Shown: positions 1 to 64,000 of the stretch, piece by piece
How the letters are laid out: the number at the start of each line of letters is the position of its first letter
Numbering within the stretch: position 1 is the stretch's first letter
From: Psychroserpens burtonensis DSM 12212
GTDB lineage: Bacteria > Bacteroidota > Bacteroidia > Flavobacteriales > Flavobacteriaceae
Direction: 5' to 3'
DNA length: 64,000 nucleotides
Assembly (NCBI RefSeq): GCF_000425305.1
Contig: NZ_AUDE01000001.1
Location: 186,001 to 250,000 of the forward strand
Made by a program: the position numbers and the translations under genes
Notes under the pieces: model-generated
Databases searched by the model: none
Seen by the model: the letters and a program-made list of their open reading frames with translations, nothing else
Told to the model about the DNA's origin: nothing

Positions 1-338
1 TGATCAAAAATGTAAATTGAGTTATCATCTAATTGAGAAAGATAATCTAAAATTACTGTTCCGTTTACAGTAAATTTATAAGATCCAACTAGCATGTCTT
101 CATATTGATTGGTATCTTCAAAAAACACATCTTCCCATTTTTGCAACTCAATAGTTACTATTGAGTCATTACTTTCCCATTTCCAAATCCCGACAAAATC
201 ACTCAGATTATTATTAAGGTCTTTGAAGTGCGTGCCTTCGGGTAAATCTGAGTCCATTTGGTATAATGGTGCAATTTGAGCTTTGCATGAGCTTATTATA
301 AATGTAAATAATATTATAAATTTATATGTATGTTTCAT
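1..338 (-). CDS. DUF6705-like small lipoprotein, 3' end cut by window
   Basis: Reads from an ATG at 338 down to the window edge without a stop, so the C-terminus is missing. The start is a lipoprotein signal: hydrophobic stretch, then SSC-KAQ with Cys at about residue 18. The mature part contains GTHFKDLNN, FVGIWKWESND and a YEDMLVGSYKF motif. All three are shared with the small secreted proteins at 6083-7989, so it belongs to the same family (probably DUF6705; function unknown). It starts 5 bases after the stop of the large lipoprotein pseudogene upstream. The same order is seen at 7411-9447. Confidence 0.75.
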   Translation of the reverse strand, partial: MKHTYKFIILFTFIISSCKAQIAPLYQMDSDLPEGTHFKDLNNNLSDFVGIWKWESNDSIVTIELQKWEDVFFEDTNQYEDMLVGSYKFTVNGTVILDYLSQLDDNSIYIFD

Positions 339-343
339 TTTAT

Positions 344-2008
344 TTAATTTTCGTTACAATTTGATGTTTCAATATTGTTTGGTTCAGCTTCATTATATTG
401 AAGTCGATTCCACCCAGAAAGGTCATTTTCTGCTTTATATAAAGATATGCCTTTGGATTGAATATATTTTGTGAATTCTTGTTCAAAATCATTAACCTCG
501 CCTGTTTCTCCAGTAGTAGCGTCATGTTTTTTATTGTATTTTCCGTTTAATTTTTTGTATTCTCTCAATTGTTTTCCCTTAGTTGGAAACTGAGCAGCAT
601 AAGCCTGTATTGCTGTTAAGTCATTTACTTTTATTGCATATGTTCCCGTGGCAACAACAAGTATGTAAACAGAGAGAGATTCATCCGTGCCAGCTAAATC
701 ATGATTAAATGCATTATTATGCTTATTTAAGGCAAAAGCATCCATCGCTGAAAACATTGGATTAGGACCATTTGATTGGTGTGGATGTGTATGTGCCACT
801 CCAAAAATATTAGATATAGGCAAATAGCTTATTTTTCCTTGTTCACCTGTTATGGTTGAAGAAGTATAAGTTTGGTTATCAGAATTTTTTCTTAAACTAA
901 ATCCACTTTCGTTCTCTTCATTTTCATCTTGTGCATCAGTTTTGAGACCTTCTAATTGTAATTTCACTTGAACATTATCTATTAACTCATTTAATTCAAT
1001 ACAATTTTTTTGATTTGTGATGTCCTCTTCTTCAATTCCAATCAAAACACCAACATCACCATCACATGGAGATGTTTCAGTATCATTTGTTGCAGAGTTA
1101 CCACGACTCTGCGTAAAACTAGCGCTATTGCAAATAATACTTAATGTTGTTGCACTACCATTACAACAATCGTTCCCAGTTATGGCATGTCCATTATTTG
1201 GACCAGTTGGACACCCACATGAACCGTAAGAAATTTGTAGGCTACAGCCTCCTCCACCTCCTCCTTCACTTGAACTACCTTCATTACCTTCACTACCTTG
1301 GCTCGTATTTCCTGTTTGTCCAGGATCTCCGCTAGCATTTCCTCCTCCAGAATTAGAATTATTACTATCATCTGTTTCATCATCGTCTTCTTCTACAACC
1401 TCATCTTCTGGACATGGATCTGTTTCGCCATCTAAATCTATCAAATCACCGTCATTTAAAATAAGGTTGCCAATTACAGAGCCTTCCATGTTGTAAAAAG
1501 TCATTCCACCTGTGAACCTAGCCATATCAATTGCTCCAGAGGATAAGCGCGGAGTGGGACTATTTGGGTCAAATATATACTGAATAAAATATTCAATAAT
1601 ATCTCCATCCATATCTACTACAACTAGATTAATAACACTCCCTGCATTAGTTGGGTTACTTACTTTAAACGTATATTTTGTGTTACGTTCGTTATAAACT
1701 TGAACAACTTTGTTGGTTTGTACAATTCCTAAAGGTGTGTCTCGACTAAACTCATTAACATCTGAGTTAGATAGTTTAATTTCTTGCTTAGAAATATTTA
1801 CTTTAAATGTATTATTAGTTTTAGTTTTTACAAAGTCTAAAATGTGCGCAGGTATTTCTTTTAAAGTTAGATTAAAAGCTTTTAAACTTTCAATTTGAGG
1901 GTCTTCTTCAGGAACGGTAATATCATCTTTTTGACAACCCTACGCAATTACTAAAATCCCAATTAATAACGTACTAAGTTTAAGATAATTTTTAATGTTT
2001 TTTTTCAT
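344..2008 (-). pseudogene. Large lipoprotein with HxH...SxxD motif, nonsense codon in signal peptide
   Basis: An open frame from ATG 2008 to the stop at 344 would encode 554 residues but has one in-frame TAG at 1940-1942 (codon 23). The first 22 codons (MKKNIKNYLKL...) match the signal peptide of the paralogue at 8002-9447. The residues after the stop continue as GCQKDD, so the stop lies just before the lipobox Cys25; the paralogue has Tyr at that position. The rest of the frame is intact: an acidic/Gly-Ser linker, a Cys-rich segment (GSCGCPTGPNNG), then H406-T-H408 and S420-x-x-D423, reminiscent of a JAMM metal site but with a longer loop. The C-terminus ends NCNEN, as in the paralogue. A later start near 1612 would lose the export signal. 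It could be a recent pseudogene, a sequencing error or a read-through case. Confidence 0.7.
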
Positions 2009-2069
2009 ATTTTCCAGATTACATTTTTTAAGTATTAAAAATCAGTTAGTTATTAGCTGAAAAAAAAAC

Positions 2070-2158
2070 GATTAGCACAAGATTTAGCCAACTATCTTTG
2101 TTAACAAAATGTTAACTGCGGAAAAACCGTAATTTGTTTTCAGTCTTTTCTTACAAAC
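2070..2158 (-). promoter_or_regulatory. Conserved upstream element with CGG-N5-CCG dyad
   Basis: The gene-free stretch 2009-2352 contains about 90 bases that closely match 9519-9608, upstream of the paralogous lipoprotein. The best-conserved core, at 2119-2129, reads CGGAAAAACCG: CGG and CCG half-sites separated by five bases. It is flanked by GTTAAC repeats. The element lies about 110 bases upstream of the lipoprotein start. Conservation in non-coding DNA between two diverged gene copies suggests an operator or promoter, but the regulator is unknown. Confidence 0.5.
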
Positions 2159-2327
2159 ACTCATTTTTACTACTTGTTTCGTAATTTATATGCACTTAGT
2201 CCATTACATCTATTTCAAAAATATGATAAGTCTTCATCTTTTGAAATTGGAAATGAGTGATAAGGATGTTTTGTTAAGTAAAACCCATTTTTGACTTAGG
2301 GTACTTAAACTTTAAAAAATACTATCG

Positions 2328-2335
2328 TATTTTTG
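2328..2335 (+). promoter_or_regulatory. Putative -7 box (TATTTTTG)
   Basis: Matches the Bacteroidota -7 consensus TAnnTTTG and lies 17 bases before the ATG of the gene at 2353. No convincing -33 element is seen at the right distance. Confidence 0.45.
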
Positions 2336-2352
2336 CAAAAACAAAATACACT

Positions 2353-2952
2353 ATGAAACATCTTACCACATTAATACTAGCGTTACTTTTTACCGTAACA
2401 AGTTTTGCGCAATCTCATACAGATGAGATTACTAAAAACGCTCAAACCTATTATGATTACATGACTGCTCAAAATTTTGATGGGGTTTTGGATTATATGT
2501 ATCCAAAAGTTTTTGATATGGCTCCAAGAGCACAAATGAAAGCAGGAATGGAGCAAATGTTTAGCTCTCCAGAAATGAAAATTGAATTCTTATCTAATGA
2601 TGTGACTAAAGTTTCCGAAGAAAAAGTCGTAGAAAAAATCACTTATGCAGCAGTTTTTTACAACAGTAAAATGAAAATGACATTTGTATCTGAACAAAAT
2701 AAGCCAGAAGAAGATAGAAAAGGGTTTTTAGATATGATGAAGTCCACAATGGATTCCCAATTTGGAGCAGAAAATGTCGCTTCAGACTTTAAAGCGATGT
2801 CTTTAATAATTAATATGGATGCCACGATGTTTGCAATTAAAGACCCACAATATACTGGGTGGAAATTTCTTGGGAATGACGATGCTATGAAAATGTTAGT
2901 GGATTCTATTGTTCCAGAAAGTGTGAGAACAGAATTGTTAAATGAGGAGTAA
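2353..2952 (+). CDS. Secreted protein, possibly NTF2-like fold
   Basis: 199 residues with a clear signal peptide (MKHLTTLILALLFTVTSFAQ, cut after Gln20). The mature part is an alternating helix/strand protein beginning with a Tyr-rich helix (AQTYYDYMTAQNFDGVL). This resembles NTF2-like or DUF3887-like periplasmic proteins; no catalytic residues are recognised. It sits 27 bases upstream of another exported protein and starts a run of plus-strand genes leading to hemH, with which it may be cotranscribed. Function unknown. Confidence 0.8.
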   Translation: MKHLTTLILALLFTVTSFAQSHTDEITKNAQTYYDYMTAQNFDGVLDYMYPKVFDMAPRAQMKAGMEQMFSSPEMKIEFLSNDVTKVSEEKVVEKITYAAVFYNSKMKMTFVSEQNKPEEDRKGFLDMMKSTMDSQFGAENVASDFKAMSLIINMDATMFAIKDPQYTGWKFLGNDDAMKMLVDSIVPESVRTELLNEE

Positions 2953-2979
2953 TAGAACTTAATTTTAGCGATAAATATC

Positions 2980-3549
2980 ATGAAAAAACGCATAATGCTT
3001 GGTCTTATTTTGGGGTTGTCCTTAACTGTGAATACTCAAAATGACACTGATGGTCTAGAAAAATCAATTTTTGGTATTCAAACAGGGTTATTGGGTGTTT
3101 GGGTGCATAACGAATCTAGGCTCTCTAATTCAATTGTTGTAAGAAGTGAGTTTGGTTTGGATACAGGTATTTTAGGAGGAGATTTTTATGGAGAGACTTC
3201 CGTTTTTTATGGACCAGTAATCACACTTGAACCGCGTTGGTATTATAATTTAGAAAAGAGGATCAGTAAATCTAAACGCATAGATGGTAATAGTGGGAAT
3301 TTTATATCAATAAAAACAAGCTATCATCCAGGTTGGTTTACTATAAACACACCTGATAATGTGACTATTGTAAGTGATATTTCGATAGTGCCAACTTGGG
3401 GAATTAGAAGAAATATAGGCAGACACTTTAATTATGAAGCAGGTATTGGTGTTGGATATATCCATATCTTTGAAAAAGAGGATGTCATAGTGTTGAATGA
3501 ACCAGATGTAGCAGTCAATTTGCACTTTAGAATTGGTTACAGGTTCTAA
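2980..3549 (+). CDS. Exported beta-rich protein, probable outer-membrane barrel
   Basis: 189 residues. A signal peptide (MKKRIMLGLILGLSLTVNTQ) is followed by alternating amphipathic strands with Gly/Tyr/Trp turns (ETSVFYGPVITLEPRWYYNL, GIGVGYIHIF). The last residues, FRIGYRF, end in an aromatic Phe, as outer-membrane beta-barrels usually do. Probably an 8-strand barrel of unknown role. It lies between the NTF2-like protein and hemH on the same strand. Confidence 0.75.
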   Translation: MKKRIMLGLILGLSLTVNTQNDTDGLEKSIFGIQTGLLGVWVHNESRLSNSIVVRSEFGLDTGILGGDFYGETSVFYGPVITLEPRWYYNLEKRISKSKRIDGNSGNFISIKTSYHPGWFTINTPDNVTIVSDISIVPTWGIRRNIGRHFNYEAGIGVGYIHIFEKEDVIVLNEPDVAVNLHFRIGYRF

Positions 3550-3593
3550 GATTACAAAATTTAAATTGCTAGTTGAAAAAGAAAAAGAAATAT

Positions 3594-4637
3594 ATGAAAG
3601 GAGTTTTACTCGTCAATTTAGGATCGCCAGATAGTCCAGAGCCTAAAGACGTTAAAAAATATTTAGGAGAGTTTTTAATGGATGAGCGTGTGATTGATGT
3701 GCCTTTATGGGCAAGAACACTACTTGTAAAAGGGATTGTTTTAAACACGAGACCAAAACAATCTGCTAAAGCTTATAAAAAAATATGGTGGGATGAAGGG
3801 TCGCCTTTAATTGTCTTGTCAGAACGCCTGCAGAGTGGGATACAAAATCAAAGCAGTTTGCCAGTTGCTTTAGGAATGCGTTATGGGAGTATGACTATGA
3901 TGAAGGGTTTTCAAGAATTGGTAGATAAAGGAGTAGATGATATTCTTCTCATTCCCTTGTATCCGCAGTTTGCCATGGCAACGACCGAGACTATTGTGGT
4001 ATTAGCTGATGAGATTAGAAAGGAACATTTTCCGAAGGTAAAAATTACCGATTTAAAACCTTTTTACAACGATCCTAAATATATAGAAGTGCTTTCAAAC
4101 TCTATCGCCAAGCATTTAGAAGGCAATGATTATGAGCACTTATTATTCTCATATCATGGTGTTCCAGAACGTCATATTAGAAAAAGTGATATTACAAGTT
4201 CTCACTGTAAACCAAATGATAGAATTGATTGTGTGTGTTGTAAAACTCCATCACCCGCTCACGAATTTTGCTATAAACACCAATGTAAAGAAGTCACACG
4301 ACTAGTTGGTGAACATTTAAATATGACAGAAGGTACATTCTCAACCTCTTTCCAATCGCGTTTAGGTTTTGATCCTTGGTTACAACCGTATACAGATCTC
4401 ACCATAGAACGTATGGGGAAAGAAGGTGTCAAGAAATTAGCTATTGTAACGCCCGCATTTGTCAGTGATTGTTTAGAAACTTTGGAAGAAATTGCTATGG
4501 AAGGTGAAGAAATTTTCCATGAAGTGGGAGGTAAAGATTTTACAACAATCCCCTGTTTAAATGATGACTCAGCATTTGTAGATTTACTATCGCAATGGAT
4601 TAACGATTGGGCAAAAGCTGAAACCGTTACCGCATAA
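3594..4637 (+). CDS. hemH: Ferrochelatase
   Basis: Inserts Fe2+ into protoporphyrin IX, the last step of protoheme synthesis. The protein starts MKGVLLVNLGSPDSP, the classical ferrochelatase N-terminus, so I choose the ATG at 3594 over a TTG seven codons upstream. It is 347 residues, a normal bacterial length. Expected residues are present: SYHG with catalytic His188, and Glu295 in the SDCLETLEE segment. A Cys cluster (IDCVCCKTP ... CYKHQC) is also present. The stop overlaps the start of the downstream MATE gene (TAATG), so the two are translationally coupled. HemJ, which makes the substrate, is encoded at 13352 but is not in the same operon. Confidence 0.96.
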   Translation: MKGVLLVNLGSPDSPEPKDVKKYLGEFLMDERVIDVPLWARTLLVKGIVLNTRPKQSAKAYKKIWWDEGSPLIVLSERLQSGIQNQSSLPVALGMRYGSMTMMKGFQELVDKGVDDILLIPLYPQFAMATTETIVVLADEIRKEHFPKVKITDLKPFYNDPKYIEVLSNSIAKHLEGNDYEHLLFSYHGVPERHIRKSDITSSHCKPNDRIDCVCCKTPSPAHEFCYKHQCKEVTRLVGEHLNMTEGTFSTSFQSRLGFDPWLQPYTDLTIERMGKEGVKKLAIVTPAFVSDCLETLEEIAMEGEEIFHEVGGKDFTTIPCLNDDSAFVDLLSQWINDWAKAETVTA

Positions 4638-5989
4638 TGGCAAAAACCAGTTCTAAAGATCTAGGAACGCAACCCATTGGCAAGCTTCTTATCAAGCAAG
4701 CAGTTCCTGCATCTATTGGGATTTTGGTGATGTCGCTTAATATTCTGGTAGATACTATTTTCGTCGGAAATTGGATTGGTTCAACTGCAATTGCAGCTAT
4801 AAATGTGGTGCTTCCAGTATCTTTTTTTATTGCTGCTTTAGGAATGGCTATAGGTATTGGAGGCTCATCTATAATTTCTCGGGCGCTTGGTGCAGATAAC
4901 ATGCCAAAAGCTTTAAAAACCTTTGGAAACCAAATTACGTTAACGTTTTTGTTTACGGTTTCGTTTGCTATTTTCGGACTCTATTTTGTGGACACCCTAA
5001 TTCCTGCATTTGGAGGTAAAGGGACTATTTTTGATCCTGCAAAAACCTATTATGAAATTATCCTGTATGGTGTTCCCGTTTTAGGATTCGTCATGATGGG
5101 AAATACGGTTATTAGAGCAGAAGGCAATCCTAAATTTGCCATGTATGCGATGTTGATTCCATCTGTTGGAAATTTAGTACTTGATTATATTTTTATCAAT
5201 ATCATGGATTTTGGAATGGCAGGAGCAGCGTGGGCATCTACAGGTTCTTATATTGTGTCCTTTATATTTATTCTTTGGTATTTTCTATCTAAAAACTCCG
5301 AATTAAAAATAAATCTCTCCCATTTTAAATTAGAGAAAACTATTATTGCCGAAATAGGATCTTTAGGTTTTGTGACCTTGGCGAGACAAGCAGTGGTGAG
5401 TGTGACATTTCTATTAGTAAATAATGCGCTGTATAAGTTTGGAGGCGAAACCTCAGTCACTGTTTACGCAATTGTGGGCAGGTTGAGCATGTTCGCCTTA
5501 TTTCCTATTTACGGAATCACACAAGGTTTTATTCCTATTGCAGGTTTTAATTTTGGATCAGACCAACATGACCGAGTTAAAGAAGTTATTTATACGGCTA
5601 TAAAATACGCAACGATTCTCGCAGCTGTTGTATTTATTTTATTAATGGTGTTTCCAGAGGTGATTACTAAATGGTTCACCACAGATGTAGATGTCATCAA
5701 CGTCACACCAACCAATATGCGTTGGGCTTTTGCAGCGGTTCCTATTCTAGCCCTTCAACTTATTGGAGCTGCTTATTTTCAGGCAGTTGGTAAAGCAGTT
5801 CCAGCATTGATTTTGACGTTGACAAGACAAGCAATTTTCTTTATTCCGTTGATGTACATTATGCCAATTTATTTAGGAGAATTTGGGATTTGGATGTCGT
5901 TTCCAATATCAGATGTCTTATCTACGATCGTGACTTGGTTCTTTTTACGTCGTGAGATTCGATTAAAATTGAATAGGAATACTAGATGA
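4637..5989 (+). CDS. MATE-family efflux transporter (NorM-like)
   Basis: 450 residues with about 12 hydrophobic segments in two halves. Recognisable MATE sequences include GTQPIGKLLIKQAVPASIGI at the start and IGGSSIISRALGAD in the second helix pair. RAEGNPKFAMYAML and QGFIPIAGFNFG also occur. Such proteins export cationic drugs or metabolites using Na+ or H+ gradients; the substrate here cannot be told. The gene overlaps hemH by one base. The last residues are basic (LRREIRLKLNRNTR), as expected for a cytoplasmic tail. Confidence 0.93.
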   Translation: MAKTSSKDLGTQPIGKLLIKQAVPASIGILVMSLNILVDTIFVGNWIGSTAIAAINVVLPVSFFIAALGMAIGIGGSSIISRALGADNMPKALKTFGNQITLTFLFTVSFAIFGLYFVDTLIPAFGGKGTIFDPAKTYYEIILYGVPVLGFVMMGNTVIRAEGNPKFAMYAMLIPSVGNLVLDYIFINIMDFGMAGAAWASTGSYIVSFIFILWYFLSKNSELKINLSHFKLEKTIIAEIGSLGFVTLARQAVVSVTFLLVNNALYKFGGETSVTVYAIVGRLSMFALFPIYGITQGFIPIAGFNFGSDQHDRVKEVIYTAIKYATILAAVVFILLMVFPEVITKWFTTDVDVINVTPTNMRWAFAAVPILALQLIGAAYFQAVGKAVPALILTLTRQAIFFIPLMYIMPIYLGEFGIWMSFPISDVLSTIVTWFFLRREIRLKLNRNTR

Positions 5990-6082
5990 TGTTTTTGCGC
6001 ATACAAATTATAAAATAATACTTTCCTTAATTAAAGTATCAGCTATAATAGCTTGAATTTACAACTGCTATTTAATAATAAT

Positions 6083-6658
6083 TTACAATTTTGTCACAAC
6101 AAAACTTGTAGGTATCGAGAAATTAAAATTAGGTTCTGGCTCGCCAACAAAATAACCGTAAGCTCCTTTTTCGTTACTTAAAGTTGTTTGCATTTGAGTT
6201 GTGCTTCCGGGTAAAAATTCAAATAATATTACTCCAAATCCCTTATCTAATAGCACATCATAAAAAGTCATATCTAATTTTTGATCTGGGTAAAGAACAC
6301 ATGAAGAATACATGGGATTACCCTCAGGAGTCTCATCTAAAAGTGTTGGTGTAATTGTATTGATGGTGTAAGATGAACCTCCATCTTGAGAATAGCTATA
6401 GTTACCAATTAAAAAATCTTCATACATTTGAGTTTCTGCATTATAAAAATGAGTAACTTTTTCAATTTTAAATGTAATTATTTCATTACCATTGGTATAC
6501 TGCCATACTCCTAAAAAGGGTGTAAAGGTATCGTTTATGTCTTTAAAGTAAGTGCCATTGACAACATCTTCTTCATTCACTCCATTACATAGCTCTACGA
6601 CTTGGCTACTAGCTGTTATAGATATTAAGGCTATAAAAATTATTAATATTGATTTCAT
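6083..6658 (-). CDS. DUF6705-like secreted protein, copy 3
   Basis: 191 residues. The signal peptide (MKSILIIFIALISITASSQ) lacks a lipobox, unlike the copy at 1-338. The core contains GTYFKDINDTFTPFLGVWQY, EIITFKIEKVTH and YEDFLIGNYSYSQDGG. The end is LPGSTTQMQTTL then IPTSFVVTKL. I believe this is the DUF6705 family, small exported proteins of Bacteroidota with no known function. Third in a tandem array transcribed from the lipoprotein at 8002-9447; a hairpin terminator precedes it. Confidence 0.85.
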   Translation of the reverse strand: MKSILIIFIALISITASSQVVELCNGVNEEDVVNGTYFKDINDTFTPFLGVWQYTNGNEIITFKIEKVTHFYNAETQMYEDFLIGNYSYSQDGGSSYTINTITPTLLDETPEGNPMYSSCVLYPDQKLDMTFYDVLLDKGFGVILFEFLPGSTTQMQTTLSNEKGAYGYFVGEPEPNFNFSIPTSFVVTKL

Positions 6659-6690
6659 AGTTTAAAAAAATCGTTTAGGCATACAAAATT

Positions 6691-6733
6691 AAAATAGCAG
6701 CTACAAAAAATTCATTTTCATATCTGCTATTTT
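6691..6733 (-). terminator. Hairpin between array copies 2 and 3
   Basis: 10-bp perfect stem AAAATAGCAG / CTGCTATTTT with T-rich sequence after it on the minus strand. It is part of the repeated unit and may attenuate transcription into copy 3. Confidence 0.55.
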
Positions 6734-6741
6734 ATTACAAT

Positions 6742-7320
6742 TTACAATTTTGTCACAACAAAACTTATCGGTATCGAGAAATTAAAATTATGTGCAGGTT
6801 CTCCCACTAGATGACCGTAAGCTCCTTTCATATTTTCTAAACTAGCTTGCATTTGAGTGGTGCTTCCGGGTAAAAATTCAAAGGTTATTAATCCAAAACC
6901 TTTGACTAGTATAACATCAAAAAATGTCATTGTAACCTTGTTGGGAGAATCTTTAGCACAAGGTGCATACATCACACTAGCATCTGGACTCTCATCTAAT
7001 AAAGATGGTGAGATTTTATTAACAATATTAGTCAAACCACCATCTTGCGAGTAATTATAATTGCCTACAATGAAATCTTCTTATGTTTGGTTTTCGGTAA
7101 CGTAATAATGTGTGATTTTCTCAATTTTAAATGTAATTACTTCGTTACCATTGGTATATTGCCAAGTGCCTAAAAAAGGTGTAAACGTATTGTTAACATC
7201 TTTAAAATAAGTACCACTTGGTGCTTCATCTGGATCGGTTTCATAATTGCAAAGTTCAATAACTTGGCTATTTGCATTTATCGATATTAAAGCAATAATA
7301 ATTATTAGTATTGATTTCAT
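6742..7320 (-). pseudogene. DUF6705-like protein, copy 2, interrupted by in-frame TAA
   Basis: The frame from ATG 7320 to the stop at 6742 is open except for a TAA at 7081-7083. The residues on both sides read ENQT-stop-EDFIVGNYNYSQDGG. The sister copies have a Tyr codon there (QMYEDF), so a single substitution at the third codon position explains it. The C-terminal half is still conserved (LPGSTTQMQASL, IPISFVVTKL), so the lesion looks recent. Alternatively it could be a base-call error. Confidence 0.8.
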
Positions 7321-7352
7321 GTTTTAAAAAAATCGTTTAGGCATACAAAATT

Positions 7353-7395
7353 AAAATAGCAGTTACAAACAACTCATGTTTACAACTGCTATTTT
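7353..7395 (-). terminator. Hairpin between array copies 1 and 2
   Basis: 12-bp perfect stem, AAAATAGCAGTT / AACTGCTATTTT, in the same place of the repeat unit as the hairpin at 6691, with AT-rich sequence after it on the minus strand. Confidence 0.55.
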
Positions 7396-7410
7396 TATAA
7401 TTATACTAAT

Positions 7411-7989
7411 TTACAATTTTGTAACTACAAAACTTGTAGGTATTGAGAAATTAAAATTAGGTTCTGGCTCACCAACAAAATAACCGTAAGCTCCTTGTTC
7501 GTTAGCCAAAGTTGCTTGCATTTGAGTCGTACTTCCCGGTAAAAATTCAAATGTGATTAAACCAAACCCTTTATCTAATAAAACATCATAAAAGGTCATA
7601 GAAAATTTAGCATTTGGATAAAGAACACATGAAGAATACATGGCATTACCTGTTGGAGTTTCAAGTGACGCAAAAGGGTTAATCGTATGTATTATATTTG
7701 TAGTACCTCCATCTTGAGAATAGTTATAGTTACCAATCAAAAAATCTTCATACATTTGAGTTTCTGTATTATAAAAATGGGTTATTTTTTCAATTTTAAA
7801 TGTAATTATTTCGTTACCGTTTATAGATTGCCAAGTACCTAAAAAAGGCGTAAACGTATTGTTTATGTCTTTAAAGTAAGTGCCAATAACAGCGTCGTCG
7901 TCATCGATTTCACTGCTACATATTTCTACAACTTGGCTACTAGCTGTTATTGATATTAAGGCTATAAAAAGTATTAATATTGATTTCAT
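7411..7989 (-). CDS. DUF6705-like secreted protein, copy 1
   Basis: 192 residues, the intact first copy of the tandem array. Signal peptide MKSILILFIALISITASSQ, then GTYFKDINNTFTPFLGTWQ, EIITFKIEKITHFYNTE, YEDFLIGNYNYSQDGG and IPTSFVVTKL. It begins 12 bases after the stop of the large lipoprotein at 8002, so the two are probably cotranscribed. The same gene order is seen at 1-2008, which suggests the two proteins work together at the envelope. Function unknown. Confidence 0.88.
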   Translation of the reverse strand: MKSILILFIALISITASSQVVEICSSEIDDDDAVIGTYFKDINNTFTPFLGTWQSINGNEIITFKIEKITHFYNTETQMYEDFLIGNYNYSQDGGTTNIIHTINPFASLETPTGNAMYSSCVLYPNAKFSMTFYDVLLDKGFGLITFEFLPGSTTQMQATLANEQGAYGYFVGEPEPNFNFSIPTSFVVTKL

Positions 7990-8001
7990 AGTTTTTTGTA
8001 T

Positions 8002-9447
8002 TTAATTTTCGTTACAATTTGTTTCAATAGTATCGCCTGAATCATATTCAAGTTTTACATAATCTGTAAATGTATTGTCTGTTGGTTTAAACATGGCTAA
8101 ACCAGCATTTTTTCTCTGGAGCATTTTAACAATACCATCCTCGTTATCCTGTATGCTACCGTTATTTGTAACATCATAATATTTCACTAATTTTGAGGTG
8201 AATTTAAACCTTTTATCTTCATTACTCAAGTTGGCATCTCCAAACGCTATAAAAGCAATTCTATCTTCTATTTGCAAAATGTATGCCGAACCTGCTTCAG
8301 TTATAACTCCATAGAAAAAATCATCAGTCACTAAACCATTTTTCATGGTAAAATACATATCATAAAGATCTTTTACAGAAAATACAGAAATCAAATCTTC
8401 ATAATGGGTATGAACAAAACCTTGAGTATTTGTATAAAAAGAATACTTAACTCCGGGATCATTAGGTGTACCAGTTGAAGGAGCATAAAGATATTTATCA
8501 TTTAAAGGCGCGACTCCAGTTTTATTGTATAATGTAACCGCTTTTTCTACATTTTCATTATCAGCAGCAGTCTTCAATTCTACCATTTTAGCTCTAAAAC
8601 CTGTGTCTGCTTTGAGTTTATTCATTTTTTCGCAAGGGGTTTTAGGTTCATTAATTAGAGGTACAGTTTCCAAAGGTTCATCCTCGTCATCGTCATCATC
8701 ATTAGAACCACCACTACCGCCACCTCCACTTCCACTTCCCGTTCCTGATCCGCCACCTCCAGTGCAGCTCCATTGAGCAACTGAAGTCCATTCACAACCT
8801 GTCCAAGCAGGTGTGCATGAAACCGTAATTCCACATTTGCAGGAGTCATCTCCTGGATCATGATTTTGAGAACCGCAGGCATTTGCTGTGCAGATGTATT
8901 CTTGATCAAAACCTATAAGTTCTGGTGTGCCATCAGCACAATTATTAGGGCCTCTTGATAAGATAGAGTTACCATTCAAATTTACTATTGTTGAACTATA
9001 ATAATCAATAACTAACTCTCCTTCAATCTCAATTCTTGGGTAAGTTACTAAGTATTGGTCTTCATCATCATTATTATGACTCATTAGAATATAGTTCAAC
9101 AAATCATTACTTTCGGTAAATCTTTTAACGACCACAGTATATTGAGTATATCCTGTTTTTTCGATAATTTGTATATTGTCTAAATTGAAATAAAAATCGT
9201 AGTCATCAGAATATTCTGTTTCTCTTGACAACACATTGCTTTGGCTAGCTAGTTGTAATTTATTATAAATTTTTGGATTAGATTTTGAAAAATGTTCAAT
9301 ATTACGAACTATGGTAACCTTTAAAGTTGATTTTGGTTCTGAATTCATAATTTCATTGTCATCTACTTTTTGGCATTGATAAAGTAAACATGAAATCCCA
9401 ATAAGTAAAATTCCAAATTTTAGATAGTTTTTAATGTTTTGTTTCAT
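8002..9447 (-). CDS. Large lipoprotein with Gly/Asp-rich linker and HTH...SxxD motif
   Basis: 481 residues. A lipoprotein signal ends LLYQC (Cys25). An N-terminal domain of about 140 residues follows, then a Cys-rich segment (CADGTPEL...CSCTPAW-type spacing, about residues 170-230). A low-complexity Gly/Ser then Asp/Glu linker separates this from a C-terminal domain with H346-T-H348 and S357-x-x-D360. That spacing is close to the JAMM/MPN motif (HxHx7-10SxxD), but I cannot find the partner Glu with confidence, so enzymatic activity is only a guess. The end, ETNCNEN, is shared with the broken paralogue at 344-2008. Followed by three DUF6705-like genes. Confidence 0.8.
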   Translation of the reverse strand: MKQNIKNYLKFGILLIGISCLLYQCQKVDDNEIMNSEPKSTLKVTIVRNIEHFSKSNPKIYNKLQLASQSNVLSRETEYSDDYDFYFNLDNIQIIEKTGYTQYTVVVKRFTESNDLLNYILMSHNNDDEDQYLVTYPRIEIEGELVIDYYSSTIVNLNGNSILSRGPNNCADGTPELIGFDQEYICTANACGSQNHDPGDDSCKCGITVSCTPAWTGCEWTSVAQWSCTGGGGSGTGSGSGGGGSGGSNDDDDDEDEPLETVPLINEPKTPCEKMNKLKADTGFRAKMVELKTAADNENVEKAVTLYNKTGVAPLNDKYLYAPSTGTPNDPGVKYSFYTNTQGFVHTHYEDLISVFSVKDLYDMYFTMKNGLVTDDFFYGVITEAGSAYILQIEDRIAFIAFGDANLSNEDKRFKFTSKLVKYYDVTNNGSIQDNEDGIVKMLQRKNAGLAMFKPTDNTFTDYVKLEYDSGDTIETNCNEN

Positions 9448-9518
9448 AAATAATTTAGTTCTTTTAATTAAACACTAAGTATTAATGTCTTAGATGCTTA
9501 AAACTAGAAAAAAAAAAA

Positions 9519-9608
9519 ATGATTCGCACAAGGTTTTAACCGCTAACTTTGTTAACAAAAAGTGAACTGCGGAAAAACCGTAATTATTTTTAAGTGTTTT
9601 CTTACAAA
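9519..9608 (-). promoter_or_regulatory. Conserved upstream element with CGG-N5-CCG dyad, second copy
   Basis: Matches 2070-2158 with only scattered differences. The dyad CGGAAAAACCG at 9570-9580 is identical and lies about 120 bases upstream of the lipoprotein start at 9447. A poly-A tract lies between element and gene. Probably the promoter/operator region of the cassette. Confidence 0.5.
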
Positions 9609-9726
9609 TCGCTTCATTTTTAAAATTCAATATAAAAGTGCCTAAACCTAATCCTGTACTCATTGGCACATATTAAAATTTTCTATCGTATTTTTACATA
9701 CATAGTATTTTAAACCAACCAACATC

Positions 9727-12700
9727 ATGAGACTTTTTACCACCCTTTTATGCCTTTTCCTCTTCGGAAATGTAACTACTTTAGAAGCTCAATCTTTTGA
9801 AGAAACACAATATGACGCACTAGAATATCGACTTCTTGGACCATTTCGTGGCGGAAGAAGTGCAGCTGTTACAGGAGTTCCTAATAAACCTAACTTGTAT
9901 TATTTCGGTGCTACAGGAGGAGGAATCTGGAAAACATTAGACGGTGGACGAAGCTGGGAAAATATTTCTGATGGATTTTTTGGCGGAAGTATCGGATCTA
10001 TTACAGTGTCTAAATCTGATCCTAATGTCTTATATGTTGGAGGAGGAGAAAAAACAGTTCGTGGAAACGTATCTTCTGGCTATGGCGTTTGGAAAAGTGT
10101 CGATGCTGGAAAAACATGGACGTCCGCAGGACTAAAAAATTCACGTCACGTGCCTAGAATTGCTGTAGATCCTACAGATCATAATGTGGTATATGCTGGT
10201 GTCCTTGGAAATATCTATAAACCAACCCAAGAACGAGGCGTATATAAGAGTACTGATGGTGGTAAAACTTGGAAAAAAACACTCTTTGCTAATGAGAATG
10301 CAGGTGTTGTTGATATGCTGATTGATCCAACAAATCCTAGAATTTTATATGCATCAACGTGGAGAATTCAAAGAACGCCTTACAGTTTAAGTTCTGGTGG
10401 CGAAGGTTCTGCATTATGGAAAAGTACTGATAAAGGGGAGACTTGGACAGAGATTTCAACTAACAAAGGATTCCCAGAAGGAACACTTGGTATTATGGGA
10501 GTTACCGTATCTCCAGTAAATAATCAACGTGTTTGGGCTATTATTGAAAATAAAGATGATGGCGGATTGTACCGCAGTGATGATGGTGGAGAGACTTGGA
10601 ATCAAGTTAATAGCGAACGTAAACTACGTCAGCGCGCTTGGTATTACACACGTTTATATGCAGACACTAAAGATGCAGATGTGGTGTACGTATTAAATGT
10701 GCGTTACCATAAAAGTACAGATGGCGGAAAATCATTCGATACTTATAATGCACCTCATGGAGATCATCACGATTTATGGATTGCTCCAGAAGATCCAAAC
10801 CGAATGATTATTGGTGATGATGGTGGTGCACAAGTGACCTATGATGGCGGTGAAACTTGGAGTACTTATCACAACCAACCCACATCACAGTTTTATCGTG
10901 TGACGACAGATAACGCATTTCCATATCGTATTTATGCTGCTCAGCAGGATAATTCAACCGTAAGAATTCCGCATAGAACCGATGGAGGCTCAATTACAGA
11001 AGACGATTGGGAACCTACAGCAGGAGGGGAATCGGCGCATATCGCCATAGATCCACAGGATAACGATATCATATATGGTGGAAGTTATGACGGGTTTCTA
11101 ACCCGAAAAAATCATAAAACGGGAACAGTTAGAGCGATTAATGTTTGGCCAGATAACCCAATGGGTCACGGTGCAGAAGGGATGAAATACCGCTTTCAGT
11201 GGAATTTTCCAATACTATTCTCTAAGCATAATCCCGATCGACTATACACCTTTTCACAACATGTTCACGTGACTGAAAATGAAGGACAATCTTGGAAAAT
11301 TATTAGCCCGGATTTAACACGAAATGATCCAGAGAAGTTAAAATCTTCAGGAGGTCCAATCACTCAAGACAATACCTCTGTAGAGTATTACTGTACTATT
11401 TTTGCAGCTCAAGAATCACCAATTACAGAAGGGTTACTGTGGGTTGGTAGTGATGATGGTTTAATTCATGTCACTAAAGATGGTGGTCAAAACTGGGAAA
11501 ATGTGACGCCTAAAGGCATGCCAGAATGGATGATGATTAATAGTATAGAGCCTAGTGCTTTTGATGCTGGAACTTGTTATGTAGCGGGAACAAAATACAA
11601 AACAGGTGATTTTGCACCTTACTTATATAAAACAACAGACTACGGGAAATCTTGGAACAAAATTACAGACGGTATCAATCCAGAGCATTTTACAAGAGTT
11701 CTAAGAGAAGATCCAAAACAAAAAGGGTTGTTGTATGCAGGAACCGAAACAGGAATGTATGTCTCTTTTAATGATGGTAAGAACTGGAAACCGTTTCAGT
11801 TAAATTTGCCTATTGTTCCAATTACAGATTTGGCTATTAAAGACAATAATTTAATTGTGGCAACTCAAGGACGAAGTCTTTGGATGATCGATGATTTAAC
11901 AGTCATTCATCAGTTATATGGAGAAGCTACTTCCGAAGAATATAAAATTTTCAAACCAAAGAATACTTATAGAATGGGAGGTGGAAGCAGAACTGGTAGT
12001 AAAACGTCTGGAACTAATCATCCTAATGGAGTCATGACTTATTTTAATTTGAAAAATTATGATGAAAAAAATGATGAGGTTGCTTTAACGTATTTTGACG
12101 CTAAAGGCGACACAATAAAAACGTTTTCTACGAAGAAGACAAAGGAAGATAAGCTTGAGGTCAAAAAAGGAATGAATCAATTTGTTTGGGACATGACCTA
12201 TGATGGTGCTGAAAAACTGGACGGTATGATTTTATGGTGGGCCAGTTTAGATGGGCCACAAGCCATTCCTGGCAGCTATAAAGTGCATTTGAACGTTAAG
12301 AAAAAAGACACGACTGTCACATCGAACGGAGTTGAGGTGCAGCAGGTTTTTACTATCCTTGCAGATCCAAGAGCAGAAAGTACACAGTTAGATATGCAGA
12401 AACAATTTGATTTTATTTCAGATGTCAATACAACTATGGATGATGCGCACAAGTCTATTAAAAAGATTAGAAAAATTAAAACCCAATTGACTGCTTTTGA
12501 AACACAATACAAGGATAATGAAACGGTAAAAGCCCTTTTAGAAAAGTCAAAAGTACTAAAGGAGCAATTTACTAAAATTGAAGAAGCACTTTATCAAACT
12601 CAAAATAGGAGTGGTCAAGACCCGTTAAATTTTCCAATACGACTCACTAATAAATTAGGGCATTTAAATTCATTAGTTGGAATGGGAGATTTTGCTCCAA

Positions 12701-12849
12701 CCGATCAGGATATTATAGTTAAAAATGAGCTTAGTGCTCAAATAAAAACGCAGTTAGATGCTTTTAATCAATTAGTAAGTGATGAGATAACCGCCTTTAA
12801 TTCTGCGTTTAATGCTAAACAACTGAATTACTTATTTGTTCAAGATTAA
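9727..12849 (+). CDS. Secreted sortilin-like BNR/beta-propeller protein
   Basis: 1040 residues with a signal peptide ending at about Gln22 (FLFGNVTTLEAQ). The body carries many BNR/sortilin repeats with the Asp-box pattern S-x-D-x-G-x-x-W: TLDGGRSWENI, STDGGKTWKKT, SDDGGETWNQV, TKDGGQNWENV and others across residues 60-690. A segment of about 180 residues with beta-sandwich character follows, then a helical C-terminus (KKIRKIKTQLTAFETQY). Such VPS10-like propellers are common exported proteins of Bacteroidota, often annotated as glycosyl hydrolase without proof; no sialidase catalytic set is evident. Monocistronic. Confidence 0.88.
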   Translation: MRLFTTLLCLFLFGNVTTLEAQSFEETQYDALEYRLLGPFRGGRSAAVTGVPNKPNLYYFGATGGGIWKTLDGGRSWENISDGFFGGSIGSITVSKSDPNVLYVGGGEKTVRGNVSSGYGVWKSVDAGKTWTSAGLKNSRHVPRIAVDPTDHNVVYAGVLGNIYKPTQERGVYKSTDGGKTWKKTLFANENAGVVDMLIDPTNPRILYASTWRIQRTPYSLSSGGEGSALWKSTDKGETWTEISTNKGFPEGTLGIMGVTVSPVNNQRVWAIIENKDDGGLYRSDDGGETWNQVNSERKLRQRAWYYTRLYADTKDADVVYVLNVRYHKSTDGGKSFDTYNAPHGDHHDLWIAPEDPNRMIIGDDGGAQVTYDGGETWSTYHNQPTSQFYRVTTDNAFPYRIYAAQQDNSTVRIPHRTDGGSITEDDWEPTAGGESAHIAIDPQDNDIIYGGSYDGFLTRKNHKTGTVRAINVWPDNPMGHGAEGMKYRFQWNFPILFSKHNPDRLYTFSQHVHVTENEGQSWKIISPDLTRNDPEKLKSSGGPITQDNTSVEYYCTIFAAQESPITEGLLWVGSDDGLIHVTKDGGQNWENVTPKGMPEWMMINSIEPSAFDAGTCYVAGTKYKTGDFAPYLYKTTDYGKSWNKITDGINPEHFTRVLREDPKQKGLLYAGTETGMYVSFNDGKNWKPFQLNLPIVPITDLAIKDNNLIVATQGRSLWMIDDLTVIHQLYGEATSEEYKIFKPKNTYRMGGGSRTGSKTSGTNHPNGVMTYFNLKNYDEKNDEVALTYFDAKGDTIKTFSTKKTKEDKLEVKKGMNQFVWDMTYDGAEKLDGMILWWASLDGPQAIPGSYKVHLNVKKKDTTVTSNGVEVQQVFTILADPRAESTQLDMQKQFDFISDVNTTMDDAHKSIKKIRKIKTQLTAFETQYKDNETVKALLEKSKVLKEQFTKIEEALYQTQNRSGQDPLNFPIRLTNKLGHLNSLVGMGDFAPTDQDIIVKNELSAQIKTQLDAFNQLVSDEITAFNSAFNAKQLNYLFVQD

Positions 12850-12902
12850 TAGGTTTTTGACATCATTCGAATTGTAGACCTATTCAAATTACTGTTGACT
12901 TT

Positions 12903-12926
12903 TCACTTCGAGCGGAGTCGAGAAGC
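12903..12926 (+). repeat. Left inverted repeat, GIY-YIG unit A
   Basis: Begins TCACTTCGAGCGGAGTCGAG. Each arm can itself form an imperfect hairpin (TCGA near one end pairs with TCGA across a CTCCGC loop), as REP sequences do. Confidence 0.8.
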
Positions 12927-12941
12927 AACAAAAAGACAACT

Positions 12942-13256
12942 ATGAAATTCTATTACGTTTACATGCTAAAATGTTCTGACGATTCCATTTATACGGGAAT
13001 GACAAATAGTATTAATAGACGTTTAGAAGAACATAGAATGGGATTAAATCCAGATTGTTATACTTTTAGAAAACGACCTTTACACTTAATTTATCATCAA
13101 GAATTCATGCAGTTTAATCAAGCTGAGTATTATGAGAAGAAAATCAAGAAATGGAGTCAAGGCGAAAAGCTAGCTTTGGCAAATAAAGATTTTGAATTAT
13201 TAAAAGATTTGTCTGTTTGTAGCAATAAATCTCATTCAGATAATTATAAAAAATAA
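12942..13256 (+). CDS. Small GIY-YIG family endonuclease (unit A)
   Basis: 104 residues, a stand-alone URI/YhbQ-type GIY-YIG domain. The signature is YVYMLKCSDDSIYTGMTN, followed by the active-site Arg in NRRLEEH and a Glu-bearing helix (AEYYEKKIKKW). These small nucleases cut one DNA strand in UvrC and homing enzymes; the role of the single-domain forms is not established. Flanking inverted repeats touch both ends of the gene, and the stop codon abuts the right repeat. It lies between a BNR protein and hemJ with no functional link to either. Confidence 0.92.
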   Translation: MKFYYVYMLKCSDDSIYTGMTNSINRRLEEHRMGLNPDCYTFRKRPLHLIYHQEFMQFNQAEYYEKKIKKWSQGEKLALANKDFELLKDLSVCSNKSHSDNYKK

Positions 13257-13280
13257 GCTTCTCGACTCCGCTCGAAGTGA
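13257..13280 (+). repeat. Right inverted repeat, GIY-YIG unit A
   Basis: Exact reverse complement of 12903-12926, starting directly after the TAA of the nuclease gene. It may also act as the gene's transcription terminator. Confidence 0.8.
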
Positions 13281-13351
13281 CAGTAACTTTTAAATTAAGT
13301 TTTCTCGGTTCTGTCAAGCAAAGTCTAGAAACAAAATAATATAAGTTTTAA

Positions 13352-13900
13352 ATGGAATACTACAATTACATAAAAGCCTTACATCTCATTTTTATAGTCA
13401 CGTGGTTTGCAGGTTTATTTTATATCCCGAGACTATTTGTGTATCAAATTGAAGCGTTTCATAAACCCTCTCCAGACAAGGAGATTTTAGGAAAGCAACT
13501 CAAGTTAATGACAAAGCGCCTATGGAACATCATCACTTGGCCATCAGCAATTTTAGCGACTCTTTTTGCAATAGGGTTGATTGTTTTACAACCTATTTGG
13601 TTAGAGCAATCATGGATGCAAGTGAAGTTAGGTTTTGTTGTCCTATTGATATTGTATCATTTAAAAACACATCAATATTATACACAATTGCAAAAGGACG
13701 ACGTTAGAAAAACGTCAAACTTTATGCGTCTTTGGAACGAAGGTGCTACTTTTATTTTATTCGCAGTGGTATTTCTAGTTATTCTAAAAAGTGCCATTAA
13801 TTGGATATTTGGTGTTGTTGGTATTCTAATTTTAGGTGTTTTACTCATGCTAGGGTTTAAAATCTATAAAAAGATAAGAAGTAAAAATCCAGAGGCGTAA
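13352..13900 (+). CDS. hemJ: Protoporphyrinogen IX oxidase HemJ
   Basis: 182 residues with four or five membrane helices. The N-terminus has the HemJ signature: conserved His in KALHLIFIVTWFAGLFYIPR, followed by LFVY. A later QVKLGFVVLLILYH segment carries the conserved Lys-containing helix. HemJ oxidises protoporphyrinogen IX to protoporphyrin IX, the substrate of ferrochelatase. The C-terminus has an extra helix and a basic tail. Stands alone, 95 bases downstream of the GIY-YIG unit. Older annotations call this family UPF0093 or CopD-like. Confidence 0.88.
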   Translation: MEYYNYIKALHLIFIVTWFAGLFYIPRLFVYQIEAFHKPSPDKEILGKQLKLMTKRLWNIITWPSAILATLFAIGLIVLQPIWLEQSWMQVKLGFVVLLILYHLKTHQYYTQLQKDDVRKTSNFMRLWNEGATFILFAVVFLVILKSAINWIFGVVGILILGVLLMLGFKIYKKIRSKNPEA

Positions 13901-14069
13901 TGTTTTCAAATTCTAAAGTAGAAAATATCAGATTTTAGATCTCCAATTAGGTTCTATATTTTGATTTTTTTTTAAATTGGATAACACGCAAAATGCCTTT
14001 GGTTTAATTATTGTTACGTGTATTGAAACGTGTTTTTAATAATAGGTACCCGTTTTTACGAGCATTTCT

Positions 14070-15524
14070 ATGAAGTTAAATAAACTGTCTTTACGAGTCC
14101 GTATTTTCTTTGCCATGATATTGTTGGTGATTATTGCATCTGTATTAATTGCAGGTGTGACCATTTATCAATACAATGAAGAGGCAAGAGATTACCACAA
14201 AGAACGATTAGAGCGAAAGGAAACAGCTATAATTAGTGACATTAACTATGTTATTAGAGAAACAACGTATCCTATAGAAACTGAGAAAGTACCGCTTATT
14301 TTTAAGGATGAAATCTATCGTATTGACGCTATTCACGGTTTACGAGTCCTTTTATATGATTTAGATGGTACACTTTTAAAATCATCAAAAGCCAGTATTA
14401 CAAGAGACTCTGTTGTGAGTTGTATTGATGTTGATATTTTAAATGAAATTTCAAATAGTGCAGATCATAGATTTGTGGTAAATAATGAAAAAAATGGCGA
14501 AACGTTTCAGTCCTCATATACTTATATTTTTGATATAAGATCTAAACCGCTAGCAATATTAAATCTACCCTATTTAGAGAATGATGATTTTCTAAATAAA
14601 GAGCTTAATGAGTTTTTAGAGCGTTTGGCTTATGCCTATGTTTTTATGCTATTAATTGCTATTCTATTAGCGTTATTGTTGTCAAAATATATTACTAGAA
14701 CGCTCAAGACTATTTCAGATAAAATTAATGAAACACGTTTAGAAAAGCGAAATAAAAGAATAGACATCTCCTCTTCAAGTGAAGAGATTTCAACTTTAGT
14801 CAACTCTTATAATAGTATGATTGATGAACTCGAGGAAAGTGCTGTGAAACTGGCAACTAATGAAAGAGAGCAAGCGTGGAGAGAAATGGCGAAGCAGGTC
14901 GCGCATGAAATCAAAAATCCATTAACACCAATGCGATTGAGCGTTCAAAGTTTTCAAAGAAAATTTGACCCTGAGGATGAACATATTCATCAAAAAGTAG
15001 ACGAGTATAGCCAGACATTGATTCAGCAAATTGATACGATGAGTTCTATTGCCTCTGCATTTTCAAATTTTGCTAAAATGCCAGCGCAACAAAACGAGAC
15101 ACTAAATGTAGTCAATATCGTTAAGTTAGGTCTAGATATTTTTAGTGAAGATTATATTGTGTTTTCTTCAGAAGAAGATGAGATCATGGTAAATTTTGAT
15201 CGTACACAGTTAATTCGTGTGGTTACTAATTTGGTTAAAAATGGGATTCAGGCAATTCCTGATGATAGGGAAATTCCAAGAATTGAAGTCAAGGTAATTT
15301 CCGAAGACCAGACTGTTAAAGTTACGGTAGCTGATAATGGAGTGGGAATTTCCGAAGAGAATAAAATTAAAATATTTGAACCTAAATTCACAACCAAAAC
15401 TAGCGGAATGGGATTAGGTTTGGCTATGGTAAAAAATATCGTTGAAACTTACAAAGGAAATATTACCTTTACTTCTCAACTAGGTATTGGAACCACTTTT
15501 ACGGTTACATTTCCAAAGAAATAA
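14070..15524 (+). CDS. Membrane sensor histidine kinase, NtrY-like
   Basis: 484 residues. Transmembrane helix at about 13-33, an extracytoplasmic sensor of about 150 residues, a second helix near 188-208, a HAMP-like linker (ISDKINETRLEKRNKRIDIS), then the dimerisation domain with the H-box EMAKQVAHEIKNPLTPMRLS (His279). The HATPase_c domain has the N-box (NLVKNGIQAIP), DNGVGI, and GMGLGLAMVKNI. Type of H-box and layout match NtrY kinases. No response regulator lies next to it in the window, so the partner is unknown. Confidence 0.9.
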   Translation: MKLNKLSLRVRIFFAMILLVIIASVLIAGVTIYQYNEEARDYHKERLERKETAIISDINYVIRETTYPIETEKVPLIFKDEIYRIDAIHGLRVLLYDLDGTLLKSSKASITRDSVVSCIDVDILNEISNSADHRFVVNNEKNGETFQSSYTYIFDIRSKPLAILNLPYLENDDFLNKELNEFLERLAYAYVFMLLIAILLALLLSKYITRTLKTISDKINETRLEKRNKRIDISSSSEEISTLVNSYNSMIDELEESAVKLATNEREQAWREMAKQVAHEIKNPLTPMRLSVQSFQRKFDPEDEHIHQKVDEYSQTLIQQIDTMSSIASAFSNFAKMPAQQNETLNVVNIVKLGLDIFSEDYIVFSSEEDEIMVNFDRTQLIRVVTNLVKNGIQAIPDDREIPRIEVKVISEDQTVKVTVADNGVGISEENKIKIFEPKFTTKTSGMGLGLAMVKNIVETYKGNITFTSQLGIGTTFTVTFPKK

Positions 15525-15527
15525 CTA

Positions 15528-15638
15528 ATTCCTGCGATAGCAGGAATCTCTTAGCAAAGCGTGAACAGCCATAAATTGAGCACTAAATTTCACAAATGTG
15601 CTTATAAATATTAACAAGATTCCTGATTTCTCGGGAAC
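15528..15638. repeat. Pair of REP-like hairpins facing each other
   Basis: 15528-15547 is a perfect 8-bp hairpin (ATTCCTGC/GCAGGAAT). 15618-15638 forms a second, imperfect hairpin (TTCCTGA/TCGGGAA). The first ends GGAATCT and the second begins AGATTCC, so the two are inverted about a 70-base spacer, like a BIME. Same inward GAATCT/AGATTC ends as the repeats near 28.3-33.4 kb. Confidence 0.5.
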
Positions 15639-15653
15639 GAAAATAATTTTTTG

Positions 15654-16436
15654 ATGAATTACGATACTATTTTAAGTACTACAAATAACGGGATTACTAC
15701 AATTACAGTGAATCGACCAAATAAACTGAACGCGCTCAATAAAGCCACTATTGGAGAGCTTCATGGCGCTTTTAAAGCAGCTGGTAAGGATAAAGACACT
15801 AAAGTAATTATTATCACAGGTAGTGGTGAAAAGGCTTTTGTGGCAGGTGCAGATATTAGTGAATTTGCAGATTTTGATGTTAAAAATGCAGAGAAATTAG
15901 CAGCAGAAGGTCAAAAGATGCTGTTTGATTATATTGAAAACTTATCAACTCCAGTTATTGCAGCGGTAAACGGTTTTGCACTTGGAGGCGGTTTAGAATT
16001 AGCGATGGCTTGTCATTTTAGAGTCGCAAGTACTAATGCAAAAATGGGGCTTCCTGAGGTTTCTCTGGGAGTCATTCCTGGTTATGGTGGTACACAACGA
16101 TTACCACAGTTAGTAGGTAAGGGTCGAGCTATGGAAATGGTAATGACTGCTGGAATGATTGATGCTGATAAAGCTCTAGAATATGGACTCGTTAACCATG
16201 TAACACCTCAAGAAGAGCTTATTGCTTTAGCCGAAAAAATTGCGGGTAAAATAATGCGAAATTCTTCTGTAGCTATTAAAGGCGCAATCAAAGCTATCAA
16301 TGCTAACTATAAAGATGGTATTGACGGTTACAATACCGAAATCAAACAATTTGGGAAATGTTTTGGTACCGAAGATTTTAAGGAAGGCACTACTGCTTTT
16401 TTGGAGAAGCGTAAGGCTGAGTTTCCTGGGAAGTAA
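15654..16436 (+). CDS. Enoyl-CoA hydratase/crotonase family protein
   Basis: 260 residues from the ATG at 15654; a TTG one codon upstream is less likely. Crotonase features: NRPNKLNALN near the start, the oxyanion-hole strands GEKAFVAGADISEF and NGFALGGGLELAMACHFR. Both catalytic glutamates fall at expected places: GGGLELAMAC and GLPEVSLGVIPGYGGTQRLP. Probably hydrates 2-enoyl-CoA in fatty-acid or amino-acid breakdown; the family is broad, so the substrate is uncertain. Single gene downstream of the kinase and the hairpin pair. Confidence 0.93.
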   Translation: MNYDTILSTTNNGITTITVNRPNKLNALNKATIGELHGAFKAAGKDKDTKVIIITGSGEKAFVAGADISEFADFDVKNAEKLAAEGQKMLFDYIENLSTPVIAAVNGFALGGGLELAMACHFRVASTNAKMGLPEVSLGVIPGYGGTQRLPQLVGKGRAMEMVMTAGMIDADKALEYGLVNHVTPQEELIALAEKIAGKIMRNSSVAIKGAIKAINANYKDGIDGYNTEIKQFGKCFGTEDFKEGTTAFLEKRKAEFPGK

Positions 16437-16543
16437 TTGAATGTATTTATTTTCAATGTGTGTAATCTATTTCGTGTTATGCGTTCTGCTAGTTCCGAAG
16501 AGATAATATGGATACAGTAGCTCATTAAATAACAATAAAACAC

Positions 16544-16570
16544 AAAAAAGCCACTATTTTCATAGTGGCT
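16544..16570 (-). terminator. Terminator after tRNA-Asn
   Basis: 8-bp stem AGCCACTA/TAGTGGCT with six T on the minus strand, 8 bases past the tRNA 3' end. May also stop transcription from the crotonase gene. The remaining gene-free DNA up to 16830 is A/T-rich with no further feature seen. Confidence 0.75.
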
Positions 16571-16577
16571 TTGTATG

Positions 16578-16651
16578 CTCCTCTTCTAAGACTCGAACTT
16601 AGGACCCTCTGATTAACAGTCAGATGCTCTAACCAACTGAGCTAAAGAGGA
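16578..16651 (-). tRNA. tRNA-Asn (GTT)
   Basis: 74 bases that fold as a full cloverleaf: acceptor TCCTCTT/AAGAGGA, D-arm GCTCAGTTGGTTAGAGC, anticodon arm TCTGACTGTTAATCAGA with anticodon GTT, T-arm CTAAGTTCGAGTCTTAG, discriminator G. CCA is not encoded. Transcribed on the minus strand and followed by its own terminator. Confidence 0.96.
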
Positions 16652-16830
16652 AGGTTATTTATCGCGTTAGCGAGCGCAAATATATAGTATTTTTTAAGTT
16701 TGTCAAAACGTCTTTTAGATTTTATTTAATTTTTTTTTAAATAAAAATTTAAATCTAAGTTTCACTCTGTAAATCAATGTTTTAATATATTTAGCGTAAA
16801 CATTTTTTTTAGAAATAATTTAATTTTTTT

Positions 16831-18156
16831 CTAAATCCAGTCGTTAATATTGGCAGAGAGTACCATAGCTATTAATAGAATAAACCCAACCAATTGAGCG
16901 CGCTCTAAAAACTTCTCATTTGGTGCTTTACCTGAGATCATTTCATATAATAAAAACATCACATGGCCACCATCTAAAACAGGTATTGGTAATAAGTTAA
17001 GCACACCTAACATAATAGATAGAAAAGCAGTCAATGCCCAAAACGCTTGCCAGCTCCATTCCGCTGGGAAGATGCTATATATCGCTTTAAAACCACCAAC
17101 CCCCTTGTAGGCTCCGGTGCTCGGTGTAAATATTTTTTTAAGTTGTACTCCGTAAGAAGACACTTGACCTGTGAACTTATCAAAGCCTACCACAATACTT
17201 TCTCCTAAGCCATATTCTTTTCTTACGATATCATAATATTGTAATTTTTCAATATCATTTAATGTTCCACCAGGCATAATACCCAGTTTTCCATTAGTAT
17301 CAACGTTAAGTTGCATGGGTATGGTTTGTCCGTCTCTTAGGATATCAACAGAAACCTCTGCACCAGAAAATGGTTTTACCCTATCTTCTAATTCATCAGA
17401 ATATTTTAAAGGCTCATTATTAATAGAGACAATAATATCTCCAGTTTTAAGATTTTTACCTTTATTTGCTAAAGTGTCAATGACATATTCTACGACAAAG
17501 GGATAACGTAAACCAAAAAAGCTTCTGCTATCTCCGGTGCTTAATTGTCCTAAAAAATCTTCAGGAAGTGTAATTTCTTTCGTTTCGTTATCACTTAGGA
17601 CTGTTAATTTTTCAGCCTCAATTAGTTTCTTTCTGATGTCAGAAACCATTAGGACTTCTTCACCATTAATAGAGACGAGTTTATCTCCAGTCTTTAATCC
17701 TAAATTGGTTAAAATAGGATTCGTAACTGTATAGCCATCTTTTACACTCTTCGCAGAAATATCTGTATCTCCATAACCAAAGGCTAAAAACACATAAATA
17801 ACATAGGCCAATATAAAATTAACGGTAACACCACCCAACATGATGATTAAGCGTTGCCAAGCTGGTTTTGAACGAAACTCCCAAGATTTTGGTGGTAGAG
17901 CCATTTGCTCTTTATCCATGCTCTCATCCATCATTCCAGATATTTTTACATAGCCTCCTAATGGCAGCCATCCAATTCCATACTCAGTATCTCCAATTTT
18001 CTTTTTCAACAAAGAAAATTTGAGATCAAAAAATAAATAAAACTTTTCTACTCTGGCTCCAAATAGTTTTGCTGGTATAAAGTGTCCTAATTCGTGTAAA
18101 ACGATTAGTAGTGAAAGACTCAATAAAAACTGAGATATTCTAATAACAAACTCCAT
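16831..18156 (-). CDS. rseP: RIP metalloprotease RseP (site-2 protease)
   Basis: 441 residues. The first helix carries the zinc motif H21-E22-L-G-H25 (VLHELGHFIPAKLFG). The second metal ligand is in LPIPVLDGGHVMFLL near the C-terminus. Two PDZ-like domains lie between (around DKLVSINGEEV and GDIIVSINNEPL). About four membrane helices. RseP cuts membrane-bound anti-sigma factors and remnant signal peptides inside the membrane. Monocistronic here; dxr, the usual neighbour in other phyla, is absent. Confidence 0.95.
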   Translation of the reverse strand: MEFVIRISQFLLSLSLLIVLHELGHFIPAKLFGARVEKFYLFFDLKFSLLKKKIGDTEYGIGWLPLGGYVKISGMMDESMDKEQMALPPKSWEFRSKPAWQRLIIMLGGVTVNFILAYVIYVFLAFGYGDTDISAKSVKDGYTVTNPILTNLGLKTGDKLVSINGEEVLMVSDIRKKLIEAEKLTVLSDNETKEITLPEDFLGQLSTGDSRSFFGLRYPFVVEYVIDTLANKGKNLKTGDIIVSINNEPLKYSDELEDRVKPFSGAEVSVDILRDGQTIPMQLNVDTNGKLGIMPGGTLNDIEKLQYYDIVRKEYGLGESIVVGFDKFTGQVSSYGVQLKKIFTPSTGAYKGVGGFKAIYSIFPAEWSWQAFWALTAFLSIMLGVLNLLPIPVLDGGHVMFLLYEMISGKAPNEKFLERAQLVGFILLIAMVLSANINDWI

Positions 18157-18214
18157 GTATCTTAAATCATAAAAATTATAGGCTGCAAAAGTAGTGTTTT
18201 AGCACGATGTTTAC

Positions 18215-20149
18215 TTATTTTTTTAACACCGTTTTAGTAAGTACACCGTCTTTGGTTTGAAATTGAATAAAGAATAATCCTGAAGTCCAATGAGATGTAT
18301 CCAAAGTGGACCTAAATGGTAGCTTGTAAATGAGTTGACCTAACGGATTGAATATTTTTATTTCTGAAATGTTTAAAGGCGAAGGTTTGTCTATAAATAA
18401 GACGTCGGACGTCGGATTAGGATATAATAAAAGAGTATTGTCTAGAGTTAAATCTTCAATATCTAAAACACTATTGTTTCGTGAGATGATATCAGATTCT
18501 GGATCAAATATGATATCCTGGACTTCAAAATTAACACTCTCTAAAAAGTTTTGACCACTGGCACTGTTGTCTAAAATAAGATCTAGTGTTTCTCCAAGTG
18601 TTCCAATCAAACGCACAGGAACTGGAGCTTCAAAAAAGGAAACCGAAGGATGACTTTGTATTTGTTCGACAGTTATTGAAACTTGATTAGCTGTAGGCTG
18701 ATTCCAGTTTACGGTATAACTAGGATAGCCTTGATTGTACAACCAATCTTGAAAAAACTCAGTTAAATCTTCCGAAGAAGAGGTTTCTACTATACTGATA
18801 AAATCTTCCGTTTTGGCATAGTCGTAAGCATGTTCTGAGCTCGCTAAATAGGTTTGTAACGCTTGGAAAAATGGTGCATCTCCAAGTTTTTTCCGCAGCA
18901 TATGTAAAACCATTGACCCTTTGCTGTAAGATAAGCGTCCATTGAAGATTCTACTTACATTGGTAGTATCTGCATCTGTAAGATAAACAGATCCAATAGG
19001 TTGTGACGTTATAGAGTTATTTCTTTGCTGTTTCCAAGTTGTAAAAGCATCATTGCCATCTAAATTTTCTATAGTAATTCCAGACAGGTAAGTAGCAAAG
19101 CCCTCGTTGAGCCAGATGTCTTTCCAACTCCCACAGGTAATTTTATTTCCAAACCATTGATGCGCAAGTTCATGAGCAACTAAGTTGCGTCCAAAGCTTC
19201 CCATAAATGAAACAGTGGTGTGCTCCATGCCGCCTCCCCAACCAAATTGAGCATGACCATATTTTTCGTCTGCAAAGGGATATTCTTCAAATAAAGTGGT
19301 GTAAATGTTCATAATATCTACAGTGATAGGCGTATTGGCTTGAGCATTTGCTAGGCTTTCAGGATACACATAGTTCACAATGTCAAATGGATTGCCATTA
19401 TTTGGTACGGTATGAGAATAGACTTCATAATTAGTAGCAGCAATCGCAATGAGATACGCTGGTATTGGATGACGATGTTTAAAATGGGTGGTTTTTTCTG
19501 TTCCGGTAACAATTTGGCTTTGCTCAAGACCGTTAGATACCGAAATATATTCTTCATTAGATGGGTTGAATTGAGGTGTGGTCATAAACACATCTATAGA
19601 GTCTATTTTATCAATCAAATCCTGCTTACATGGCCACCAGCCTTTTGCTCCATAAGGTTCAGAAAGCGTCCAGATTACAGGGTCTCCATTATGCTCGGTT
19701 TGCTCGAACGAACCAAAACCAGAACTTATTGGATTTCCAGAATAACTTACTGTAAGAGAATCTAAAACACCAGTATTTTGAGTAATAGGCAGTGTAATTA
19801 CTAGTTCATCGTCAGCATTTTGAATAAATGCTAATGCATTTCCTCTTTGCATAACTTGAGAAACAGTCATGTTGGAGGTTAAATCAAAAGTAATTGTCGC
19901 TAGATCACTTTTTGCCTCAAAATAACTAGTAATGTCTCCAGAAATAAAAGCAATCGAAGGATCAACATCGAGTTCTAGTCTGTGATATTTTAAATCATAA
20001 TCACCTGTATTGAGATTTGAGCGCTGCATCATGTGATTTAATGCAGACTTAGCTTCAGATTCACGAATTGCGTCTAAAGTTTCGTTATAATCTTGTGAGA
20101 ATGACACTGTAGAGCATAGTCCAAAAAAAAGGAGTTGTATTAATTTCAT
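18215..20149 (-). CDS. M1-family aminopeptidase with type IX secretion C-terminal domain
   Basis: 644 residues. Signal peptide MKLIQLLFFGLCSTVSFSQ. M1 catalytic set: GGGMEH exopeptidase loop near 298, zinc motif H326-E-L-A-H330 and third ligand Glu349 in WLNEGFATY. The last 80 residues form a type A T9SS sorting domain (LLYPNPTSDVLFI ... TSGLFFIQFQTKDG ... KTVLKK), so the enzyme is exported across the outer membrane and may be surface-bound. It probably trims peptides for nutrition. Its presence implies a working type IX secretion system elsewhere in the genome. Confidence 0.95.
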   Translation of the reverse strand: MKLIQLLFFGLCSTVSFSQDYNETLDAIRESEAKSALNHMMQRSNLNTGDYDLKYHRLELDVDPSIAFISGDITSYFEAKSDLATITFDLTSNMTVSQVMQRGNALAFIQNADDELVITLPITQNTGVLDSLTVSYSGNPISSGFGSFEQTEHNGDPVIWTLSEPYGAKGWWPCKQDLIDKIDSIDVFMTTPQFNPSNEEYISVSNGLEQSQIVTGTEKTTHFKHRHPIPAYLIAIAATNYEVYSHTVPNNGNPFDIVNYVYPESLANAQANTPITVDIMNIYTTLFEEYPFADEKYGHAQFGWGGGMEHTTVSFMGSFGRNLVAHELAHQWFGNKITCGSWKDIWLNEGFATYLSGITIENLDGNDAFTTWKQQRNNSITSQPIGSVYLTDADTTNVSRIFNGRLSYSKGSMVLHMLRKKLGDAPFFQALQTYLASSEHAYDYAKTEDFISIVETSSSEDLTEFFQDWLYNQGYPSYTVNWNQPTANQVSITVEQIQSHPSVSFFEAPVPVRLIGTLGETLDLILDNSASGQNFLESVNFEVQDIIFDPESDIISRNNSVLDIEDLTLDNTLLLYPNPTSDVLFIDKPSPLNISEIKIFNPLGQLIYKLPFRSTLDTSHWTSGLFFIQFQTKDGVLTKTVLKK

Positions 20150-20216
20150 GATATTGTGTTTTTCTTTTATTCTAATATAGCCTGTTAAAAGTAGTCAAAT
20201 TGTAGCTACAGTGTCG

Positions 20217-20224
20217 TATTTTTG
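20217..20224 (+). promoter_or_regulatory. Putative -7 box (TATTTTTG)
   Basis: TAnnTTTG match in the divergent gap between the aminopeptidase and the SCO gene, 48 bases before the ATG at 20273. A TTG lies 14 bases upstream, slightly close for a -33 element. Confidence 0.4.
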
Positions 20225-20272
20225 CATTCCAATCTTACAAACTAATATATATAACATCTTAATTATCAGATT

Positions 20273-20941
20273 ATGTTGAGGTATCTCAAACAGCTCAAGG
20301 GTTTTTTTATAGTCCTTGCAATCGTATCTAGTGTCATTATTTATTTTATTTATTCAGCTTTAAATGTAGAACAGCCTTTACCAATATATCAACCCAATAG
20401 GGTCGATGCATCTTTGGTAGATAGCACTATTCAGTATAAAAAGAAGTATCACAAAATAGCAGATTTTGAACTTATAAATCAAAACGGCAAAACGATTACT
20501 CAAGATACTTACAAGGATAAAATCTATGTCGCAGATTTCTTTTTTACCACCTGCCAAACCATTTGTCCTATTATGACAGACCAAATGGCTCGGATACAAC
20601 AAGAGATTATGGATGATGACGAGGTTATGCTATTGTCTCATTCTGTAACTCCAGAGATTGATTCTGTGGCACAATTAAAGCGCTATGCTATTGAGAAAGG
20701 CGTAAATGATAAGAAATGGAATCTAGTAACAGGAGACCGTAAACAAATTTATGACTTAGCAAGAAAATCATATTTAGTGGTTAAAGATGATAATTCTGAA
20801 GATTATGGAATGGTCCACACCGAAAACTTCGCTCTTATCGATAAAAAGAAGCAAATTAGAGGTTTATACAACGGGATCAGTGCAACTTCTGTGGACTCTT
20901 TAATTCAAGATATCAAGCGACTTAAAAAGGAATATCAATAA
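20273..20941 (+). CDS. SCO1/SenC family copper-binding protein
   Basis: 222 residues. One N-terminal membrane anchor (residues 10-30), then a thioredoxin fold with the SCO copper ligands C94-x-x-x-C98-P (FFFTTCQTICPIM) and His182 in MVHTENFALID. SCO proteins deliver Cu or reduce thiols for the CuA site of cytochrome oxidase. Located upstream of the feo genes on the same strand, 71 bases before feoA, so it opens the metal-related block. Confidence 0.92.
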   Translation: MLRYLKQLKGFFIVLAIVSSVIIYFIYSALNVEQPLPIYQPNRVDASLVDSTIQYKKKYHKIADFELINQNGKTITQDTYKDKIYVADFFFTTCQTICPIMTDQMARIQQEIMDDDEVMLLSHSVTPEIDSVAQLKRYAIEKGVNDKKWNLVTGDRKQIYDLARKSYLVVKDDNSEDYGMVHTENFALIDKKKQIRGLYNGISATSVDSLIQDIKRLKKEYQ

Positions 20942-21012
20942 AAATCCACTACAATTTTTTTACGCTGAATTTTTCCTTTATTTTTGCTTACTTAAAATCA
21001 ATCTAAATAAGC

Positions 21013-21246
21013 TTGAGAGTCACATTAGCAGATATAAAACGAGGTCAACAAGGTATAATTACCGATGTTTCGTCCATTCATATTCCACTTAAACTCCTAG
21101 AAATGGGTTGTTTGCCTGGAAATTCAGTGGAGCTTGTACAAGTCGCACCATTTGCAGATCCAATGTATCTCAATATTAATGGGACACATTTAGCTATTAG
21201 AAAAGAAACTGCAATTCACATTTTAATAGATATTTTTAATGAGTAA
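21013..21246 (+). CDS. feoA: Ferrous iron transport protein A
   Basis: 77 residues, a single SH3-like FeoA domain (TLADIKRGQQGIITDV, then LLEMGCLPGNSVELVQVAPF). The start is a TTG at 21013; no ATG lies in a suitable position. FeoA associates with FeoB at the inner membrane and supports Fe2+ uptake. The end overlaps feoB by 8 bases, so the two are translationally coupled. Confidence 0.93.
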   Translation: MRVTLADIKRGQQGIITDVSSIHIPLKLLEMGCLPGNSVELVQVAPFADPMYLNINGTHLAIRKETAIHILIDIFNE

Positions 21247-23338
21247 ACAAATCAATGTTGCGCTTATTGGAAATCCAAATACAGGAAAAACTTCTGTCTT
21301 TAATTCACTTACGGGCTTAAATCAAAAAGTAGGTAACTATCCTGGGATTACGGTTGAGAAAAAAGAAGGTATCTGTAAACTTCCGAGAGGAGTTAAAGCA
21401 CATATTATTGATTTACCAGGAACTTATAGTTTAAATGCCTCTTCGCTTGATGAAAATGTGGTGATTGAGCTACTTCTCAATAAGAATGACAAGGACTTTC
21501 CTGATGTTGCAGTGGTCGTTAGTGATGTCGAAAATTTAAAAAGAAATCTTCTTCTTTATACTCAAATTAAGGATTTACAAATCCCTACAATTTTAGCTAT
21601 AAATATGTCTGATAGGATGGTCTATAAGGGCATTCATTTAGATATTCCTTATTTGGAACAAGAATTGCAAACTAAAATTGCACTTATAAGTACTAGGAAA
21701 AACAAAGGTATAAATGAACTTAAAGAGCTTATTACTAATTTTAAAGAGCTGTCAATTACGCCTTGTTTAAGTGCTTCAGAAATTGATATTGAGTATTTCA
21801 GTAAGTTAAGAAAGGCATTCCCCAATCAGTTATTATATAAATTATGGTTGGTCATTACTCAGGATGTGAACTTCGGAAAAGTTGATAGAAAAGAAATTGA
21901 TGCGATCAATAGTTTCAAAACTATGGGTAAATCAGATCTTAAGCGCTTACAGCAAAAAGAGACTATAAAACGCTATCAGTTTATTAATAATACGCTTAAA
22001 AAAGGCCAGACTATTGATCTTAAAACAGCGAAAGATCTTAGAATCAAATTGGATAGGATTCTTACACATAAAGTTTGGGGATATCTTATCTTTTTTGTGA
22101 TTCTATTGACTATTTTCCAAGCCATATATGAGTGGGCTCAAGTGCCTATGGAGCTTATTGATGGTGCCTTTGCTTTTTTAAGTGAATGGACTAAAAACAT
22201 CATGCCTGAAGGTGTCTTTACTAATTTAATTACCGAAGGTATTATTCCTGGGCTAGGAGGTATAGTGATATTTATTCCGCAAATAGCCTTTTTATTTTTA
22301 TTCATTGCAGTTCTAGAAGAAAGTGGTTATATGAGTCGGGTTGTCTTTTTGATGGATCGTATCATGAGACGTTTTGGGTTGAGTGGTAAAAGTGTAGTTC
22401 CACTAATATCAGGTACAGCATGCGCTATACCAGCGATTATGGCAACTCGAAATATTGAAAGCTGGAAAGAACGTTTGATTACTATTTTAGTGACACCGTT
22501 TACCACCTGTTCGGCACGTTTACCAGTCTATCTAATTATTATCGAACTGGTTATTCCTGAGGGTCGTTTTTTAGGATTAGGATACCAACCATTAACATTA
22601 ATGTTACTCTATCTTATTGGTTTTGGAACCGCAATCATTTCTGCTTGGATCTTAAATAAGATTCTAAAAATGAAGAGTAAAACTTTTTTCGTGGTAGAAA
22701 TGCCAAACTATAAGATGCCTTTATTTAAAAATGTAGCGTTAACAGTTTTAGAGAAGACAAAGTCATTTGTATTTGGAGCAGGTAAAATCATTTTAGCAAT
22801 ATCAATTGTACTTTGGTTTTTAGCATCTTATGGGCCTGGAGACAGTTTCAATAATGCAGAAGAAATTGTTACTACTGAATTTGCTTCGGAAAATTTACCT
22901 TCTGATGAATTGCAACAAAAAATATCATCTCATAAGCTGGAACATTCTTTTATTGGTATTGCGGGACAAGCTATTGAGCCTGCTATTAGGCCATTAGGAT
23001 ATGATTGGAAAATAGGAATCGCAATTGTAAGCTCATTTGCAGCAAGAGAAGTCTTTGTTGGAACATTAGCAACTATATATAGTGTAGAAAATGATGATGT
23101 AGATACCATTACAAATAGGATGGCTAAAGATACAAATCAAACAACAGGAGGTAAACTATTTACGCTTGCCTCAGGGATTTCTTTGTTATTATTCTATGCA
23201 TTTGCCATGCAATGTATGAGTACATTGGCAGTTGTAAAGCGAGAGACTAACACTTGGAAATGGCCAATGTTACAGTTAGTGATTATGAGTGCATTTGCTT
23301 ATGTTGTAGCTTTGATTGCTTATCAATTATTAAAGTAA
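21239..23338 (+). CDS. feoB: Ferrous iron transporter B
   Basis: 699 residues. N-terminal G domain with the P-loop GNPNTGKTSVFNSLTG (residues 10-25), the G2 region YPGITVEKKEG, DLPGTYSL (G3) and NMSD (G4). A helical spacer follows, then a membrane domain of 8 or more helices with two Gate motifs (including ISGTACAIPAIMATRN and TCSARLPVYL). Imports Fe2+ across the inner membrane. Overlaps feoA; followed by a small Cys-rich membrane protein and a DtxR-type regulator on the opposite strand. Confidence 0.97.
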   Translation: MSKQINVALIGNPNTGKTSVFNSLTGLNQKVGNYPGITVEKKEGICKLPRGVKAHIIDLPGTYSLNASSLDENVVIELLLNKNDKDFPDVAVVVSDVENLKRNLLLYTQIKDLQIPTILAINMSDRMVYKGIHLDIPYLEQELQTKIALISTRKNKGINELKELITNFKELSITPCLSASEIDIEYFSKLRKAFPNQLLYKLWLVITQDVNFGKVDRKEIDAINSFKTMGKSDLKRLQQKETIKRYQFINNTLKKGQTIDLKTAKDLRIKLDRILTHKVWGYLIFFVILLTIFQAIYEWAQVPMELIDGAFAFLSEWTKNIMPEGVFTNLITEGIIPGLGGIVIFIPQIAFLFLFIAVLEESGYMSRVVFLMDRIMRRFGLSGKSVVPLISGTACAIPAIMATRNIESWKERLITILVTPFTTCSARLPVYLIIIELVIPEGRFLGLGYQPLTLMLLYLIGFGTAIISAWILNKILKMKSKTFFVVEMPNYKMPLFKNVALTVLEKTKSFVFGAGKIILAISIVLWFLASYGPGDSFNNAEEIVTTEFASENLPSDELQQKISSHKLEHSFIGIAGQAIEPAIRPLGYDWKIGIAIVSSFAAREVFVGTLATIYSVENDDVDTITNRMAKDTNQTTGGKLFTLASGISLLLFYAFAMQCMSTLAVVKRETNTWKWPMLQLVIMSAFAYVVALIAYQLLK

Positions 23339-23457
23339 CGGATTCTTGAAACTCGTGATAAGCTTGTTTCAATGCACTATAAATCTCATGAAATGAAACT
23401 AAAATGTTTTCGACTAATCACATATAAAAGTTTCATTCTAATATAAATTTAAATAAG

Positions 23458-23601
23458 TTGAATATTGTAATACAAAACATATTAGTTTTTACCTCGCTAG
23501 CTATAGCAATATGGTTTTTATTGCGCAGGTTTGGTGTGCTTCCGAAGAAAAAGACAGCGAGCAGTAAGGCTTGCGGCCAAGATGATTGTGGTTGTCATTA
23601 A
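23458..23601 (+). CDS. FeoB-associated Cys-rich membrane protein
   Basis: 47 residues starting at TTG 23458: one transmembrane helix (residues 8-22), a basic stretch (RRFGVLPKKK), and a Cys-rich tail KACGQDDCGCH. This is the pattern of the small FeoB-associated proteins, analogous to FeoC. It lies 119 bases downstream of feoB on the same strand; the gap shows no gene. The tail could bind iron or a cluster, but this is inferred. Confidence 0.85.
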   Translation: MNIVIQNILVFTSLAIAIWFLLRRFGVLPKKKTASSKACGQDDCGCH

Positions 23602-23671
23602 TTTTACAATCTTAGTTACTGGGTTTTATAGACGCAATCCTTTTATTATTCATGTTATGTTCACCAATGGT

Positions 23672-24328
23672 TTATAATACCTTCAAATATAAGTTTTTAG
23701 CGACGTTTTGTGATACAACCATCTCTGTAGTGTTCAGTTTAATTTTGACAGAGTTGTCAAATAGCTCTTTGTGTATAATTTCTATTGTGGTTCCCAAACC
23801 TATAGAATTACTATCTAAGTATTGAAGAAAATTAGTAGAGCTATCTTCCACACCAATACATTTATATACCATTCCAACGGTAGCATGTGATAATGCTATT
23901 TTCTCTATTTTATTAAATTTACCATCCTTATCTGGTATTGGATCACCATGAGGATCATGTGTAGGGAATTCTAAAAAAGCATCCAATTCATTGACGAGTT
24001 TTTCAGATTTTATGTGTTCTAAGTGCTCAGCGACTTCATGGACTTCATCCCAAGTAAAATTTAGTTTTTCTACTAAGAACACTTCCCAAAGTCTGTGTTT
24101 TCTAACAATATTAACGGCCACATTAATTCCGCTTTTTTTCAACTTAACACCTTGGTATTTTTTATAGTTTAGATAGTCTTTGTCTGCTAGTTTTTTTACC
24201 ATATCTGTAACAGATGATGCTTTCGTATTTAAAGCGTCGGCAATGGCATTTGTGTTAACGATGTCCTTACCATAGTTTCCAAGATGGTAAATGGCTTTGA
24301 TATAATTTTCCTCGGTAAGTGTGATCAT
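23672..24328 (-). CDS. DtxR/MntR-family metal-dependent repressor
   Basis: 218 residues. N-terminal winged helix (TEENYIKAIYHLGNYGKD ... TKASSVTDMVKKLADKDYL), the metal-binding dimer domain (RKHRLWEVFLVEKLNFTWDEVHEVAEHLEHI, with clustered Glu/His ligands), and a C-terminal FeoA-like SH3 domain. Faces the TonB receptor across a 36-bp palindrome, so it likely represses that receptor and itself. With the Mn/Zn ABC transporter next door, manganese (MntR role) is more likely than iron, but feoAB on the other side keeps iron possible. Confidence 0.92.
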   Translation of the reverse strand: MITLTEENYIKAIYHLGNYGKDIVNTNAIADALNTKASSVTDMVKKLADKDYLNYKKYQGVKLKKSGINVAVNIVRKHRLWEVFLVEKLNFTWDEVHEVAEHLEHIKSEKLVNELDAFLEFPTHDPHGDPIPDKDGKFNKIEKIALSHATVGMVYKCIGVEDSSTNFLQYLDSNSIGLGTTIEIIHKELFDNSVKIKLNTTEMVVSQNVAKNLYLKVL

Positions 24329-24345
24329 AATTAATTTTTAAACAC

Positions 24346-24353
24346 CAAATATA
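24346..24353 (-). promoter_or_regulatory. Putative -7 box of the repressor gene
   Basis: Reads TATATTTG on the minus strand, an exact TAnnTTTG match, 17 bases before the repressor ATG at 24328. The operator palindrome begins 15 bases upstream of it, about where a -33 element would lie. Confidence 0.6.
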
Positions 24354-24368
24354 CATATATTAAAATTT

Positions 24369-24404
24369 TAAAATAATTTTTAGACAAGTCTAAAAATTAT
24401 TTTA
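24369..24404. promoter_or_regulatory. 36-bp operator palindrome, probable DtxR/MntR box
   Basis: Perfect 17-bp arms around a 2-base centre; the central part reads TTTTTAGACAAGTCTAAAAA. It lies between two divergent -7 boxes and overlaps both core promoters. Size and AT-rich TTTAGxC...GxCTAAA look fit DtxR/MntR-type operators, with the repressor gene adjacent. Confidence 0.78.
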
Positions 24405-24410
24405 TATTTG
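24403..24410 (+). promoter_or_regulatory. Putative -7 box of the TonB receptor gene
   Basis: TATATTTG, an exact TAnnTTTG match touching the end of the operator palindrome. It overlaps a TTG that would extend the receptor frame, so that TTG is unlikely to be the true start. Confidence 0.62.
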
Positions 24411-24428
24411 CATAAAAATTATAATTTT

Positions 24429-26804
24429 ATGAATTTAAAAATTAAAATAATGAGATGTATAACTTATATTTTTGTCTTACTAGCCTCAATAGTTTCAGCA
24501 CAAGAAGAAACAACCAAAATTTCTGGTCAAGTAACCGCAGAAGGGGAGCCAGTTGCTTTTGCAAGTGTATACGTTAAGGGAGGTACAGTTGGTGTGAGTG
24601 CTGACGAGAATGGAAAGTATGAGGTGACAGTAAATAGCAAGGCCACTGAACTTGTTGCTGCTTCGCAAGGCTATCGTACATTAACAAAAAGTGTAACACT
24701 TATTGCTGATACTAACATTGTTGTTGACTTTGAATTAATTGAAGATGCGCTTGGGCTTGACCAAATTGTAGTCAGTGCCACTAGAAATCGTATTAGTAAA
24801 AAACAAGCTCCAGTAATTGTAAAGGTTTTAGGTCCAAAACTATTTAGTGCAACACAGTCTTTGTCATTGGCAGACGGACTTAACTATCAACCAGGAGTGC
24901 GTGTGGAAACTAATTGTCAAAATTGTGGTTTTACACAAGTTCGTATGAACGGTTTAAAAGGACAATACACTCAAATACTAGTAAATAGTCGTCCAGTGTT
25001 TAGTGCCTTAAATAGTGTTTACGGTTTGGAGCAAATCCCTGTTAGTATTATTGATAGGGTTGAGGTCGTGAGAAGTGGAGGCTCTGCTTTGTTTGGCTCA
25101 AATGCTATTGCAGGAACTATTAATGTGATTACAAAAGAACCTATAAATAACAGTTGGGAGGTGAGTTCTAATTTAGCATTGATTGACGGTACAACTGCAG
25201 ATCGTAATGTCAACGTTAATGCCACTGTGGTAAGCGAAGATTTAACTAGCGGAGTTACAGTTTACGGTATTTTTAGAGATCGTGATGCTTTTGATGCTAA
25301 TGATGATGGCTTTACAGAAATAACTAGTCTCAACAATAACTCATTAGGTGCTAAAGCGTTTTTGAGACCTGATGACAACAGTAGAATTGGTTTTGATTTT
25401 ACAGGTATTCGGGAATATCGTCGTGGTGGTGATAAGCTTGGTTTAGCACCGCAGTTTACGGATATTACTGAAGAATTAGATCATAATACCATTTTTTCAG
25501 GTGTCGATTACGAGACCTTCAATGATGACAGAACAAATACCTTAAGTGTTTACGCATCTGTACAACATACAAATCGAGAGAGCTATTACGGTGGTTTAGG
25601 AGGAGGTAGAACTACCGCCGACTCAATCATTGCTAATAATGCTTTTGGTGTTACTAAAGATTTGGCATTTGTTGCAGGTGCAAAATATAGTCATATTTTT
25701 AAAAATAATGATGTGCTTACAACAGGTGTGGAGTACCAACTTAATGATACAGATGATGCTATTCCTGGCTATAATCGTTTGGTGGACCAAAAAGTGAATA
25801 GCGCTGGACTTTACGGTCAGTATGAATGGAAGCCAACAGATAAGTTTTCGGCACTTATAGGAGCTCGTTTAGACCATGTCAATGTTGATGGTTTTTACAC
25901 CATTCAGGATATAGCTAGAACTTCAGACGTTTCTGAAACAGTTTTGAGTCCGCGTTTAACTGTGCTTTATAATATTTCAGATGAGCTTCAATTTAGAGGT
26001 GGTTATGCTAGAGGATTTAGAGCAGCGCAGGCATTTAATGAAGATCTTCATATTTCTTCGGTTGGAGGAGAACAACGTTTTGTGATTTTATCAGAAAATT
26101 TGGAAAGTGAGTTCTCTAATGCGTTTACCGCATCATTTGATTATTCAAAAGATTTTAATAAAACGCAAACTAATCTTTTGGTTGAAGGATTTTATACTAC
26201 CTTAAAAAATCCATTTACTATTGTGAGTACAGGAAATTCATTACCAAATGGATCTATTCTAGAAGAAACAAGAAATGGCTCTGGTGCCTATGTTGCTGGT
26301 GCTAATATAGAGTTGAGTGTGTCCCCTAGTTCAGATTTGTTTTTTCAAGTAGGGGGAACAATTCAACGCGCTATTTATAAAGAAGATCAACTGCTTTTTG
26401 AAGCAGATGGATCAGTTCCTGGAGAACAAGATGTCGTTTTAAGTGAGTTTGCACGTGCACCCAATGTTTATGGTTTTTTAAATACAAACTGGCAAGTTAG
26501 TGAGGCATTTAAATTAGATGTTACTGGAAGTTATACAGGTACAATGATTGTTCCCCGTGTAGTCTCAGAGTCTGGCTTTATTGATTTAGTAGATTCAGAT
26601 GCATTTTTTGACATGACTACCAAAATAACTTATCATTTTGATCTTAAAGACGCATTTCATGTAGAGCTAAGTGGAGGAATACAAAATCTATTTGATAGCT
26701 ATCAAAATGATTTTGATAGTGGTGCTACTAGAGATTCAGATTTTGTTTATGGACCAAACAGACCTCGAACTTTCTTTATGGGACTTAAATTTGGTGATTT
26801 TTAA
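24429..26804 (+). CDS. TonB-dependent receptor, probable metal uptake
   Basis: 791 residues from ATG 24429; the ATG at 24450 would give a shorter signal peptide and is also possible. Signal peptide ends at SAQ. A carboxypeptidase-regulatory-like domain follows (ISGQVTAEGEPVAFASVYVK), then the plug (QAPVIVKVLGPKLF ... VEVVRSGGSALFGSNAIAG) and a 22-strand barrel to the end. The plug has an unusual NCQNCGF Cys pair in front of TQVRMNGLKGQYTQILVNSR, a pattern I associate with metal receptors. The operator upstream and the ABC transporter downstream point to Mn or Fe import across the outer membrane. Confidence 0.92.
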   Translation: MNLKIKIMRCITYIFVLLASIVSAQEETTKISGQVTAEGEPVAFASVYVKGGTVGVSADENGKYEVTVNSKATELVAASQGYRTLTKSVTLIADTNIVVDFELIEDALGLDQIVVSATRNRISKKQAPVIVKVLGPKLFSATQSLSLADGLNYQPGVRVETNCQNCGFTQVRMNGLKGQYTQILVNSRPVFSALNSVYGLEQIPVSIIDRVEVVRSGGSALFGSNAIAGTINVITKEPINNSWEVSSNLALIDGTTADRNVNVNATVVSEDLTSGVTVYGIFRDRDAFDANDDGFTEITSLNNNSLGAKAFLRPDDNSRIGFDFTGIREYRRGGDKLGLAPQFTDITEELDHNTIFSGVDYETFNDDRTNTLSVYASVQHTNRESYYGGLGGGRTTADSIIANNAFGVTKDLAFVAGAKYSHIFKNNDVLTTGVEYQLNDTDDAIPGYNRLVDQKVNSAGLYGQYEWKPTDKFSALIGARLDHVNVDGFYTIQDIARTSDVSETVLSPRLTVLYNISDELQFRGGYARGFRAAQAFNEDLHISSVGGEQRFVILSENLESEFSNAFTASFDYSKDFNKTQTNLLVEGFYTTLKNPFTIVSTGNSLPNGSILEETRNGSGAYVAGANIELSVSPSSDLFFQVGGTIQRAIYKEDQLLFEADGSVPGEQDVVLSEFARAPNVYGFLNTNWQVSEAFKLDVTGSYTGTMIVPRVVSESGFIDLVDSDAFFDMTTKITYHFDLKDAFHVELSGGIQNLFDSYQNDFDSGATRDSDFVYGPNRPRTFFMGLKFGDF

Positions 26805-26816
26805 AATACACTTGCA

Positions 26817-27284
26817 ATGAAACATATTTTTTTATCTCTAGTATTTAGCAGTTTTGTAATTATTTCCTATTCACAAAGTGATAAAACGATTGAATGGAAA
26901 ACATGGGAACAACTAGAACATGCTTTAAAAGAGCAGCCAAAACCTGTACTTATTTATTTTCATGCAGATTGGTGTGCCTATTGTAAAAAGTTAGATAGAG
27001 AGGTGTTTACAAATACCAAAGTTGTAGAAAAGATAAATCGCGATTATTACGCAGTAGAAATGGATGTTGAAACGCTTGATACTATTGTTTTTGATGGTGT
27101 TACGTTTGTAAATACCCAAGCAGAAACAAAGCGTAACCCCACACACGAACTACCGCTATTACTAGGGTCGCGAGAAAATGAAGTCTTTTCACTTCCCGTA
27201 ACCCTATTTTTTGATACCAATTTTGTTGTGAGAGATCGTACTTATAATTATTATACAGCTAGACAGCTTTTAGATGCACTGTAA
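26817..27284 (+). CDS. Periplasmic thioredoxin-like protein
   Basis: 155 residues. Signal peptide MKHIFLSLVFSSFVIISYSQ. Thioredoxin-fold motif FHADWCAYCKKLDREVF with C-x-x-C, then EVEMDVETLD-like strand and LPLLLGSRENEVFSLPVTLFF containing the cis-Pro. Starts 12 bases after the receptor stop, so it is cotranscribed with it. May keep receptor or metal-site cysteines reduced; this role is inferred from position only. Confidence 0.87.
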   Translation: MKHIFLSLVFSSFVIISYSQSDKTIEWKTWEQLEHALKEQPKPVLIYFHADWCAYCKKLDREVFTNTKVVEKINRDYYAVEMDVETLDTIVFDGVTFVNTQAETKRNPTHELPLLLGSRENEVFSLPVTLFFDTNFVVRDRTYNYYTARQLLDAL

Positions 27285-27401
27285 AAAAGCTTAAAAGCAA
27301 GCAATTAATTTGATGTTCAAGCCACTTAGGTAGTGAATTACATAACCGAAACCAGAGATGTGTTTTAATTTTTAGTACCTTCGCAAATAAAATTTAGAGT
27401 A

Positions 27402-28310
27402 ATGAAAAAACGAATAGTTTTGATACTAATCATTGCATGCTTTAGCTGTAAAAATGAAACGAAATCTAACGGAAAATTAAATATCGTCACCACAACATCA
27501 ATGATTACTGATTTGGTGAAAAATATTGGTGGAGACTATGTGAATCTTCAAGGCTTGATGGGAAGTGGAGTAGATCCTCATTTATACAAAGCGAGTGAAG
27601 GAGATGTAACTAAATTAGTAGAAGCTAATGTGATTTTTTATAACGGTTTACATCTTGAAGGGAAATTAGTTGATGTTTTTGAGAAAATGGGAAGCGCTAC
27701 TAAAACGCCCATTGCTTTGGGTGAGGAACTTGATAAAAACGCGTTGATTGGTTCAGACTATTTTGCATCCAATTACGATCCGCATGTGTGGTTTGATATC
27801 AGTTATTTTAAGCAATTTGCTTCAAAAGTGGCTCAAGTACTGTCAGAAAATGATCCCGCTAATGCTGAAAATTATAAATCAAATGCTGAAACTTATTTAA
27901 ATGAACTAGAGGCGCTTCAATCTAAAATTAAAGCCACTATTGAGACCCTTCCGAAGGAAAAAAGAATATTAGTGACTGCGCATGATGCTTTTAATTACTT
28001 CGGAAAAGCATATGACTTTGAAGTGGTCGGCTTACAGGGAATATCTACCGCTACAGAAGCTGGTGTTCAAGATGTGCAGAACCTTTCAGCATTTATTATT
28101 GAAAAAGATATCAAAGCTATTTTTGTGGAGAGTTCAGTTCCGAAGAGAACCATTGAAGCCTTACAAGCAGCCGTAAAATCTAAAGGACACGACGTAGAAA
28201 TTGGAGGCACATTATATTCTGATGCTTTAGGAAGTGCGGGAACTGCCGAAGGCACGTATATTGGAATGTTTGAGTATAATGTGAATACAATTGTTGGTGC
28301 GTTGAAATAA
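27402..28310 (+). CDS. Metal ABC transporter substrate-binding lipoprotein (ZnuA/MntC/TroA family)
   Basis: 302 residues. Lipoprotein signal with lipobox Cys (IIACFSC). Cluster A-1/TroA fold with metal ligands visible in order: His in GVDPHLYKAS, His in NYDPHVWFD, the Asp/His region VTAHDAFNYFG, and Asp near SDALG. No His-rich loop, which is commoner in Mn/Fe binders than in ZnuA. Followed by ATPase and two permeases, forming a complete importer. A pair of palindromic repeats lies between this gene and the ATPase. Confidence 0.93.
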   Translation: MKKRIVLILIIACFSCKNETKSNGKLNIVTTTSMITDLVKNIGGDYVNLQGLMGSGVDPHLYKASEGDVTKLVEANVIFYNGLHLEGKLVDVFEKMGSATKTPIALGEELDKNALIGSDYFASNYDPHVWFDISYFKQFASKVAQVLSENDPANAENYKSNAETYLNELEALQSKIKATIETLPKEKRILVTAHDAFNYFGKAYDFEVVGLQGISTATEAGVQDVQNLSAFIIEKDIKAIFVESSVPKRTIEALQAAVKSKGHDVEIGGTLYSDALGSAGTAEGTYIGMFEYNVNTIVGALK

Positions 28311-28318
28311 AAGCATAA

Positions 28319-28407
28319 TGTCATTCAGAGCGAAGCGAAGAATCTAAAAGAATTATTCAAAGATTCTTCAGTCATTCGATAACTATAGGAACTCCTTCTG
28401 AATGACA
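28319..28407. repeat. Inverted pair of palindromic repeats (short form and long form)
   Basis: The short form is at 28319-28345 (begins TGTCATTCAGAGCGAAGCGA) and the long form at 28361-28407 (begins AGATTCTTCAGTCATTCGAT). They are inverted with a 15-base spacer and share ends: TGTCATTC...GAATCT against AGATTC...GAATGACA. The same pair recurs at 31.4, 32.9 and 33.3 kb. It lies inside the transporter operon and could form a stem that tunes expression of downstream genes. Confidence 0.8.
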
Positions 28408-28423
28408 GAAAAGATGATACAGT

Positions 28424-29161
28424 ATGAAACAAAAAATAGCAGTACAAGTAGACGATTTAACCGTAGCCTACAACTATAAACCGGTACTTTGGGATATTGA
28501 TTTAGAAATTCCTGAAGGTGTATTGATGGCTATTGTTGGACCAAATGGTGCAGGAAAATCAACACTCATTAAATCTATTTTAGGTATTCTAAAACCCATT
28601 GCAGGAAGTGTTACTATTTATGGAAAACCTTATAAAAAACAGCGCTCATTGGTTGCTTATGTTCCGCAGAAGGGAAGTGTAGATTGGGATTTTCCAACGA
28701 CAGCTTTGGATGTTGTGATGATGGGGACTTACGGTAGTTTAGGTTGGATTAAACGTCCAAGGCAAAAGGAGAAAAAAGCATCACTTGAAGCCCTCGAGAA
28801 AGTTGGTATGTTAGCATTTAAAAGCCGACAAATAAGTCAGTTATCTGGAGGGCAACAACAACGCATATTTTTAGCACGCGCTCTAGTCCAAGATGCCTCT
28901 ATTTATTTTATGGATGAACCGTTTCAAGGTGTTGATGCTACTACAGAAATAGCGATTATTAATATTTTAAAAGAATTGAGAAAAGCAGGAAAAACGGTAG
29001 TTGTAGTGCATCATGATTTACAAACTGTTCCTGAATATTTTGATTGGGTAACTTTTTTGAACGTCAAAAAGATAGCTACAGGTCCAGTTAAGGATATTTT
29101 TAATGATAATAACTTAACTAAAACCTACGGAATTAATTATAAAGTGAGCGTACAAGAATAA
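28424..29161 (+). CDS. Metal ABC transporter ATP-binding protein
   Basis: 245 residues with all ABC ATPase motifs: Walker [11 protein letters not shown]-loop [12 protein letters not shown] (the latter typical of the Mn/Zn family), signature LSGGQQQR, Walker B IYFMDEP and the H-loop [10 protein letters not shown]. Powers import by the adjacent binding protein and permeases. The stop overlaps the first permease start by one base (TAATG). Confidence 0.96.
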
Positions 29162-30288
29162 TGGACATTCAAGAGTATTTTTCTTTAGTTTTTACAGACT
29201 ATACCTTACGAACCATTACATTAGGAACTGCAATTCTAGGTGCAGTCACTGGAATGTTAGGTAGCTTTGCGGTACTTAGAAAGCAAAGTCTTTTAGGTGA
29301 TGCTATTTCACACGCAGCATTGCCAGGAATAGCAATCTCATTTTTAATTACAGGTGCAAAAGATAGTAACACATTATTATTGGGCGCTTTAGTTAGTGGG
29401 TTAATTGGGACATTCTGGATTAGAGGAATCATTACCAAAACGCATCTTAAATCTGATACAGCTCTTGGTTTAATTTTATCATTATTTTTTGGCTTCGGAA
29501 TGCTTTTACTCACATTTATACAAAAGCAACCCAATGCTAATCAAGCAGGATTGGATAAATATTTATTTGGTCAAGCAGCAACTCTCGTTGAAAGTGATGT
29601 TTGGATGATGGCAATTGTTACAGGAATTTGCCTTTTTGTATTGCTTCTTTTTTGGAAAGAGTTTAAGATTTTGCTCTTTGATAAAGAGTACGCCAAAACG
29701 CTTGGGTTTAATACAAAGGCCATAGATATTCTCATTACCAGTTTTATTGTTTTAGCGATTGTTTTAGGACTTCAAACTGTAGGAGTAGTACTTATGAGTG
29801 CAATGCTTTTAGCGCCTGCGGCAGCGGCACGACAATGGACAAATAGTTTAGCAACAATGGTGTTTTTAGCAGCAATTTTTGGAGCGTTTTCAGGTGTGTT
29901 TGGTACCGCTATTAGTGCGAGTCAAAACAATTTATCTACAGGACCAGTCATTGTATTGGTTGCAGCAGTATTTGTATTGTTTTCATTTATATTCTCTCCA
30001 AGTCGAGGTTTGCTTTTTAAACAGATACGATTTATAAAAAACCGTAGAGATTTAGAATTGCACAAAACATTAGCATTTATGTATCATATTGCCGAGTCTC
30101 ATGATAATATCTCACATCCACACGAAATTAAAATTTTGAATGGTTTTCAAGGTTACACGAAAGGTACCCTTAAAAAACTAGTTGAAAAAAATTACGTGAC
30201 TTTAAAGGGATCTACTTGGAGTTTGACTCATGAAGGTTTTAAATCGGCTTTGAATTTATATAATCAATTAACTAAAAACGATGAGTAA
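29161..30288 (+). CDS. Metal ABC transporter permease with C-terminal winged-helix extension
   Basis: 375 residues. The first ~285 form a ZnuB/MntB-type permease with eight or nine helices (LGTAILGAVTGMLGSFAVLR, DAISHAALPGIAISF, VGVVLMSAMLLAPAAAARQW). The last ~85 residues leave the membrane as a soluble helical domain (HKTLAFMYHIAESHDNIS ... LKKLVEKNYVTLKGSTWSLT) that resembles the winged helix of DtxR/MarR proteins. This fused tail may sense cytoplasmic metal. Coupled to the ATPase upstream and overlapping the second permease by 8 bases. Confidence 0.92.
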   Translation: MDIQEYFSLVFTDYTLRTITLGTAILGAVTGMLGSFAVLRKQSLLGDAISHAALPGIAISFLITGAKDSNTLLLGALVSGLIGTFWIRGIITKTHLKSDTALGLILSLFFGFGMLLLTFIQKQPNANQAGLDKYLFGQAATLVESDVWMMAIVTGICLFVLLLFWKEFKILLFDKEYAKTLGFNTKAIDILITSFIVLAIVLGLQTVGVVLMSAMLLAPAAAARQWTNSLATMVFLAAIFGAFSGVFGTAISASQNNLSTGPVIVLVAAVFVLFSFIFSPSRGLLFKQIRFIKNRRDLELHKTLAFMYHIAESHDNISHPHEIKILNGFQGYTKGTLKKLVEKNYVTLKGSTWSLTHEGFKSALNLYNQLTKNDE

Positions 30289-31441
30289 CGCACAACTAGA
30301 AATACAGCTTATTGCGAGTTTGGTAGCTATTGCTTGTGCGATTCCAGGAACTTTTTTAGTCCTTCGGAAAATGGCCATGATAAGCGATGCTATTAGTCAT
30401 TCCATACTGCCAGGAATTGTGGTAGGTTTCTTTATTACTCAAGATTTAAATTCACCATTACTGATATTATTGGCAGCTTTAACTGGCGTTATTACAGTGG
30501 TTTTGGTTGAGTATATACAGAAAACAGGACTCGTAAAAGAAGATACTGCTATTGGTCTCGTTTTTCCTGTATTGTTTAGTATTGGTGTCATTATGATCGC
30601 TAAAAATGCCAACGATGTACATTTAGATATTGATGCGGTATTATTGGGAGAATTGGCTTTTGCGCCTTTTGATCGCCTGCTCATTTCTGGGATTGATGTT
30701 GGCCCAAAATCGCTTTGGGTTATTGGCGTTATTTTATTGATCACAATCGTTTTATTGTTGGCGTTTTTTAAAGAATTGAAGCTAAGTACATTTGATAAAG
30801 GTTTAGCAGCTTCGCTAGGGTTTTCTCCAGTAATTTTGCATTATGGCTTAATGACTGTTTCCTCTATCACAACTGTAGGTTCTTTTGATGCTGTAGGTGC
30901 TATTTTAGTTGTGGCACTTATGATTGCACCGGCAGCAACTGCGTATTTATTAACCACAGATTTGAAGAAAATGTTAGTGCTTTCCATAATCTTTGGAGTC
31001 GTGAGTGCCATTTCGGGCTATTGGTTTGCACATTGGTTGGATGCTTCAATTTCGGGATCAATTACCACAATGCTGGGACTCTTATTTTTGATCGTCTATT
31101 TATTCGCACCAAGCAAAGGGGTTATAGCAGTATTGTATAGAGAAAAACAACAGCGTATTGAGGTATCACTTCTCACATTTTTACTCCATTTAAAAAATCA
31201 TGATGAAGACAATGAGCGTCATGTGAATCATTTAAATGAACATATTAATTGGCAAAAAGTAAGATCTAAAACAGTGTTGGATTTAGCTTTAAGAAATAAT
31301 ATGATTGTGATTGATAATAAAATTGTCTCACTAACTCCAAAAGGAGATATGTTTACCACACAAGCCATCGATTATATTATCACTAATGAAGATACTCAGA
31401 TTGAAGATATGAAGAATGATTTCTTTTTGTTTAGAGGATAG
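30281..31441 (+). CDS. Second metal ABC transporter permease with C-terminal soluble domain
   Basis: 386 residues. Membrane part of about 285 residues (VLRKMAMISDAISHSILPGI, VGAILVVALMIAPAATAYLL), then a soluble tail (LLTFLLHLKNHDEDNERHV ... VLDLALRNNMIVIDNKIVSLTPKGD) that again looks like a small winged helix. Two different permeases make a heterodimeric channel. The 3' end (from 31397) is repeated at 32860-32904, downstream of a decayed gene. Stop codon is followed at once by a palindromic repeat. Confidence 0.92.
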   Translation: MSNAQLEIQLIASLVAIACAIPGTFLVLRKMAMISDAISHSILPGIVVGFFITQDLNSPLLILLAALTGVITVVLVEYIQKTGLVKEDTAIGLVFPVLFSIGVIMIAKNANDVHLDIDAVLLGELAFAPFDRLLISGIDVGPKSLWVIGVILLITIVLLLAFFKELKLSTFDKGLAASLGFSPVILHYGLMTVSSITTVGSFDAVGAILVVALMIAPAATAYLLTTDLKKMLVLSIIFGVVSAISGYWFAHWLDASISGSITTMLGLLFLIVYLFAPSKGVIAVLYREKQQRIEVSLLTFLLHLKNHDEDNERHVNHLNEHINWQKVRSKTVLDLALRNNMIVIDNKIVSLTPKGDMFTTQAIDYIITNEDTQIEDMKNDFFLFRG

Positions 31442-31542
31442 GTTCTTCAGTCGTACCTCCTTCTGAATGACAGTAGTCTTTTAATTAAGAATTTAGTTTT
31501 GATGAGGAATCCAAATGTCATTCAGAGCACAGCGAAGAATCT
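31397..31542 (+). repeat. 146-bp direct repeat, left copy (permease 3' end plus palindromes)
   Basis: Covers the last 15 codons of the permease, a shortened long-form palindrome (31442-31472) and a short-form palindrome (31516-31542). The copy at 32860-33005 is the same length without gaps and differs at scattered bases. The two copies enclose 1.3 kb with a decayed gene. Confidence 0.88.
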
Positions 31543-31604
31543 CCATATTTATTTAATCATGACTTTGGTATCTTTATTGATGTATTAATTAGAAATTAGC
31601 CCTC

Positions 31605-32833
31605 ATGAAAAAACTATTCTTTAATTCGGTTTTAATCGCTTCACTACTGTTTTCTTTTAACCAGAAAGAAAAGTATTAGGGGAAATGGGCTAGTCATCAT
31701 TTTTATAATTCAAATTTTAATGAATATGTTCCAGACTATCTTGAAATAGTAAATGATTCAATAAAGTTTAATTACGGAGTATTTAATCATTGACATAACT
31801 ATAAACTCGAGATCGATGGAAATCGTTTTCTTTTTAACGGAAATGAAATGGATGTTTCTCTTGAAGTTGATACACTTGTATTGGATCAGAAGTATCATTT
31901 TGTAAATGTTAATAATGATAGTCTTCAAATTTATGAACATGAAACTCCAATATTAGATTTAGAATTACCAAAGTTAGAGGGTGTTTCTAGATTAGATATT
32001 GATGAAACCTCATCAAATTTCTATATTTACTTCGGGAAAAGATTGGATAATGGTGAGTATAGTTTGCAATTAAATGATAAGTATGAAGATATTTATGATC
32101 TAAGAGCATTCACCAACAATAGAAGTTGTTCAGGGTTTAGAGATGAATTACTTTCATTCCCTATTATTTATTTGTTCATAGAAGGTACAACTCCATTAAG
32201 CTATGTTGATCAAATTTTCAACGAGTTGATTATGTCTAATATGCTAAAAGTAGGTTTTATAAATAATATCAATTTAATACAAAACGAAACTGAACTCTAT
32301 TATGACTTTGAGATGTTAATAAAAAAAATTACCGAGCCTTCAGTATAACCCTAAGTATATAAATAAATTAGAGTTAAATCAACCACCTTCACCACCTCCA
32401 CCACATTCGCTACCTCCATATAACATAGAGGAATCAAAAACGGACTATGTATTTTTGATGAAGAATGAAATGTTCTATAATAATGAACGTGTCAACCAAA
32501 ATCAATTGAGTGAAATTATAGAGAAATCAATAAAGAATAGCCATACCATTTTCACACTTTACGATTTAGAATCTAATTATAGTGCTTTTTTAGAAATGAA
32601 TTCAATTGTTGATAATATTTATGAATAAATTCGTGAGCAAAAATCTATGATTAAGTATAACAAACCATTAAAGGGTTTATCTGATGATGAATTAAGAGAT
32701 ATTATGATCAATGAAGTTAGAAAGAAACATTTTTGGAGCTATTCTTCATTATGAAGCAGTAGTTAAAAACAAAAACTCAGTTTTTGGAGTTGGATTGAAA
32801 TCTATTGATTCATTACTTCAGAAGAAAAATTAA
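31605..32833 (+). pseudogene. Decayed ExbD-like secreted protein gene
   Basis: An ATG at 31605 opens a signal-peptide-like MKKLFFNSVLIASLLFSF, then in-frame stops at 31677 (TAG) and 31791 (TGA). The frame is open again to 32348. A frame change inside an 8-A run (32321-32328) continues as a Pro-rich linker (QPPSPPPPHSLPPYN) and an ExbD/TolR-like segment (YVFLMKNEMFYNNERVNQNQ). A TAA at 32626 interrupts it, and one more frame change near 32750 leads to the final stop at 32831-32833. The order of linker, beta domain and helical C-terminus (KPLKGLSDDELRDI) resembles flavobacterial ExbD, but the long N-terminal part is not standard. Clearly non-functional. Confidence 0.75.
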
Positions 32834-32859
32834 AATTTAGGTAGTCTTTGGGATTAATT

Positions 32860-33005
32860 CAGATTGAAGAGATGAAGGATGACTTCTTTTTGTTTAGAGG
32901 ATAGATTCTTCAGTCGTGCCTCCTTCTGAATGACAAAAGTTGTTTGATTAAAGATTTAGTTTTGATGAGGAATCCAAATGTCACTTAGAGCATAGCGAAG
33001 AATCT
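32860..33005 (+). repeat. 146-bp direct repeat, right copy
   Basis: Repeats 31397-31542: the permease C-terminal codons (QIEEMKDDFFLFRG and stop), a shortened long-form palindrome (32903-32935), and a short-form palindrome (32979-33005). The second GIY-YIG gene starts 17 bases later. Confidence 0.88.
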
Positions 33006-33379
33006 TTTATATATTCATCTTATGAAAACAATAGGTACTCATAATTATTACATCTACATTCTTACTAATAAAAATAAAACAGTATTATATACTGGAGTTA
33101 CCAATAATTTAGTAGAAAGGTTATATTTTCATAAAAACCCACTTCCTTTTTCGAAAGCTTTTACAACGAGATATAAATGTTATTATTTGGTTTATTATGA
33201 GCATTATTTTGGAATAGATGATGCTATAAAAAGAGAGAAACAGATTAAAGGAATATCAAGATTTAAAAAAGAGAAGATGATCTCTGAATTTAACTCTCAA
33301 TGGGATTTCCTTAATGACAATATCTAATTAGAGATTCTTCAGTCACTCCGAAAACTATCGGAGTTCCTTCTGAATGACA
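32979..33379 (+). mobile_element. GIY-YIG gene between inverted palindromic repeats (unit B)
   Basis: A short-form palindrome (32979-33005) precedes the GIY-YIG gene and an inverted long-form palindrome (33332-33379) follows it 4 bases after the stop. This is the same architecture as unit A at 12903-13280 but with a different palindrome family and a different nuclease lineage. Transposition is inferred. Confidence 0.45.
33022..33327 (+). CDS. Small GIY-YIG family endonuclease (unit B)
   Basis: 101 residues. GIY-YIG signature YYIYILTNKNKTVLYTGVTN, Arg in LVERLYFHK, Glu helix IDDAIKREKQIKGISRFKKE. It is the other common flavobacterial type (TNKNxTVLYTGVTN) and only distantly similar to the copy at 12942. 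Palindromic repeats lie 16 bases upstream and 4 bases downstream. The neighbourhood is a patch of pseudogenes and repeats, which fits a mobile origin. The cellular role of such single-domain enzymes is unknown. Confidence 0.92.
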   Translation: MKTIGTHNYYIYILTNKNKTVLYTGVTNNLVERLYFHKNPLPFSKAFTTRYKCYYLVYYEHYFGIDDAIKREKQIKGISRFKKEKMISEFNSQWDFLNDNI

Positions 33380-33432
33380 CCAGACTTATGAATGAAAACC
33401 TTTAATGTCATTCAGAGTGAAACGAAGAATCT
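33332..33432. repeat. Long-form then short-form palindromic repeats after GIY-YIG unit B
   Basis: The long form at 33332-33379 holds a perfect inner hairpin (ACTCCGA/TCGGAGT at 33345-33364). The short form at 33406-33432 ends inside the stop codon of the minus-strand gene. Together they lie between convergent genes and probably terminate both. Confidence 0.8.
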
Positions 33433-35585
33433 CAATTAAATGTATCATTTAATTGTTCTAACTCTTTTTTCAATTCCTCAATTGTTACTTCCTTGAAATC
33501 AAAATCTATTTTAGGATTTACCTCAGTTTTGGTGTCCACAGCGTCATAGTAGAGCCTTCCATTTTTACGTTTAACCGCAACCAGAGTAATATCTTCATTT
33601 GCTCCAACAGTTTGAAAATCATAAACGTTATTTTTAAACCGACTAGGCAGAACAGAGCTTAACGATTTAAAAACCATATTAACACTAGTACCTTCAGCAT
33701 TTTTTATTTTGAGCTTATATTTGATGCGTATTGTTCTTCCGTTGATAAAACGATCACAGTTAATCCAACCTAAACTTGAGGTTCTGAGCACATAATAACC
33801 AACGTCTCTTGAAGAAATACTTAAGTCGTCTACATCGTCTAATCTTCCTTCAAACTCTTGAACTGTTACAGTTTCTGTTCCCACTGCGAAACGTTGTTTG
33901 GGTGCGAGTTCAAAAATTCGTCTTGATAGTGTTTGAGTTGTACCCCAAAGTTTTCTAATCACATGTCCACCGCGTGTAATGGAGTCTTTTTCAAGAATTT
34001 TAAATTTAGTGTTTTCCATCTCAAATAATGGTTTTCGCAACATAACTGTTGGCTCTGATTTCGACCCGAAAACACCATAGAGGCGAATTAATTTTTGTTT
34101 TTGATATTGTCGCCATTCGTTTGTAAATATAGAATCTACAGGGAAATCCTTGTCATGCATTACTTCTCTTATGGTCTCTACAAGACCTCTTGTGGTAGAA
34201 TAAAGAGTATCCATTTTAATGCCACTTATGACTTCCTTGTTCAGCCGTATTAAATCTCCCTCATCTCTAATTGTAATATATGCAGATCTCTTTTCTGTAC
34301 CAAATCGGTTAGAATTTTGTTATCCATCAATTTCAAATATAATAGGCAAGGAGTAAGGCACATTAACCGCTTGACCTCGTTGCTTTCCTGGAATCATTTT
34401 TGGCAATAAATTAATCACACGATCTGCTTCATCACTTAATCTAGGGTGAGAACCTCGGGATTGTATAGAGACGATAGATCCTTCTTTATCAATTTTAAAT
34501 ATGGAGTTGACGCGTTGTCTTCCTGATAATCCTAGACCAAGTGCAACATCGGCATTAAATTTTCTAGAAACGAACTTAGAAATAGCATCGGTCATACATT
34601 TTTTTTGAGCTTCATTAGTGCTTTCATCTTCACATCCAAGAAAAACAGGTACTTCATCAACCACATTAAAAGGAACATCTACGATTTCTTCATGAACTAA
34701 TAAGTCATCTACACTGCTATCATTTTGAAGCGTCCAATTAATGTTTTTATCTTCCCATTCTCCCGAAAATAATTGCATGCCTTCCTTTTTGTTTTTCGTC
34801 GGAAATGAGATTTCAATTGGCAAATTGTCTTTTAATTCTAAGGCTATAGCACCTTGATTAGCTTCGATAAGCAACATGCCTCCAGTTTCTAGTTGCTTAC
34901 CATTCGACACAGTTGAAAGATTAGCTAATAAAATATCTGACAGCTTATAATACTCGGTCACTTTTAAATCTATTGTTCCAGAAATAATTTTTCCTGTTTT
35001 AGGGTTTATGAAAGACCCTTTAGATATTTTTAAAATCGTCCCTTCTTTGCATTTAATTATAGTATCATTTTGAGTGTTAATCCTCAAAATTTGTATTTGT
35101 TTTTTTAACGGATTATAAGTTGATTTATCTATTAGTTTCTCTTCGGAAATATCTGTTTGTATAATAATTTCACTAGTAGTTGTGTCTTGAAGAATGATAG
35201 AACCTACAGACGTTTCAGTGTTAAGCTTTCTGTTAGATGTTGAATCTATAATTATAGTATTTAAAGGTTCAGAGTTTGGAGTTGGTTCCATTTCCGAAGT
35301 ATTAAAAACCAATGTATACAACATTACGAATACACCAATAACTAGGATTGAAATTCCTGAAATTTTTAACCATTTTTCAGTATGATATAAATGTTTTGCT
35401 TTTTGGATGTCGTCTTTAATTTCAATGCGTTCTAAGTCATTTATAAAAATAATATGTTCTTCGTAAAGGGTATTAAATTCTACGTCATTTTGAAGTTTAG
35501 ATTCAAAATCTAATCGAGCCTCTTTATAGAGTACATTGTTGAGGTAGTCATTTATGAGTTCTATATATTGGGTGTAAGTTTCCAT
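33432..35585 (-). pseudogene. Membrane-anchored regulator-like protein with TonB-type domain, split by in-frame TAA
   Basis: Reading from ATG 35585, one frame runs 717 codons to 33432 with a single TAA at 34320-34322. The first part (421 residues) has a cytoplasmic helix region, a membrane helix near residues 73-93, an extracytoplasmic beta-rich domain, and a TonB C-terminal-like domain ending VNVPYSLPIIFEIDG. After the stop the same frame continues without a break into 35 codons and then the 260-residue ORF (start 34214) with WINCDRF and LYYDAVDTKTEV motifs. It lies 11 bases after a sigma-factor gene that also has a stop, so this was probably its anti-sigma or co-sensor partner. Alternatively the TonB domain is a natural end and the downstream part is a separate gene; the unbroken frame argues against that. 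Confidence 0.6.
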
Positions 35586-35596
35586 GTGTTTCTGTT

Positions 35597-36139
35597 TTAG
35601 GATTGAACCGATTTTAATTTGGTTTGATAGATGTCTTTAGCTTTTTGTAAGCACTTGTACTTCTGGTTTTTTGCAATTTTTGAAGATTTAAATTGCATCA
35701 CATTGGCGATGTCTTTAAATGACATGGCTTTGTGATAAAACAGTTGTAATAGTTGTTGACATCGTTCCCCTATTTCTAGAAAAGTATGTTCGGCAAGTTG
35801 ATAATTTTTTTCTTCGATGACCTCTTGAAAGACTTGAACTTATTGGGCATTAAGTTCTTGTAATTGTCGTTTGGTAAGGCTTTTTTGAATGTCTGACCAC
35901 ACAAATCTCGATACCGAATATAGATAGGTGTAAAACGAGGAGGTCAATTTAAAACCTGTAGTTTCCAGATTTCGGATGAGGATAATAAGTGCTTCTTGAA
36001 ACACATCACTGGCATCATCTTTACTGCCACCTTTTGAGAGGACGAGTTTCTCAATTCTGGAATAAAGATGATAGAGTTTTTTAAACGCTTTCTCACGCTG
36101 ACCATTTTTAAAAAGTACTAAAATGTCTTGATCACTCAT
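35597..36139 (-). pseudogene. Sigma-70 family (ECF-like) sigma factor interrupted by in-frame TAA
   Basis: ATG 36139; residues 1-99 contain the region-2 helices (ALIILIRNLETTG ... FYTYLYSVSRFVWSDIQK). A TAA at 35840-35842 follows LNAQ. The frame then continues for 80 codons with a region-4-like helix-turn-helix (QQLLQLFYHKAMSFKDIANV) to a stop at 35597. Intact it would have been 180 residues, normal for an ECF factor. The gene for its likely partner follows immediately. With region 4 cut off, promoter recognition should fail. Confidence 0.8.
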
Positions 36140-36271
36140 ACACTGTTTTACTTATTAATGGTCAAAAGTTGAAAAGGTCTCCTAATTTTTTTAAAATTGT
36201 ACAATAATAATACCAATTTAGAAGTGAAAGGTTTCTTTCTTATTGCGACTATAGTTTTTTAAATTAATAAT

Positions 36272-36424
36272 ATGGACATACTAAATTACATCACAGGACA
36301 AGGCGGACTAATGATTCTAGGCCTCATCGTAGTAGTGGCCTTTATGTATAGAAAACATAAAGAAAAGCGTTATTTTAAAGATATTGAAAGACGCATAAAT
36401 GAAAGACATCGCAATCGTAAATGA
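36272..36424 (+). CDS. Small single-helix membrane protein
   Basis: 50 residues: short N-terminus, one transmembrane helix (GLMILGLIVVVAFMYRK, about 12-28), then a strongly basic cytoplasmic tail (KEKRYFKDIERRINERHRNRK). Starts with ATG and ends one base before the stop of the convergent DnaJ-domain gene. Small but with sensible composition; function unknown. Confidence 0.65.
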   Translation: MDILNYITGQGGLMILGLIVVVAFMYRKHKEKRYFKDIERRINERHRNRK

Positions 36425-37210
36425 TTAAAATACGCGTTCCTTTTGTAATTGCTCGTAGGCATTTTGCACTTGTCTGAATTTTTCTTCGGCACCTTTTTGA
36501 TGTTCTTCTCCTAAGTGAATCACTTTATCTGGATGGTATTTTTTTGCCATCTTTCGGTAGGCCTTTTTAACCTCGCCATCTGTCGCTTCTTTAGTAATCT
36601 CTAAAATTTTATAGGTATTATCACTACTGTTGTAGAACATGGCTTTTATACTTTCGTAGTCGCGAGCACTAATCCCCAAGTAACTAGAAATCATATAAAT
36701 TTGAGACACTTCGTCATCCGTGACCATTCCATCTGCTCTTGCTATTCCGAAGAGAAAATGAAGTAACTGCAAACGTGACGCGTGATCCATCATTTGACGT
36801 ATCTGTAAACAGACTTTTCGTGTTGGGATATTTTGCTTACTTATATTTTTAAATAATTTGAAAGCCTGATTAGACCTGTCTTTACCATACATACTTACAA
36901 ACTGCTTACGCACAAAATCTAGCTCACTTTGCTCTTGTTTCCCGTCTGCTTTAATAACGACAGAGGCGAGAATTAAAAGGCTCACTTCAAAATCTCCGGA
37001 GAGTGTTTGAAGTCTTGTGTGTGTTTGTCTTCCTGAGCTAGAAGAGTTTTGTCTTGAACCTCTTTGTTGCTTATTGCCGTCACCTAATAAAAAGCCTCCA
37101 CCTTCTGTTGCGCCATCAATCAAACTTCCTACGGCAAGTCCAATAATAGCGCCTATTGGTCCACCAAAAGACCATCCTAAAGCACCTCCTACCCATTTTG
37201 CAAAACTCAT
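36425..37210 (-). CDS. DjlA-like co-chaperone: TerB-like domain plus C-terminal J domain
   Basis: 261 residues. The N-terminal Gly-rich hydrophobic segment (GALGWSFGGPIGAIIGLAVG) is a membrane-associated stretch. The middle is a TerB-like helical domain (SLLILASVVIKADGKQEQSE), and the last 65 residues are a J domain with the HPD triad (AYRKMAKKYHPDKV). It should stimulate DnaK ATPase at the membrane. Standing alone on the minus strand. Confidence 0.92.
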   Translation of the reverse strand: MSFAKWVGGALGWSFGGPIGAIIGLAVGSLIDGATEGGGFLLGDGNKQQRGSRQNSSSSGRQTHTRLQTLSGDFEVSLLILASVVIKADGKQEQSELDFVRKQFVSMYGKDRSNQAFKLFKNISKQNIPTRKVCLQIRQMMDHASRLQLLHFLFGIARADGMVTDDEVSQIYMISSYLGISARDYESIKAMFYNSSDNTYKILEITKEATDGEVKKAYRKMAKKYHPDKVIHLGEEHQKGAEEKFRQVQNAYEQLQKERVF

Positions 37211-37329
37211 AAATTATAACTTTTATTTAAATTCAAAGATACTATTTGTTAGTAGACTTATTTTGATTTTGTTACTTATCAGCGCAACCTTTCTAAGGTT
37301 TTGCTATCTTTAATATATAAATCAATCAT

Positions 37330-37728
37330 ATTAAGAAAAAGCGTATCTGTTTATGACTATTAATAGTATTTACTTTAGCTTGTAACGACGATGATGTGTC
37401 GTCAAATAATGAGGGTGCTCTGAATGGTTCGTGGTCATTGATTAGTGTTGCAGGAATAGATGATGATTACGAAAAAGATGTAATTATTTGGGACTTTAAT
37501 CATAACGACCAAGAATTAACAGTAACAAATACCAATATTGAACTTATCATCTGTGATGGTTTTCCAACTGGCGTTTATGGTTATCAAGTTGTCCACTTAA
37601 CAGGTGATGCTGTAACACTGATGATAGATGACTTTAATTTTAGCCTTTCAGCACTAACCGATTCTAGTTTTGTGCTATAGGAAGGTGCTTTTGTAGATGA
37701 TGGATTTCAACTAAGTTTTATGAGATAA
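37330..37728 (+). pseudogene. Decayed lipocalin-like lipoprotein gene
   Basis: Frame with a lost start (ATT at 37330 where ATG is expected before KKKRI), a TGA at 37354-37356 inside the signal, an intact lipobox (VFTLACND), and a body GALNGSWSLISVAGIDDDY resembling small lipocalin-like lipoproteins. A TAG at 37678-37680 is followed in frame by 15 residues to a final stop at 37726. Three lesions make it non-functional. Confidence 0.65.
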
Positions 37729-37825
37729 ATGTTCTTCGTCCTTCGGGAAAATTATACTATTGAAAACACGAATAGCGTCATTTAAACAGGTAACTATTGT
37801 CAATTATAATCCAGTAGTTTTTGCG

Positions 37826-37833
37826 TACCTTTG
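37826..37833 (+). promoter_or_regulatory. Putative -7 box (TACCTTTG)
   Basis: TAnnTTTG match 32 bases before the ATG of the bacilliredoxin gene at 37866. A -33 element at proper spacing is not obvious. Confidence 0.5.
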
Positions 37834-37865
37834 TAATTCAAATATTAATCTAAAAATTAAAACAT

Positions 37866-38276
37866 ATGTATCCAGCAGAATTAGTAAAACCTATGCGTGA
37901 GGATTTAACCAAAGTTGGCTTTAAAGAATTGCACACAGCAGAAGCTGTAGAGGCTGCTTTAGCAAAAGAGGGAACAACATTAGTTGTTGTAAACTCTGTT
38001 TGTGGTTGTGCAGCTGCCAATGCTCGTCCAGGAGCGAGAGAAAGTTTACAAAATGCAAAACGTCCAGATAACATTGTTACTGTGTTTGCAGGAGTTGATA
38101 AAGAAGCAGTGGATGCTGCTAGAGGACATATGGTGCCTTTTCCTCCAAGTTCACCATGTATGGCGTTGTTTAAAGATGGCGAATTAGTGCATATGTTAGA
38201 GCGTCACCATATTGAAGGTCGTCCAGCAGAATTAATTGCTGAGAACCTTATGGACGCTTATAATGTGCACTGTTAG
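37866..38276 (+). CDS. Bacilliredoxin, BrxA/BrxB (YphP/YqiW) family
   Basis: 136 residues. Thioredoxin-like fold with the C46-G-C48 active site in NSVCGCAAANARPG, and MVPFPPSSPCMALFKDGE downstream containing a further Cys. In Firmicutes such proteins remove bacillithiol from oxidised protein cysteines; Bacteroidota members are assumed to act likewise. A strong terminator follows at 38337. Confidence 0.94.
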   Translation: MYPAELVKPMREDLTKVGFKELHTAEAVEAALAKEGTTLVVVNSVCGCAAANARPGARESLQNAKRPDNIVTVFAGVDKEAVDAARGHMVPFPPSSPCMALFKDGELVHMLERHHIEGRPAELIAENLMDAYNVHC

Positions 38277-38336
38277 TAGAGCATTACAAATAAAGTGAAG
38301 AATTTCTAATAGAAATAAACACGTTGTCTAATTATA

Positions 38337-38365
38337 AAACCACGATTTTTAATCGTGGTTTTTTT
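38337..38365 (+). terminator. Rho-independent terminator of the bacilliredoxin gene
   Basis: 11-bp perfect stem AAACCACGATT/AATCGTGGTTT, 3-base loop, followed by T. Confidence 0.85.
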
Positions 38366-38397
38366 GTGTATTACTTTGATTCGGCTAATTTTACCAC

Positions 38398-39138
38398 ATG
38401 AGAAAACTTCTTGCATATCCTTTAACGGTTTTATATTTAATGATTTTTGGTATGTGTTTACTGTTTTTTCACCCAATTCAAGTCTTTTGTAATACTGTTT
38501 TGGGGTATAAAGCTCATAAAAAAAGTGTAGATCTTTTACAGTTATGTTTAGTACGTTGTTTACAGGTGTTAGGCACTCGTGTTACTTGGGAGAACCCTTA
38601 TAATCTTCCTATAGATAGACCTTTACTTGTTGTTTCTAATCATCAAAGCATGTATGATGTTTCGCCAATAATGTGGTATATGAGAAAACATCACATTAAG
38701 TTTGTTTCAAAAAAAGAATTAGGCAAAGGTATTCCAAGTGTATCCTATAATTTACGTCATGGAGGATCTATATTAATAGATCGTAAAAATCCGAGACAAG
38801 CTTTGCCTGTAATGATGAAGTTTGGAGAATATCTAGAAAAGACAAATCGTGCCGGAGTTATTTTTCCAGAAGGGACTCGAAGTAAAGATGGTTACCCCAA
38901 GCCTTTTAAAACTAAAGGTTTAGAAATACTCATGAAGAAAACACCTTCTGCGCTGATTATACCCATAACAGTTAATAACTCTTGGAAAATGTTACGCTAT
39001 GGTAAATTCCCTATGGGAATAGGAAATCATATAAAATTTACTGTTCATAAGCCTATAGAAATGGCTACCTTTACAGATAAGCAAGCGTTGTTGACTACTG
39101 TTGAAAAAACAATTACTGACGCTATTTATGTTAACTAA
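38398..39138 (+). CDS. plsC: 1-acyl-sn-glycerol-3-phosphate acyltransferase
   Basis: 246 residues. One N-terminal membrane helix (LLAYPLTVLYLMIFGMCLLF), then the acyltransferase motifs: NH82QSMYD87 (HX4D), GGSILIDRKNPRQA, FPEGTRSKDG, and IIPITVNNSW. Transfers an acyl chain to lysophosphatidate to make phosphatidate at the inner membrane. Next to an acyl-ACP desaturase, 18 bases downstream, so the two form a membrane-lipid operon. Confidence 0.93.
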   Translation: MRKLLAYPLTVLYLMIFGMCLLFFHPIQVFCNTVLGYKAHKKSVDLLQLCLVRCLQVLGTRVTWENPYNLPIDRPLLVVSNHQSMYDVSPIMWYMRKHHIKFVSKKELGKGIPSVSYNLRHGGSILIDRKNPRQALPVMMKFGEYLEKTNRAGVIFPEGTRSKDGYPKPFKTKGLEILMKKTPSALIIPITVNNSWKMLRYGKFPMGIGNHIKFTVHKPIEMATFTDKQALLTTVEKTITDAIYVN

Positions 39139-39156
39139 TTATTAAACCGAATTGAT

Positions 39157-40146
39157 ATGTTGTTGAAAAATAAACGGTTGGAAGTGATGCAGCATCTAGA
39201 AAAAGATGTGGATCAACTTATCGAAAAATATCTCATTCCTGTAGAAACAATTTGGCAGCCCACAGATTTTTTGCCAAATCCTCAAGGCGATACGTTTTAT
39301 GACGACGTACGGGAAATTCGTGAGCTTTCTAAAGAGTTACCTTATGATTTCTGGGTCGTTTTAGTTGGTGATATGATTACCGAAGAAGCTTTACCCTCTT
39401 ATGAATCTTGGTTAATGGATGTTGAAGGTGTAGATCAAGTGGGACGTAATAGTTGGGGAAAATGGGTGAGACATTGGACAAGCGAGGAAAATCGTCATGG
39501 CGATGTGCTAAACAAATACCTCTATCTCTCTGGTCGAGTTAATATGAAGGAGATAGAAAAAACTACACAACACTTAATTGCAGACGGTTTTGATATTGGT
39601 ACAGATCGTGATCCCTATAAAAACTTTGTGTATACAAGTTTTCAAGAATTAGCAACTTATATTTCGCATAACCGCGTAGCTAAAATGGCAAAAGCGAAAG
39701 GGAATAAACAATTAGCGAAAATGTGCAAAATTATCTCTGGAGATGAGATGAGACATCATCATGCTTATTCAGAGTTTGTTGAGCGTATTTTCGAGGTGGA
39801 TCCAAATCAAATGATGATGGCTTTTCATTATATGATGAAGCAAAAAATTGCAATGCCAGCACATTTCCTTAGAGAATCTGGTGATAAAATAGGGACAGCA
39901 TTTGAAGAGTTTTCAAATACAGCGCAACGCATTGGTGTCTATACATCTAGGGACTATATCGATATTTTACAAAAACTAATTATCCGTTGGGATATTGGAA
40001 ATATTAAGGGCCTTAATGATGAAGCCGAAAAGGCTCGTGATTACTTAATGAAATTACCATCAAGAATGTTACGATTAGCCGACCGTATCACAATACCTGA
40101 AAATTCGTATCAATTTAAATGGGTTGAACCAGCGCGTTTAAAATAA
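39157..40146 (+). CDS. Acyl-ACP desaturase (soluble, stearoyl-ACP type)
   Basis: 329 residues with the ferritin-like di-iron motifs E110-E-N-R-H114 and D-E197-M-R-H200, each in a long helix (WTSEENRHGD, ISGDEMRHHHAY). Matches the plant-type soluble delta-9 desaturase family, also found in flavobacteria. Introduces a double bond into ACP-bound chains with O2 and ferredoxin. Follows plsC and has its own terminator, which fits control of membrane fluidity in a cold or marine habitat. Confidence 0.93.
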   Translation: MLLKNKRLEVMQHLEKDVDQLIEKYLIPVETIWQPTDFLPNPQGDTFYDDVREIRELSKELPYDFWVVLVGDMITEEALPSYESWLMDVEGVDQVGRNSWGKWVRHWTSEENRHGDVLNKYLYLSGRVNMKEIEKTTQHLIADGFDIGTDRDPYKNFVYTSFQELATYISHNRVAKMAKAKGNKQLAKMCKIISGDEMRHHHAYSEFVERIFEVDPNQMMMAFHYMMKQKIAMPAHFLRESGDKIGTAFEEFSNTAQRIGVYTSRDYIDILQKLIIRWDIGNIKGLNDEAEKARDYLMKLPSRMLRLADRITIPENSYQFKWVEPARLK

Positions 40147-40166
40147 TTTTTAATAAATATAGATTT

Positions 40167-40197
40167 AATTCCTTTCAGTTTCTGAAAGGAATTTTTT
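40167..40197 (+). terminator. Terminator of the plsC-desaturase operon
   Basis: Stem AATTCCTTTCAG/CTGAAAGGAATT with 3-base loop and T run to 40197. Confidence 0.85.
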
Positions 40198-40208
40198 AAT
40201 TTTAGGTT

Positions 40209-40865
40209 ATGCATACTTCCGAAGAAATCATAGAAAAAACTAAAATTTTTGTACAAAAAGAACTTGAAAAAGCCGAAGGTGGTCACGACTGGTTCCACAC
40301 TCTAAGGGTGTTTAACAACTGTTTACTCATCTCTAAAAATGAAAACGTAGATTCTTTAGTGGTGGCATTAGGAGCATTATTGCATGATATTGCAGATAGT
40401 AAGTTTCATGATGGTGATGATACTATTGGTCCTAAAGTTGCTCGTAAATTCTTGTTTGAAAATAATGTTGATTCTAAGGTTATAGAGCATGTGGTCAATA
40501 TTATAAAACACATCTCTTTTAAGGGCGGAGATGAAGCACAAACTTTTTCTTCTGCGGAATTGAGTGTCGTACAAGATGCAGACCGATTAGATGCTATTGG
40601 TGCTATTGGGATTGCTAGGACATTTAATTATGGAGGCTTTAAAAACCGAAAAATATTTGATCCCTCTATAACCCCAAATCTAAAAATAACAAAGGCCGAA
40701 TATAAAACATCTACGGCACCTACAATTAATCATTTCTATGAAAAATTATTACTTTTAAAAGATAGAATGAATACAAAGACAGGTGAAAAGATTGCACTAG
40801 AACGTCATAAATATATGGAGCAGTTCTTAGACCAGTTTTACGCAGAGTGGGATGGTTTTAAATAA
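40209..40865 (+). CDS. HD-domain phosphohydrolase
   Basis: 218 residues. HD motifs in order: GGHDWFHTLRVFNNC (first His), GALLHDIADSKFHDGDD (HD pair) and QDADRLDAIGAIGIARTF. Similar to YedJ-type metal-dependent phosphohydrolases acting on nucleotides; substrate unknown. The 3' 282 bases occur again in decayed form at 41603-41883. Confidence 0.92.
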   Translation: MHTSEEIIEKTKIFVQKELEKAEGGHDWFHTLRVFNNCLLISKNENVDSLVVALGALLHDIADSKFHDGDDTIGPKVARKFLFENNVDSKVIEHVVNIIKHISFKGGDEAQTFSSAELSVVQDADRLDAIGAIGIARTFNYGGFKNRKIFDPSITPNLKITKAEYKTSTAPTINHFYEKLLLLKDRMNTKTGEKIALERHKYMEQFLDQFYAEWDGFK

Positions 40866-40993
40866 AAGCTTATTAAAACGCTATTCATTTCGGTGCTTTT
40901 AAAATATTGGGATAGGTTGAACTGAATACATGAAGTTTAATATACAATTCTAAGTGAGCTTTTAAGAATTTGTAGCTCGATCTCTGTAAATAA

Positions 40994-41416
40994 TTAATCT
41001 ATAGCAATTCTTATTTTTAATGTTTTTCCTTGACGGACTTCTAACGTTTCAGTGATAGCCAAAAGTATACCTAATGGCGAGTTTTCAAGGTTTCCAATAC
41101 TATTATCAATAGCCCAAAACTCAAATGTGTAGTTGAAAATTCCAGAGGATAAGTCAGGGAATTTTAGCTGCTTATCACCATTTCCATAAACTTCTCTTCG
41201 CACTGAAATATTGCCAACGAAATCGATACCAACTCTCGCTGAAGAATAGTTCTCTGGTATGGTAAAATTGAACTCTACAGCGCCTGTGTTTTTTGATGTT
41301 CCAATGCCACCAACTATATATTCACTATCTAAAATTTTAATGTCATCGTCGTGACAACTCAACAATAATAATGCAATGCCTATAAACCCTATTTTAAAAT
41401 ACTTTAAGAAATTCAT
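40994..41416 (-). CDS. Small lipoprotein of unknown function
   Basis: 140 residues. Lipoprotein signal MNFLKYFKIGFIGIALLLLSC (Cys21) followed by HDDD, as in many flavobacterial surface lipoproteins. The mature part is beta-rich (GAVEFNFTIPENYSSARVGI, FNYTFEFWAID) and may be one Ig-like domain. It lies between the HD gene and the decayed copy of that gene's 3' half, so it may have arrived with the rearrangement. No family recognised. Confidence 0.75.
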   Translation of the reverse strand: MNFLKYFKIGFIGIALLLLSCHDDDIKILDSEYIVGGIGTSKNTGAVEFNFTIPENYSSARVGIDFVGNISVRREVYGNGDKQLKFPDLSSGIFNYTFEFWAIDNSIGNLENSPLGILLAITETLEVRQGKTLKIRIAID

Positions 41417-41602
41417 AGTACTAGCTGTTTAATAGTATCCTAAGTTACATTCTAAATGTAATAAAAGAATAGTATTAGTAGACTATTATTTACATCTTAT
41501 CTTTTAAAAGAAGAGTTAAATTTCATTTATAAATAAAAGTAGTGACTGGAGCTCTAGCTTTTTCTTTTTAGAAATTGTTATTGGTTTTAGACGAATACGA
41601 AT

Positions 41603-41883
41603 CGATTAAACGCTATTGGTGCTATTGGGATTGCTAGGACATTAAATTGTGGAGGCTTTAAAAACCGAAAACATTTGATCCCTCTATATCCCCAAATCTA
41701 AAAATAACAAAGGCCGAATACAAAACATCTATTGCAACTACAATTAATTGTTTCTATGAAAAATTATTACTTTTAAAAGATAGAATGAAGACAAAGACAG
41801 GTGAAAAGATTGCATTAGAACGGCATTAATATATAGAGCAGTTTTTAGATCAGTTTTATGCAGAATGGGACGGTGAAAAATAA
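41603..41883 (+). pseudogene. Decayed duplicate of the 3' half of the HD phosphohydrolase gene
   Basis: Matches 40584-40865 over its whole length with one single-base deletion (AAAACATTTG against AAAAATATTTG) and scattered substitutions. The reading frame is broken. Similarity starts in the DRLDAIGAIG codons and stops at the stop codon. No start or promoter. Confidence 0.88.
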
Positions 41884-41894
41884 GGTGAACTCTA

Positions 41895-42068
41895 TTAATT
41901 TTCTTTAGCAATTTCTAATGCCGTAATTTTATATGTAACGATAGACATCTCTTTTCCGTAATGGATGATGTCCTCTGCAGTTAAATTGTTTTTAGAATTA
42001 ACAGTATTTAGGATTTGCTGCTCTTTTATTTTGTAATACTCTAATGTTCTATCTATGTTATCTTTCAT
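41895..42068 (-). CDS. Small soluble protein downstream of AraC regulator
   Basis: 57 residues starting at ATG 42068, 15 bases after the AraC gene stop, so probably cotranscribed. Helical and polar (DRTLEYYKIKEQQILNTV ... AEDIIHYGKEMSIVTYK). No motif recognised. Sensible composition and tight spacing support it as a real gene. Confidence 0.65.
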   Translation of the reverse strand: MKDNIDRTLEYYKIKEQQILNTVNSKNNLTAEDIIHYGKEMSIVTYKITALEIAKEN

Positions 42069-42083
42069 TGTTTAGTGTTTTAA

Positions 42084-42956
42084 CTATTTCACCATTTGTT
42101 TAAGTTCGCCTCTATATCTTGATGCACTTTTACCCGTAAACTCTTTGAATAATTTATTAAAGTGAGAGAAGTTATTAAATCCGCATTCAAATGCAATATC
42201 TGTGATACTCATCTGGCTTTCAGATAATAATTTGGTAGCATGGACGATTCTATATTCGTTAACCAGTTTTGTAAATGTTTTGCCAGTAGATTTTTTAAAA
42301 TATCTACAGAAGGCAGGAACAGTCATACTTACTTTATCTGCAATTTCATCAAGTGAAATATGATTCTGGAAGTTGTTATTAATATGTTTATAAACGATAT
42401 TTATTTTGGCACTATCCTGCATTTCGGTTTCGAAAACAAAGCCGTCAGCATTTAAAATTTCATAATCCTTAGCTTTAGATAGTTTATAAAGTATTTTTAA
42501 AAGAAGGATAACACGCTCAAAGCCTTCAACTTCATTAAGTTTTTGAATCTTTTTTCCAACACTTCGTTTGGTTTGGGGTTTAAAAAGGATTCCGTTTTTA
42601 GATCGCCTAAAAAGCGCATTAATGCTTGTCATTTCGGGAGTATCAAAAAAGTAATTACCTAAGAACTCCGGTTTAAACTGGACTAAGACTTCAGAGCCAT
42701 GTTGCGTTAATCTATCTGTAAATCCATAATGAGGTAAATTAGATCCAATTAGAATGAGTTGGCTATTATCAAAATAGGATAAATGATTGCCAATATGGCG
42801 TTTCCCTTTACCCTTATCTACATAAACAAGTTCTATTTCTGGATGAAAATGCCAAAAAGGAGTAGTGCCAATATCTTGTGAAGTCCCTTTTTTTACAAAA
42901 ATAGAACTTCCAAATTTGGGGTTAACTTTTTCTAAAGTTGGCTTTCTCGGTTTCAT
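42084..42956 (-). CDS. AraC-family transcriptional regulator
   Basis: 290 residues. N-terminal cupin sensor domain (FWHFHPEIELVYVDKGKGKR) and C-terminal double helix-turn-helix (ISLDEIADKVSMTVPAFCRY, then MSITDIAFECGFNNFSHFNK followed by FKEFTG). Divergent from the exported protein at 43159, a possible target. The sensed molecule, often a sugar or small metabolite in this type, cannot be told. Confidence 0.93.
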   Translation of the reverse strand: MKPRKPTLEKVNPKFGSSIFVKKGTSQDIGTTPFWHFHPEIELVYVDKGKGKRHIGNHLSYFDNSQLILIGSNLPHYGFTDRLTQHGSEVLVQFKPEFLGNYFFDTPEMTSINALFRRSKNGILFKPQTKRSVGKKIQKLNEVEGFERVILLLKILYKLSKAKDYEILNADGFVFETEMQDSAKINIVYKHINNNFQNHISLDEIADKVSMTVPAFCRYFKKSTGKTFTKLVNEYRIVHATKLLSESQMSITDIAFECGFNNFSHFNKLFKEFTGKSASRYRGELKQMVK

Positions 42957-43121
42957 AACTATCGACGATATACAAATTTACAGTATTTAGGGATTAATTT
43001 ATATTCAAAATTACCAAAAAAGTGTTCTATATTAACATTGTTGTTATTTGATTTAAAATAAAGTGATAATATAGTATATAAATATGCCAAAATGGATGTT
43101 TTTAATAGCTACATAGCATTA

Positions 43122-43129
43122 TATCTTTG
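43122..43129 (+). promoter_or_regulatory. Putative -7 box (TATCTTTG)
   Basis: TAnnTTTG match in the AraC-divergent gap, 29 bases before ATG 43159. Confidence 0.5.
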
Positions 43130-43158
43130 CAGTATAAATCATTAAAACCCATAAAGTG

Positions 43159-43737
43159 ATGAAACCCATAAAAACAATCTTATTAGTAGTCATATTACTA
43201 ACAACAGTTATAGGCTACGCAAATGAAAAAGTAATTGATCTATCGTTAAAAGGAATTACCATATTAAAATTTTCTAATGTTAAAAAAGGCCATCAATACA
43301 AAATTATTGATGACAAGGGTACTATCCTTTTTACTGAAAAAATCAAACGAAATGGCACATTTGTAAAGCGTTTTGATTTTACCGCCTTAAATAATGGTTC
43401 ATACATTCTTGAGTTGGACAAGGATTTTGAAATTATTATAACGCCATTTATTATCCAGTCTAATAACGTGGTCTTTTTAGAAAAAAATGAAAAGGTGATT
43501 TTTAAGCCAGTGGTAAGGACAGAAAATAATCAATTATTAATTTCACACATGTCCTTAGACGAGCAGCCTTTAAAAATTGAGTTGTATTATAATGGAGAGC
43601 GTATTTTTAAAGACCAATTAGTAGGAGATAAGATTTTAAATAAAATCTATAAACTGTCTTCCCAAGAAAAAGGAAGTTACTATTTAAGTATGACTTCAGG
43701 AGGGAGATCGTTTATAAAAAGCTTCGAGTTATTGTAG
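43159..43737 (+). CDS. Exported protein of unknown function
   Basis: 192 residues from ATG 43159; a GTG one codon upstream is less likely. Signal peptide MKPIKTILLVVILLTTVIGYA. The mature protein has two similar beta-sandwich halves, each with a T9SS-like strand pattern (LNNGSYILELDKDFEIIITP and QEKGSYYLSMTSGGRSFIKS). The second resembles sorting-domain ends, but I see no clear type A motif. Divergent from an AraC regulator. Followed by a strong bidirectional terminator. Confidence 0.75.
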   Translation: MKPIKTILLVVILLTTVIGYANEKVIDLSLKGITILKFSNVKKGHQYKIIDDKGTILFTEKIKRNGTFVKRFDFTALNNGSYILELDKDFEIIITPFIIQSNNVVFLEKNEKVIFKPVVRTENNQLLISHMSLDEQPLKIELYYNGERIFKDQLVGDKILNKIYKLSSQEKGSYYLSMTSGGRSFIKSFELL

Positions 43738-43756
43738 ATGTTTAGATTCCATCCCC

Positions 43757-43793
43757 AAAAAAAAGCACTTTCATTTGAAAGTGCTTTTTTTTT
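43757..43793. terminator. Bidirectional terminator between convergent genes
   Basis: 16-bp A8-GCACTTTC/GAAAGTGC-T8 stem with ATTT loop, serving the exported protein (+) and threonine dehydrogenase (-). Confidence 0.9.
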
Positions 43794-43805
43794 ACATTGA
43801 TATGA

Positions 43806-44771
43806 CTAATTTGTTGTTGTAGAATCTTTATATTTATTCCGTAATTGGGTAATCATTTCTTCAGTCATTTTATCGAGATCATAATTATGAGACCAATTCC
43901 AATCGGTTCGTGCTGATGAATCATCAATAGATTTTGGCCAACTATTCGCAATGTTCTGCCTAAAGTCTGGTTTGTACGTGATTTTAAATTCTGGAATATG
44001 TTTTTGTATTGCCTCAGAAATATCTTTTGGAGTAAAACTTAGGGCTGCCAAGTTATATGAAGACCTAATTTTAACAGTATTAGATTCTGCTTGCATGATT
44101 TTAACTGTGGCATTAATGGCATCCTCCATAAACATCATTGGAAGTTGTGTGTTTTCAGATAGGAAACATTCATAATGTTTATTTAGAACAGCCTTGTGGT
44201 ATATTTCTACAGCATAATCTGTTGTGCCTCCTCCAGGCATAGTTTTCCAGCTTATAATTCCAGGATAGCGCAAGCTTCGCACATCAACACCATATTTGTC
44301 ATGGTAATATTCGCACCAGCGTTCACCTACTTGTTTTGTAATCCCATAAACCGTTGTAGGTTCTGCTATTGTATGTTGAGGTGTATTTAAAGCTGGAGTT
44401 GTTGGTCCAAAAACAGCAATACTAGAAGGCCAGAATATTTGTTTAATAAATCCGTCTTTGGCAAGATTTAAAACGTGAAAAATAGAATTTATATTTAAGT
44501 CCCATGCTTTCATTGGGTATTTTTCTCCGGTAGCACTTAACATGGCTGCCATGAGATAAATAGTATCGATTTCATGTTTGTCAATACAAGTTTTTATTGA
44601 GTCATAATCCTGAGCATCAACAATTTCGAAAATACCAGAATTAACTATATGGGTATTATGATATCCAATATCGCTGGCTACAACATTTTCTGGACCATAC
44701 AGTTCTCTTAACTTATACGTGAGCTCAGATCCTATTTGACCTCCAGCACCAATAACTAAAATTCTAGGCAT
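43806..44771 (-). CDS. L-threonine 3-dehydrogenase, GalE-like SDR type
   Basis: 321 residues. Rossmann motif GAGGQIGSE near the N-terminus, LMAAMLSATGEKYP (typical of the short-chain threonine dehydrogenases), WPSSIAVFGP, and the catalytic YGITK pair. Oxidises L-threonine to 2-amino-3-ketobutyrate with NAD+. This epimerase-like form is the one known from cold-adapted flavobacteria. Monocistronic. A related nucleotide-sugar epimerase role is less likely. Confidence 0.87.
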   Translation of the reverse strand: MPRILVIGAGGQIGSELTYKLRELYGPENVVASDIGYHNTHIVNSGIFEIVDAQDYDSIKTCIDKHEIDTIYLMAAMLSATGEKYPMKAWDLNINSIFHVLNLAKDGFIKQIFWPSSIAVFGPTTPALNTPQHTIAEPTTVYGITKQVGERWCEYYHDKYGVDVRSLRYPGIISWKTMPGGGTTDYAVEIYHKAVLNKHYECFLSENTQLPMMFMEDAINATVKIMQAESNTVKIRSSYNLAALSFTPKDISEAIQKHIPEFKITYKPDFRQNIANSWPKSIDDSSARTDWNWSHNYDLDKMTEEMITQLRNKYKDSTTTN

Positions 44772-44923
44772 ATTATATTATTTATTCTTACCGTCAAAAA
44801 TAAAGAGAATAAAAGCAGTAAAAAACTTATATACGTAAAATTATGGCCTCTTTATTTTTTGTTAATTGCATTTAACATATATTGGCTTTGCTTATCTTTA
44901 CTTCAAATTGAATTTTACTAATT

Positions 44924-45448
44924 ATGCGCATAGTATTACTAGCTTTTCTAAGTTTTTGTTTTTCAATTACAAGTTGTAAAAGTGATAAAGTTTCCGAAGT
45001 TATAATTGAAACACAAGAGCAACTAGAGGCAAGAACTATTTCTCAAAAAGATATTGAATCTATACGCTATGACGATTTTGGGTTAAGCCCAGATTCTCAA
45101 AAGGCAGCAAATGATTGGCAAAAATTCCAAGAATTAAATACTCAAATAGAGGTATTGAAAAAAGGAGATTTAGCTTATTTTTCTGGTGATCCTTTAATTA
45201 TCAAAACATTAATGCAAGAACTAAGAACAGAAATACCTAAGACGCTTCAAACCAATGAGATTTCTGCTAGAATTACGGCGTTAGACACAAAAACACAAAA
45301 ATTAAATAGTCTTCTAAGACTTGCAAATATTAATAAAGAAGAAAAAATAAATGTTATAAAGGAGTTTTTGACTACAATTTCGAACCTTAATCTACAAATA
45401 AATAAAAAGTTTGAATTTGAGAATAACGATGTTATTAAACCTGAATAG
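44924..45448 (+). CDS. Lipoprotein of unknown function
   Basis: 174 residues. Lipobox SITSC (about Cys18) followed by KSDK. The mature part is nearly all helical with several Leu-rich coiled segments (QKAANDWQKFQELNTQIEVL ... LNSLLRLANINKEEK). It precedes the M13 peptidase on the same strand with a 113-base gap that could hold a promoter. No family recognised. Confidence 0.75.
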   Translation: MRIVLLAFLSFCFSITSCKSDKVSEVIIETQEQLEARTISQKDIESIRYDDFGLSPDSQKAANDWQKFQELNTQIEVLKKGDLAYFSGDPLIIKTLMQELRTEIPKTLQTNEISARITALDTKTQKLNSLLRLANINKEEKINVIKEFLTTISNLNLQINKKFEFENNDVIKPE

Positions 45449-45561
45449 ACAGCTATTTTAACGTATTAGACTCTTAATGTTTTGTTAATATGTAACAAAT
45501 TAGGCGTTAATGCTTCTAATTATTAATTAATTTTATTCGAACTTAAATTACTAAGCACATT

Positions 45562-47625
45562 ATGAAAACCAATATTAAAAGTATTTTGGTGGTTTCTGTA
45601 TTAGGCCTTTTTGCATTTTCAGGATGTAAGGAAGACCCTAAAGCGGATACTGCGATGGTTGAGAAAATTCCTGGAATTAACCTCGACAACATGGACACAA
45701 CGGTGAGTCCAAAAGATGATTTCTATAATTACGTTAATGGGAATTGGGCAAAAACAACAAGCATTCCTGACGATGAGACAAGATGGGGAGGATTTGGAGT
45801 ATTACGTAAAGACACTAGGCAAGATGTTCTAGGGATTATGAATACTTCAAAAGAGCTTGGAAAGTATGAAGAAGGTACAGATCAAAAAAAGGCACTTCTG
45901 ATATTTGAAACTGAACTAGATACAGTTGCTAGAAACAAAGCGGGTATCACTCCATTACAACCTTTATTAGATAAGATTGATGGTATTTCAGACCTTAATG
46001 ATATGCAAACTGTTTATGCAACTACAATTGGTGTTTCAGCTCCTTTTGTTGGAATTGGTGCTAATGCCGATTTAAATAACAGCAGCATGAATGTGGCGTG
46101 GGTTTACCCTTCTGGATTAGGATTACAGCGGGATTATTATTTAGATCAAGATACAAAGTCAAAAGAAATAAGAGAGCAGTACAAGGCTCATGTTTCTAGA
46201 ATGTTACAATTTATCAATTATAGTAAAGAGGATGCAGATGACGCGGCTAAAAAGATTTTAGCAATGGAGACACAGTTAGCTGAGCCTAGACTAGACAAGG
46301 TCGCTATGAGAGACGCACGTAATTATAATAATCCAACGTCATTGGAGGACGTACAAAAAATGGCTCCTGCTCTTAATTGGAGTAAAATGATTAAAGATTT
46401 AGGGATAACAGCAGAAATGGAAACTCTAAACGTTATGCAGCCAAAGTACATGGCTGCAATGAATGATTTTTTAATATCCACAGCTATTGACGATGTCAAA
46501 ACTTTGATTGATTGGAGTACGATTAACAGTGCGTCAGGATTTTTAACTACAGAAATTGAAAAAGCAAACTGGGAATTTTACGGTAAAACCCTAAACGGTT
46601 CTATAAAAATGCTTCCAGCAGATGAGCGTGCACTTGGGACTGTAGATGGTGCAGTTGGAGAAGCTATTGGTAAATTATATGTAGATGCTAAGTTTCCACC
46701 AGAAGCTAAGGCGAAAGCAGAAAAGATGATTGCTAACGTGATTACGGCGTTTCAAAATAGAATCCAGAATTTAGAGTGGATGACTGAGGATACAAAGAAA
46801 AAAGCTGTTGAAAAATTAGATAAGTTCACAGTAAAAATAGCCTATCCAGATGAGTGGGAAGATTACTCAAAAATGATGGTGAAAGAAGGTAATACATATG
46901 TTGAGAATATGATGGCTGTTGGAAAATGGTCAAGTGATAAAAATTTGTCTGAAATTGGACAACCTGTTGATAAATCAGAATGGGGAATGCCACCACAAAT
47001 GGTAAATGCTTATTTTAATCCGTTAAACAATGAGATTGTTTTTCCAGCTGCAATTTTACAACCACCGTTTTATAATTATACTGCTGATGAAGCAGTGAAT
47101 TATGGAGGAATAGGTGCTGTAATTGGTCATGAAATTTCTCATGCTTTTGATGATTCTGGAGCTCGTTTTGATGGCGATGGAAATTTAAAAAACTGGTGGA
47201 CAGATTTGGATCTTGAAGAGTTTACAAAACGTGGAGATGCTTTAGCAGAACAATACAGTGCGATTGAAGTCATGGATAGTGTTACAATCAACGGTAAGTT
47301 TACTTTAGGTGAAAATATTGGAGATCTTGGTGGCGTACTTGGAGCTTATGACGGATTACAACTTTACTACAAAGAAAACGGAAGACCAGAAAATATTGAC
47401 GGTTTTACGCCAGAGCAACGTTTCTTTATGTCTTGGGCTACGGTTTGGAGAACATTAACTAGAGAAGACGCATTGAGAACACAAATCAAAACAGATCCTC
47501 ACTCTCCAGGAATTCAAAGAGCAACACAACCGCTTAAAAATATAGATGCATTTTATGAAGCATTTGATATTAAAGAAGGTGATAAAATGTGGTTAGCTCC
47601 CGAAGAGCGTGTTAGAATTTGGTAA
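45562..47625 (+). CDS. M13-family metallopeptidase (PepO/neprilysin-like) lipoprotein
   Basis: 687 residues. Lipoprotein signal ending FSGC. N-terminal M13 domain begins DDFYNYVNGNWAKTTSIPDD. The zinc site is H523-E-I-S-H527 (IGHEISHAFDDSGARFD) with Glu584 in GENIGDLGGV. C-terminal W after RIW matches the family's terminal CxxW region without the Cys. Degrades peptides at the cell envelope. Followed by a terminator. Confidence 0.95.
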   Translation: MKTNIKSILVVSVLGLFAFSGCKEDPKADTAMVEKIPGINLDNMDTTVSPKDDFYNYVNGNWAKTTSIPDDETRWGGFGVLRKDTRQDVLGIMNTSKELGKYEEGTDQKKALLIFETELDTVARNKAGITPLQPLLDKIDGISDLNDMQTVYATTIGVSAPFVGIGANADLNNSSMNVAWVYPSGLGLQRDYYLDQDTKSKEIREQYKAHVSRMLQFINYSKEDADDAAKKILAMETQLAEPRLDKVAMRDARNYNNPTSLEDVQKMAPALNWSKMIKDLGITAEMETLNVMQPKYMAAMNDFLISTAIDDVKTLIDWSTINSASGFLTTEIEKANWEFYGKTLNGSIKMLPADERALGTVDGAVGEAIGKLYVDAKFPPEAKAKAEKMIANVITAFQNRIQNLEWMTEDTKKKAVEKLDKFTVKIAYPDEWEDYSKMMVKEGNTYVENMMAVGKWSSDKNLSEIGQPVDKSEWGMPPQMVNAYFNPLNNEIVFPAAILQPPFYNYTADEAVNYGGIGAVIGHEISHAFDDSGARFDGDGNLKNWWTDLDLEEFTKRGDALAEQYSAIEVMDSVTINGKFTLGENIGDLGGVLGAYDGLQLYYKENGRPENIDGFTPEQRFFMSWATVWRTLTREDALRTQIKTDPHSPGIQRATQPLKNIDAFYEAFDIKEGDKMWLAPEERVRIW

Positions 47626-47647
47626 CATATGGCATTGACATAAATTA

Positions 47648-47675
47648 AAATGCACCCGATTGGGTGCATTTTTTT
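47648..47675 (+). terminator. Terminator of the M13 peptidase gene
   Basis: Stem AAATGCACCC/GGGTGCATTT with GATT loop, then T run. Confidence 0.88.
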
Positions 47676-47717
47676 ATTCCGAAGAAAAAACAATACCTAT
47701 TTAATTTAAAAATGTGT

Positions 47718-48416
47718 TTACTCCTTCGTTGCTTCTTTTACTTTTCTAGCTTCTAGTGCTTCCATACTTAATTGTGCCACATTAAAATTAGGATCCATAG
47801 TCACTGCTTCGTTAAGCAAAGCAATGGCTTGATCTAAATTATCTTTTTGGTTCATATTAAATACAATTAAAGCTTTCATATACGTTAATGCACCTTTAAG
47901 AGAGACTTCATAGGGTTGTTGAGATTCGTAATACGCACGTTTCATTTCTGGTTTTACATTAGTCAAACCATAATCTACTTTTGCTTTTGCACTACCAAAA
48001 TCTTGTAATTGGGTTTTTAAGTCTGCAATTTCATAAGCGACATATGAATTTGCTCGCCTCTTAAACAACTCCTCATAAAATTCTACAGCGAGTTCAGGTT
48101 GATTCATCGCTTTTAATGCGATGGCTTTAACTTCTGTATTCATGTCTGAGTCTGATACGTTTTTTTCTATACCAATTGTATTTAATGCTTCAAGATTTCT
48201 GCCCTCTGTGACATAAACATAAGCGAGTGTGTCTGATCTTTGTTGGCTTGGCTGGATCACGTTGAGGTGTGTCATTGCGTTAATAACACCTTGAACATCA
48301 CCTTGATCTTTCATCTCTTTGTAATAAGATTCAAAGTGTTTTAAAAGTTCAGATTTGGTTTGTGCAGTGACATTAAATGTCGTTACAACTGCTAAAAGGA
48401 AAATAAGTTTTTTCAT
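47718..48416 (-). CDS. Exported TPR-like protein
   Basis: 232 residues. Signal peptide MKKLIFLLAVVTTFNVTAQ. Helical repeats of TPR type (TLAYVYVTEGRNLEALNTIG, AIALKAMNQPELAVEFYEEL, LDQAIALLNEAVTMDPNFNV). Likely a periplasmic scaffold; partner unknown. Ends close to a convergent terminator. Confidence 0.82.
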   Translation of the reverse strand: MKKLIFLLAVVTTFNVTAQTKSELLKHFESYYKEMKDQGDVQGVINAMTHLNVIQPSQQRSDTLAYVYVTEGRNLEALNTIGIEKNVSDSDMNTEVKAIALKAMNQPELAVEFYEELFKRRANSYVAYEIADLKTQLQDFGSAKAKVDYGLTNVKPEMKRAYYESQQPYEVSLKGALTYMKALIVFNMNQKDNLDQAIALLNEAVTMDPNFNVAQLSMEALEARKVKEATKE

Positions 48417-48486
48417 TGTTTTTATTAATTAATTGCGCCAAAACTAAAAAATTATCTGGTATTTGTTCTTAAAAATCTGCTAATTA

Positions 48487-49293
48487 TTAAAGTTTTATTT
48501 GAAAGTTATAGTTTAAATCGTGTATCAATTTTCGAGAATCTATAATTTTACCTGTACTAATTGAGTCGTTATCAAATTCAGGGATTACTAGTCCTGTCAA
48601 TTGACATGCCTTTGTATAGAATTCCTTTTTGTTGAGTTTAGTGCTGTTAGACGCATTGAAAACCGCGTTCCAAATATTGTTTTCTATAATTGAAATGATA
48701 ATTGCAATACAATCATTTCTATGTATTAAATTAACGGGAGCCTCAGGGTTTTTAATATTACTTTTTCCAGAGAGATACGTTGCTGGATGACGTTTTGGGC
48801 CATATAAACCGCTAAAACGTAAAATTGTGGTTTTGAATTTTTTGTTTCTTTGAAATAGGGCCTCAACCGCAATTAATTGCTTTGGCGCACTAGCTTTTGA
48901 AGTCGGAGAATTTTCGGTAATTACAGGAAAGTTCTCTTCATCCTCATATACGGAAGTAGAACCAATAAACACTACGTTTTCTATGGAAGAATTTTCGATA
49001 TAATTTACAAAAGACTCCATTTTTTTAACGTAATCACTTTCCGGATTTTTTCTCAAACCGGGTGGGATATTCACAATAAGTATTTGACACTCCTTAAGAC
49101 AAGATTTGAGGTTTCCGACAATACCTTCCGAAGTAAATTGAATTAAAAATGGAATAATTTGTACCGCTTCCAGTGCTGATAATTTGGCCTTTGAAGTTGT
49201 GGATCCATGCACTTCATAGTTGCGTTTTATTAATTTTTTTGCTAATGGGAATCCCAACCAACCACAACCAATGACAGAAATTTTAGGTTTCAA
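48487..49293 (-). CDS. NAD(P)-binding epimerase-like protein (YeeZ-like)
   Basis: 268 residues. Rossmann start IGCGWLGFPLAKKLIKRNYE, then VFIGSTSVYEDEE and LRFSGLYGPKRHP. The SDR catalytic Tyr-x3-Lys is not in its usual place, so it may be an atypical short-chain reductase. Monocistronic on the minus strand. Confidence 0.85.
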   Translation of the reverse strand: MKPKISVIGCGWLGFPLAKKLIKRNYEVHGSTTSKAKLSALEAVQIIPFLIQFTSEGIVGNLKSCLKECQILIVNIPPGLRKNPESDYVKKMESFVNYIENSSIENVVFIGSTSVYEDEENFPVITENSPTSKASAPKQLIAVEALFQRNKKFKTTILRFSGLYGPKRHPATYLSGKSNIKNPEAPVNLIHRNDCIAIIISIIENNIWNAVFNASNSTKLNKKEFYTKACQLTGLVIPEFDNDSISTGKIIDSRKLIHDLNYNFQIKL

Positions 49294-49404
49294 TAGTGTT
49301 ATTTTTTAGTGAATTCAAATTTACGAATTATTGAACGGATTATTGTACTGGTATAATTGGCTAATTTTTAGTAACTTTAAGTTCACGCAAAAAAAACATG
49401 GGTT

Positions 49405-49872
49405 ATGGGTATTAAAAGTTTTCAAGGAGCCAGAAGGCAACAGCAAAATACGACAGAGGTTAACGCATTTAGGGTCTGTGACTTTATGTCTCGTGATTTA
49501 ATTACGTTTAGGCCTGAGCAATCGGTTGAGGAAGTCATTCAATCTCTTTTAAAAAATAAAATTTCTGGAGGACCTGTTGTGAACTCCAATAATGAATTGG
49601 TTGGAATAATTTCTGAAGGTGATTGCTTAAAGGACATTAGTGAAAGTCGCTATCATAATATGCCAATGGAGCAACATACTGTTGAAAGTAGAATGGCAAA
49701 AAATGTTGAAACTATTGATGGTAATATGAATGTTTTTGATGCAGCCAATAAGTTTCTAGAGTCTAAAATTAGACGTTTTCCTATCGTTGAAAATGGAAAG
49801 TTGGTTGGGCAAATTAGTCAGAAAGATATTTTAATAGCTGCTCTAGATTTGAAAGGGCAGAGTTGGAGGTAG
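49405..49872 (+). CDS. CBS-domain protein
   Basis: 155 residues with a tandem CBS pair (Bateman module): VCDFMSRDLITFRPEQSVEE ... GGPVVNSNNELVGIISEGD and VESRMAKNVETIDGNMNVFD ... FPIVENGKLVGQISQKDI. Binds adenine nucleotides in related proteins; target unknown. Convergent with the GIDE-like gene 5 bases downstream. Confidence 0.92.
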   Translation: MGIKSFQGARRQQQNTTEVNAFRVCDFMSRDLITFRPEQSVEEVIQSLLKNKISGGPVVNSNNELVGIISEGDCLKDISESRYHNMPMEQHTVESRMAKNVETIDGNMNVFDAANKFLESKIRRFPIVENGKLVGQISQKDILIAALDLKGQSWR

Positions 49873-49877
49873 AGGTT

Positions 49878-50483
49878 TTATCTGCGGTTTCTATTAGGTA
49901 GCATCTCTGGTAAATCTGTAATAATTAGTTTTTGTTTACCCTCACTTTCTAATGTTGCAATTTTAGAATATGGATATTCTAGAAATGGCTCACTTAGTGA
50001 TTTCCATTTCGCAATTCCTGCAACTGTGATGCGCTCACCAATTTCTATGATACCTTCTTCGTAGCGCAAGGTTTTATTAAACCCAAAGTACGTTTCAGGT
50101 TCTATATTATAGCGTTTTAATAACGCAACAAATCTTGGAGTAGAATCATTAAACGTACCCGAAGATTGGCTTTTATCTGTAACCAAATGACAGATATAAT
50201 TTCTAGGATAGTCCTTTGGTTGTATAATTACAAAGTCACCATTAGTATCTACAAAGAAGGCTTGAAATTTTTCTTCGGAAACTATGGTTTTCCAATGTGA
50301 ACTCTTACCGTTACTTACTTTTTTCTGAATTTTCATTTGATAAAACACACACGTTCTGCCAGAATAAGGCGCTATCAAAGGGGCTTCAACATGAAGGGCT
50401 TTACCACTTACTTTTGAAAGTTCATTTGTTTTTAAGCTGGAGGTTGATTTTTGATAAGGTTCGAATGATGACTTGTTTCCCAT
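49878..50483 (-). CDS. GIDE/MULAN-like domain protein, probably lacking its membrane segment through a frameshift
   Basis: 201 residues from the ATG at 50483. SKVSGKALHVEAPLIAPYSG and RTCVFYQMKIQKK are typical of the GIDE domain of bacterial homologues of mitochondrial E3 ligase MULAN, which normally follow an N-terminal membrane helix. No RING finger is present. The helix is encoded just upstream in another frame (50422-50556). Joining the frames near the GGGAAA run at 50476-50481 would give one protein of about 226 residues. Either a frameshift mutation or error, or two separate products. Confidence 0.7.
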   Translation of the reverse strand: MGNKSSFEPYQKSTSSLKTNELSKVSGKALHVEAPLIAPYSGRTCVFYQMKIQKKVSNGKSSHWKTIVSEEKFQAFFVDTNGDFVIIQPKDYPRNYICHLVTDKSQSSGTFNDSTPRFVALLKRYNIEPETYFGFNKTLRYEEGIIEIGERITVAGIAKWKSLSEPFLEYPYSKIATLESEGKQKLIITDLPEMLPNRNRR

Positions 50484-50556
50484 TATAATAATAGATTAAG
50501 AATCCAATAATAGCGACTGCACAAACAATGAGAATTACAATAATAGGAGTTATCAT
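50422..50556 (-). CDS. Membrane-helix ORF overlapping the GIDE-like gene
   Basis: 44 codons from ATG 50556. It is almost entirely one transmembrane helix (MITPIIVILIVCAVAIIGFL) then YYYNGKQ. It overlaps the GIDE-like frame by 62 bases, one frame off. Most likely the displaced N-terminus of that protein rather than a gene of its own. Confidence 0.4.
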   Translation of the reverse strand: MITPIIVILIVCAVAIIGFLIYYYNGKQVIIRTLSKINLQLKNK

Positions 50557-50603
50557 AGTTATTATAAACTATAAGTCCTATAAGCGATTAAAATGTTACC
50601 GTT

Positions 50604-50954
50604 TTATCTTTCTCTCTTGACTAGAGCATAGTAATCACCTTCTAGAGGTAAATACCCTTGATCATAAACAAAATAATACACTGTACCAGCTTTGGTCGTA
50701 TAGATACTAGTGAAGTAATTAAAGTCAAATCCTTTTTCTACTAATCGTGCTCTAGAAATTTTTTTCTTTTGGTCTGGATTGAGCTCTTCGAGAATGCGAT
50801 AGTTTTTCCGGAGTCGGTTATTAGTGTTTCTAATGAGGTTTTTATTGTCCTTATTAATGTTATTATTGAAAGCGTTTCGGCACCCATCACTGCAGAATTT
50901 TTTGTCGATTCTGCCAACTATTTTATCACCACATTCTGGACATTCTTTTTGCAT
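50604..50954 (-). CDS. Zinc-ribbon protein of unknown function
   Basis: 116 residues. N-terminal four-Cys zinc ribbon: C-P-E-C-G-D then FCSDGCRNAF. A basic helical middle (NTNNRLRKNYRILEELNPDQ) and a C-terminal part with FDFNYFTSIYTTKAGTVYYF follow. Common in flavobacteria as a hypothetical protein; could bind nucleic acid. Its start is 35 bases from the stop of the next upstream gene, so possibly cotranscribed. Confidence 0.82.
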   Translation of the reverse strand: MQKECPECGDKIVGRIDKKFCSDGCRNAFNNNINKDNKNLIRNTNNRLRKNYRILEELNPDQKKKISRARLVEKGFDFNYFTSIYTTKAGTVYYFVYDQGYLPLEGDYYALVKRER

Positions 50955-50989
50955 AATTTGATTTGCTTGTTCTTACAAGATATAAATTA

Positions 50990-51634
50990 TTATAACGACT
51001 GGGTAATAACAAGTGTATTGACCCTATTTATTTTATCGTAGACCTCTACTTTATAAACTTTTGATTTCAAAAATGCGATCACTTTTTTTAAGTTTTGACT
51101 CTTCTCTTTTTCTAAAGACCCATTAAATAAGATAACACCATTGCTAGATTTTGATTTGATAATAGCCTCCCAAAACGAGAGCTCTAAAAATTGTTTTGGG
51201 ACATCAATATCAATAAATAAATCAATGATAATAAGATCAAATTGTTGCGTGTTTTGATTGATATATTGAAGTGCATCTTGGCAAATTATTTTTAATTTTG
51301 AATTGTTTTCTAGTCCAAATTCAGTTTTAGCAATATCAATTATTACAGGATCAATATCTACTGCAGTAACATGTTTTTGGAAGTTGAAATCATCTCGAAG
51401 TGTATGGATGACACTTCCACCACCAAGCCCTAAAAGTAATATTGAATTCACCTTTTTAAGATCAATTTTATCTAAACCAAATTTTAAAATTAGTTGTAAA
51501 GCACCATAACTATAGTTCGCGTTTTTAGTATTGAGGTGTTTTTTACCGTTTTTGGTTGTGATTTCTAGTGGACCACTAAATGTGGATATTACGGTTTTTG
51601 TTATGGGGTATATATAGCTTAGAGGTCTTGTCAT
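50990..51634 (-). CDS. Spermidine synthase-like methyltransferase-fold protein
   Basis: 214 residues. SAM-type Rossmann core: LLLGLGGGSVIHTLRDDF, TAVDIDPVIIDIAKTEFGL, FDLIIIDLFIDIDVP. Lacks the N-terminal beta domain of true spermidine synthase, so it may be a SpeE-like methyltransferase-fold protein without aminopropyl transfer. Function uncertain. The 250 bases between it and ssb show no clear feature. Confidence 0.82.
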   Translation of the reverse strand: MTRPLSYIYPITKTVISTFSGPLEITTKNGKKHLNTKNANYSYGALQLILKFGLDKIDLKKVNSILLLGLGGGSVIHTLRDDFNFQKHVTAVDIDPVIIDIAKTEFGLENNSKLKIICQDALQYINQNTQQFDLIIIDLFIDIDVPKQFLELSFWEAIIKSKSSNGVILFNGSLEKEKSQNLKKVIAFLKSKVYKVEVYDKINRVNTLVITQSL

Positions 51635-51884
51635 TGTTCACAAAGATACGAAATACTAATTCAAAATATAAACAACAACAAACGACAACAAGCATTTACA
51701 AACGAATTTAAATAGGTAACTACCGACTAACACTTGCAACCCATCGCATATTTGCACTGTTGAATGATTGCAGTCAAATTTAAGACGATTAGAAATGACT
51801 ACTTGAGATTCATCACGACGTAAAAAGATTCTGAAATACATTCAGAACAAAGCATTAACTGTTTAACATTAAAATTTAGAACAC

Positions 51885-52217
51885 ATGAACACATTAAGAA
51901 ACAAAGTACAGTTGATTGGAAGATTAGGACAAGATCCAGAAATCATTAATTTTTCCGATGGAAACAAAATGGCAAAATTCTCTTTAGCTACAGATGACAG
52001 CTACAAAGACAAAGAAGGTAACAAAGTAGAGCGTGCCTATTGGCATAATATTGTTGTGCGAGGCGGACTTGTAAAAGTTGTAGAAGAATACATTACAAAA
52101 GGTAAAGAAATTGCTATAGAAGGCAAATTAACAAACCGCTCTTGGGATGATAAAGAAGGGACGAAGCGTTACACCACAGAAATTATTTGTAACGAATTAT
52201 TGATGTTGGGTAAATAG
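51885..52217 (+). CDS. ssb: Single-stranded DNA-binding protein
   Basis: 110 residues, an OB fold (NKVQLIGRLGQDPEIINFSD, AKFSLATDDSYKDKEGNKVE, YWHNIVVRGGLVKVVEEYIT, KEIAIEGKLTNRSWDD). It lacks the usual acidic C-terminal tail (ends ICNELLMLGK), typical of the short flavobacterial SSB paralogue. The replication SSB with the tail may be encoded elsewhere. Own terminator follows. Confidence 0.94.
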   Translation: MNTLRNKVQLIGRLGQDPEIINFSDGNKMAKFSLATDDSYKDKEGNKVERAYWHNIVVRGGLVKVVEEYITKGKEIAIEGKLTNRSWDDKEGTKRYTTEIICNELLMLGK

Positions 52218-52244
52218 GAAATTAAAAATATTCAAAATAAAGGA

Positions 52245-52269
52245 GGCTTCCATTGTGGAAGCCTTTTTT
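52245..52269 (+). terminator. Terminator of ssb
   Basis: Stem GGCTTCCA/TGGAAGCC, 3-base loop, six T. Confidence 0.88.
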
Positions 52270-52307
52270 ACATATTGAGTGCTAGTTTAAAACTGTGGAA
52301 AATTCTC

Positions 52308-54716
52308 TTAATTAATTGTAATTACTTTTTCTTCGGAAATAAAACGACCTTCATTAGTAACCCCTTCAATGCACAATTTAATTTGCTTCGTTTTTGTGTC
52401 TAGGATTTTTAGATTAATGGCATTCGTTTTATCTAAGGTAATATTTGGAATCCAATCAATTACACCATATTCTCTAAAGAAATTACTATCGTAATTCACG
52501 TATTTTGGGGCGTAAAAAGTTTTTGGAGATGTAAAGGTTAATGGAAGGCTCACTTTTTGATTAAACCCTTTACGTGTATCATTTTTGAATCTTAGTCCTG
52601 GATTTGTATTGATATGAATAGTACCACCATTTCCAACATTACTTGCATCATATTGTTTAATCGTTTTATCTAAAGCTACGTAGTCTATATCACCCATATT
52701 GAAATTTAATAAAACGTCTATATCCATTAATACCTGATTGTTTAAATAAATTTTAGGAATTTCTCGCTTGCCAAAACGAAGAATAGTGAGTTCCATTTTT
52801 CCATTTGGCAACATTAATACTATATAACCTTGCTTGTTTAAATAGGTCATCATGTCTATTTCATGAATTCTTTGCTCATCATCAAACATGTCTAATTTAC
52901 CTGTTGAATAATAAGTTATTAATTTATTAATACGTCTTTTCTCTATGTTGGCTTCAATAAGAACTTCATCGAGTTGTTCAACTGTATTCCATTTAGTATC
53001 AAAAACAGTATCCGAACCATTTGCTTCAAAAACAGTATTTTCTTTGAGAGGTAATACGTTAATAAAATTTTTAATATTTGGAACTTTTGATGGAGAGAAT
53101 TGCAGGTGTAAGCTTGGTTTTTGCATAGTGGTTTTACCAGTAACTTGAGAAAATTCTAATGGATTATTATCTTCTATAAAATAGTTGCTATGGCTAAATG
53201 AACTTTCCTTTTCATCGACAATAAAAGCTAAAGCATCATGGTGTTTTGAGGAATGTAAAATAAATCTACCTTTATCGCTATACGTACTGTTTCCTATAAA
53301 TGAGATGCCAGTTTCAAAGAGATACACTTGTTTTGGAGGCGTATTGAATATGGTATTCCAATCATAACTACTCCAGCCTTGGGTTAATAAGAGATTATCG
53401 AGATCATATTCTTTTTTACTGTCGTTATCTATAAAATAATATTTAGCATTTTCGATATTACTTTTAATATAAGGCTGTACAAGTATATGTGATAGTATAT
53501 TATGATCTGCATTATATGATTTCGTGTCGTTAGGTAGTATAGAAATACTTAAGCGCGCTATGTCCAATGGTTTCATACCACTTAGGGGAACTTGAATTGC
53601 TATTGAATCTTGATATTTTTCTACAAAGGCATCTACCGTTTCTAATAACTCAACCTCATTGCGGTTAAAGAAAAGTCGCTCGAGAATAGGTACATTATTT
53701 TCATTGAATAGGGTTAATATATTTATACCACTAAATAGATTTTTAAACGCAATAGCTTTAACGAGTGTTGTGCTGTTTTTAAATGTAATTGGGATCGTTT
53801 TTGATTGACTTCCATTGTGAATAAACAGTGTGTATGGTTTGTCCTTAATAGTCGGTAAGGTCTCTTTATTGGTTCTAAAAGTTAATGCAATCTTAGAATC
53901 TATTTGATTAAGTGTTATATTGACGCCTCTTTTTTCTATTGTATTTAAATCAAAAGTTTGAATTCTATTTCTAAAATCTAATTCTACTGTATATGAGGTT
54001 TTGCTTTCGTGAATGAAAAGAAATTTACCAAGGCCTACTTGATTCGTTTTAAAAGTAGATACGACTATATTATTGTCGTTTAAAATCCTACCAGTAATAT
54101 TTGGTACACCATATCCAAGTGTATCTTTAATAACAACACCAACGGTATTCTCGGTGTCAGCAACTAGGTGACCACCTTCTGGTAAAAACTGGGCATCTAA
54201 CTTAGAACTTATAATGTTTTTTGAGACATCAGTTGTTGCATTAGGATCTATAATTTTAATATTTTGTGTGTAGAGGTTTTGTTCATCAAAATTCTTCATC
54301 CAATTGGTATAGGCTTTAAAGGTATAGTTACCATTGGCAAAGGTGCTATCAACGCTAAACGTACCATAGCCTTTACCGTCTTTAGTCCAAATAAGTTGCT
54401 CTTTAATAGTATTGTTATTATCATCTGTAATGACGGTATACACATTAGTTGTTTTTGTAGATGGTTTTTTAGTGTTTTTGTCTAATACATAAATACTAAA
54501 CCCAATAGTTTCACCTTTGAGATAAAGCGATTTGTTGAGATGTGCAAAAGCAACTTCTCTCGGGAGATTAACGTACTTGTCAAAAGAAGATTCTAAGTCT
54601 GTTTTATCTTGACCCATACTAATACTAAAGCATAGCAGATTGAATACATAAATAAATAATTTGGTGGTAATTATTTTTGAGATAGCGTATTTTTTTTTCA
54701 CGTAGAGGATTTTCAA
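52308..54716 (-). CDS. Large exported MG2/TonB-plug-like surface protein, copy C
   Basis: 802 residues; a hydrophobic signal segment near 15-35. Residues about 45-160 look like the MG2 domain of alpha-2-macroglobulin family proteins (LPREVAFAHLNKSLYLKGET ... YTFKAYTNWMKNFDEQNLYT). Beta-rich domains follow, then a TonB receptor plug-like segment (MGDIDYVALDKTIKQYDASN) with no barrel. The ending FISEEKVITIN is shared with the two upstream genes. The plug-like part is the most diverged of the three. Probably a periplasmic or surface partner of a SusC-like system. Confidence 0.8.
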   Translation of the reverse strand: MKILYVKKKYAISKIITTKLFIYVFNLLCFSISMGQDKTDLESSFDKYVNLPREVAFAHLNKSLYLKGETIGFSIYVLDKNTKKPSTKTTNVYTVITDDNNNTIKEQLIWTKDGKGYGTFSVDSTFANGNYTFKAYTNWMKNFDEQNLYTQNIKIIDPNATTDVSKNIISSKLDAQFLPEGGHLVADTENTVGVVIKDTLGYGVPNITGRILNDNNIVVSTFKTNQVGLGKFLFIHESKTSYTVELDFRNRIQTFDLNTIEKRGVNITLNQIDSKIALTFRTNKETLPTIKDKPYTLFIHNGSQSKTIPITFKNSTTLVKAIAFKNLFSGINILTLFNENNVPILERLFFNRNEVELLETVDAFVEKYQDSIAIQVPLSGMKPLDIARLSISILPNDTKSYNADHNILSHILVQPYIKSNIENAKYYFIDNDSKKEYDLDNLLLTQGWSSYDWNTIFNTPPKQVYLFETGISFIGNSTYSDKGRFILHSSKHHDALAFIVDEKESSFSHSNYFIEDNNPLEFSQVTGKTTMQKPSLHLQFSPSKVPNIKNFINVLPLKENTVFEANGSDTVFDTKWNTVEQLDEVLIEANIEKRRINKLITYYSTGKLDMFDDEQRIHEIDMMTYLNKQGYIVLMLPNGKMELTILRFGKREIPKIYLNNQVLMDIDVLLNFNMGDIDYVALDKTIKQYDASNVGNGGTIHINTNPGLRFKNDTRKGFNQKVSLPLTFTSPKTFYAPKYVNYDSNFFREYGVIDWIPNITLDKTNAINLKILDTKTKQIKLCIEGVTNEGRFISEEKVITIN

Positions 54717-54818
54717 AAATGATTAACTGCTTTTTTTACAAAAAAAAATATAGCAGCAAAAAACATACCATTTGTTAAATTCTCATAAAACAAAACTGAG
54801 TATCAATTCTATATGATT

Positions 54819-57209
54819 TTAATTGAACGTTATGATTTTTTCTTCGGAAATAAAACTTCCCTGGTTAGCAGTACCCTCAATAAATAATTTTATTTGCTCT
54901 ATATTTTTATCTGCAATTTTAAAGATGAGATTGCCATTATTATCTAGCTTACCATCTGGAATCCATCCAATAACGCCATATTGATTAAAAAAGGCACTTC
55001 GATAGCTTGAGTAAAGTGGGGTATAAAATTTTTTAGGTGATGTAAATGTCAAAGGAATTTTCGCTTCTTGTGAGACATTTTTCGAATAATCACTTTCAAA
55101 TTGTATATTTGGGTCTGTAAATATTTTGATGACACCAGCAGACCCTCTTAATCCCTCACCGAAGCCCGATTTGTCGACCACTATATAATCTACGTTTCTC
55201 ATATTAAGATTGAGTAAAACACTAAAATCTGATAGCATCATTTTATCAAGATAAATTAATGGCGTTAAATTGCCAGAAAGTGTATTTCTTCTTTGAGTTG
55301 TTATACTTAGGGTTACAGCGCTTTGGGTAACATTAAACCCTTGAACGCCTATGTAAGAGGCAAAATCAATATATCTATTACGTGCATTTTCATCAAAAAC
55401 GTCAACCCTTCCTGCTGGTTGTCTTCGTTTTATTTGATCAATTTTAGTTCTTGTTTTTTGAGCATTAATAACAACTAAGTCTAATTCTTGGGCATCAGAA
55501 ATGGAGTTCTTATAAATGGGCTCTTTGATTTTAGAATCATAAATTGATTTTACTTTAAGAGGTAGTATTTTTATGAAATTATCTATTGTGGGTATCGATG
55601 ACGGTGTAAACTGTAAATAGAGACTGGGTTTTTCAACGTCTTGTTTTTTACCTATAGACCCAAAAATAACTTTTTCGTCATCTACTGGCAGTAGACCTTT
55701 AATGGTAAATGATTTCTCCTTTTTTGGTACTTCAATAGTTTGAGTAGAACTATTAATCATGGGGTACATAATGAATTGATTACTCTTAGAGTTATTAATG
55801 TTTGCATTTACTGTAATTCCTTTTTCAAAATCAAATTTTACATTGGGTTCATAGTTGAAAATTGAATTCCACTCATAGCTACTCCAGCCTTGAGTTAATA
55901 GAAGGTTGTCAAGCTCAAATTTTTTCTTTCTGTCAATTGCTGTAAAGTAATAGCGCGCGTTCTCAATATAGCTCTTTACATAAGGTTGTAAATAAGTATA
56001 TGATACTATGTTGTGATTAGTATCATAAGACGAGGTGCCCGATGGAAGAACAGAAACACTTAAATTATGAAATTGTGAGGCATCGATGCTGTTAAATGGA
56101 ACAGAAATCGTAATAGAATCAAAAGATTTAGTCGTGCTAGCTTTTTCAGAATTTAAAATTGAAATCCCATCATAGTTAAAGAACAAGCGTTCCAAAATTG
56201 GATTATTATCTTCATCAAAGAGTGTAATAATATTAATACCTGAGTATAAATCACTAATATTAATCAATTTTGTGATTTCTTGTGTGTCTGTAAAACTAAA
56301 ATCTAATGATTTTATTAAGCTTCCATTATGAATGATAATTCTAAAATTCTTGTCCTTAATGTTTTGTAACGTATTTGCATTTGATCTAAAAGTTAATGCA
56401 ATCTTACTACCTAGATTATTAAGGCTTAAATTTAATCCTGTTCGTTCTGCAGGTTTAATATTTACTTGAGAGGTCAGCTCATCATAGGTTATTTCTGCAG
56501 TATAATCTTTCCCTTCTGATGGAGTAAATATGAATTTCCCAATACCAAATTGGTTCGTTTTAAAAGTAGTAATGAGTTCTCCGTTGGAGTCTTTAATAGT
56601 GCCATCAGCTTCTCTTAATCCGTAGCCATTATCATCTTTAATAATAACGCCAACTACATTTTTAATATTTGAAATTAAGTGACCTCCTTCTGGTAAAAAC
56701 TGAGTATCTAAAACGGGAGCGTCCATTGTTGTGGATACATCATTCTCGTCGTCAGTATTTATAATTTTAATATTTTGTAAATAAAAATTTTGCTCGTCAA
56801 AATTTTTCATCCAGTTAGTGTATGCTTTAAAGGTGTAGCTTCCAGAAGCGTAGGTGCTGTCTATTAAAAAACTACCATTTGCCACGCCATTCTCAGCGAG
56901 AATAAGAGCTTTATTTAAGACTCTCCCTTTGCTATTGGCAATCGAACAGTAGACGTTTGTGGTGACATCAGAGTGATTTTTACTACTCTTGTCAAAAACA
57001 TATACACTAAAACCAATAGTTTCTTCTTTTAGATACAATGATTTGTTGAGATGAGCATAAGCAATTTCTCGTGGTAATTTCGCATAATTACTGTAGGAAG
57101 CAGATAACTTGTCTTGGTTTTGGCTTTTAGCATTAAAAAATGAAAACACACATAATAAAAGAAGTGTATATTTTATTTGAGAAAATTTGAGGCAATCGTT
57201 TTTAATCAT
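54819..57209 (-). CDS. Large exported MG2/TonB-plug-like surface protein, copy B
   Basis: 796 residues. Signal segment (YTLLLLCVFSFFNAKSQ), MG2-like domain (LPREIAYAHLNKSLYLKEET), central beta domains with LTQGWSSYEWNSIFN, and a plug-like segment near 690 (NVDYIVVDKSGFGEGLRGSA then GVIKIFTD) that closely copies TonB receptor plugs. Ends FISEEKIITFN. Starts 5 bases after the stop of copy A, so these two are one operon; 102 bases separate it from copy C. Confidence 0.82.
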   Translation of the reverse strand: MIKNDCLKFSQIKYTLLLLCVFSFFNAKSQNQDKLSASYSNYAKLPREIAYAHLNKSLYLKEETIGFSVYVFDKSSKNHSDVTTNVYCSIANSKGRVLNKALILAENGVANGSFLIDSTYASGSYTFKAYTNWMKNFDEQNFYLQNIKIINTDDENDVSTTMDAPVLDTQFLPEGGHLISNIKNVVGVIIKDDNGYGLREADGTIKDSNGELITTFKTNQFGIGKFIFTPSEGKDYTAEITYDELTSQVNIKPAERTGLNLSLNNLGSKIALTFRSNANTLQNIKDKNFRIIIHNGSLIKSLDFSFTDTQEITKLINISDLYSGINIITLFDEDNNPILERLFFNYDGISILNSEKASTTKSFDSITISVPFNSIDASQFHNLSVSVLPSGTSSYDTNHNIVSYTYLQPYVKSYIENARYYFTAIDRKKKFELDNLLLTQGWSSYEWNSIFNYEPNVKFDFEKGITVNANINNSKSNQFIMYPMINSSTQTIEVPKKEKSFTIKGLLPVDDEKVIFGSIGKKQDVEKPSLYLQFTPSSIPTIDNFIKILPLKVKSIYDSKIKEPIYKNSISDAQELDLVVINAQKTRTKIDQIKRRQPAGRVDVFDENARNRYIDFASYIGVQGFNVTQSAVTLSITTQRRNTLSGNLTPLIYLDKMMLSDFSVLLNLNMRNVDYIVVDKSGFGEGLRGSAGVIKIFTDPNIQFESDYSKNVSQEAKIPLTFTSPKKFYTPLYSSYRSAFFNQYGVIGWIPDGKLDNNGNLIFKIADKNIEQIKLFIEGTANQGSFISEEKIITFN

Positions 57210-57214
57210 TTTTT

Positions 57215-59611
57215 TTAGTTAATAGTTATAATTTTTTCTTCGGAAATAAAAGCACCGTCATTGGCGGTACCTTCTATAAATAATTTTATTTGTTTGATTT
57301 TAGTGTCTAATACTTTGAATCTTATGATGCTCTTATCATTGATTTCACATTTAGGAAACCAATCAATCACACCATAATTTTGATAAAAATCATTTAAATA
57401 TGTGGAGTATAATGGTGTATAAAACTTTTTTGACTCAGAAAATGTTAAAGGAAATTCTATTTCTTGTCCGGAATCCCAAGACACATTGTACTCACGTGTT
57501 CTCAGCATATAATTAGTATATATTTTTATGACACCATTAGCGCCTCTTATACCTTCACCTAAACCAGACTTATCAATAATAACATAATCCATCGTGGACA
57601 TGTCTATGTCCATTAAAATTCTTTGGTCATTGACCACTAAATCATTTAAGTAAATTAGCGGTTGAGAATTCATTTCAAATGAAGTTTTTCTAGGCAAATC
57701 TATTAATAATGATCTGGGATCTCTAAAATCCTGAAAAACACTGAAGCCTTTTGTGCCTATGTAAGATGCAAAGCTCGTGGTATTTTTACGTCTAGAATCA
57801 TTAAATACATCGACCCTACCTTTATTAAAACGTTTTATTTTTTCAATACGTTTCTCCTCTTTTTTTACTGATAAAAGGACGGTATCTAATGCCTCAATTT
57901 TATTCCAAGATTCATCAAGTATGGGTAAGGATGCATCATATTTAAAAGCGTTCTTGTTTTTATACTTCAGCGATGTGTATTTATGTTCTAAACTTGGAAT
58001 TTCCATAGGTGAAAATTGAACATAAAGATTTGGTTTTAAAACACGATCCTTTTTATCGATAACGCCAATTTTTAGGGGTTCATTTTCTAAAGGTAAAAGT
58101 CCTCCAGCAGAGAAATTACGTTCACCGTTTTTTATAGTTAGAGTAATACTGGGCGAATTTTGTAGTGGAGAGAATAAAAATTTGTTGCCTTTTGTATTAT
58201 TCAAGCTCGCATTTATGGTAATGCCATTTTCAAATTCAAATTGATTGGTAGGTGCAGTATTAAAAATAGTAGTCCAGTCATTACTGCTCCAACCTTGAGT
58301 TAATAATAGATTATCTAATTCTGATTTCTTATTATTATCAATATTAGTAAAATAGTATCGCGCATTTTCAATACAACCTTTGACGTATGGTTGTAATAAT
58401 GTTGATGAGAAAATATTATGATGATGATTATAAGATTTTGTTTCGGCAGGTAAAACCGAAATACTCAAATTATTAAATTGCTTTGTATTAATGCTAGCTG
58501 AAGGAATTGTAATTAATAAAGAATCCTTTAATTTCTCAACACTTGGAACTCCTATTACAATAGATTTAATCCCATCATGTTTAAAATATAAACGCTCTAG
58601 TACAGGTTTGTTATTTTTATTAAAGAGTGTAATAATGTTAATTCCAGTATTAAAATCTATTAGATTAATTAGAGCCTTAATTTCGGTTTTATCTTTAAAT
58701 GCAATATCAGACACATTTAATTGACTGCCATTACCAATAGCAAGTTTAAATGATTCGTTTGCGATATTTGGCAATGTGCTTTCGTTAGTTCTAAATACTA
58801 AAGCTACTTTATCATTTAAATCTTGAAGACTCATATTAACGCCTTGAGGTTCTCCAATATCAAGTGTGATTGTTGTGGCTTCTTCATCACTAAGTTCAAC
58901 GGTGTAGACTGTTCTGCTTTTTGGAGTGAATTTAAATTTTGAGATCCCGTGACTATTCGTTTCAAAGTTGGCTACTTCTTCACCATTAGTATTTAAAACG
59001 CGACCTTTTAAATAGGGCACACCAAAACCATAATCATCTTTAATAACCACACCAACGGTGTTTTTAGCATTGAGTAATAAATGACCACCTTCTGGCAGAA
59101 ACTGTGCATCCAAGTCAAAATACTTGTCATCATCAGCATCTATAAATGAATGTTTATCTGGATTAATAACTTTTAAATGCTGCACATAAAAGTTTTGCTC
59201 TTCAAAATTGCGCATCCAATTGGTGTAGGCTTTGAAAACGTAGTTTCCAGATTTAAAGAGACTATCAATTTTAAAAATGCCCGATGCAACACCATTTTTG
59301 GCTAAAATCATTTTCTTTTTTATAATCTTGCCAGACCTGTTTTGGATGGTACAATACACGTTTTTTGTAAGTAAAGAGGATGTCTTAGTGTACTTATCCA
59401 ATAGGTAAATTGAGAACCCTAAGCTTTCACCTTTTATTAAAGTAGATTTGTTTAAATGACCATAAGCTATCTCTCTTGGTAGTTCGGAGTAATTTTTATA
59501 AGCATCAAAAAGATACTCATCATTTGGTTGTTGCGAATTTGCGATGAAAAAAATGAGACTAAATAATACCAAGATAACATAGTTAGGCTTATGAGGTAGT
59601 ACATTTTTCAT
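57215..59611 (-). CDS. Large exported MG2/TonB-plug-like surface protein, copy A
   Basis: 798 residues; first gene of the tandem trio. Signal segment (YVILVLFSLIFFIANSQ), MG2-like domain (LPREIAYGHLNKSTLIKGES ... YVFKAYTNWMRNFEEQNFYV), central part with LTQGWSSNDWTTIFN, plug-like segment (STMDYVIIDKSGLGEGIRGA then NGVIKIYTN), and the common ending FISEEKIITIN. The three proteins are full length and diverged along their whole length, so the duplication is old. Function unknown. Confidence 0.82.
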   Translation of the reverse strand: MKNVLPHKPNYVILVLFSLIFFIANSQQPNDEYLFDAYKNYSELPREIAYGHLNKSTLIKGESLGFSIYLLDKYTKTSSLLTKNVYCTIQNRSGKIIKKKMILAKNGVASGIFKIDSLFKSGNYVFKAYTNWMRNFEEQNFYVQHLKVINPDKHSFIDADDDKYFDLDAQFLPEGGHLLLNAKNTVGVVIKDDYGFGVPYLKGRVLNTNGEEVANFETNSHGISKFKFTPKSRTVYTVELSDEEATTITLDIGEPQGVNMSLQDLNDKVALVFRTNESTLPNIANESFKLAIGNGSQLNVSDIAFKDKTEIKALINLIDFNTGINIITLFNKNNKPVLERLYFKHDGIKSIVIGVPSVEKLKDSLLITIPSASINTKQFNNLSISVLPAETKSYNHHHNIFSSTLLQPYVKGCIENARYYFTNIDNNKKSELDNLLLTQGWSSNDWTTIFNTAPTNQFEFENGITINASLNNTKGNKFLFSPLQNSPSITLTIKNGERNFSAGGLLPLENEPLKIGVIDKKDRVLKPNLYVQFSPMEIPSLEHKYTSLKYKNKNAFKYDASLPILDESWNKIEALDTVLLSVKKEEKRIEKIKRFNKGRVDVFNDSRRKNTTSFASYIGTKGFSVFQDFRDPRSLLIDLPRKTSFEMNSQPLIYLNDLVVNDQRILMDIDMSTMDYVIIDKSGLGEGIRGANGVIKIYTNYMLRTREYNVSWDSGQEIEFPLTFSESKKFYTPLYSTYLNDFYQNYGVIDWFPKCEINDKSIIRFKVLDTKIKQIKLFIEGTANDGAFISEEKIITIN

Positions 59612-59716
59612 GGCTATATAGTTGATAGTAAGTATAAATTTAGCCTAAAATGTTCTGTTTTCTTACAAGTGAAGTATTAATTTCTCGTTAAAATTTAGTG
59701 CTGTTTTCACTAGTAT

Positions 59717-60619
59717 TTAGAAAAACAGATCTTGAGCCAACCTAAACGTATTTGCGTGAGCATCTATAATGATTTTAATATCTGGTGAATAACCTCCACC
59801 CATACTACACATTACGGGGATTTTATGATGTTTACAGATCTCTAAAACAAATTGATCTCGTCGTTTGCAACCATCAATAGTCATGCCTAGTTTACCTAGT
59901 TTGTCACTTGCAATGACATCAACACCACATAGGTAATAAATGAAATCTGGCTGTTCTTGTTTTATTAACTTTGGAAGTGTCTCATAAAGTAAATTGAGAT
60001 AGGTCTCATCATTAGTATCATTTTCTAGAGCAATATCTAAATCGCTAATTTCTTTTTTAAAGGGATAATTACCTTTTCCATGCATAGAAAATGTAAATAC
60101 AGAAGTGTCATATTTAAAAATCTCGGCTGTACCATTACCTTGATGTACATCTAAATCTACAATTAAGATTTTATCAGCTAATTTGTTTTGCTGAAGATAT
60201 CGCGCTCCTATAGCTTGATCATTAAGTAAACAAAACGCTTCACCACGATTAGTATAGGCGTGGTGTGTGCCTCCTGCAATATTCATGGCGATACCATATT
60301 CTAAGGCATATTTGCTAGCTTTTATCGTACCATCTGCAATAATAACTTCACGTTGTACTAGAATATCACTTAAAGGAAATCCTATTTTTCGAGCAGCTCT
60401 TTGATCTAAAGTGAGTTGCTTTAAATCCTGAAAGTATTCCTCAGTATGTACTCTCAGTATATGTTTGTCATCTGGAATTCCTGGTTCAAAGAAATTGTCT
60501 TTTGTACAGGTGCCTTCATATAGCAATTGCTCTGGTAGCAATTCATATTTGAGCATTGGGAAACGATGGCCTTCTGGAAGCGGATGTTGGTAGATCGTAT
60601 GGAAGGCTATTTTGAGCAT
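59717..60619 (-). CDS. Histone deacetylase-family amidohydrolase
   Basis: 300 residues. Class II-like fold with the active-site elements GGTHHAYTNRGEAFC (His pair), VDLDVHQGNGTAEIF (metal Asp/His), FSMHGKGNYPF and CGVDVIASDKLG. Removes acetyl or other acyl groups from small molecules or proteins in bacteria. The start abuts the stop of the Tex gene, so the two are cotranscribed with the methyltransferase. Confidence 0.92.
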   Translation of the reverse strand: MLKIAFHTIYQHPLPEGHRFPMLKYELLPEQLLYEGTCTKDNFFEPGIPDDKHILRVHTEEYFQDLKQLTLDQRAARKIGFPLSDILVQREVIIADGTIKASKYALEYGIAMNIAGGTHHAYTNRGEAFCLLNDQAIGARYLQQNKLADKILIVDLDVHQGNGTAEIFKYDTSVFTFSMHGKGNYPFKKEISDLDIALENDTNDETYLNLLYETLPKLIKQEQPDFIYYLCGVDVIASDKLGKLGMTIDGCKRRDQFVLEICKHHKIPVMCSMGGGYSPDIKIIIDAHANTFRLAQDLFF

Positions 60620-62746
60620 TTACTTTGTTTGTAATTTCAACTGAATACGTTTTCTAGCAACATCTACCTCTAAAACCTTCACAATGATTTGTTGATGTAA
60701 ATGCACATGCTCATTGACATCTTTCACAAAACTATCTGATAAATTTGAAACATGAATCAAACCACTTTCTTTAATGCCAACATCTACAAAGCATCCAAAA
60801 GCAGTAATATTATTGACGATACCAGGTAATAATTGACCTTCTCTTAAGTCGGTTATGGTTTTAATAGTTTGATTAAACGTAAATACTTTTGCCTGTGCTC
60901 TAATATCTAAACCCGGTTTTTCTAGCTCTTTAATAATATCTTCTAAGGTTAACAATCCAATAGTAGATGTAACATAGTTTTTTAAATTGATCTTTTGAAG
61001 AATGTCTTTATTTCCTATTAATTCGGAAATTGATACACTCGCATCTTGCGCCATTTGTTGAATAATAGGGTAGCTTTCAGGATGTACAGCAGAATCATCT
61101 AACGGGTTTTTACCGCCTTTAATTCTTAAAAACCCAGCACCTTGCTCAAAAGCTTTATCGCCTAGTCTAGGTACTTTTTTAATGTCTTTTCTCGAAGTGA
61201 ACGAACCATTTTCACTTCTGTAGCTAACGATTTTTTCTGCTAATTTTGGTCCAATTCCTGAGACGTAACTTAATAAACTATGACTGGCAGTATTAATGTT
61301 TACGCCAACCGAATTCACGCAATTTTCTACAACAACATCTAATTCTTTATTGAGTTTATTTTGATCTACATCATGTTGGTATTGACCAACACCAATAGAT
61401 TTAGCATCAATTTTAACCAACTCTGCCAAAGGGTCTTGTAAACGTCGTCCAATCGAAACAGAACCTCTTACTGTCACATCATAATTAGGAAACTCATCGC
61501 GTGCAATTTTTGAAGCCGAATAAATACTTGCTCCAGCTTCGCTCACTACGAATACTTGAACGTCTGTATTAAATCTTATTTTTCTAACTAAAGCTTCTGT
61601 TTCTCTTGATGCGGTTCCGTTTCCAATGGCGATGGCCTCTATTTTATGAGCTTCAGTTAAAAAACTTATTTTCTTCATAGCACCAATCTGATCATTTTTT
61701 GGCGCATGTGGATATATGGTTTCGTTGTGTTTTAAATCGCCTTTTTCATCTAAACACACCAATTTGCATCCTGATCGAAAGCCAGGATCTATTGCTAAAA
61801 CACGTTTTTCACCTAGAGGAGAACCAAGTAATAATTGCTTTAAATTTTTAGCGAAAATTGAAATCGCAGCGTCATCTGCTTTGTCTTTTGCCTTTTGAAG
61901 CGCTTCGTTACTTAAAGAAGGAAATAATAAACGTTTATAAGCATCAGAAATAGCAAGTTCAATTTGACCTGAACAGTCGTTTTGATTTGTAATGATTTTA
62001 TGCTCAATTCGCTGTAGAGCATGATCATTGTCAATCTCAATTTTCACACGAATGAACCCTTCTTTTTCTGCTCTTAAGATAGCAAGTAATCTGTGTGACG
62101 GAATGCGACTTAATGCTTCTTCCCATTCAAAATAATCTCTAAATTTTTGAGCATTATCATCGTCCTTTTTTGATTTTATCACTTTGGTCGAAATCATGGC
62201 GTGACGTTCTAGTTGGGACCTAAGATTTGATCTTATATCTGATCGTTCGTTAATCCACTCAGCAATAATATGTCTTGCGCCTTCTAAAGCATCTTCCGAA
62301 GAAGAAATCGCACCTTTTACATAACGTTGCGCAGTAGATTCTAGGTCACTATTATTTTGTGACATAATAACCTTCGCGAGAGGTTCCAATCCGTTTTGGC
62401 GCGCAGTTTCTGCTTTTGTTTTTCTGCTTTTTTTATAAGGCAGGTATAAGTCTTCAAGTGTTGCGCTGTCTTGACAAGCGTTTACTTTGGCTTTTAATTC
62501 TGATGTTAATACCTCTTGATCTTCTAAGGCTTTTAAAATGGTAGTTTTGCGTTTTTCTAAAGCCTCAAATTGCGCTTTGTATTTCACAATATCTCCAACT
62601 TGAACTTCGTCTAAATTTCCTGTGGCTTCTTTTCTGTATCTCGAAATAAAAGGAATTGTACAGTCTTGATTTAGTAGATTAACTGTATTTTTTACTGAAG
62701 ATTCTAGTAATCCTGTCTGAGAGATTATGAATTTTAATACGTGCAT
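60620..62746 (-). CDS. tex: Tex-family RNA-binding protein with S1 domain
   Basis: 708 residues. N-terminal helical Tex domain (NQDCTIPFISRYRKEATGNL), YqgF-like domain (VLAIDPGFRSGCKLVCLDEK), helix-hairpin-helix pair (LSYVSGIGPKLAEKIVSYR, KVPRLGDKAFEQGAGFLRI), and a C-terminal S1 domain (LPGIVNNITAFGCFVDVGIK ... GLIHVSNLSDSFV). A conserved transcription/translation-linked factor. Its start overlaps the stop of the methyltransferase by one base. Confidence 0.96.
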   Translation of the reverse strand: MHVLKFIISQTGLLESSVKNTVNLLNQDCTIPFISRYRKEATGNLDEVQVGDIVKYKAQFEALEKRKTTILKALEDQEVLTSELKAKVNACQDSATLEDLYLPYKKSRKTKAETARQNGLEPLAKVIMSQNNSDLESTAQRYVKGAISSSEDALEGARHIIAEWINERSDIRSNLRSQLERHAMISTKVIKSKKDDDNAQKFRDYFEWEEALSRIPSHRLLAILRAEKEGFIRVKIEIDNDHALQRIEHKIITNQNDCSGQIELAISDAYKRLLFPSLSNEALQKAKDKADDAAISIFAKNLKQLLLGSPLGEKRVLAIDPGFRSGCKLVCLDEKGDLKHNETIYPHAPKNDQIGAMKKISFLTEAHKIEAIAIGNGTASRETEALVRKIRFNTDVQVFVVSEAGASIYSASKIARDEFPNYDVTVRGSVSIGRRLQDPLAELVKIDAKSIGVGQYQHDVDQNKLNKELDVVVENCVNSVGVNINTASHSLLSYVSGIGPKLAEKIVSYRSENGSFTSRKDIKKVPRLGDKAFEQGAGFLRIKGGKNPLDDSAVHPESYPIIQQMAQDASVSISELIGNKDILQKINLKNYVTSTIGLLTLEDIIKELEKPGLDIRAQAKVFTFNQTIKTITDLREGQLLPGIVNNITAFGCFVDVGIKESGLIHVSNLSDSFVKDVNEHVHLHQQIIVKVLEVDVARKRIQLKLQTK

Positions 62747-63378
62747 TATTGTTTTTGAAATAGTGTATAAATATAAGGGCGTTCACTTCCAAAGGGATTT
62801 ATAAAGGTGTAATTAAAATTATCTATGAGTTTAAAAGCATTACCTAATTGTTGTTGTAACATCTCAACATTATAGCGTTTCAAATCTAATCCACAGCATT
62901 TTTCTGCACCATTAAGTGCAAAAACAGCAATAAGAACAAAACCGTTTTTTGCAACAATTTTTTTAATGAGATTGAAATATGCATTTTGCTGGTCTTCTTT
63001 TAAAAAGAAATGAAGTACAGCTCTATCAATCCATAAATCCACATTTTTAAGATGTTGTAATTCCGAGGGGTTAATTAAATCGTCTGGAATACAATTTAAG
63101 TTATAATTATGTGATTTTTTAACGCGATCTTTTAGCTTTTGCAAAGCTAACTCACTTAAATCATTTGCTATAAGATTAGTGTAACCGTTATCTAAAAGGA
63201 TATCAATTAATGTTGTGGTTCCAACACCTACATTTAGTAGTGTAGCATCTTTGGCTAAATTAGTTTTAGCAATAAGATTAAGGGTTTGAGTTGGGTCTTC
63301 TTCAAACCAGCCTAATTGGTTGTCGGCCTTATTATAGGCAGTATCCCAATGTGTTTTTAAATTGTTAGAATCATTCAT
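62746..63378 (-). CDS. Class I SAM-dependent methyltransferase (thiopurine methyltransferase-like)
   Basis: 210 residues. HWDTAYNKADNQLGWFEEDP at the start, motif I LLNVGVGTTTLIDILLDNGY, then IANDLSELALQKLKD and VDLWIDRAVLHFF. The W-D-x-x-Y and WFEE pattern fits small methyltransferases of the TPMT/TehB group. First gene of a three-gene operon with tex and the deacetylase-like gene. Substrate unknown. Confidence 0.88.
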   Translation of the reverse strand: MNDSNNLKTHWDTAYNKADNQLGWFEEDPTQTLNLIAKTNLAKDATLLNVGVGTTTLIDILLDNGYTNLIANDLSELALQKLKDRVKKSHNYNLNCIPDDLINPSELQHLKNVDLWIDRAVLHFFLKEDQQNAYFNLIKKIVAKNGFVLIAVFALNGAEKCCGLDLKRYNVEMLQQQLGNAFKLIDNFNYTFINPFGSERPYIYTLFQKQ

Positions 63379-63423
63379 TTAATAACCAATATGTTTCTCA
63401 GTTTCTATATTTAAAACTAACAG

Positions 63424-63465
63424 AAAATAAAACTCGTCTTCAAAGTAACATTGAAAACGAGTTTT
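63424..63465 (-). terminator. Terminator downstream of the OmpA-family gene
   Basis: Stem AAAACTCGT/ACGAGTTTT extended by TTCAA/TTGAA, with a T-rich tract on the minus strand. Separates the OmpA gene from the methyltransferase operon. Confidence 0.7.
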
Positions 63466-63489
63466 AAACAAATTTTTCATCTATTAAAA

Positions 63490-64000
63490 TTAATTTCCAG
63501 CTTGTTTTTGAGCGTCTTCAATCATTTTTTCATTTGGTAAAATAGCAATATTAACACGTCTGTTTTTTGCACGACCTGTAGCTGTTGAATTATCATGCAT
63601 TGGCTGGGATTCTCCAAACCAATTCGTATTAAAACGTCCGGAATTTAACCCTTTTCCTGTTAAATAGTTAGTAACAGCATAAGCTCTGTTTTTAGAAAGT
63701 GTCCTATTATAATCTTCTGCTCCAGTACTATCTGTATGTCCAACTATAAGTATATTGGTGTTTGGGTATTCTCTAAATATGGCTGCTAATTTATTTATTG
63801 TTTCCTGTGACGCAGAGTTAATATTGTATTTATTGGTATCAAAATAAACACCACTATTCTCATCAAAGGTCACCACAATACCGTCATCTACGCGCTCTAC
63901 TACTGCACCTGGTATTTCTTCTTCAATTTTTTGAGCTTGTTTATCCATTTTGTTCCCAATTAGCACACCAGCTCCTCCACCAATGACTCCGCCAATAACG
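63490..64000 (-). CDS. OmpA-family outer-membrane protein, 5' end cut by window
   Basis: The frame is open to the window edge; a GTG at 63966 is not taken as the start because Gly-rich codons (VIGGVIGGGAG) continue upstream. These form a glycine-zipper helix like that of YiaD/OmpA-family lipoproteins. The C-terminal OmpA domain has NTNILIVGHTDSTGAEDYNR, the peptidoglycan-binding LSKNRAYAVTNYL and GRAKNRRVNI. Anchors the outer membrane to the cell wall. Confidence 0.9.
   Translation of the reverse strand, partial: VIGGVIGGGAGVLIGNKMDKQAQKIEEEIPGAVVERVDDGIVVTFDENSGVYFDTNKYNINSASQETINKLAAIFREYPNTNILIVGHTDSTGAEDYNRTLSKNRAYAVTNYLTGKGLNSGRFNTNWFGESQPMHDNSTATGRAKNRRVNIAILPNEKMIEDAQKQAGN

What the first reader, a model, noticed from the sequence alone, without database searches (positions are those of the whole stretch)
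12903..13280. GIY-YIG nuclease gene exactly framed by a perfect 24-bp inverted repeat
12903-12926 and 13257-13280 are exact reverse complements. The repeat ends 15 bases before the ATG and resumes at the base after the stop, leaving nothing but the nuclease gene inside. Each repeat can fold by itself, like REP sequences. In RAYT systems a transposase gene sits between inverted REPs; here the enzyme would be a GIY-YIG nuclease. With unit B in the same window (different repeat, different nuclease lineage), this suggests an undescribed class: REP-associated GIY-YIG elements.
Basis: partly seen in the sequence, partly recalled or inferred. Interest (0 to 1): 0.85.

Follow-up and report, generated by a model that had tools for sequence, protein, structure and literature searches.

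The report
Nuclease gene framed by its repeats
A tiny DNA-cutting enzyme gene sits exactly between two mirrored copies of a short repeat, and the same pairing of a given enzyme type with its own repeat recurs in many bacteria, which suggests that such enzymes are the missing partners of a large, old class of scattered DNA repeats.

Summary
Confirmed. A perfect 24-nt inverted repeat frames a 104-aa single-domain GIY-YIG gene. (1) Framing inverted repeats (score ≥13) surround 23 of 30 genes of this nuclease clade against 0 of 61 neighbouring genes, and 54 of 79 genes of another clade, in seven named phyla, against 30 of 1118. Starting from repeats alone, 12 of 12 neighbouring tail-to-tail pairs 250-600 bp apart enclose a GIY-YIG gene. 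(2) Repeat type follows the nuclease clade, not the genome; the repeat's outer stem covaries. (3) Empty site: in 13 of 22 congeners the two neighbouring genes abut; three carry a lone repeat, one a doublet. Many repeats fit the CGTC REP super-family, which a 2013 paper says lacks a dedicated transposase. Best reading: REP-GIY-REP is a mobile unit whose nuclease cuts its own repeat; cutting and spreading are inferred, and orphan repeats speak against a simple dependence. I recall, but could not read, a 2025 paper on 'Ssn' GIY-YIG nucleases that cut single-stranded repeats; hence 'new variant of a known kind'.

The parts
12850..13351 (.). Whole extra stretch (502 bp) between two genes that abut (0-8 nt) in 13 of 22 congeners
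12903..12926 (+). Left REP-A copy; its tag is degenerate (TTTCA instead of TGTCA)
   Evidence: class consensus GTCA-NNN-YGAGCNNNGTCGAR-N'N'N'
12942..13256 (+). Single-domain GIY-YIG nuclease gene, 104 aa; Y7, Y17, G19, R27, H31, E65 unchanged in 26 of 26 clade members aligned
13257..13283 (-). Right REP-A copy with its TGTCA tag; tail abuts the stop codon, tag points outward
13310..13331 (+). Degenerate third REP-A; with the right copy it corresponds to the repeat doublet at the same junction in congener G002
   Evidence: read by eye
32979..33005 (+). Unit B, upstream REP-B copy (TGTCACTTAGAGCATAGCGAAGAATCT)
33022..33327 (+). Unit B GIY-YIG nuclease gene, 101 aa, another clade
33332..33379 (-). 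Unit B, downstream REP-B in inverted orientation with an internal extra hairpin
   Evidence: read by eye
33406..33433 (+). Further REP-B copy downstream of unit B
31513..31545 (+). REP-B copy
28316..28348 (+). REP-B copy

Best explanation
Unit A is one copy of a widespread two-part element: a small GIY-YIG nuclease gene flanked tail-to-tail by two copies of its own hairpin repeat (tag GTCA outward, tail towards the gene). Shown: the framing, the clade-specific repeat, the covarying stem, the empty site, and in Rhizobium unit-sized copies in different contexts whose homology ends 2-10 bases outside the outer tags. Inferred: the nuclease recognises the folded or single-stranded form of its own repeat and cuts beside it; because GIY-YIG enzymes hydrolyse DNA and form no covalent intermediate (recalled, established for the superfamily), host repair or replication does the joining and copies a repeat, a short doublet or the whole REP-GIY-REP unit into a new place. 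It thus works like a REPtron with a hydrolytic nuclease in place of the HUH transposase. How likely: element real and paired 0.97; nuclease cuts its own repeat 0.75; the cut spreads the repeats 0.5.
For: Framing (score ≥13) against other genes of the same loci: 27 of 79 vs 36 of 1315 (8 of the 27 have tRNA- or terminator-like arms, leaving 19, not all clearly GTC-tagged), 54 of 79 vs 30 of 1118, 23 of 30 vs 0 of 61; long GIY-YIG genes such as UvrC 1 of 29. Repeat-only test, neighbouring tail-to-tail copies 250-600 bp apart that enclose a GIY-YIG gene: 6 of 6 and 2 of 2, 2 of 2 in two rhizobial genomes, 2 of 2 among 150 listed sites. Unbiased tag scan: GTC 5-fold enriched before hairpins near GIY genes. 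Clade tracking: flank similarity ≥15 in 86 of 230 different-genome pairs with ≥50% identical nucleases (16 of them syntenic) against 4 of 82 same-genome pairs under 50%. REP-A sites ≥4 in 26 of 31 genomes with an A-clade nuclease, 18 of 242 without, 3 of 23 with only a weak relative. Mobility: 36 gene contexts among 54 framed loci; unit copies in different contexts; empty site. Miniature forms: 20 of 20 short inverted REP-A doublets outside one cluster are tail-to-tail. No Y1 transposase found in the window's genome.
Against: Orphan repeats: G060 has 236 A-class sites but no small GIY gene and no Y1 transposase; 18 of 242 genomes without an A-clade nuclease still have ≥4 sites. Three of 31 A-clade genomes have no site of the pattern (G050, G127, G204). 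Not every small GIY gene is framed; of four in the window's genome C8:58115 is not. In the close relatives alone the hairpin-class-on-tree test is not significant (8 changes; shuffles minimum 8, mean 10.9). In the lists the short inverted doublets are 7 tail-to-tail but also 2 head-to-head, both in G002. No target-site duplication was seen by eye. REP-A folds weakly. No cutting or transposition was observed.
Confidence: 0.7

Rival explanations
1. Site-specific single-stranded DNA nuclease with a host or transformation role (Ssn-like): the nuclease cuts incoming or exposed single strands at its repeat and so shapes DNA uptake and recombination; the repeats are its recognition sites, and dispersal is slow or incidental.
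For: Same anatomy as I recall for the Neisseria Ssn/NTS pair (recalled; paper not held). Active-site residues are conserved, which fits a maintained activity.
Against: Units sit in many contexts and are absent at the orthologous junction of congeners, and broken copies exist (stops inside 5 of 72 matches; L227 split in two frames), which fits a mobile or selfish element better than a fixed host function.
Confidence: 0.3
2. Homing into repeats: a free-standing GIY-YIG homing gene inserts between the two arms of pre-existing repeat doublets, which were spread by something else.
For: Doublets without nuclease mostly have the same orientation as the framed units; the same junction in G002 has a doublet and no nuclease.
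Against: The repeat type follows the nuclease clade across genomes; 0 of 21 non-A small GIY genes examined in REP-A-rich genomes sit at a REP-A site. The G002 doublet is head-to-head, and the nuclease of G000 lies outside its counterpart, not between its arms.
Confidence: 0.15
3. Passive association: the repeats are ordinary terminators or mRNA-end elements that happen to lie beside short genes.
For: Most repeat copies lie away from GIY genes. Eight framing cases among the close relatives are tRNA- or terminator-like.
Against: Other genes of the same loci and long GIY-YIG genes are rarely framed; the repeat-only test finds GIY genes alone.
Confidence: 0.03
4. A RAYT or other Y1 transposase mobilises the repeats and the GIY gene is a passenger.
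For: Y1 transposases occur in three of six genomes checked (G129, G092, G188).
Against: No match in the window's genome, in G332 or in G060. The 2013 survey found no CGTC repeat flanking a tyrosine transposase gene (PMC3733652, section 16).
Confidence: 0.02

Closest known systems
REPtron: RAYT (TnpAREP) with GTAG-tagged REPs (PMC3733652: abstract, passages, sections 6, 14, 16 and part 1 of section 17 read; PMC6006769: passages; PMC8266576: abstract and outline)
   Same: Gene flanked by inverted copies of a tagged palindrome; cognate repeat dispersed in the genome; repeat and enzyme change together; doublets.
   Different: The enzyme is a GIY-YIG protein, not an HUH tyrosine transposase; the tag is GTC(A), not GTAG.
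CGTC-tagged REP super-family (PMC3733652)
   Same: YGTC tag, hairpin beginning A-T and tail often CCA in many loci (Rhizobium, Dehalococcoidia and others); REP-C of the close relatives fits too. The paper says the tag is often TGTC or CCTC.
   Different: REP-A and REP-B have a bulged core, and REP-A a short variable outer stem and another tail. The paper reports no associated transposase; here a GIY-YIG gene is the partner.
Ssn, site-specific single-stranded nucleases of the GIY-YIG superfamily (recalled, Nature Communications 2025; not held)
   Same: Small GIY-YIG protein with a cognate repeat present in many copies (recalled).
   Different: Cannot be compared here; whether that work describes framing, mobile units or these repeat classes is unknown to me.
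UPF0213 GIY-YIG proteins (PDB 1zg2, E 9.6e-9; 1ywl, E 9e-8)
   Same: Nearest solved structures by sequence, over residues 2-80.
   Different: No repeat partner known to me.
GIY-YIG endonuclease of Penelope-like retroelements (PMC3846280, search listing with start of abstract only)
   Same: A GIY-YIG domain serving a mobile element.
   Different: Eukaryotic retroelement; hairpin-repeat framing is not mentioned in what I saw.

Membership tests
REPtron (RAYT + GTAG REP) | HUH/Y1 tyrosine transposase | tested here: not met
   Only Pfam GIY-YIG matched; 0 Y1_Tnp matches in the genome
REPtron (RAYT + GTAG REP) | Gene framed by inverted REPs | tested here: met
REPtron (RAYT + GTAG REP) | GTAG tag on the repeat | tested here: not met
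   Tag is GTC(A)
REPtron (RAYT + GTAG REP) | Repeat dispersed in the genome and tracking the enzyme | tested here: met
   with orphan exceptions such as G060
CGTC REP super-family | Unpaired CGTC/TGTC/CCTC tag | tested here: met
   Right REP-A copy TGTC; left copy degenerate; other units
CGTC REP super-family | 8-9 bp stem beginning A-T, 4-5 nt loop | tested here: not met
   Not met for REP-A (3-bp outer stem plus bulged core); met for REP-C and many loci
CGTC REP super-family | Tail CCA | tested here: not met
   REP-A tail differs; CCA tails in many loci
GIY-YIG nuclease superfamily | Domain with the conserved Y, Y-G, R, H, E positions (positions recalled) | tested here: met
Ssn family (recalled) | Single-strand-specific cutting at a cognate repeat | not testable with these tools
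   needs purified protein
Ssn family (recalled) | Cognate repeat in many copies, also near the gene | tested here: met
   (10 sites in the window's genome, up to 64 in other A-clade genomes)
Transposable element | Copies in different contexts with shared ends | tested here: met
   Rhizobium pairs L180/L264, L203/L227, L179/L203; not shown for unit A itself
Transposable element | Empty site in relatives | tested here: met
Transposable element | Target-site duplication | tested here: inconclusive
   None seen by eye at the ends shown; no exact empty-site pair was aligned

The most novel reading that the evidence does not exclude
Several clades of single-domain GIY-YIG nucleases are the long-missing dedicated enzymes of the YGTC/CGTC-tagged REP repeats in at least seven phyla. 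Each clade reads its own hairpin, and a hydrolytic cut plus host repair spreads single repeats, short tail-to-tail doublets (miniature forms) and the complete REP-GIY-REP unit: a REPtron without a transposase.
Probability: 0.42. Interest if true: 0.87.

Novelty: new variant of a known kind. Interest (0 to 1): 0.7.

Why it matters
A 2013 survey concluded that CGTC-tagged REPs, found in five phyla, 'apparently lack a dedicated transposase' (PMC3733652). A nuclease that sits between two such repeats, changes with them, and is the only kind of gene found between tail-to-tail pairs in the four repeat lists checked gives that question a concrete, cheap test. It would also show that a plain hydrolytic nuclease can sustain a mobile repeat family, and would supply many nuclease/hairpin pairs whose specificity can be read off.

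Tried and rejected
Passive terminators: rejected by other genes of the same loci and by long GIY-YIG genes. RAYT: no match in this genome. Chance: rejected (control 0).

What led nowhere or went against me. REP-A hairpin energy is no better than shuffles. The hairpin-class tree test within the close relatives alone is not significant. The strict motif finder misses REP-A and most REP-B, so its framing counts among close relatives are low: 7 of 78 vs 2 of 1315 within 120 nt. Of the 27 framed genes (L098, L128 twice, L131 twice, L138, L140 twice) have tRNA- or terminator-like arms; of the other 19 some (L125, L086, one of L085) show no GTC tag in the aligned arm. Of 88 places typed for that test 9 could not be scored, and the 88 come from the listed part, which was cut. 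In one search, 79 of 80 loci were scored, and these are the best 80 of 444, mostly Alphaproteobacteria (54 of 79). Context clusters may count a cut contig as a new context. My first long-gene control (1 of 35) had picked other ORFs in six stretches; redone on coordinates it is 1 of 29, nine of 38 not scored. Of 22 plasmid records with a relative I opened six: the four alphaproteobacterial ones show repeats by eye on one or both sides, the two Cupriavidus ones none. Places are listed in part; 150 were typed. In one search four of 22 congeners gave no clear junction (G003, G016, G018, G021), and G014 has 78 nt without a clear repeat. Ten paper searches listed no paper whose title or abstract start links GIY-YIG with REP repeats; papers that merely hold both words were not opened.

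Full report
OBSERVATION. The ORF is a single-domain GIY-YIG protein (Pfam 63.7 bits); in 26 aligned members of its clade Y7, Y17, G19, R27, H31 and E65 never change, so the active site looks intact. The nearest solved structures are the UPF0213 proteins 1zg2 and 1ywl. The genome (68 contigs, 3.98 Mb) holds 7 GIY-YIG matches, 4 of them small. Three of these four lie at repeats of three different kinds: A (TCGAGCGGAGTCGA core, framing score 24), B (TTCAGAGCGAAGCGAAGAA, score 11, partly decayed) and the one on C12 (CCTGCGNAGGCAGG, score 15.5); the fourth (C8) has a score of 9.5 and no such repeat.

FRAMING IS SPECIFIC TO SMALL GIY-YIG GENES. I scored the best inverted repeat between the 250 nt on each side of every gene in the loci. 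Close relatives (57 genomes, the window's own included): ≥13 in 27 of 79 GIY genes against 36 of 1315 others (Fisher 2e-19); 8 of the 27 are tRNA- or terminator-like, leaving 19. A second set from named genomes (the best 80 of 444 relatives of a Sinorhizobium gene): 54 of 79 against 30 of 1118, and ≥20 in 45 against 11. The 54 lie in 36 gene contexts and in seven named phyla (Pseudomonadota, Myxococcota, Chloroflexota, Ignavibacteriota, Calditrichota, Thermodesulfobacteriota, Bacteroidota, ranks taken from record titles; 40 of the 54 are Alphaproteobacteria). The clade of A itself, from 296 genomes of the phylum (72 matches in 54 genomes): 23 of the 30 loci fetched, the window's included, against 0 of 61 neighbouring genes. 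Long GIY-YIG proteins such as UvrC: 1 of 29.

LOOKING FROM THE REPEATS. Without using proteins, I took the sites of a repeat pattern and asked what lies between two neighbouring copies that face each other tail-to-tail 250-600 bp apart. C12-type repeat, 148 sites in 57 genomes: 6 of 6 such pairs enclose a GIY-YIG gene. A-type, 100 sites: 2 of 2, one the window's unit, the other a decayed gene in another genus that is 53% identical to A over 87 residues. Rhizobial type, 80 sites in two genomes: 2 of 2, both in G058. Generic A-class pattern, 150 of the listed sites: 2 of 2. Other neighbouring pairs in that distance range: two same-orientation pairs with a GIY gene inside, one of them in the G273 cluster, one without (G000:C1:54006), one head-to-head pair beside a GIY gene (G024:C12), one head-to-head pair around a GIY gene in the S. 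meliloti genome.

WHAT THE REPEAT IS. An unbiased count of the three bases before any hairpin near GIY genes of the close relatives gives GTC at 5-fold enrichment (29 near, 46 far), with tails mostly CTC or CCA; AGA (4.2-fold) and GAG (3.7-fold), which look like the complement of the tails, are the other enriched common tags. Across the loci the element often reads YGTC, a hairpin that begins A-T, and a tail CCA or CTC. This is the CGTC super-family of Di Nocera et al. 2013 (PMC3733652; [quoted passage not shown] REP-A is a related but distinct class: GTCA, a variable 3-bp outer stem and a conserved core YGAGCNNNGTCGAR. In 119 distinct sites in the held loci the three outer pairs are complementary in 113, 112 and 110 cases, where shuffles give means of 66, 32 and 35, with all four Watson-Crick types in pairs 2 and 3. 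So pairing is selected even though the isolated hairpin is weak.

REPEAT AND NUCLEASE CHANGE TOGETHER. Among small GIY genes of the close relatives, pairs from different genomes with ≥50% identical nucleases share flank sequence (score ≥15) in 86 of 230 cases, 16 of them syntenic; same-genome pairs below 50% in 4 of 82; different genomes below 35% in 35 of 1387. On a tree of 94 nucleases with a GTC- or CTC-tagged repeat, hairpin classes need 21 changes (within-set shuffles: minimum 26) and tags 12 (minimum 26); within the close relatives alone the class test fails, and in the second set host descent could contribute. Genomes with an A-clade nuclease have ≥4 A-class sites in 26 of 31 cases, against 18 of 242 without and 3 of 23 with only weak relatives; within the window's family 19 of 19 against 5 of 11. 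I then looked at 14 genomes with many A-class sites but no A-clade nuclease: two have no small GIY gene at all (G060, G332), and in the other twelve 0 of 21 small GIY genes examined have an A-class site within 250 nt, while 10 of 21 are framed by other inverted repeats, about four of these terminator- or tRNA-like.

EMPTY SITE AND MOBILITY. The gene to the right of unit A is present in all 23 genomes of the genus searched. In 13 of the 22 congeners the left and right genes abut (0-8 nt); G004, G013 and G019 have one repeat between them, G002 a head-to-head doublet, G014 78 nt without a clear repeat, and four gave no clear junction; only G000 shows repeat-nuclease-repeat there (502 bp, 12850-13351), with a decayed third repeat that matches the second arm of the G002 doublet by eye. 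In Rhizobium, copies of one unit in different contexts, in two cases within one genome (L180/L264; L203/L227, the latter with a gene split in two frames), are 86-87% identical from tag to tag and lose homology 2-10 bases outside the tags. Short inverted doublets of A-class repeats are tail-to-tail in 20 of 20 cases outside one cluster (26-78 bp); in the lists they are 7 tail-to-tail and 2 head-to-head. These mostly share the ends of the full unit without the gene, as miniature derivatives would.

HOW IT MOST LIKELY WORKS. Shown: anatomy, specificity of pairing, selected hairpin, insertion, unit-sized dispersal. Inferred: the nuclease recognises tag plus hairpin, probably as single strand or cruciform, and cuts beside it; the cell's repair joins the ends and copies the repeat or unit. 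Against a simple dependence stand orphan repeats, above all G060 with 236 A-class sites and neither a small GIY gene nor a Y1 transposase; loss of the enzyme after amplification would explain them but was not tested.

NOVELTY. Ten searches of the held library listed no paper whose title or abstract start links GIY-YIG nucleases with REP repeats, and two exact pairings of terms gave no paper at all (the others 13, 14, 15, 49, 73, 74, 81, 83). A 2025 REP survey tool (PMC12306157, passages only) has no occurrence of 'nuclease', 'transposase' or 'RAYT'. From memory, a 2025 Nature Communications paper describes Ssn, GIY-YIG nucleases that cut single-stranded DNA at a repeat with hundreds of copies in Neisseria and have thousands of homologs; it is not held. 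If that memory is right, the enzyme-repeat pairing is known in kind, and what is added here is the REP-framed mobile unit, its empty site, its miniature doublets, the distinct A and B repeat classes, and the link to the CGTC super-family.

The long-gene control became 1 of 29 (was 1 of 35), matches are 72 (I had written 73), abutting junctions are 0-8 nt in 13 of 22, and the two head-to-head doublets are now told.

Noticed in passing
L098 9744-10190 and L103 9826-10274 (G035); L105, L128, L131, L138, L140, L334, L342, L343, L349, L363: A second arrangement: small GIY-YIG genes, often in tandem arrays of 2-4, close to tRNA genes (tRNA found in 12 of 13 such loci scanned), with a tRNA 3' end repeated after the gene in L098/L103; these two copies are 96.6% identical over 522 bp in one genome. 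Looks like a tRNA-end-associated mobile GIY-YIG element.
   Followed up: partly
window 31396-31542 and 32859-33005: 90% identical 147-bp duplication carrying the end of a transporter gene plus a REP-B copy, on both sides of a decayed stretch next to unit B.
   Followed up: no
window 40584-40865 and 41603-41883: Partial second copy (89-94%) of the 3' part of the 218-aa gene at 40209-40865, apparently a truncated duplicate.
   Followed up: no
window 6083-7989: Three tandem copies of a ~190-aa gene; the middle copy is split into two frames.
   Followed up: no
window 52308-59611: Three tandem ~800-aa paralogous genes.
   Followed up: no
genome G060: 236 A-class repeat sites without a small GIY-YIG gene or Y1 transposase: a large orphan repeat family whose driver is unknown.
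   Followed up: partly
G273:C1:254099-255833: Cluster of at least 13 A-class repeats around one A-clade nuclease gene, mostly in one orientation.
   Followed up: no
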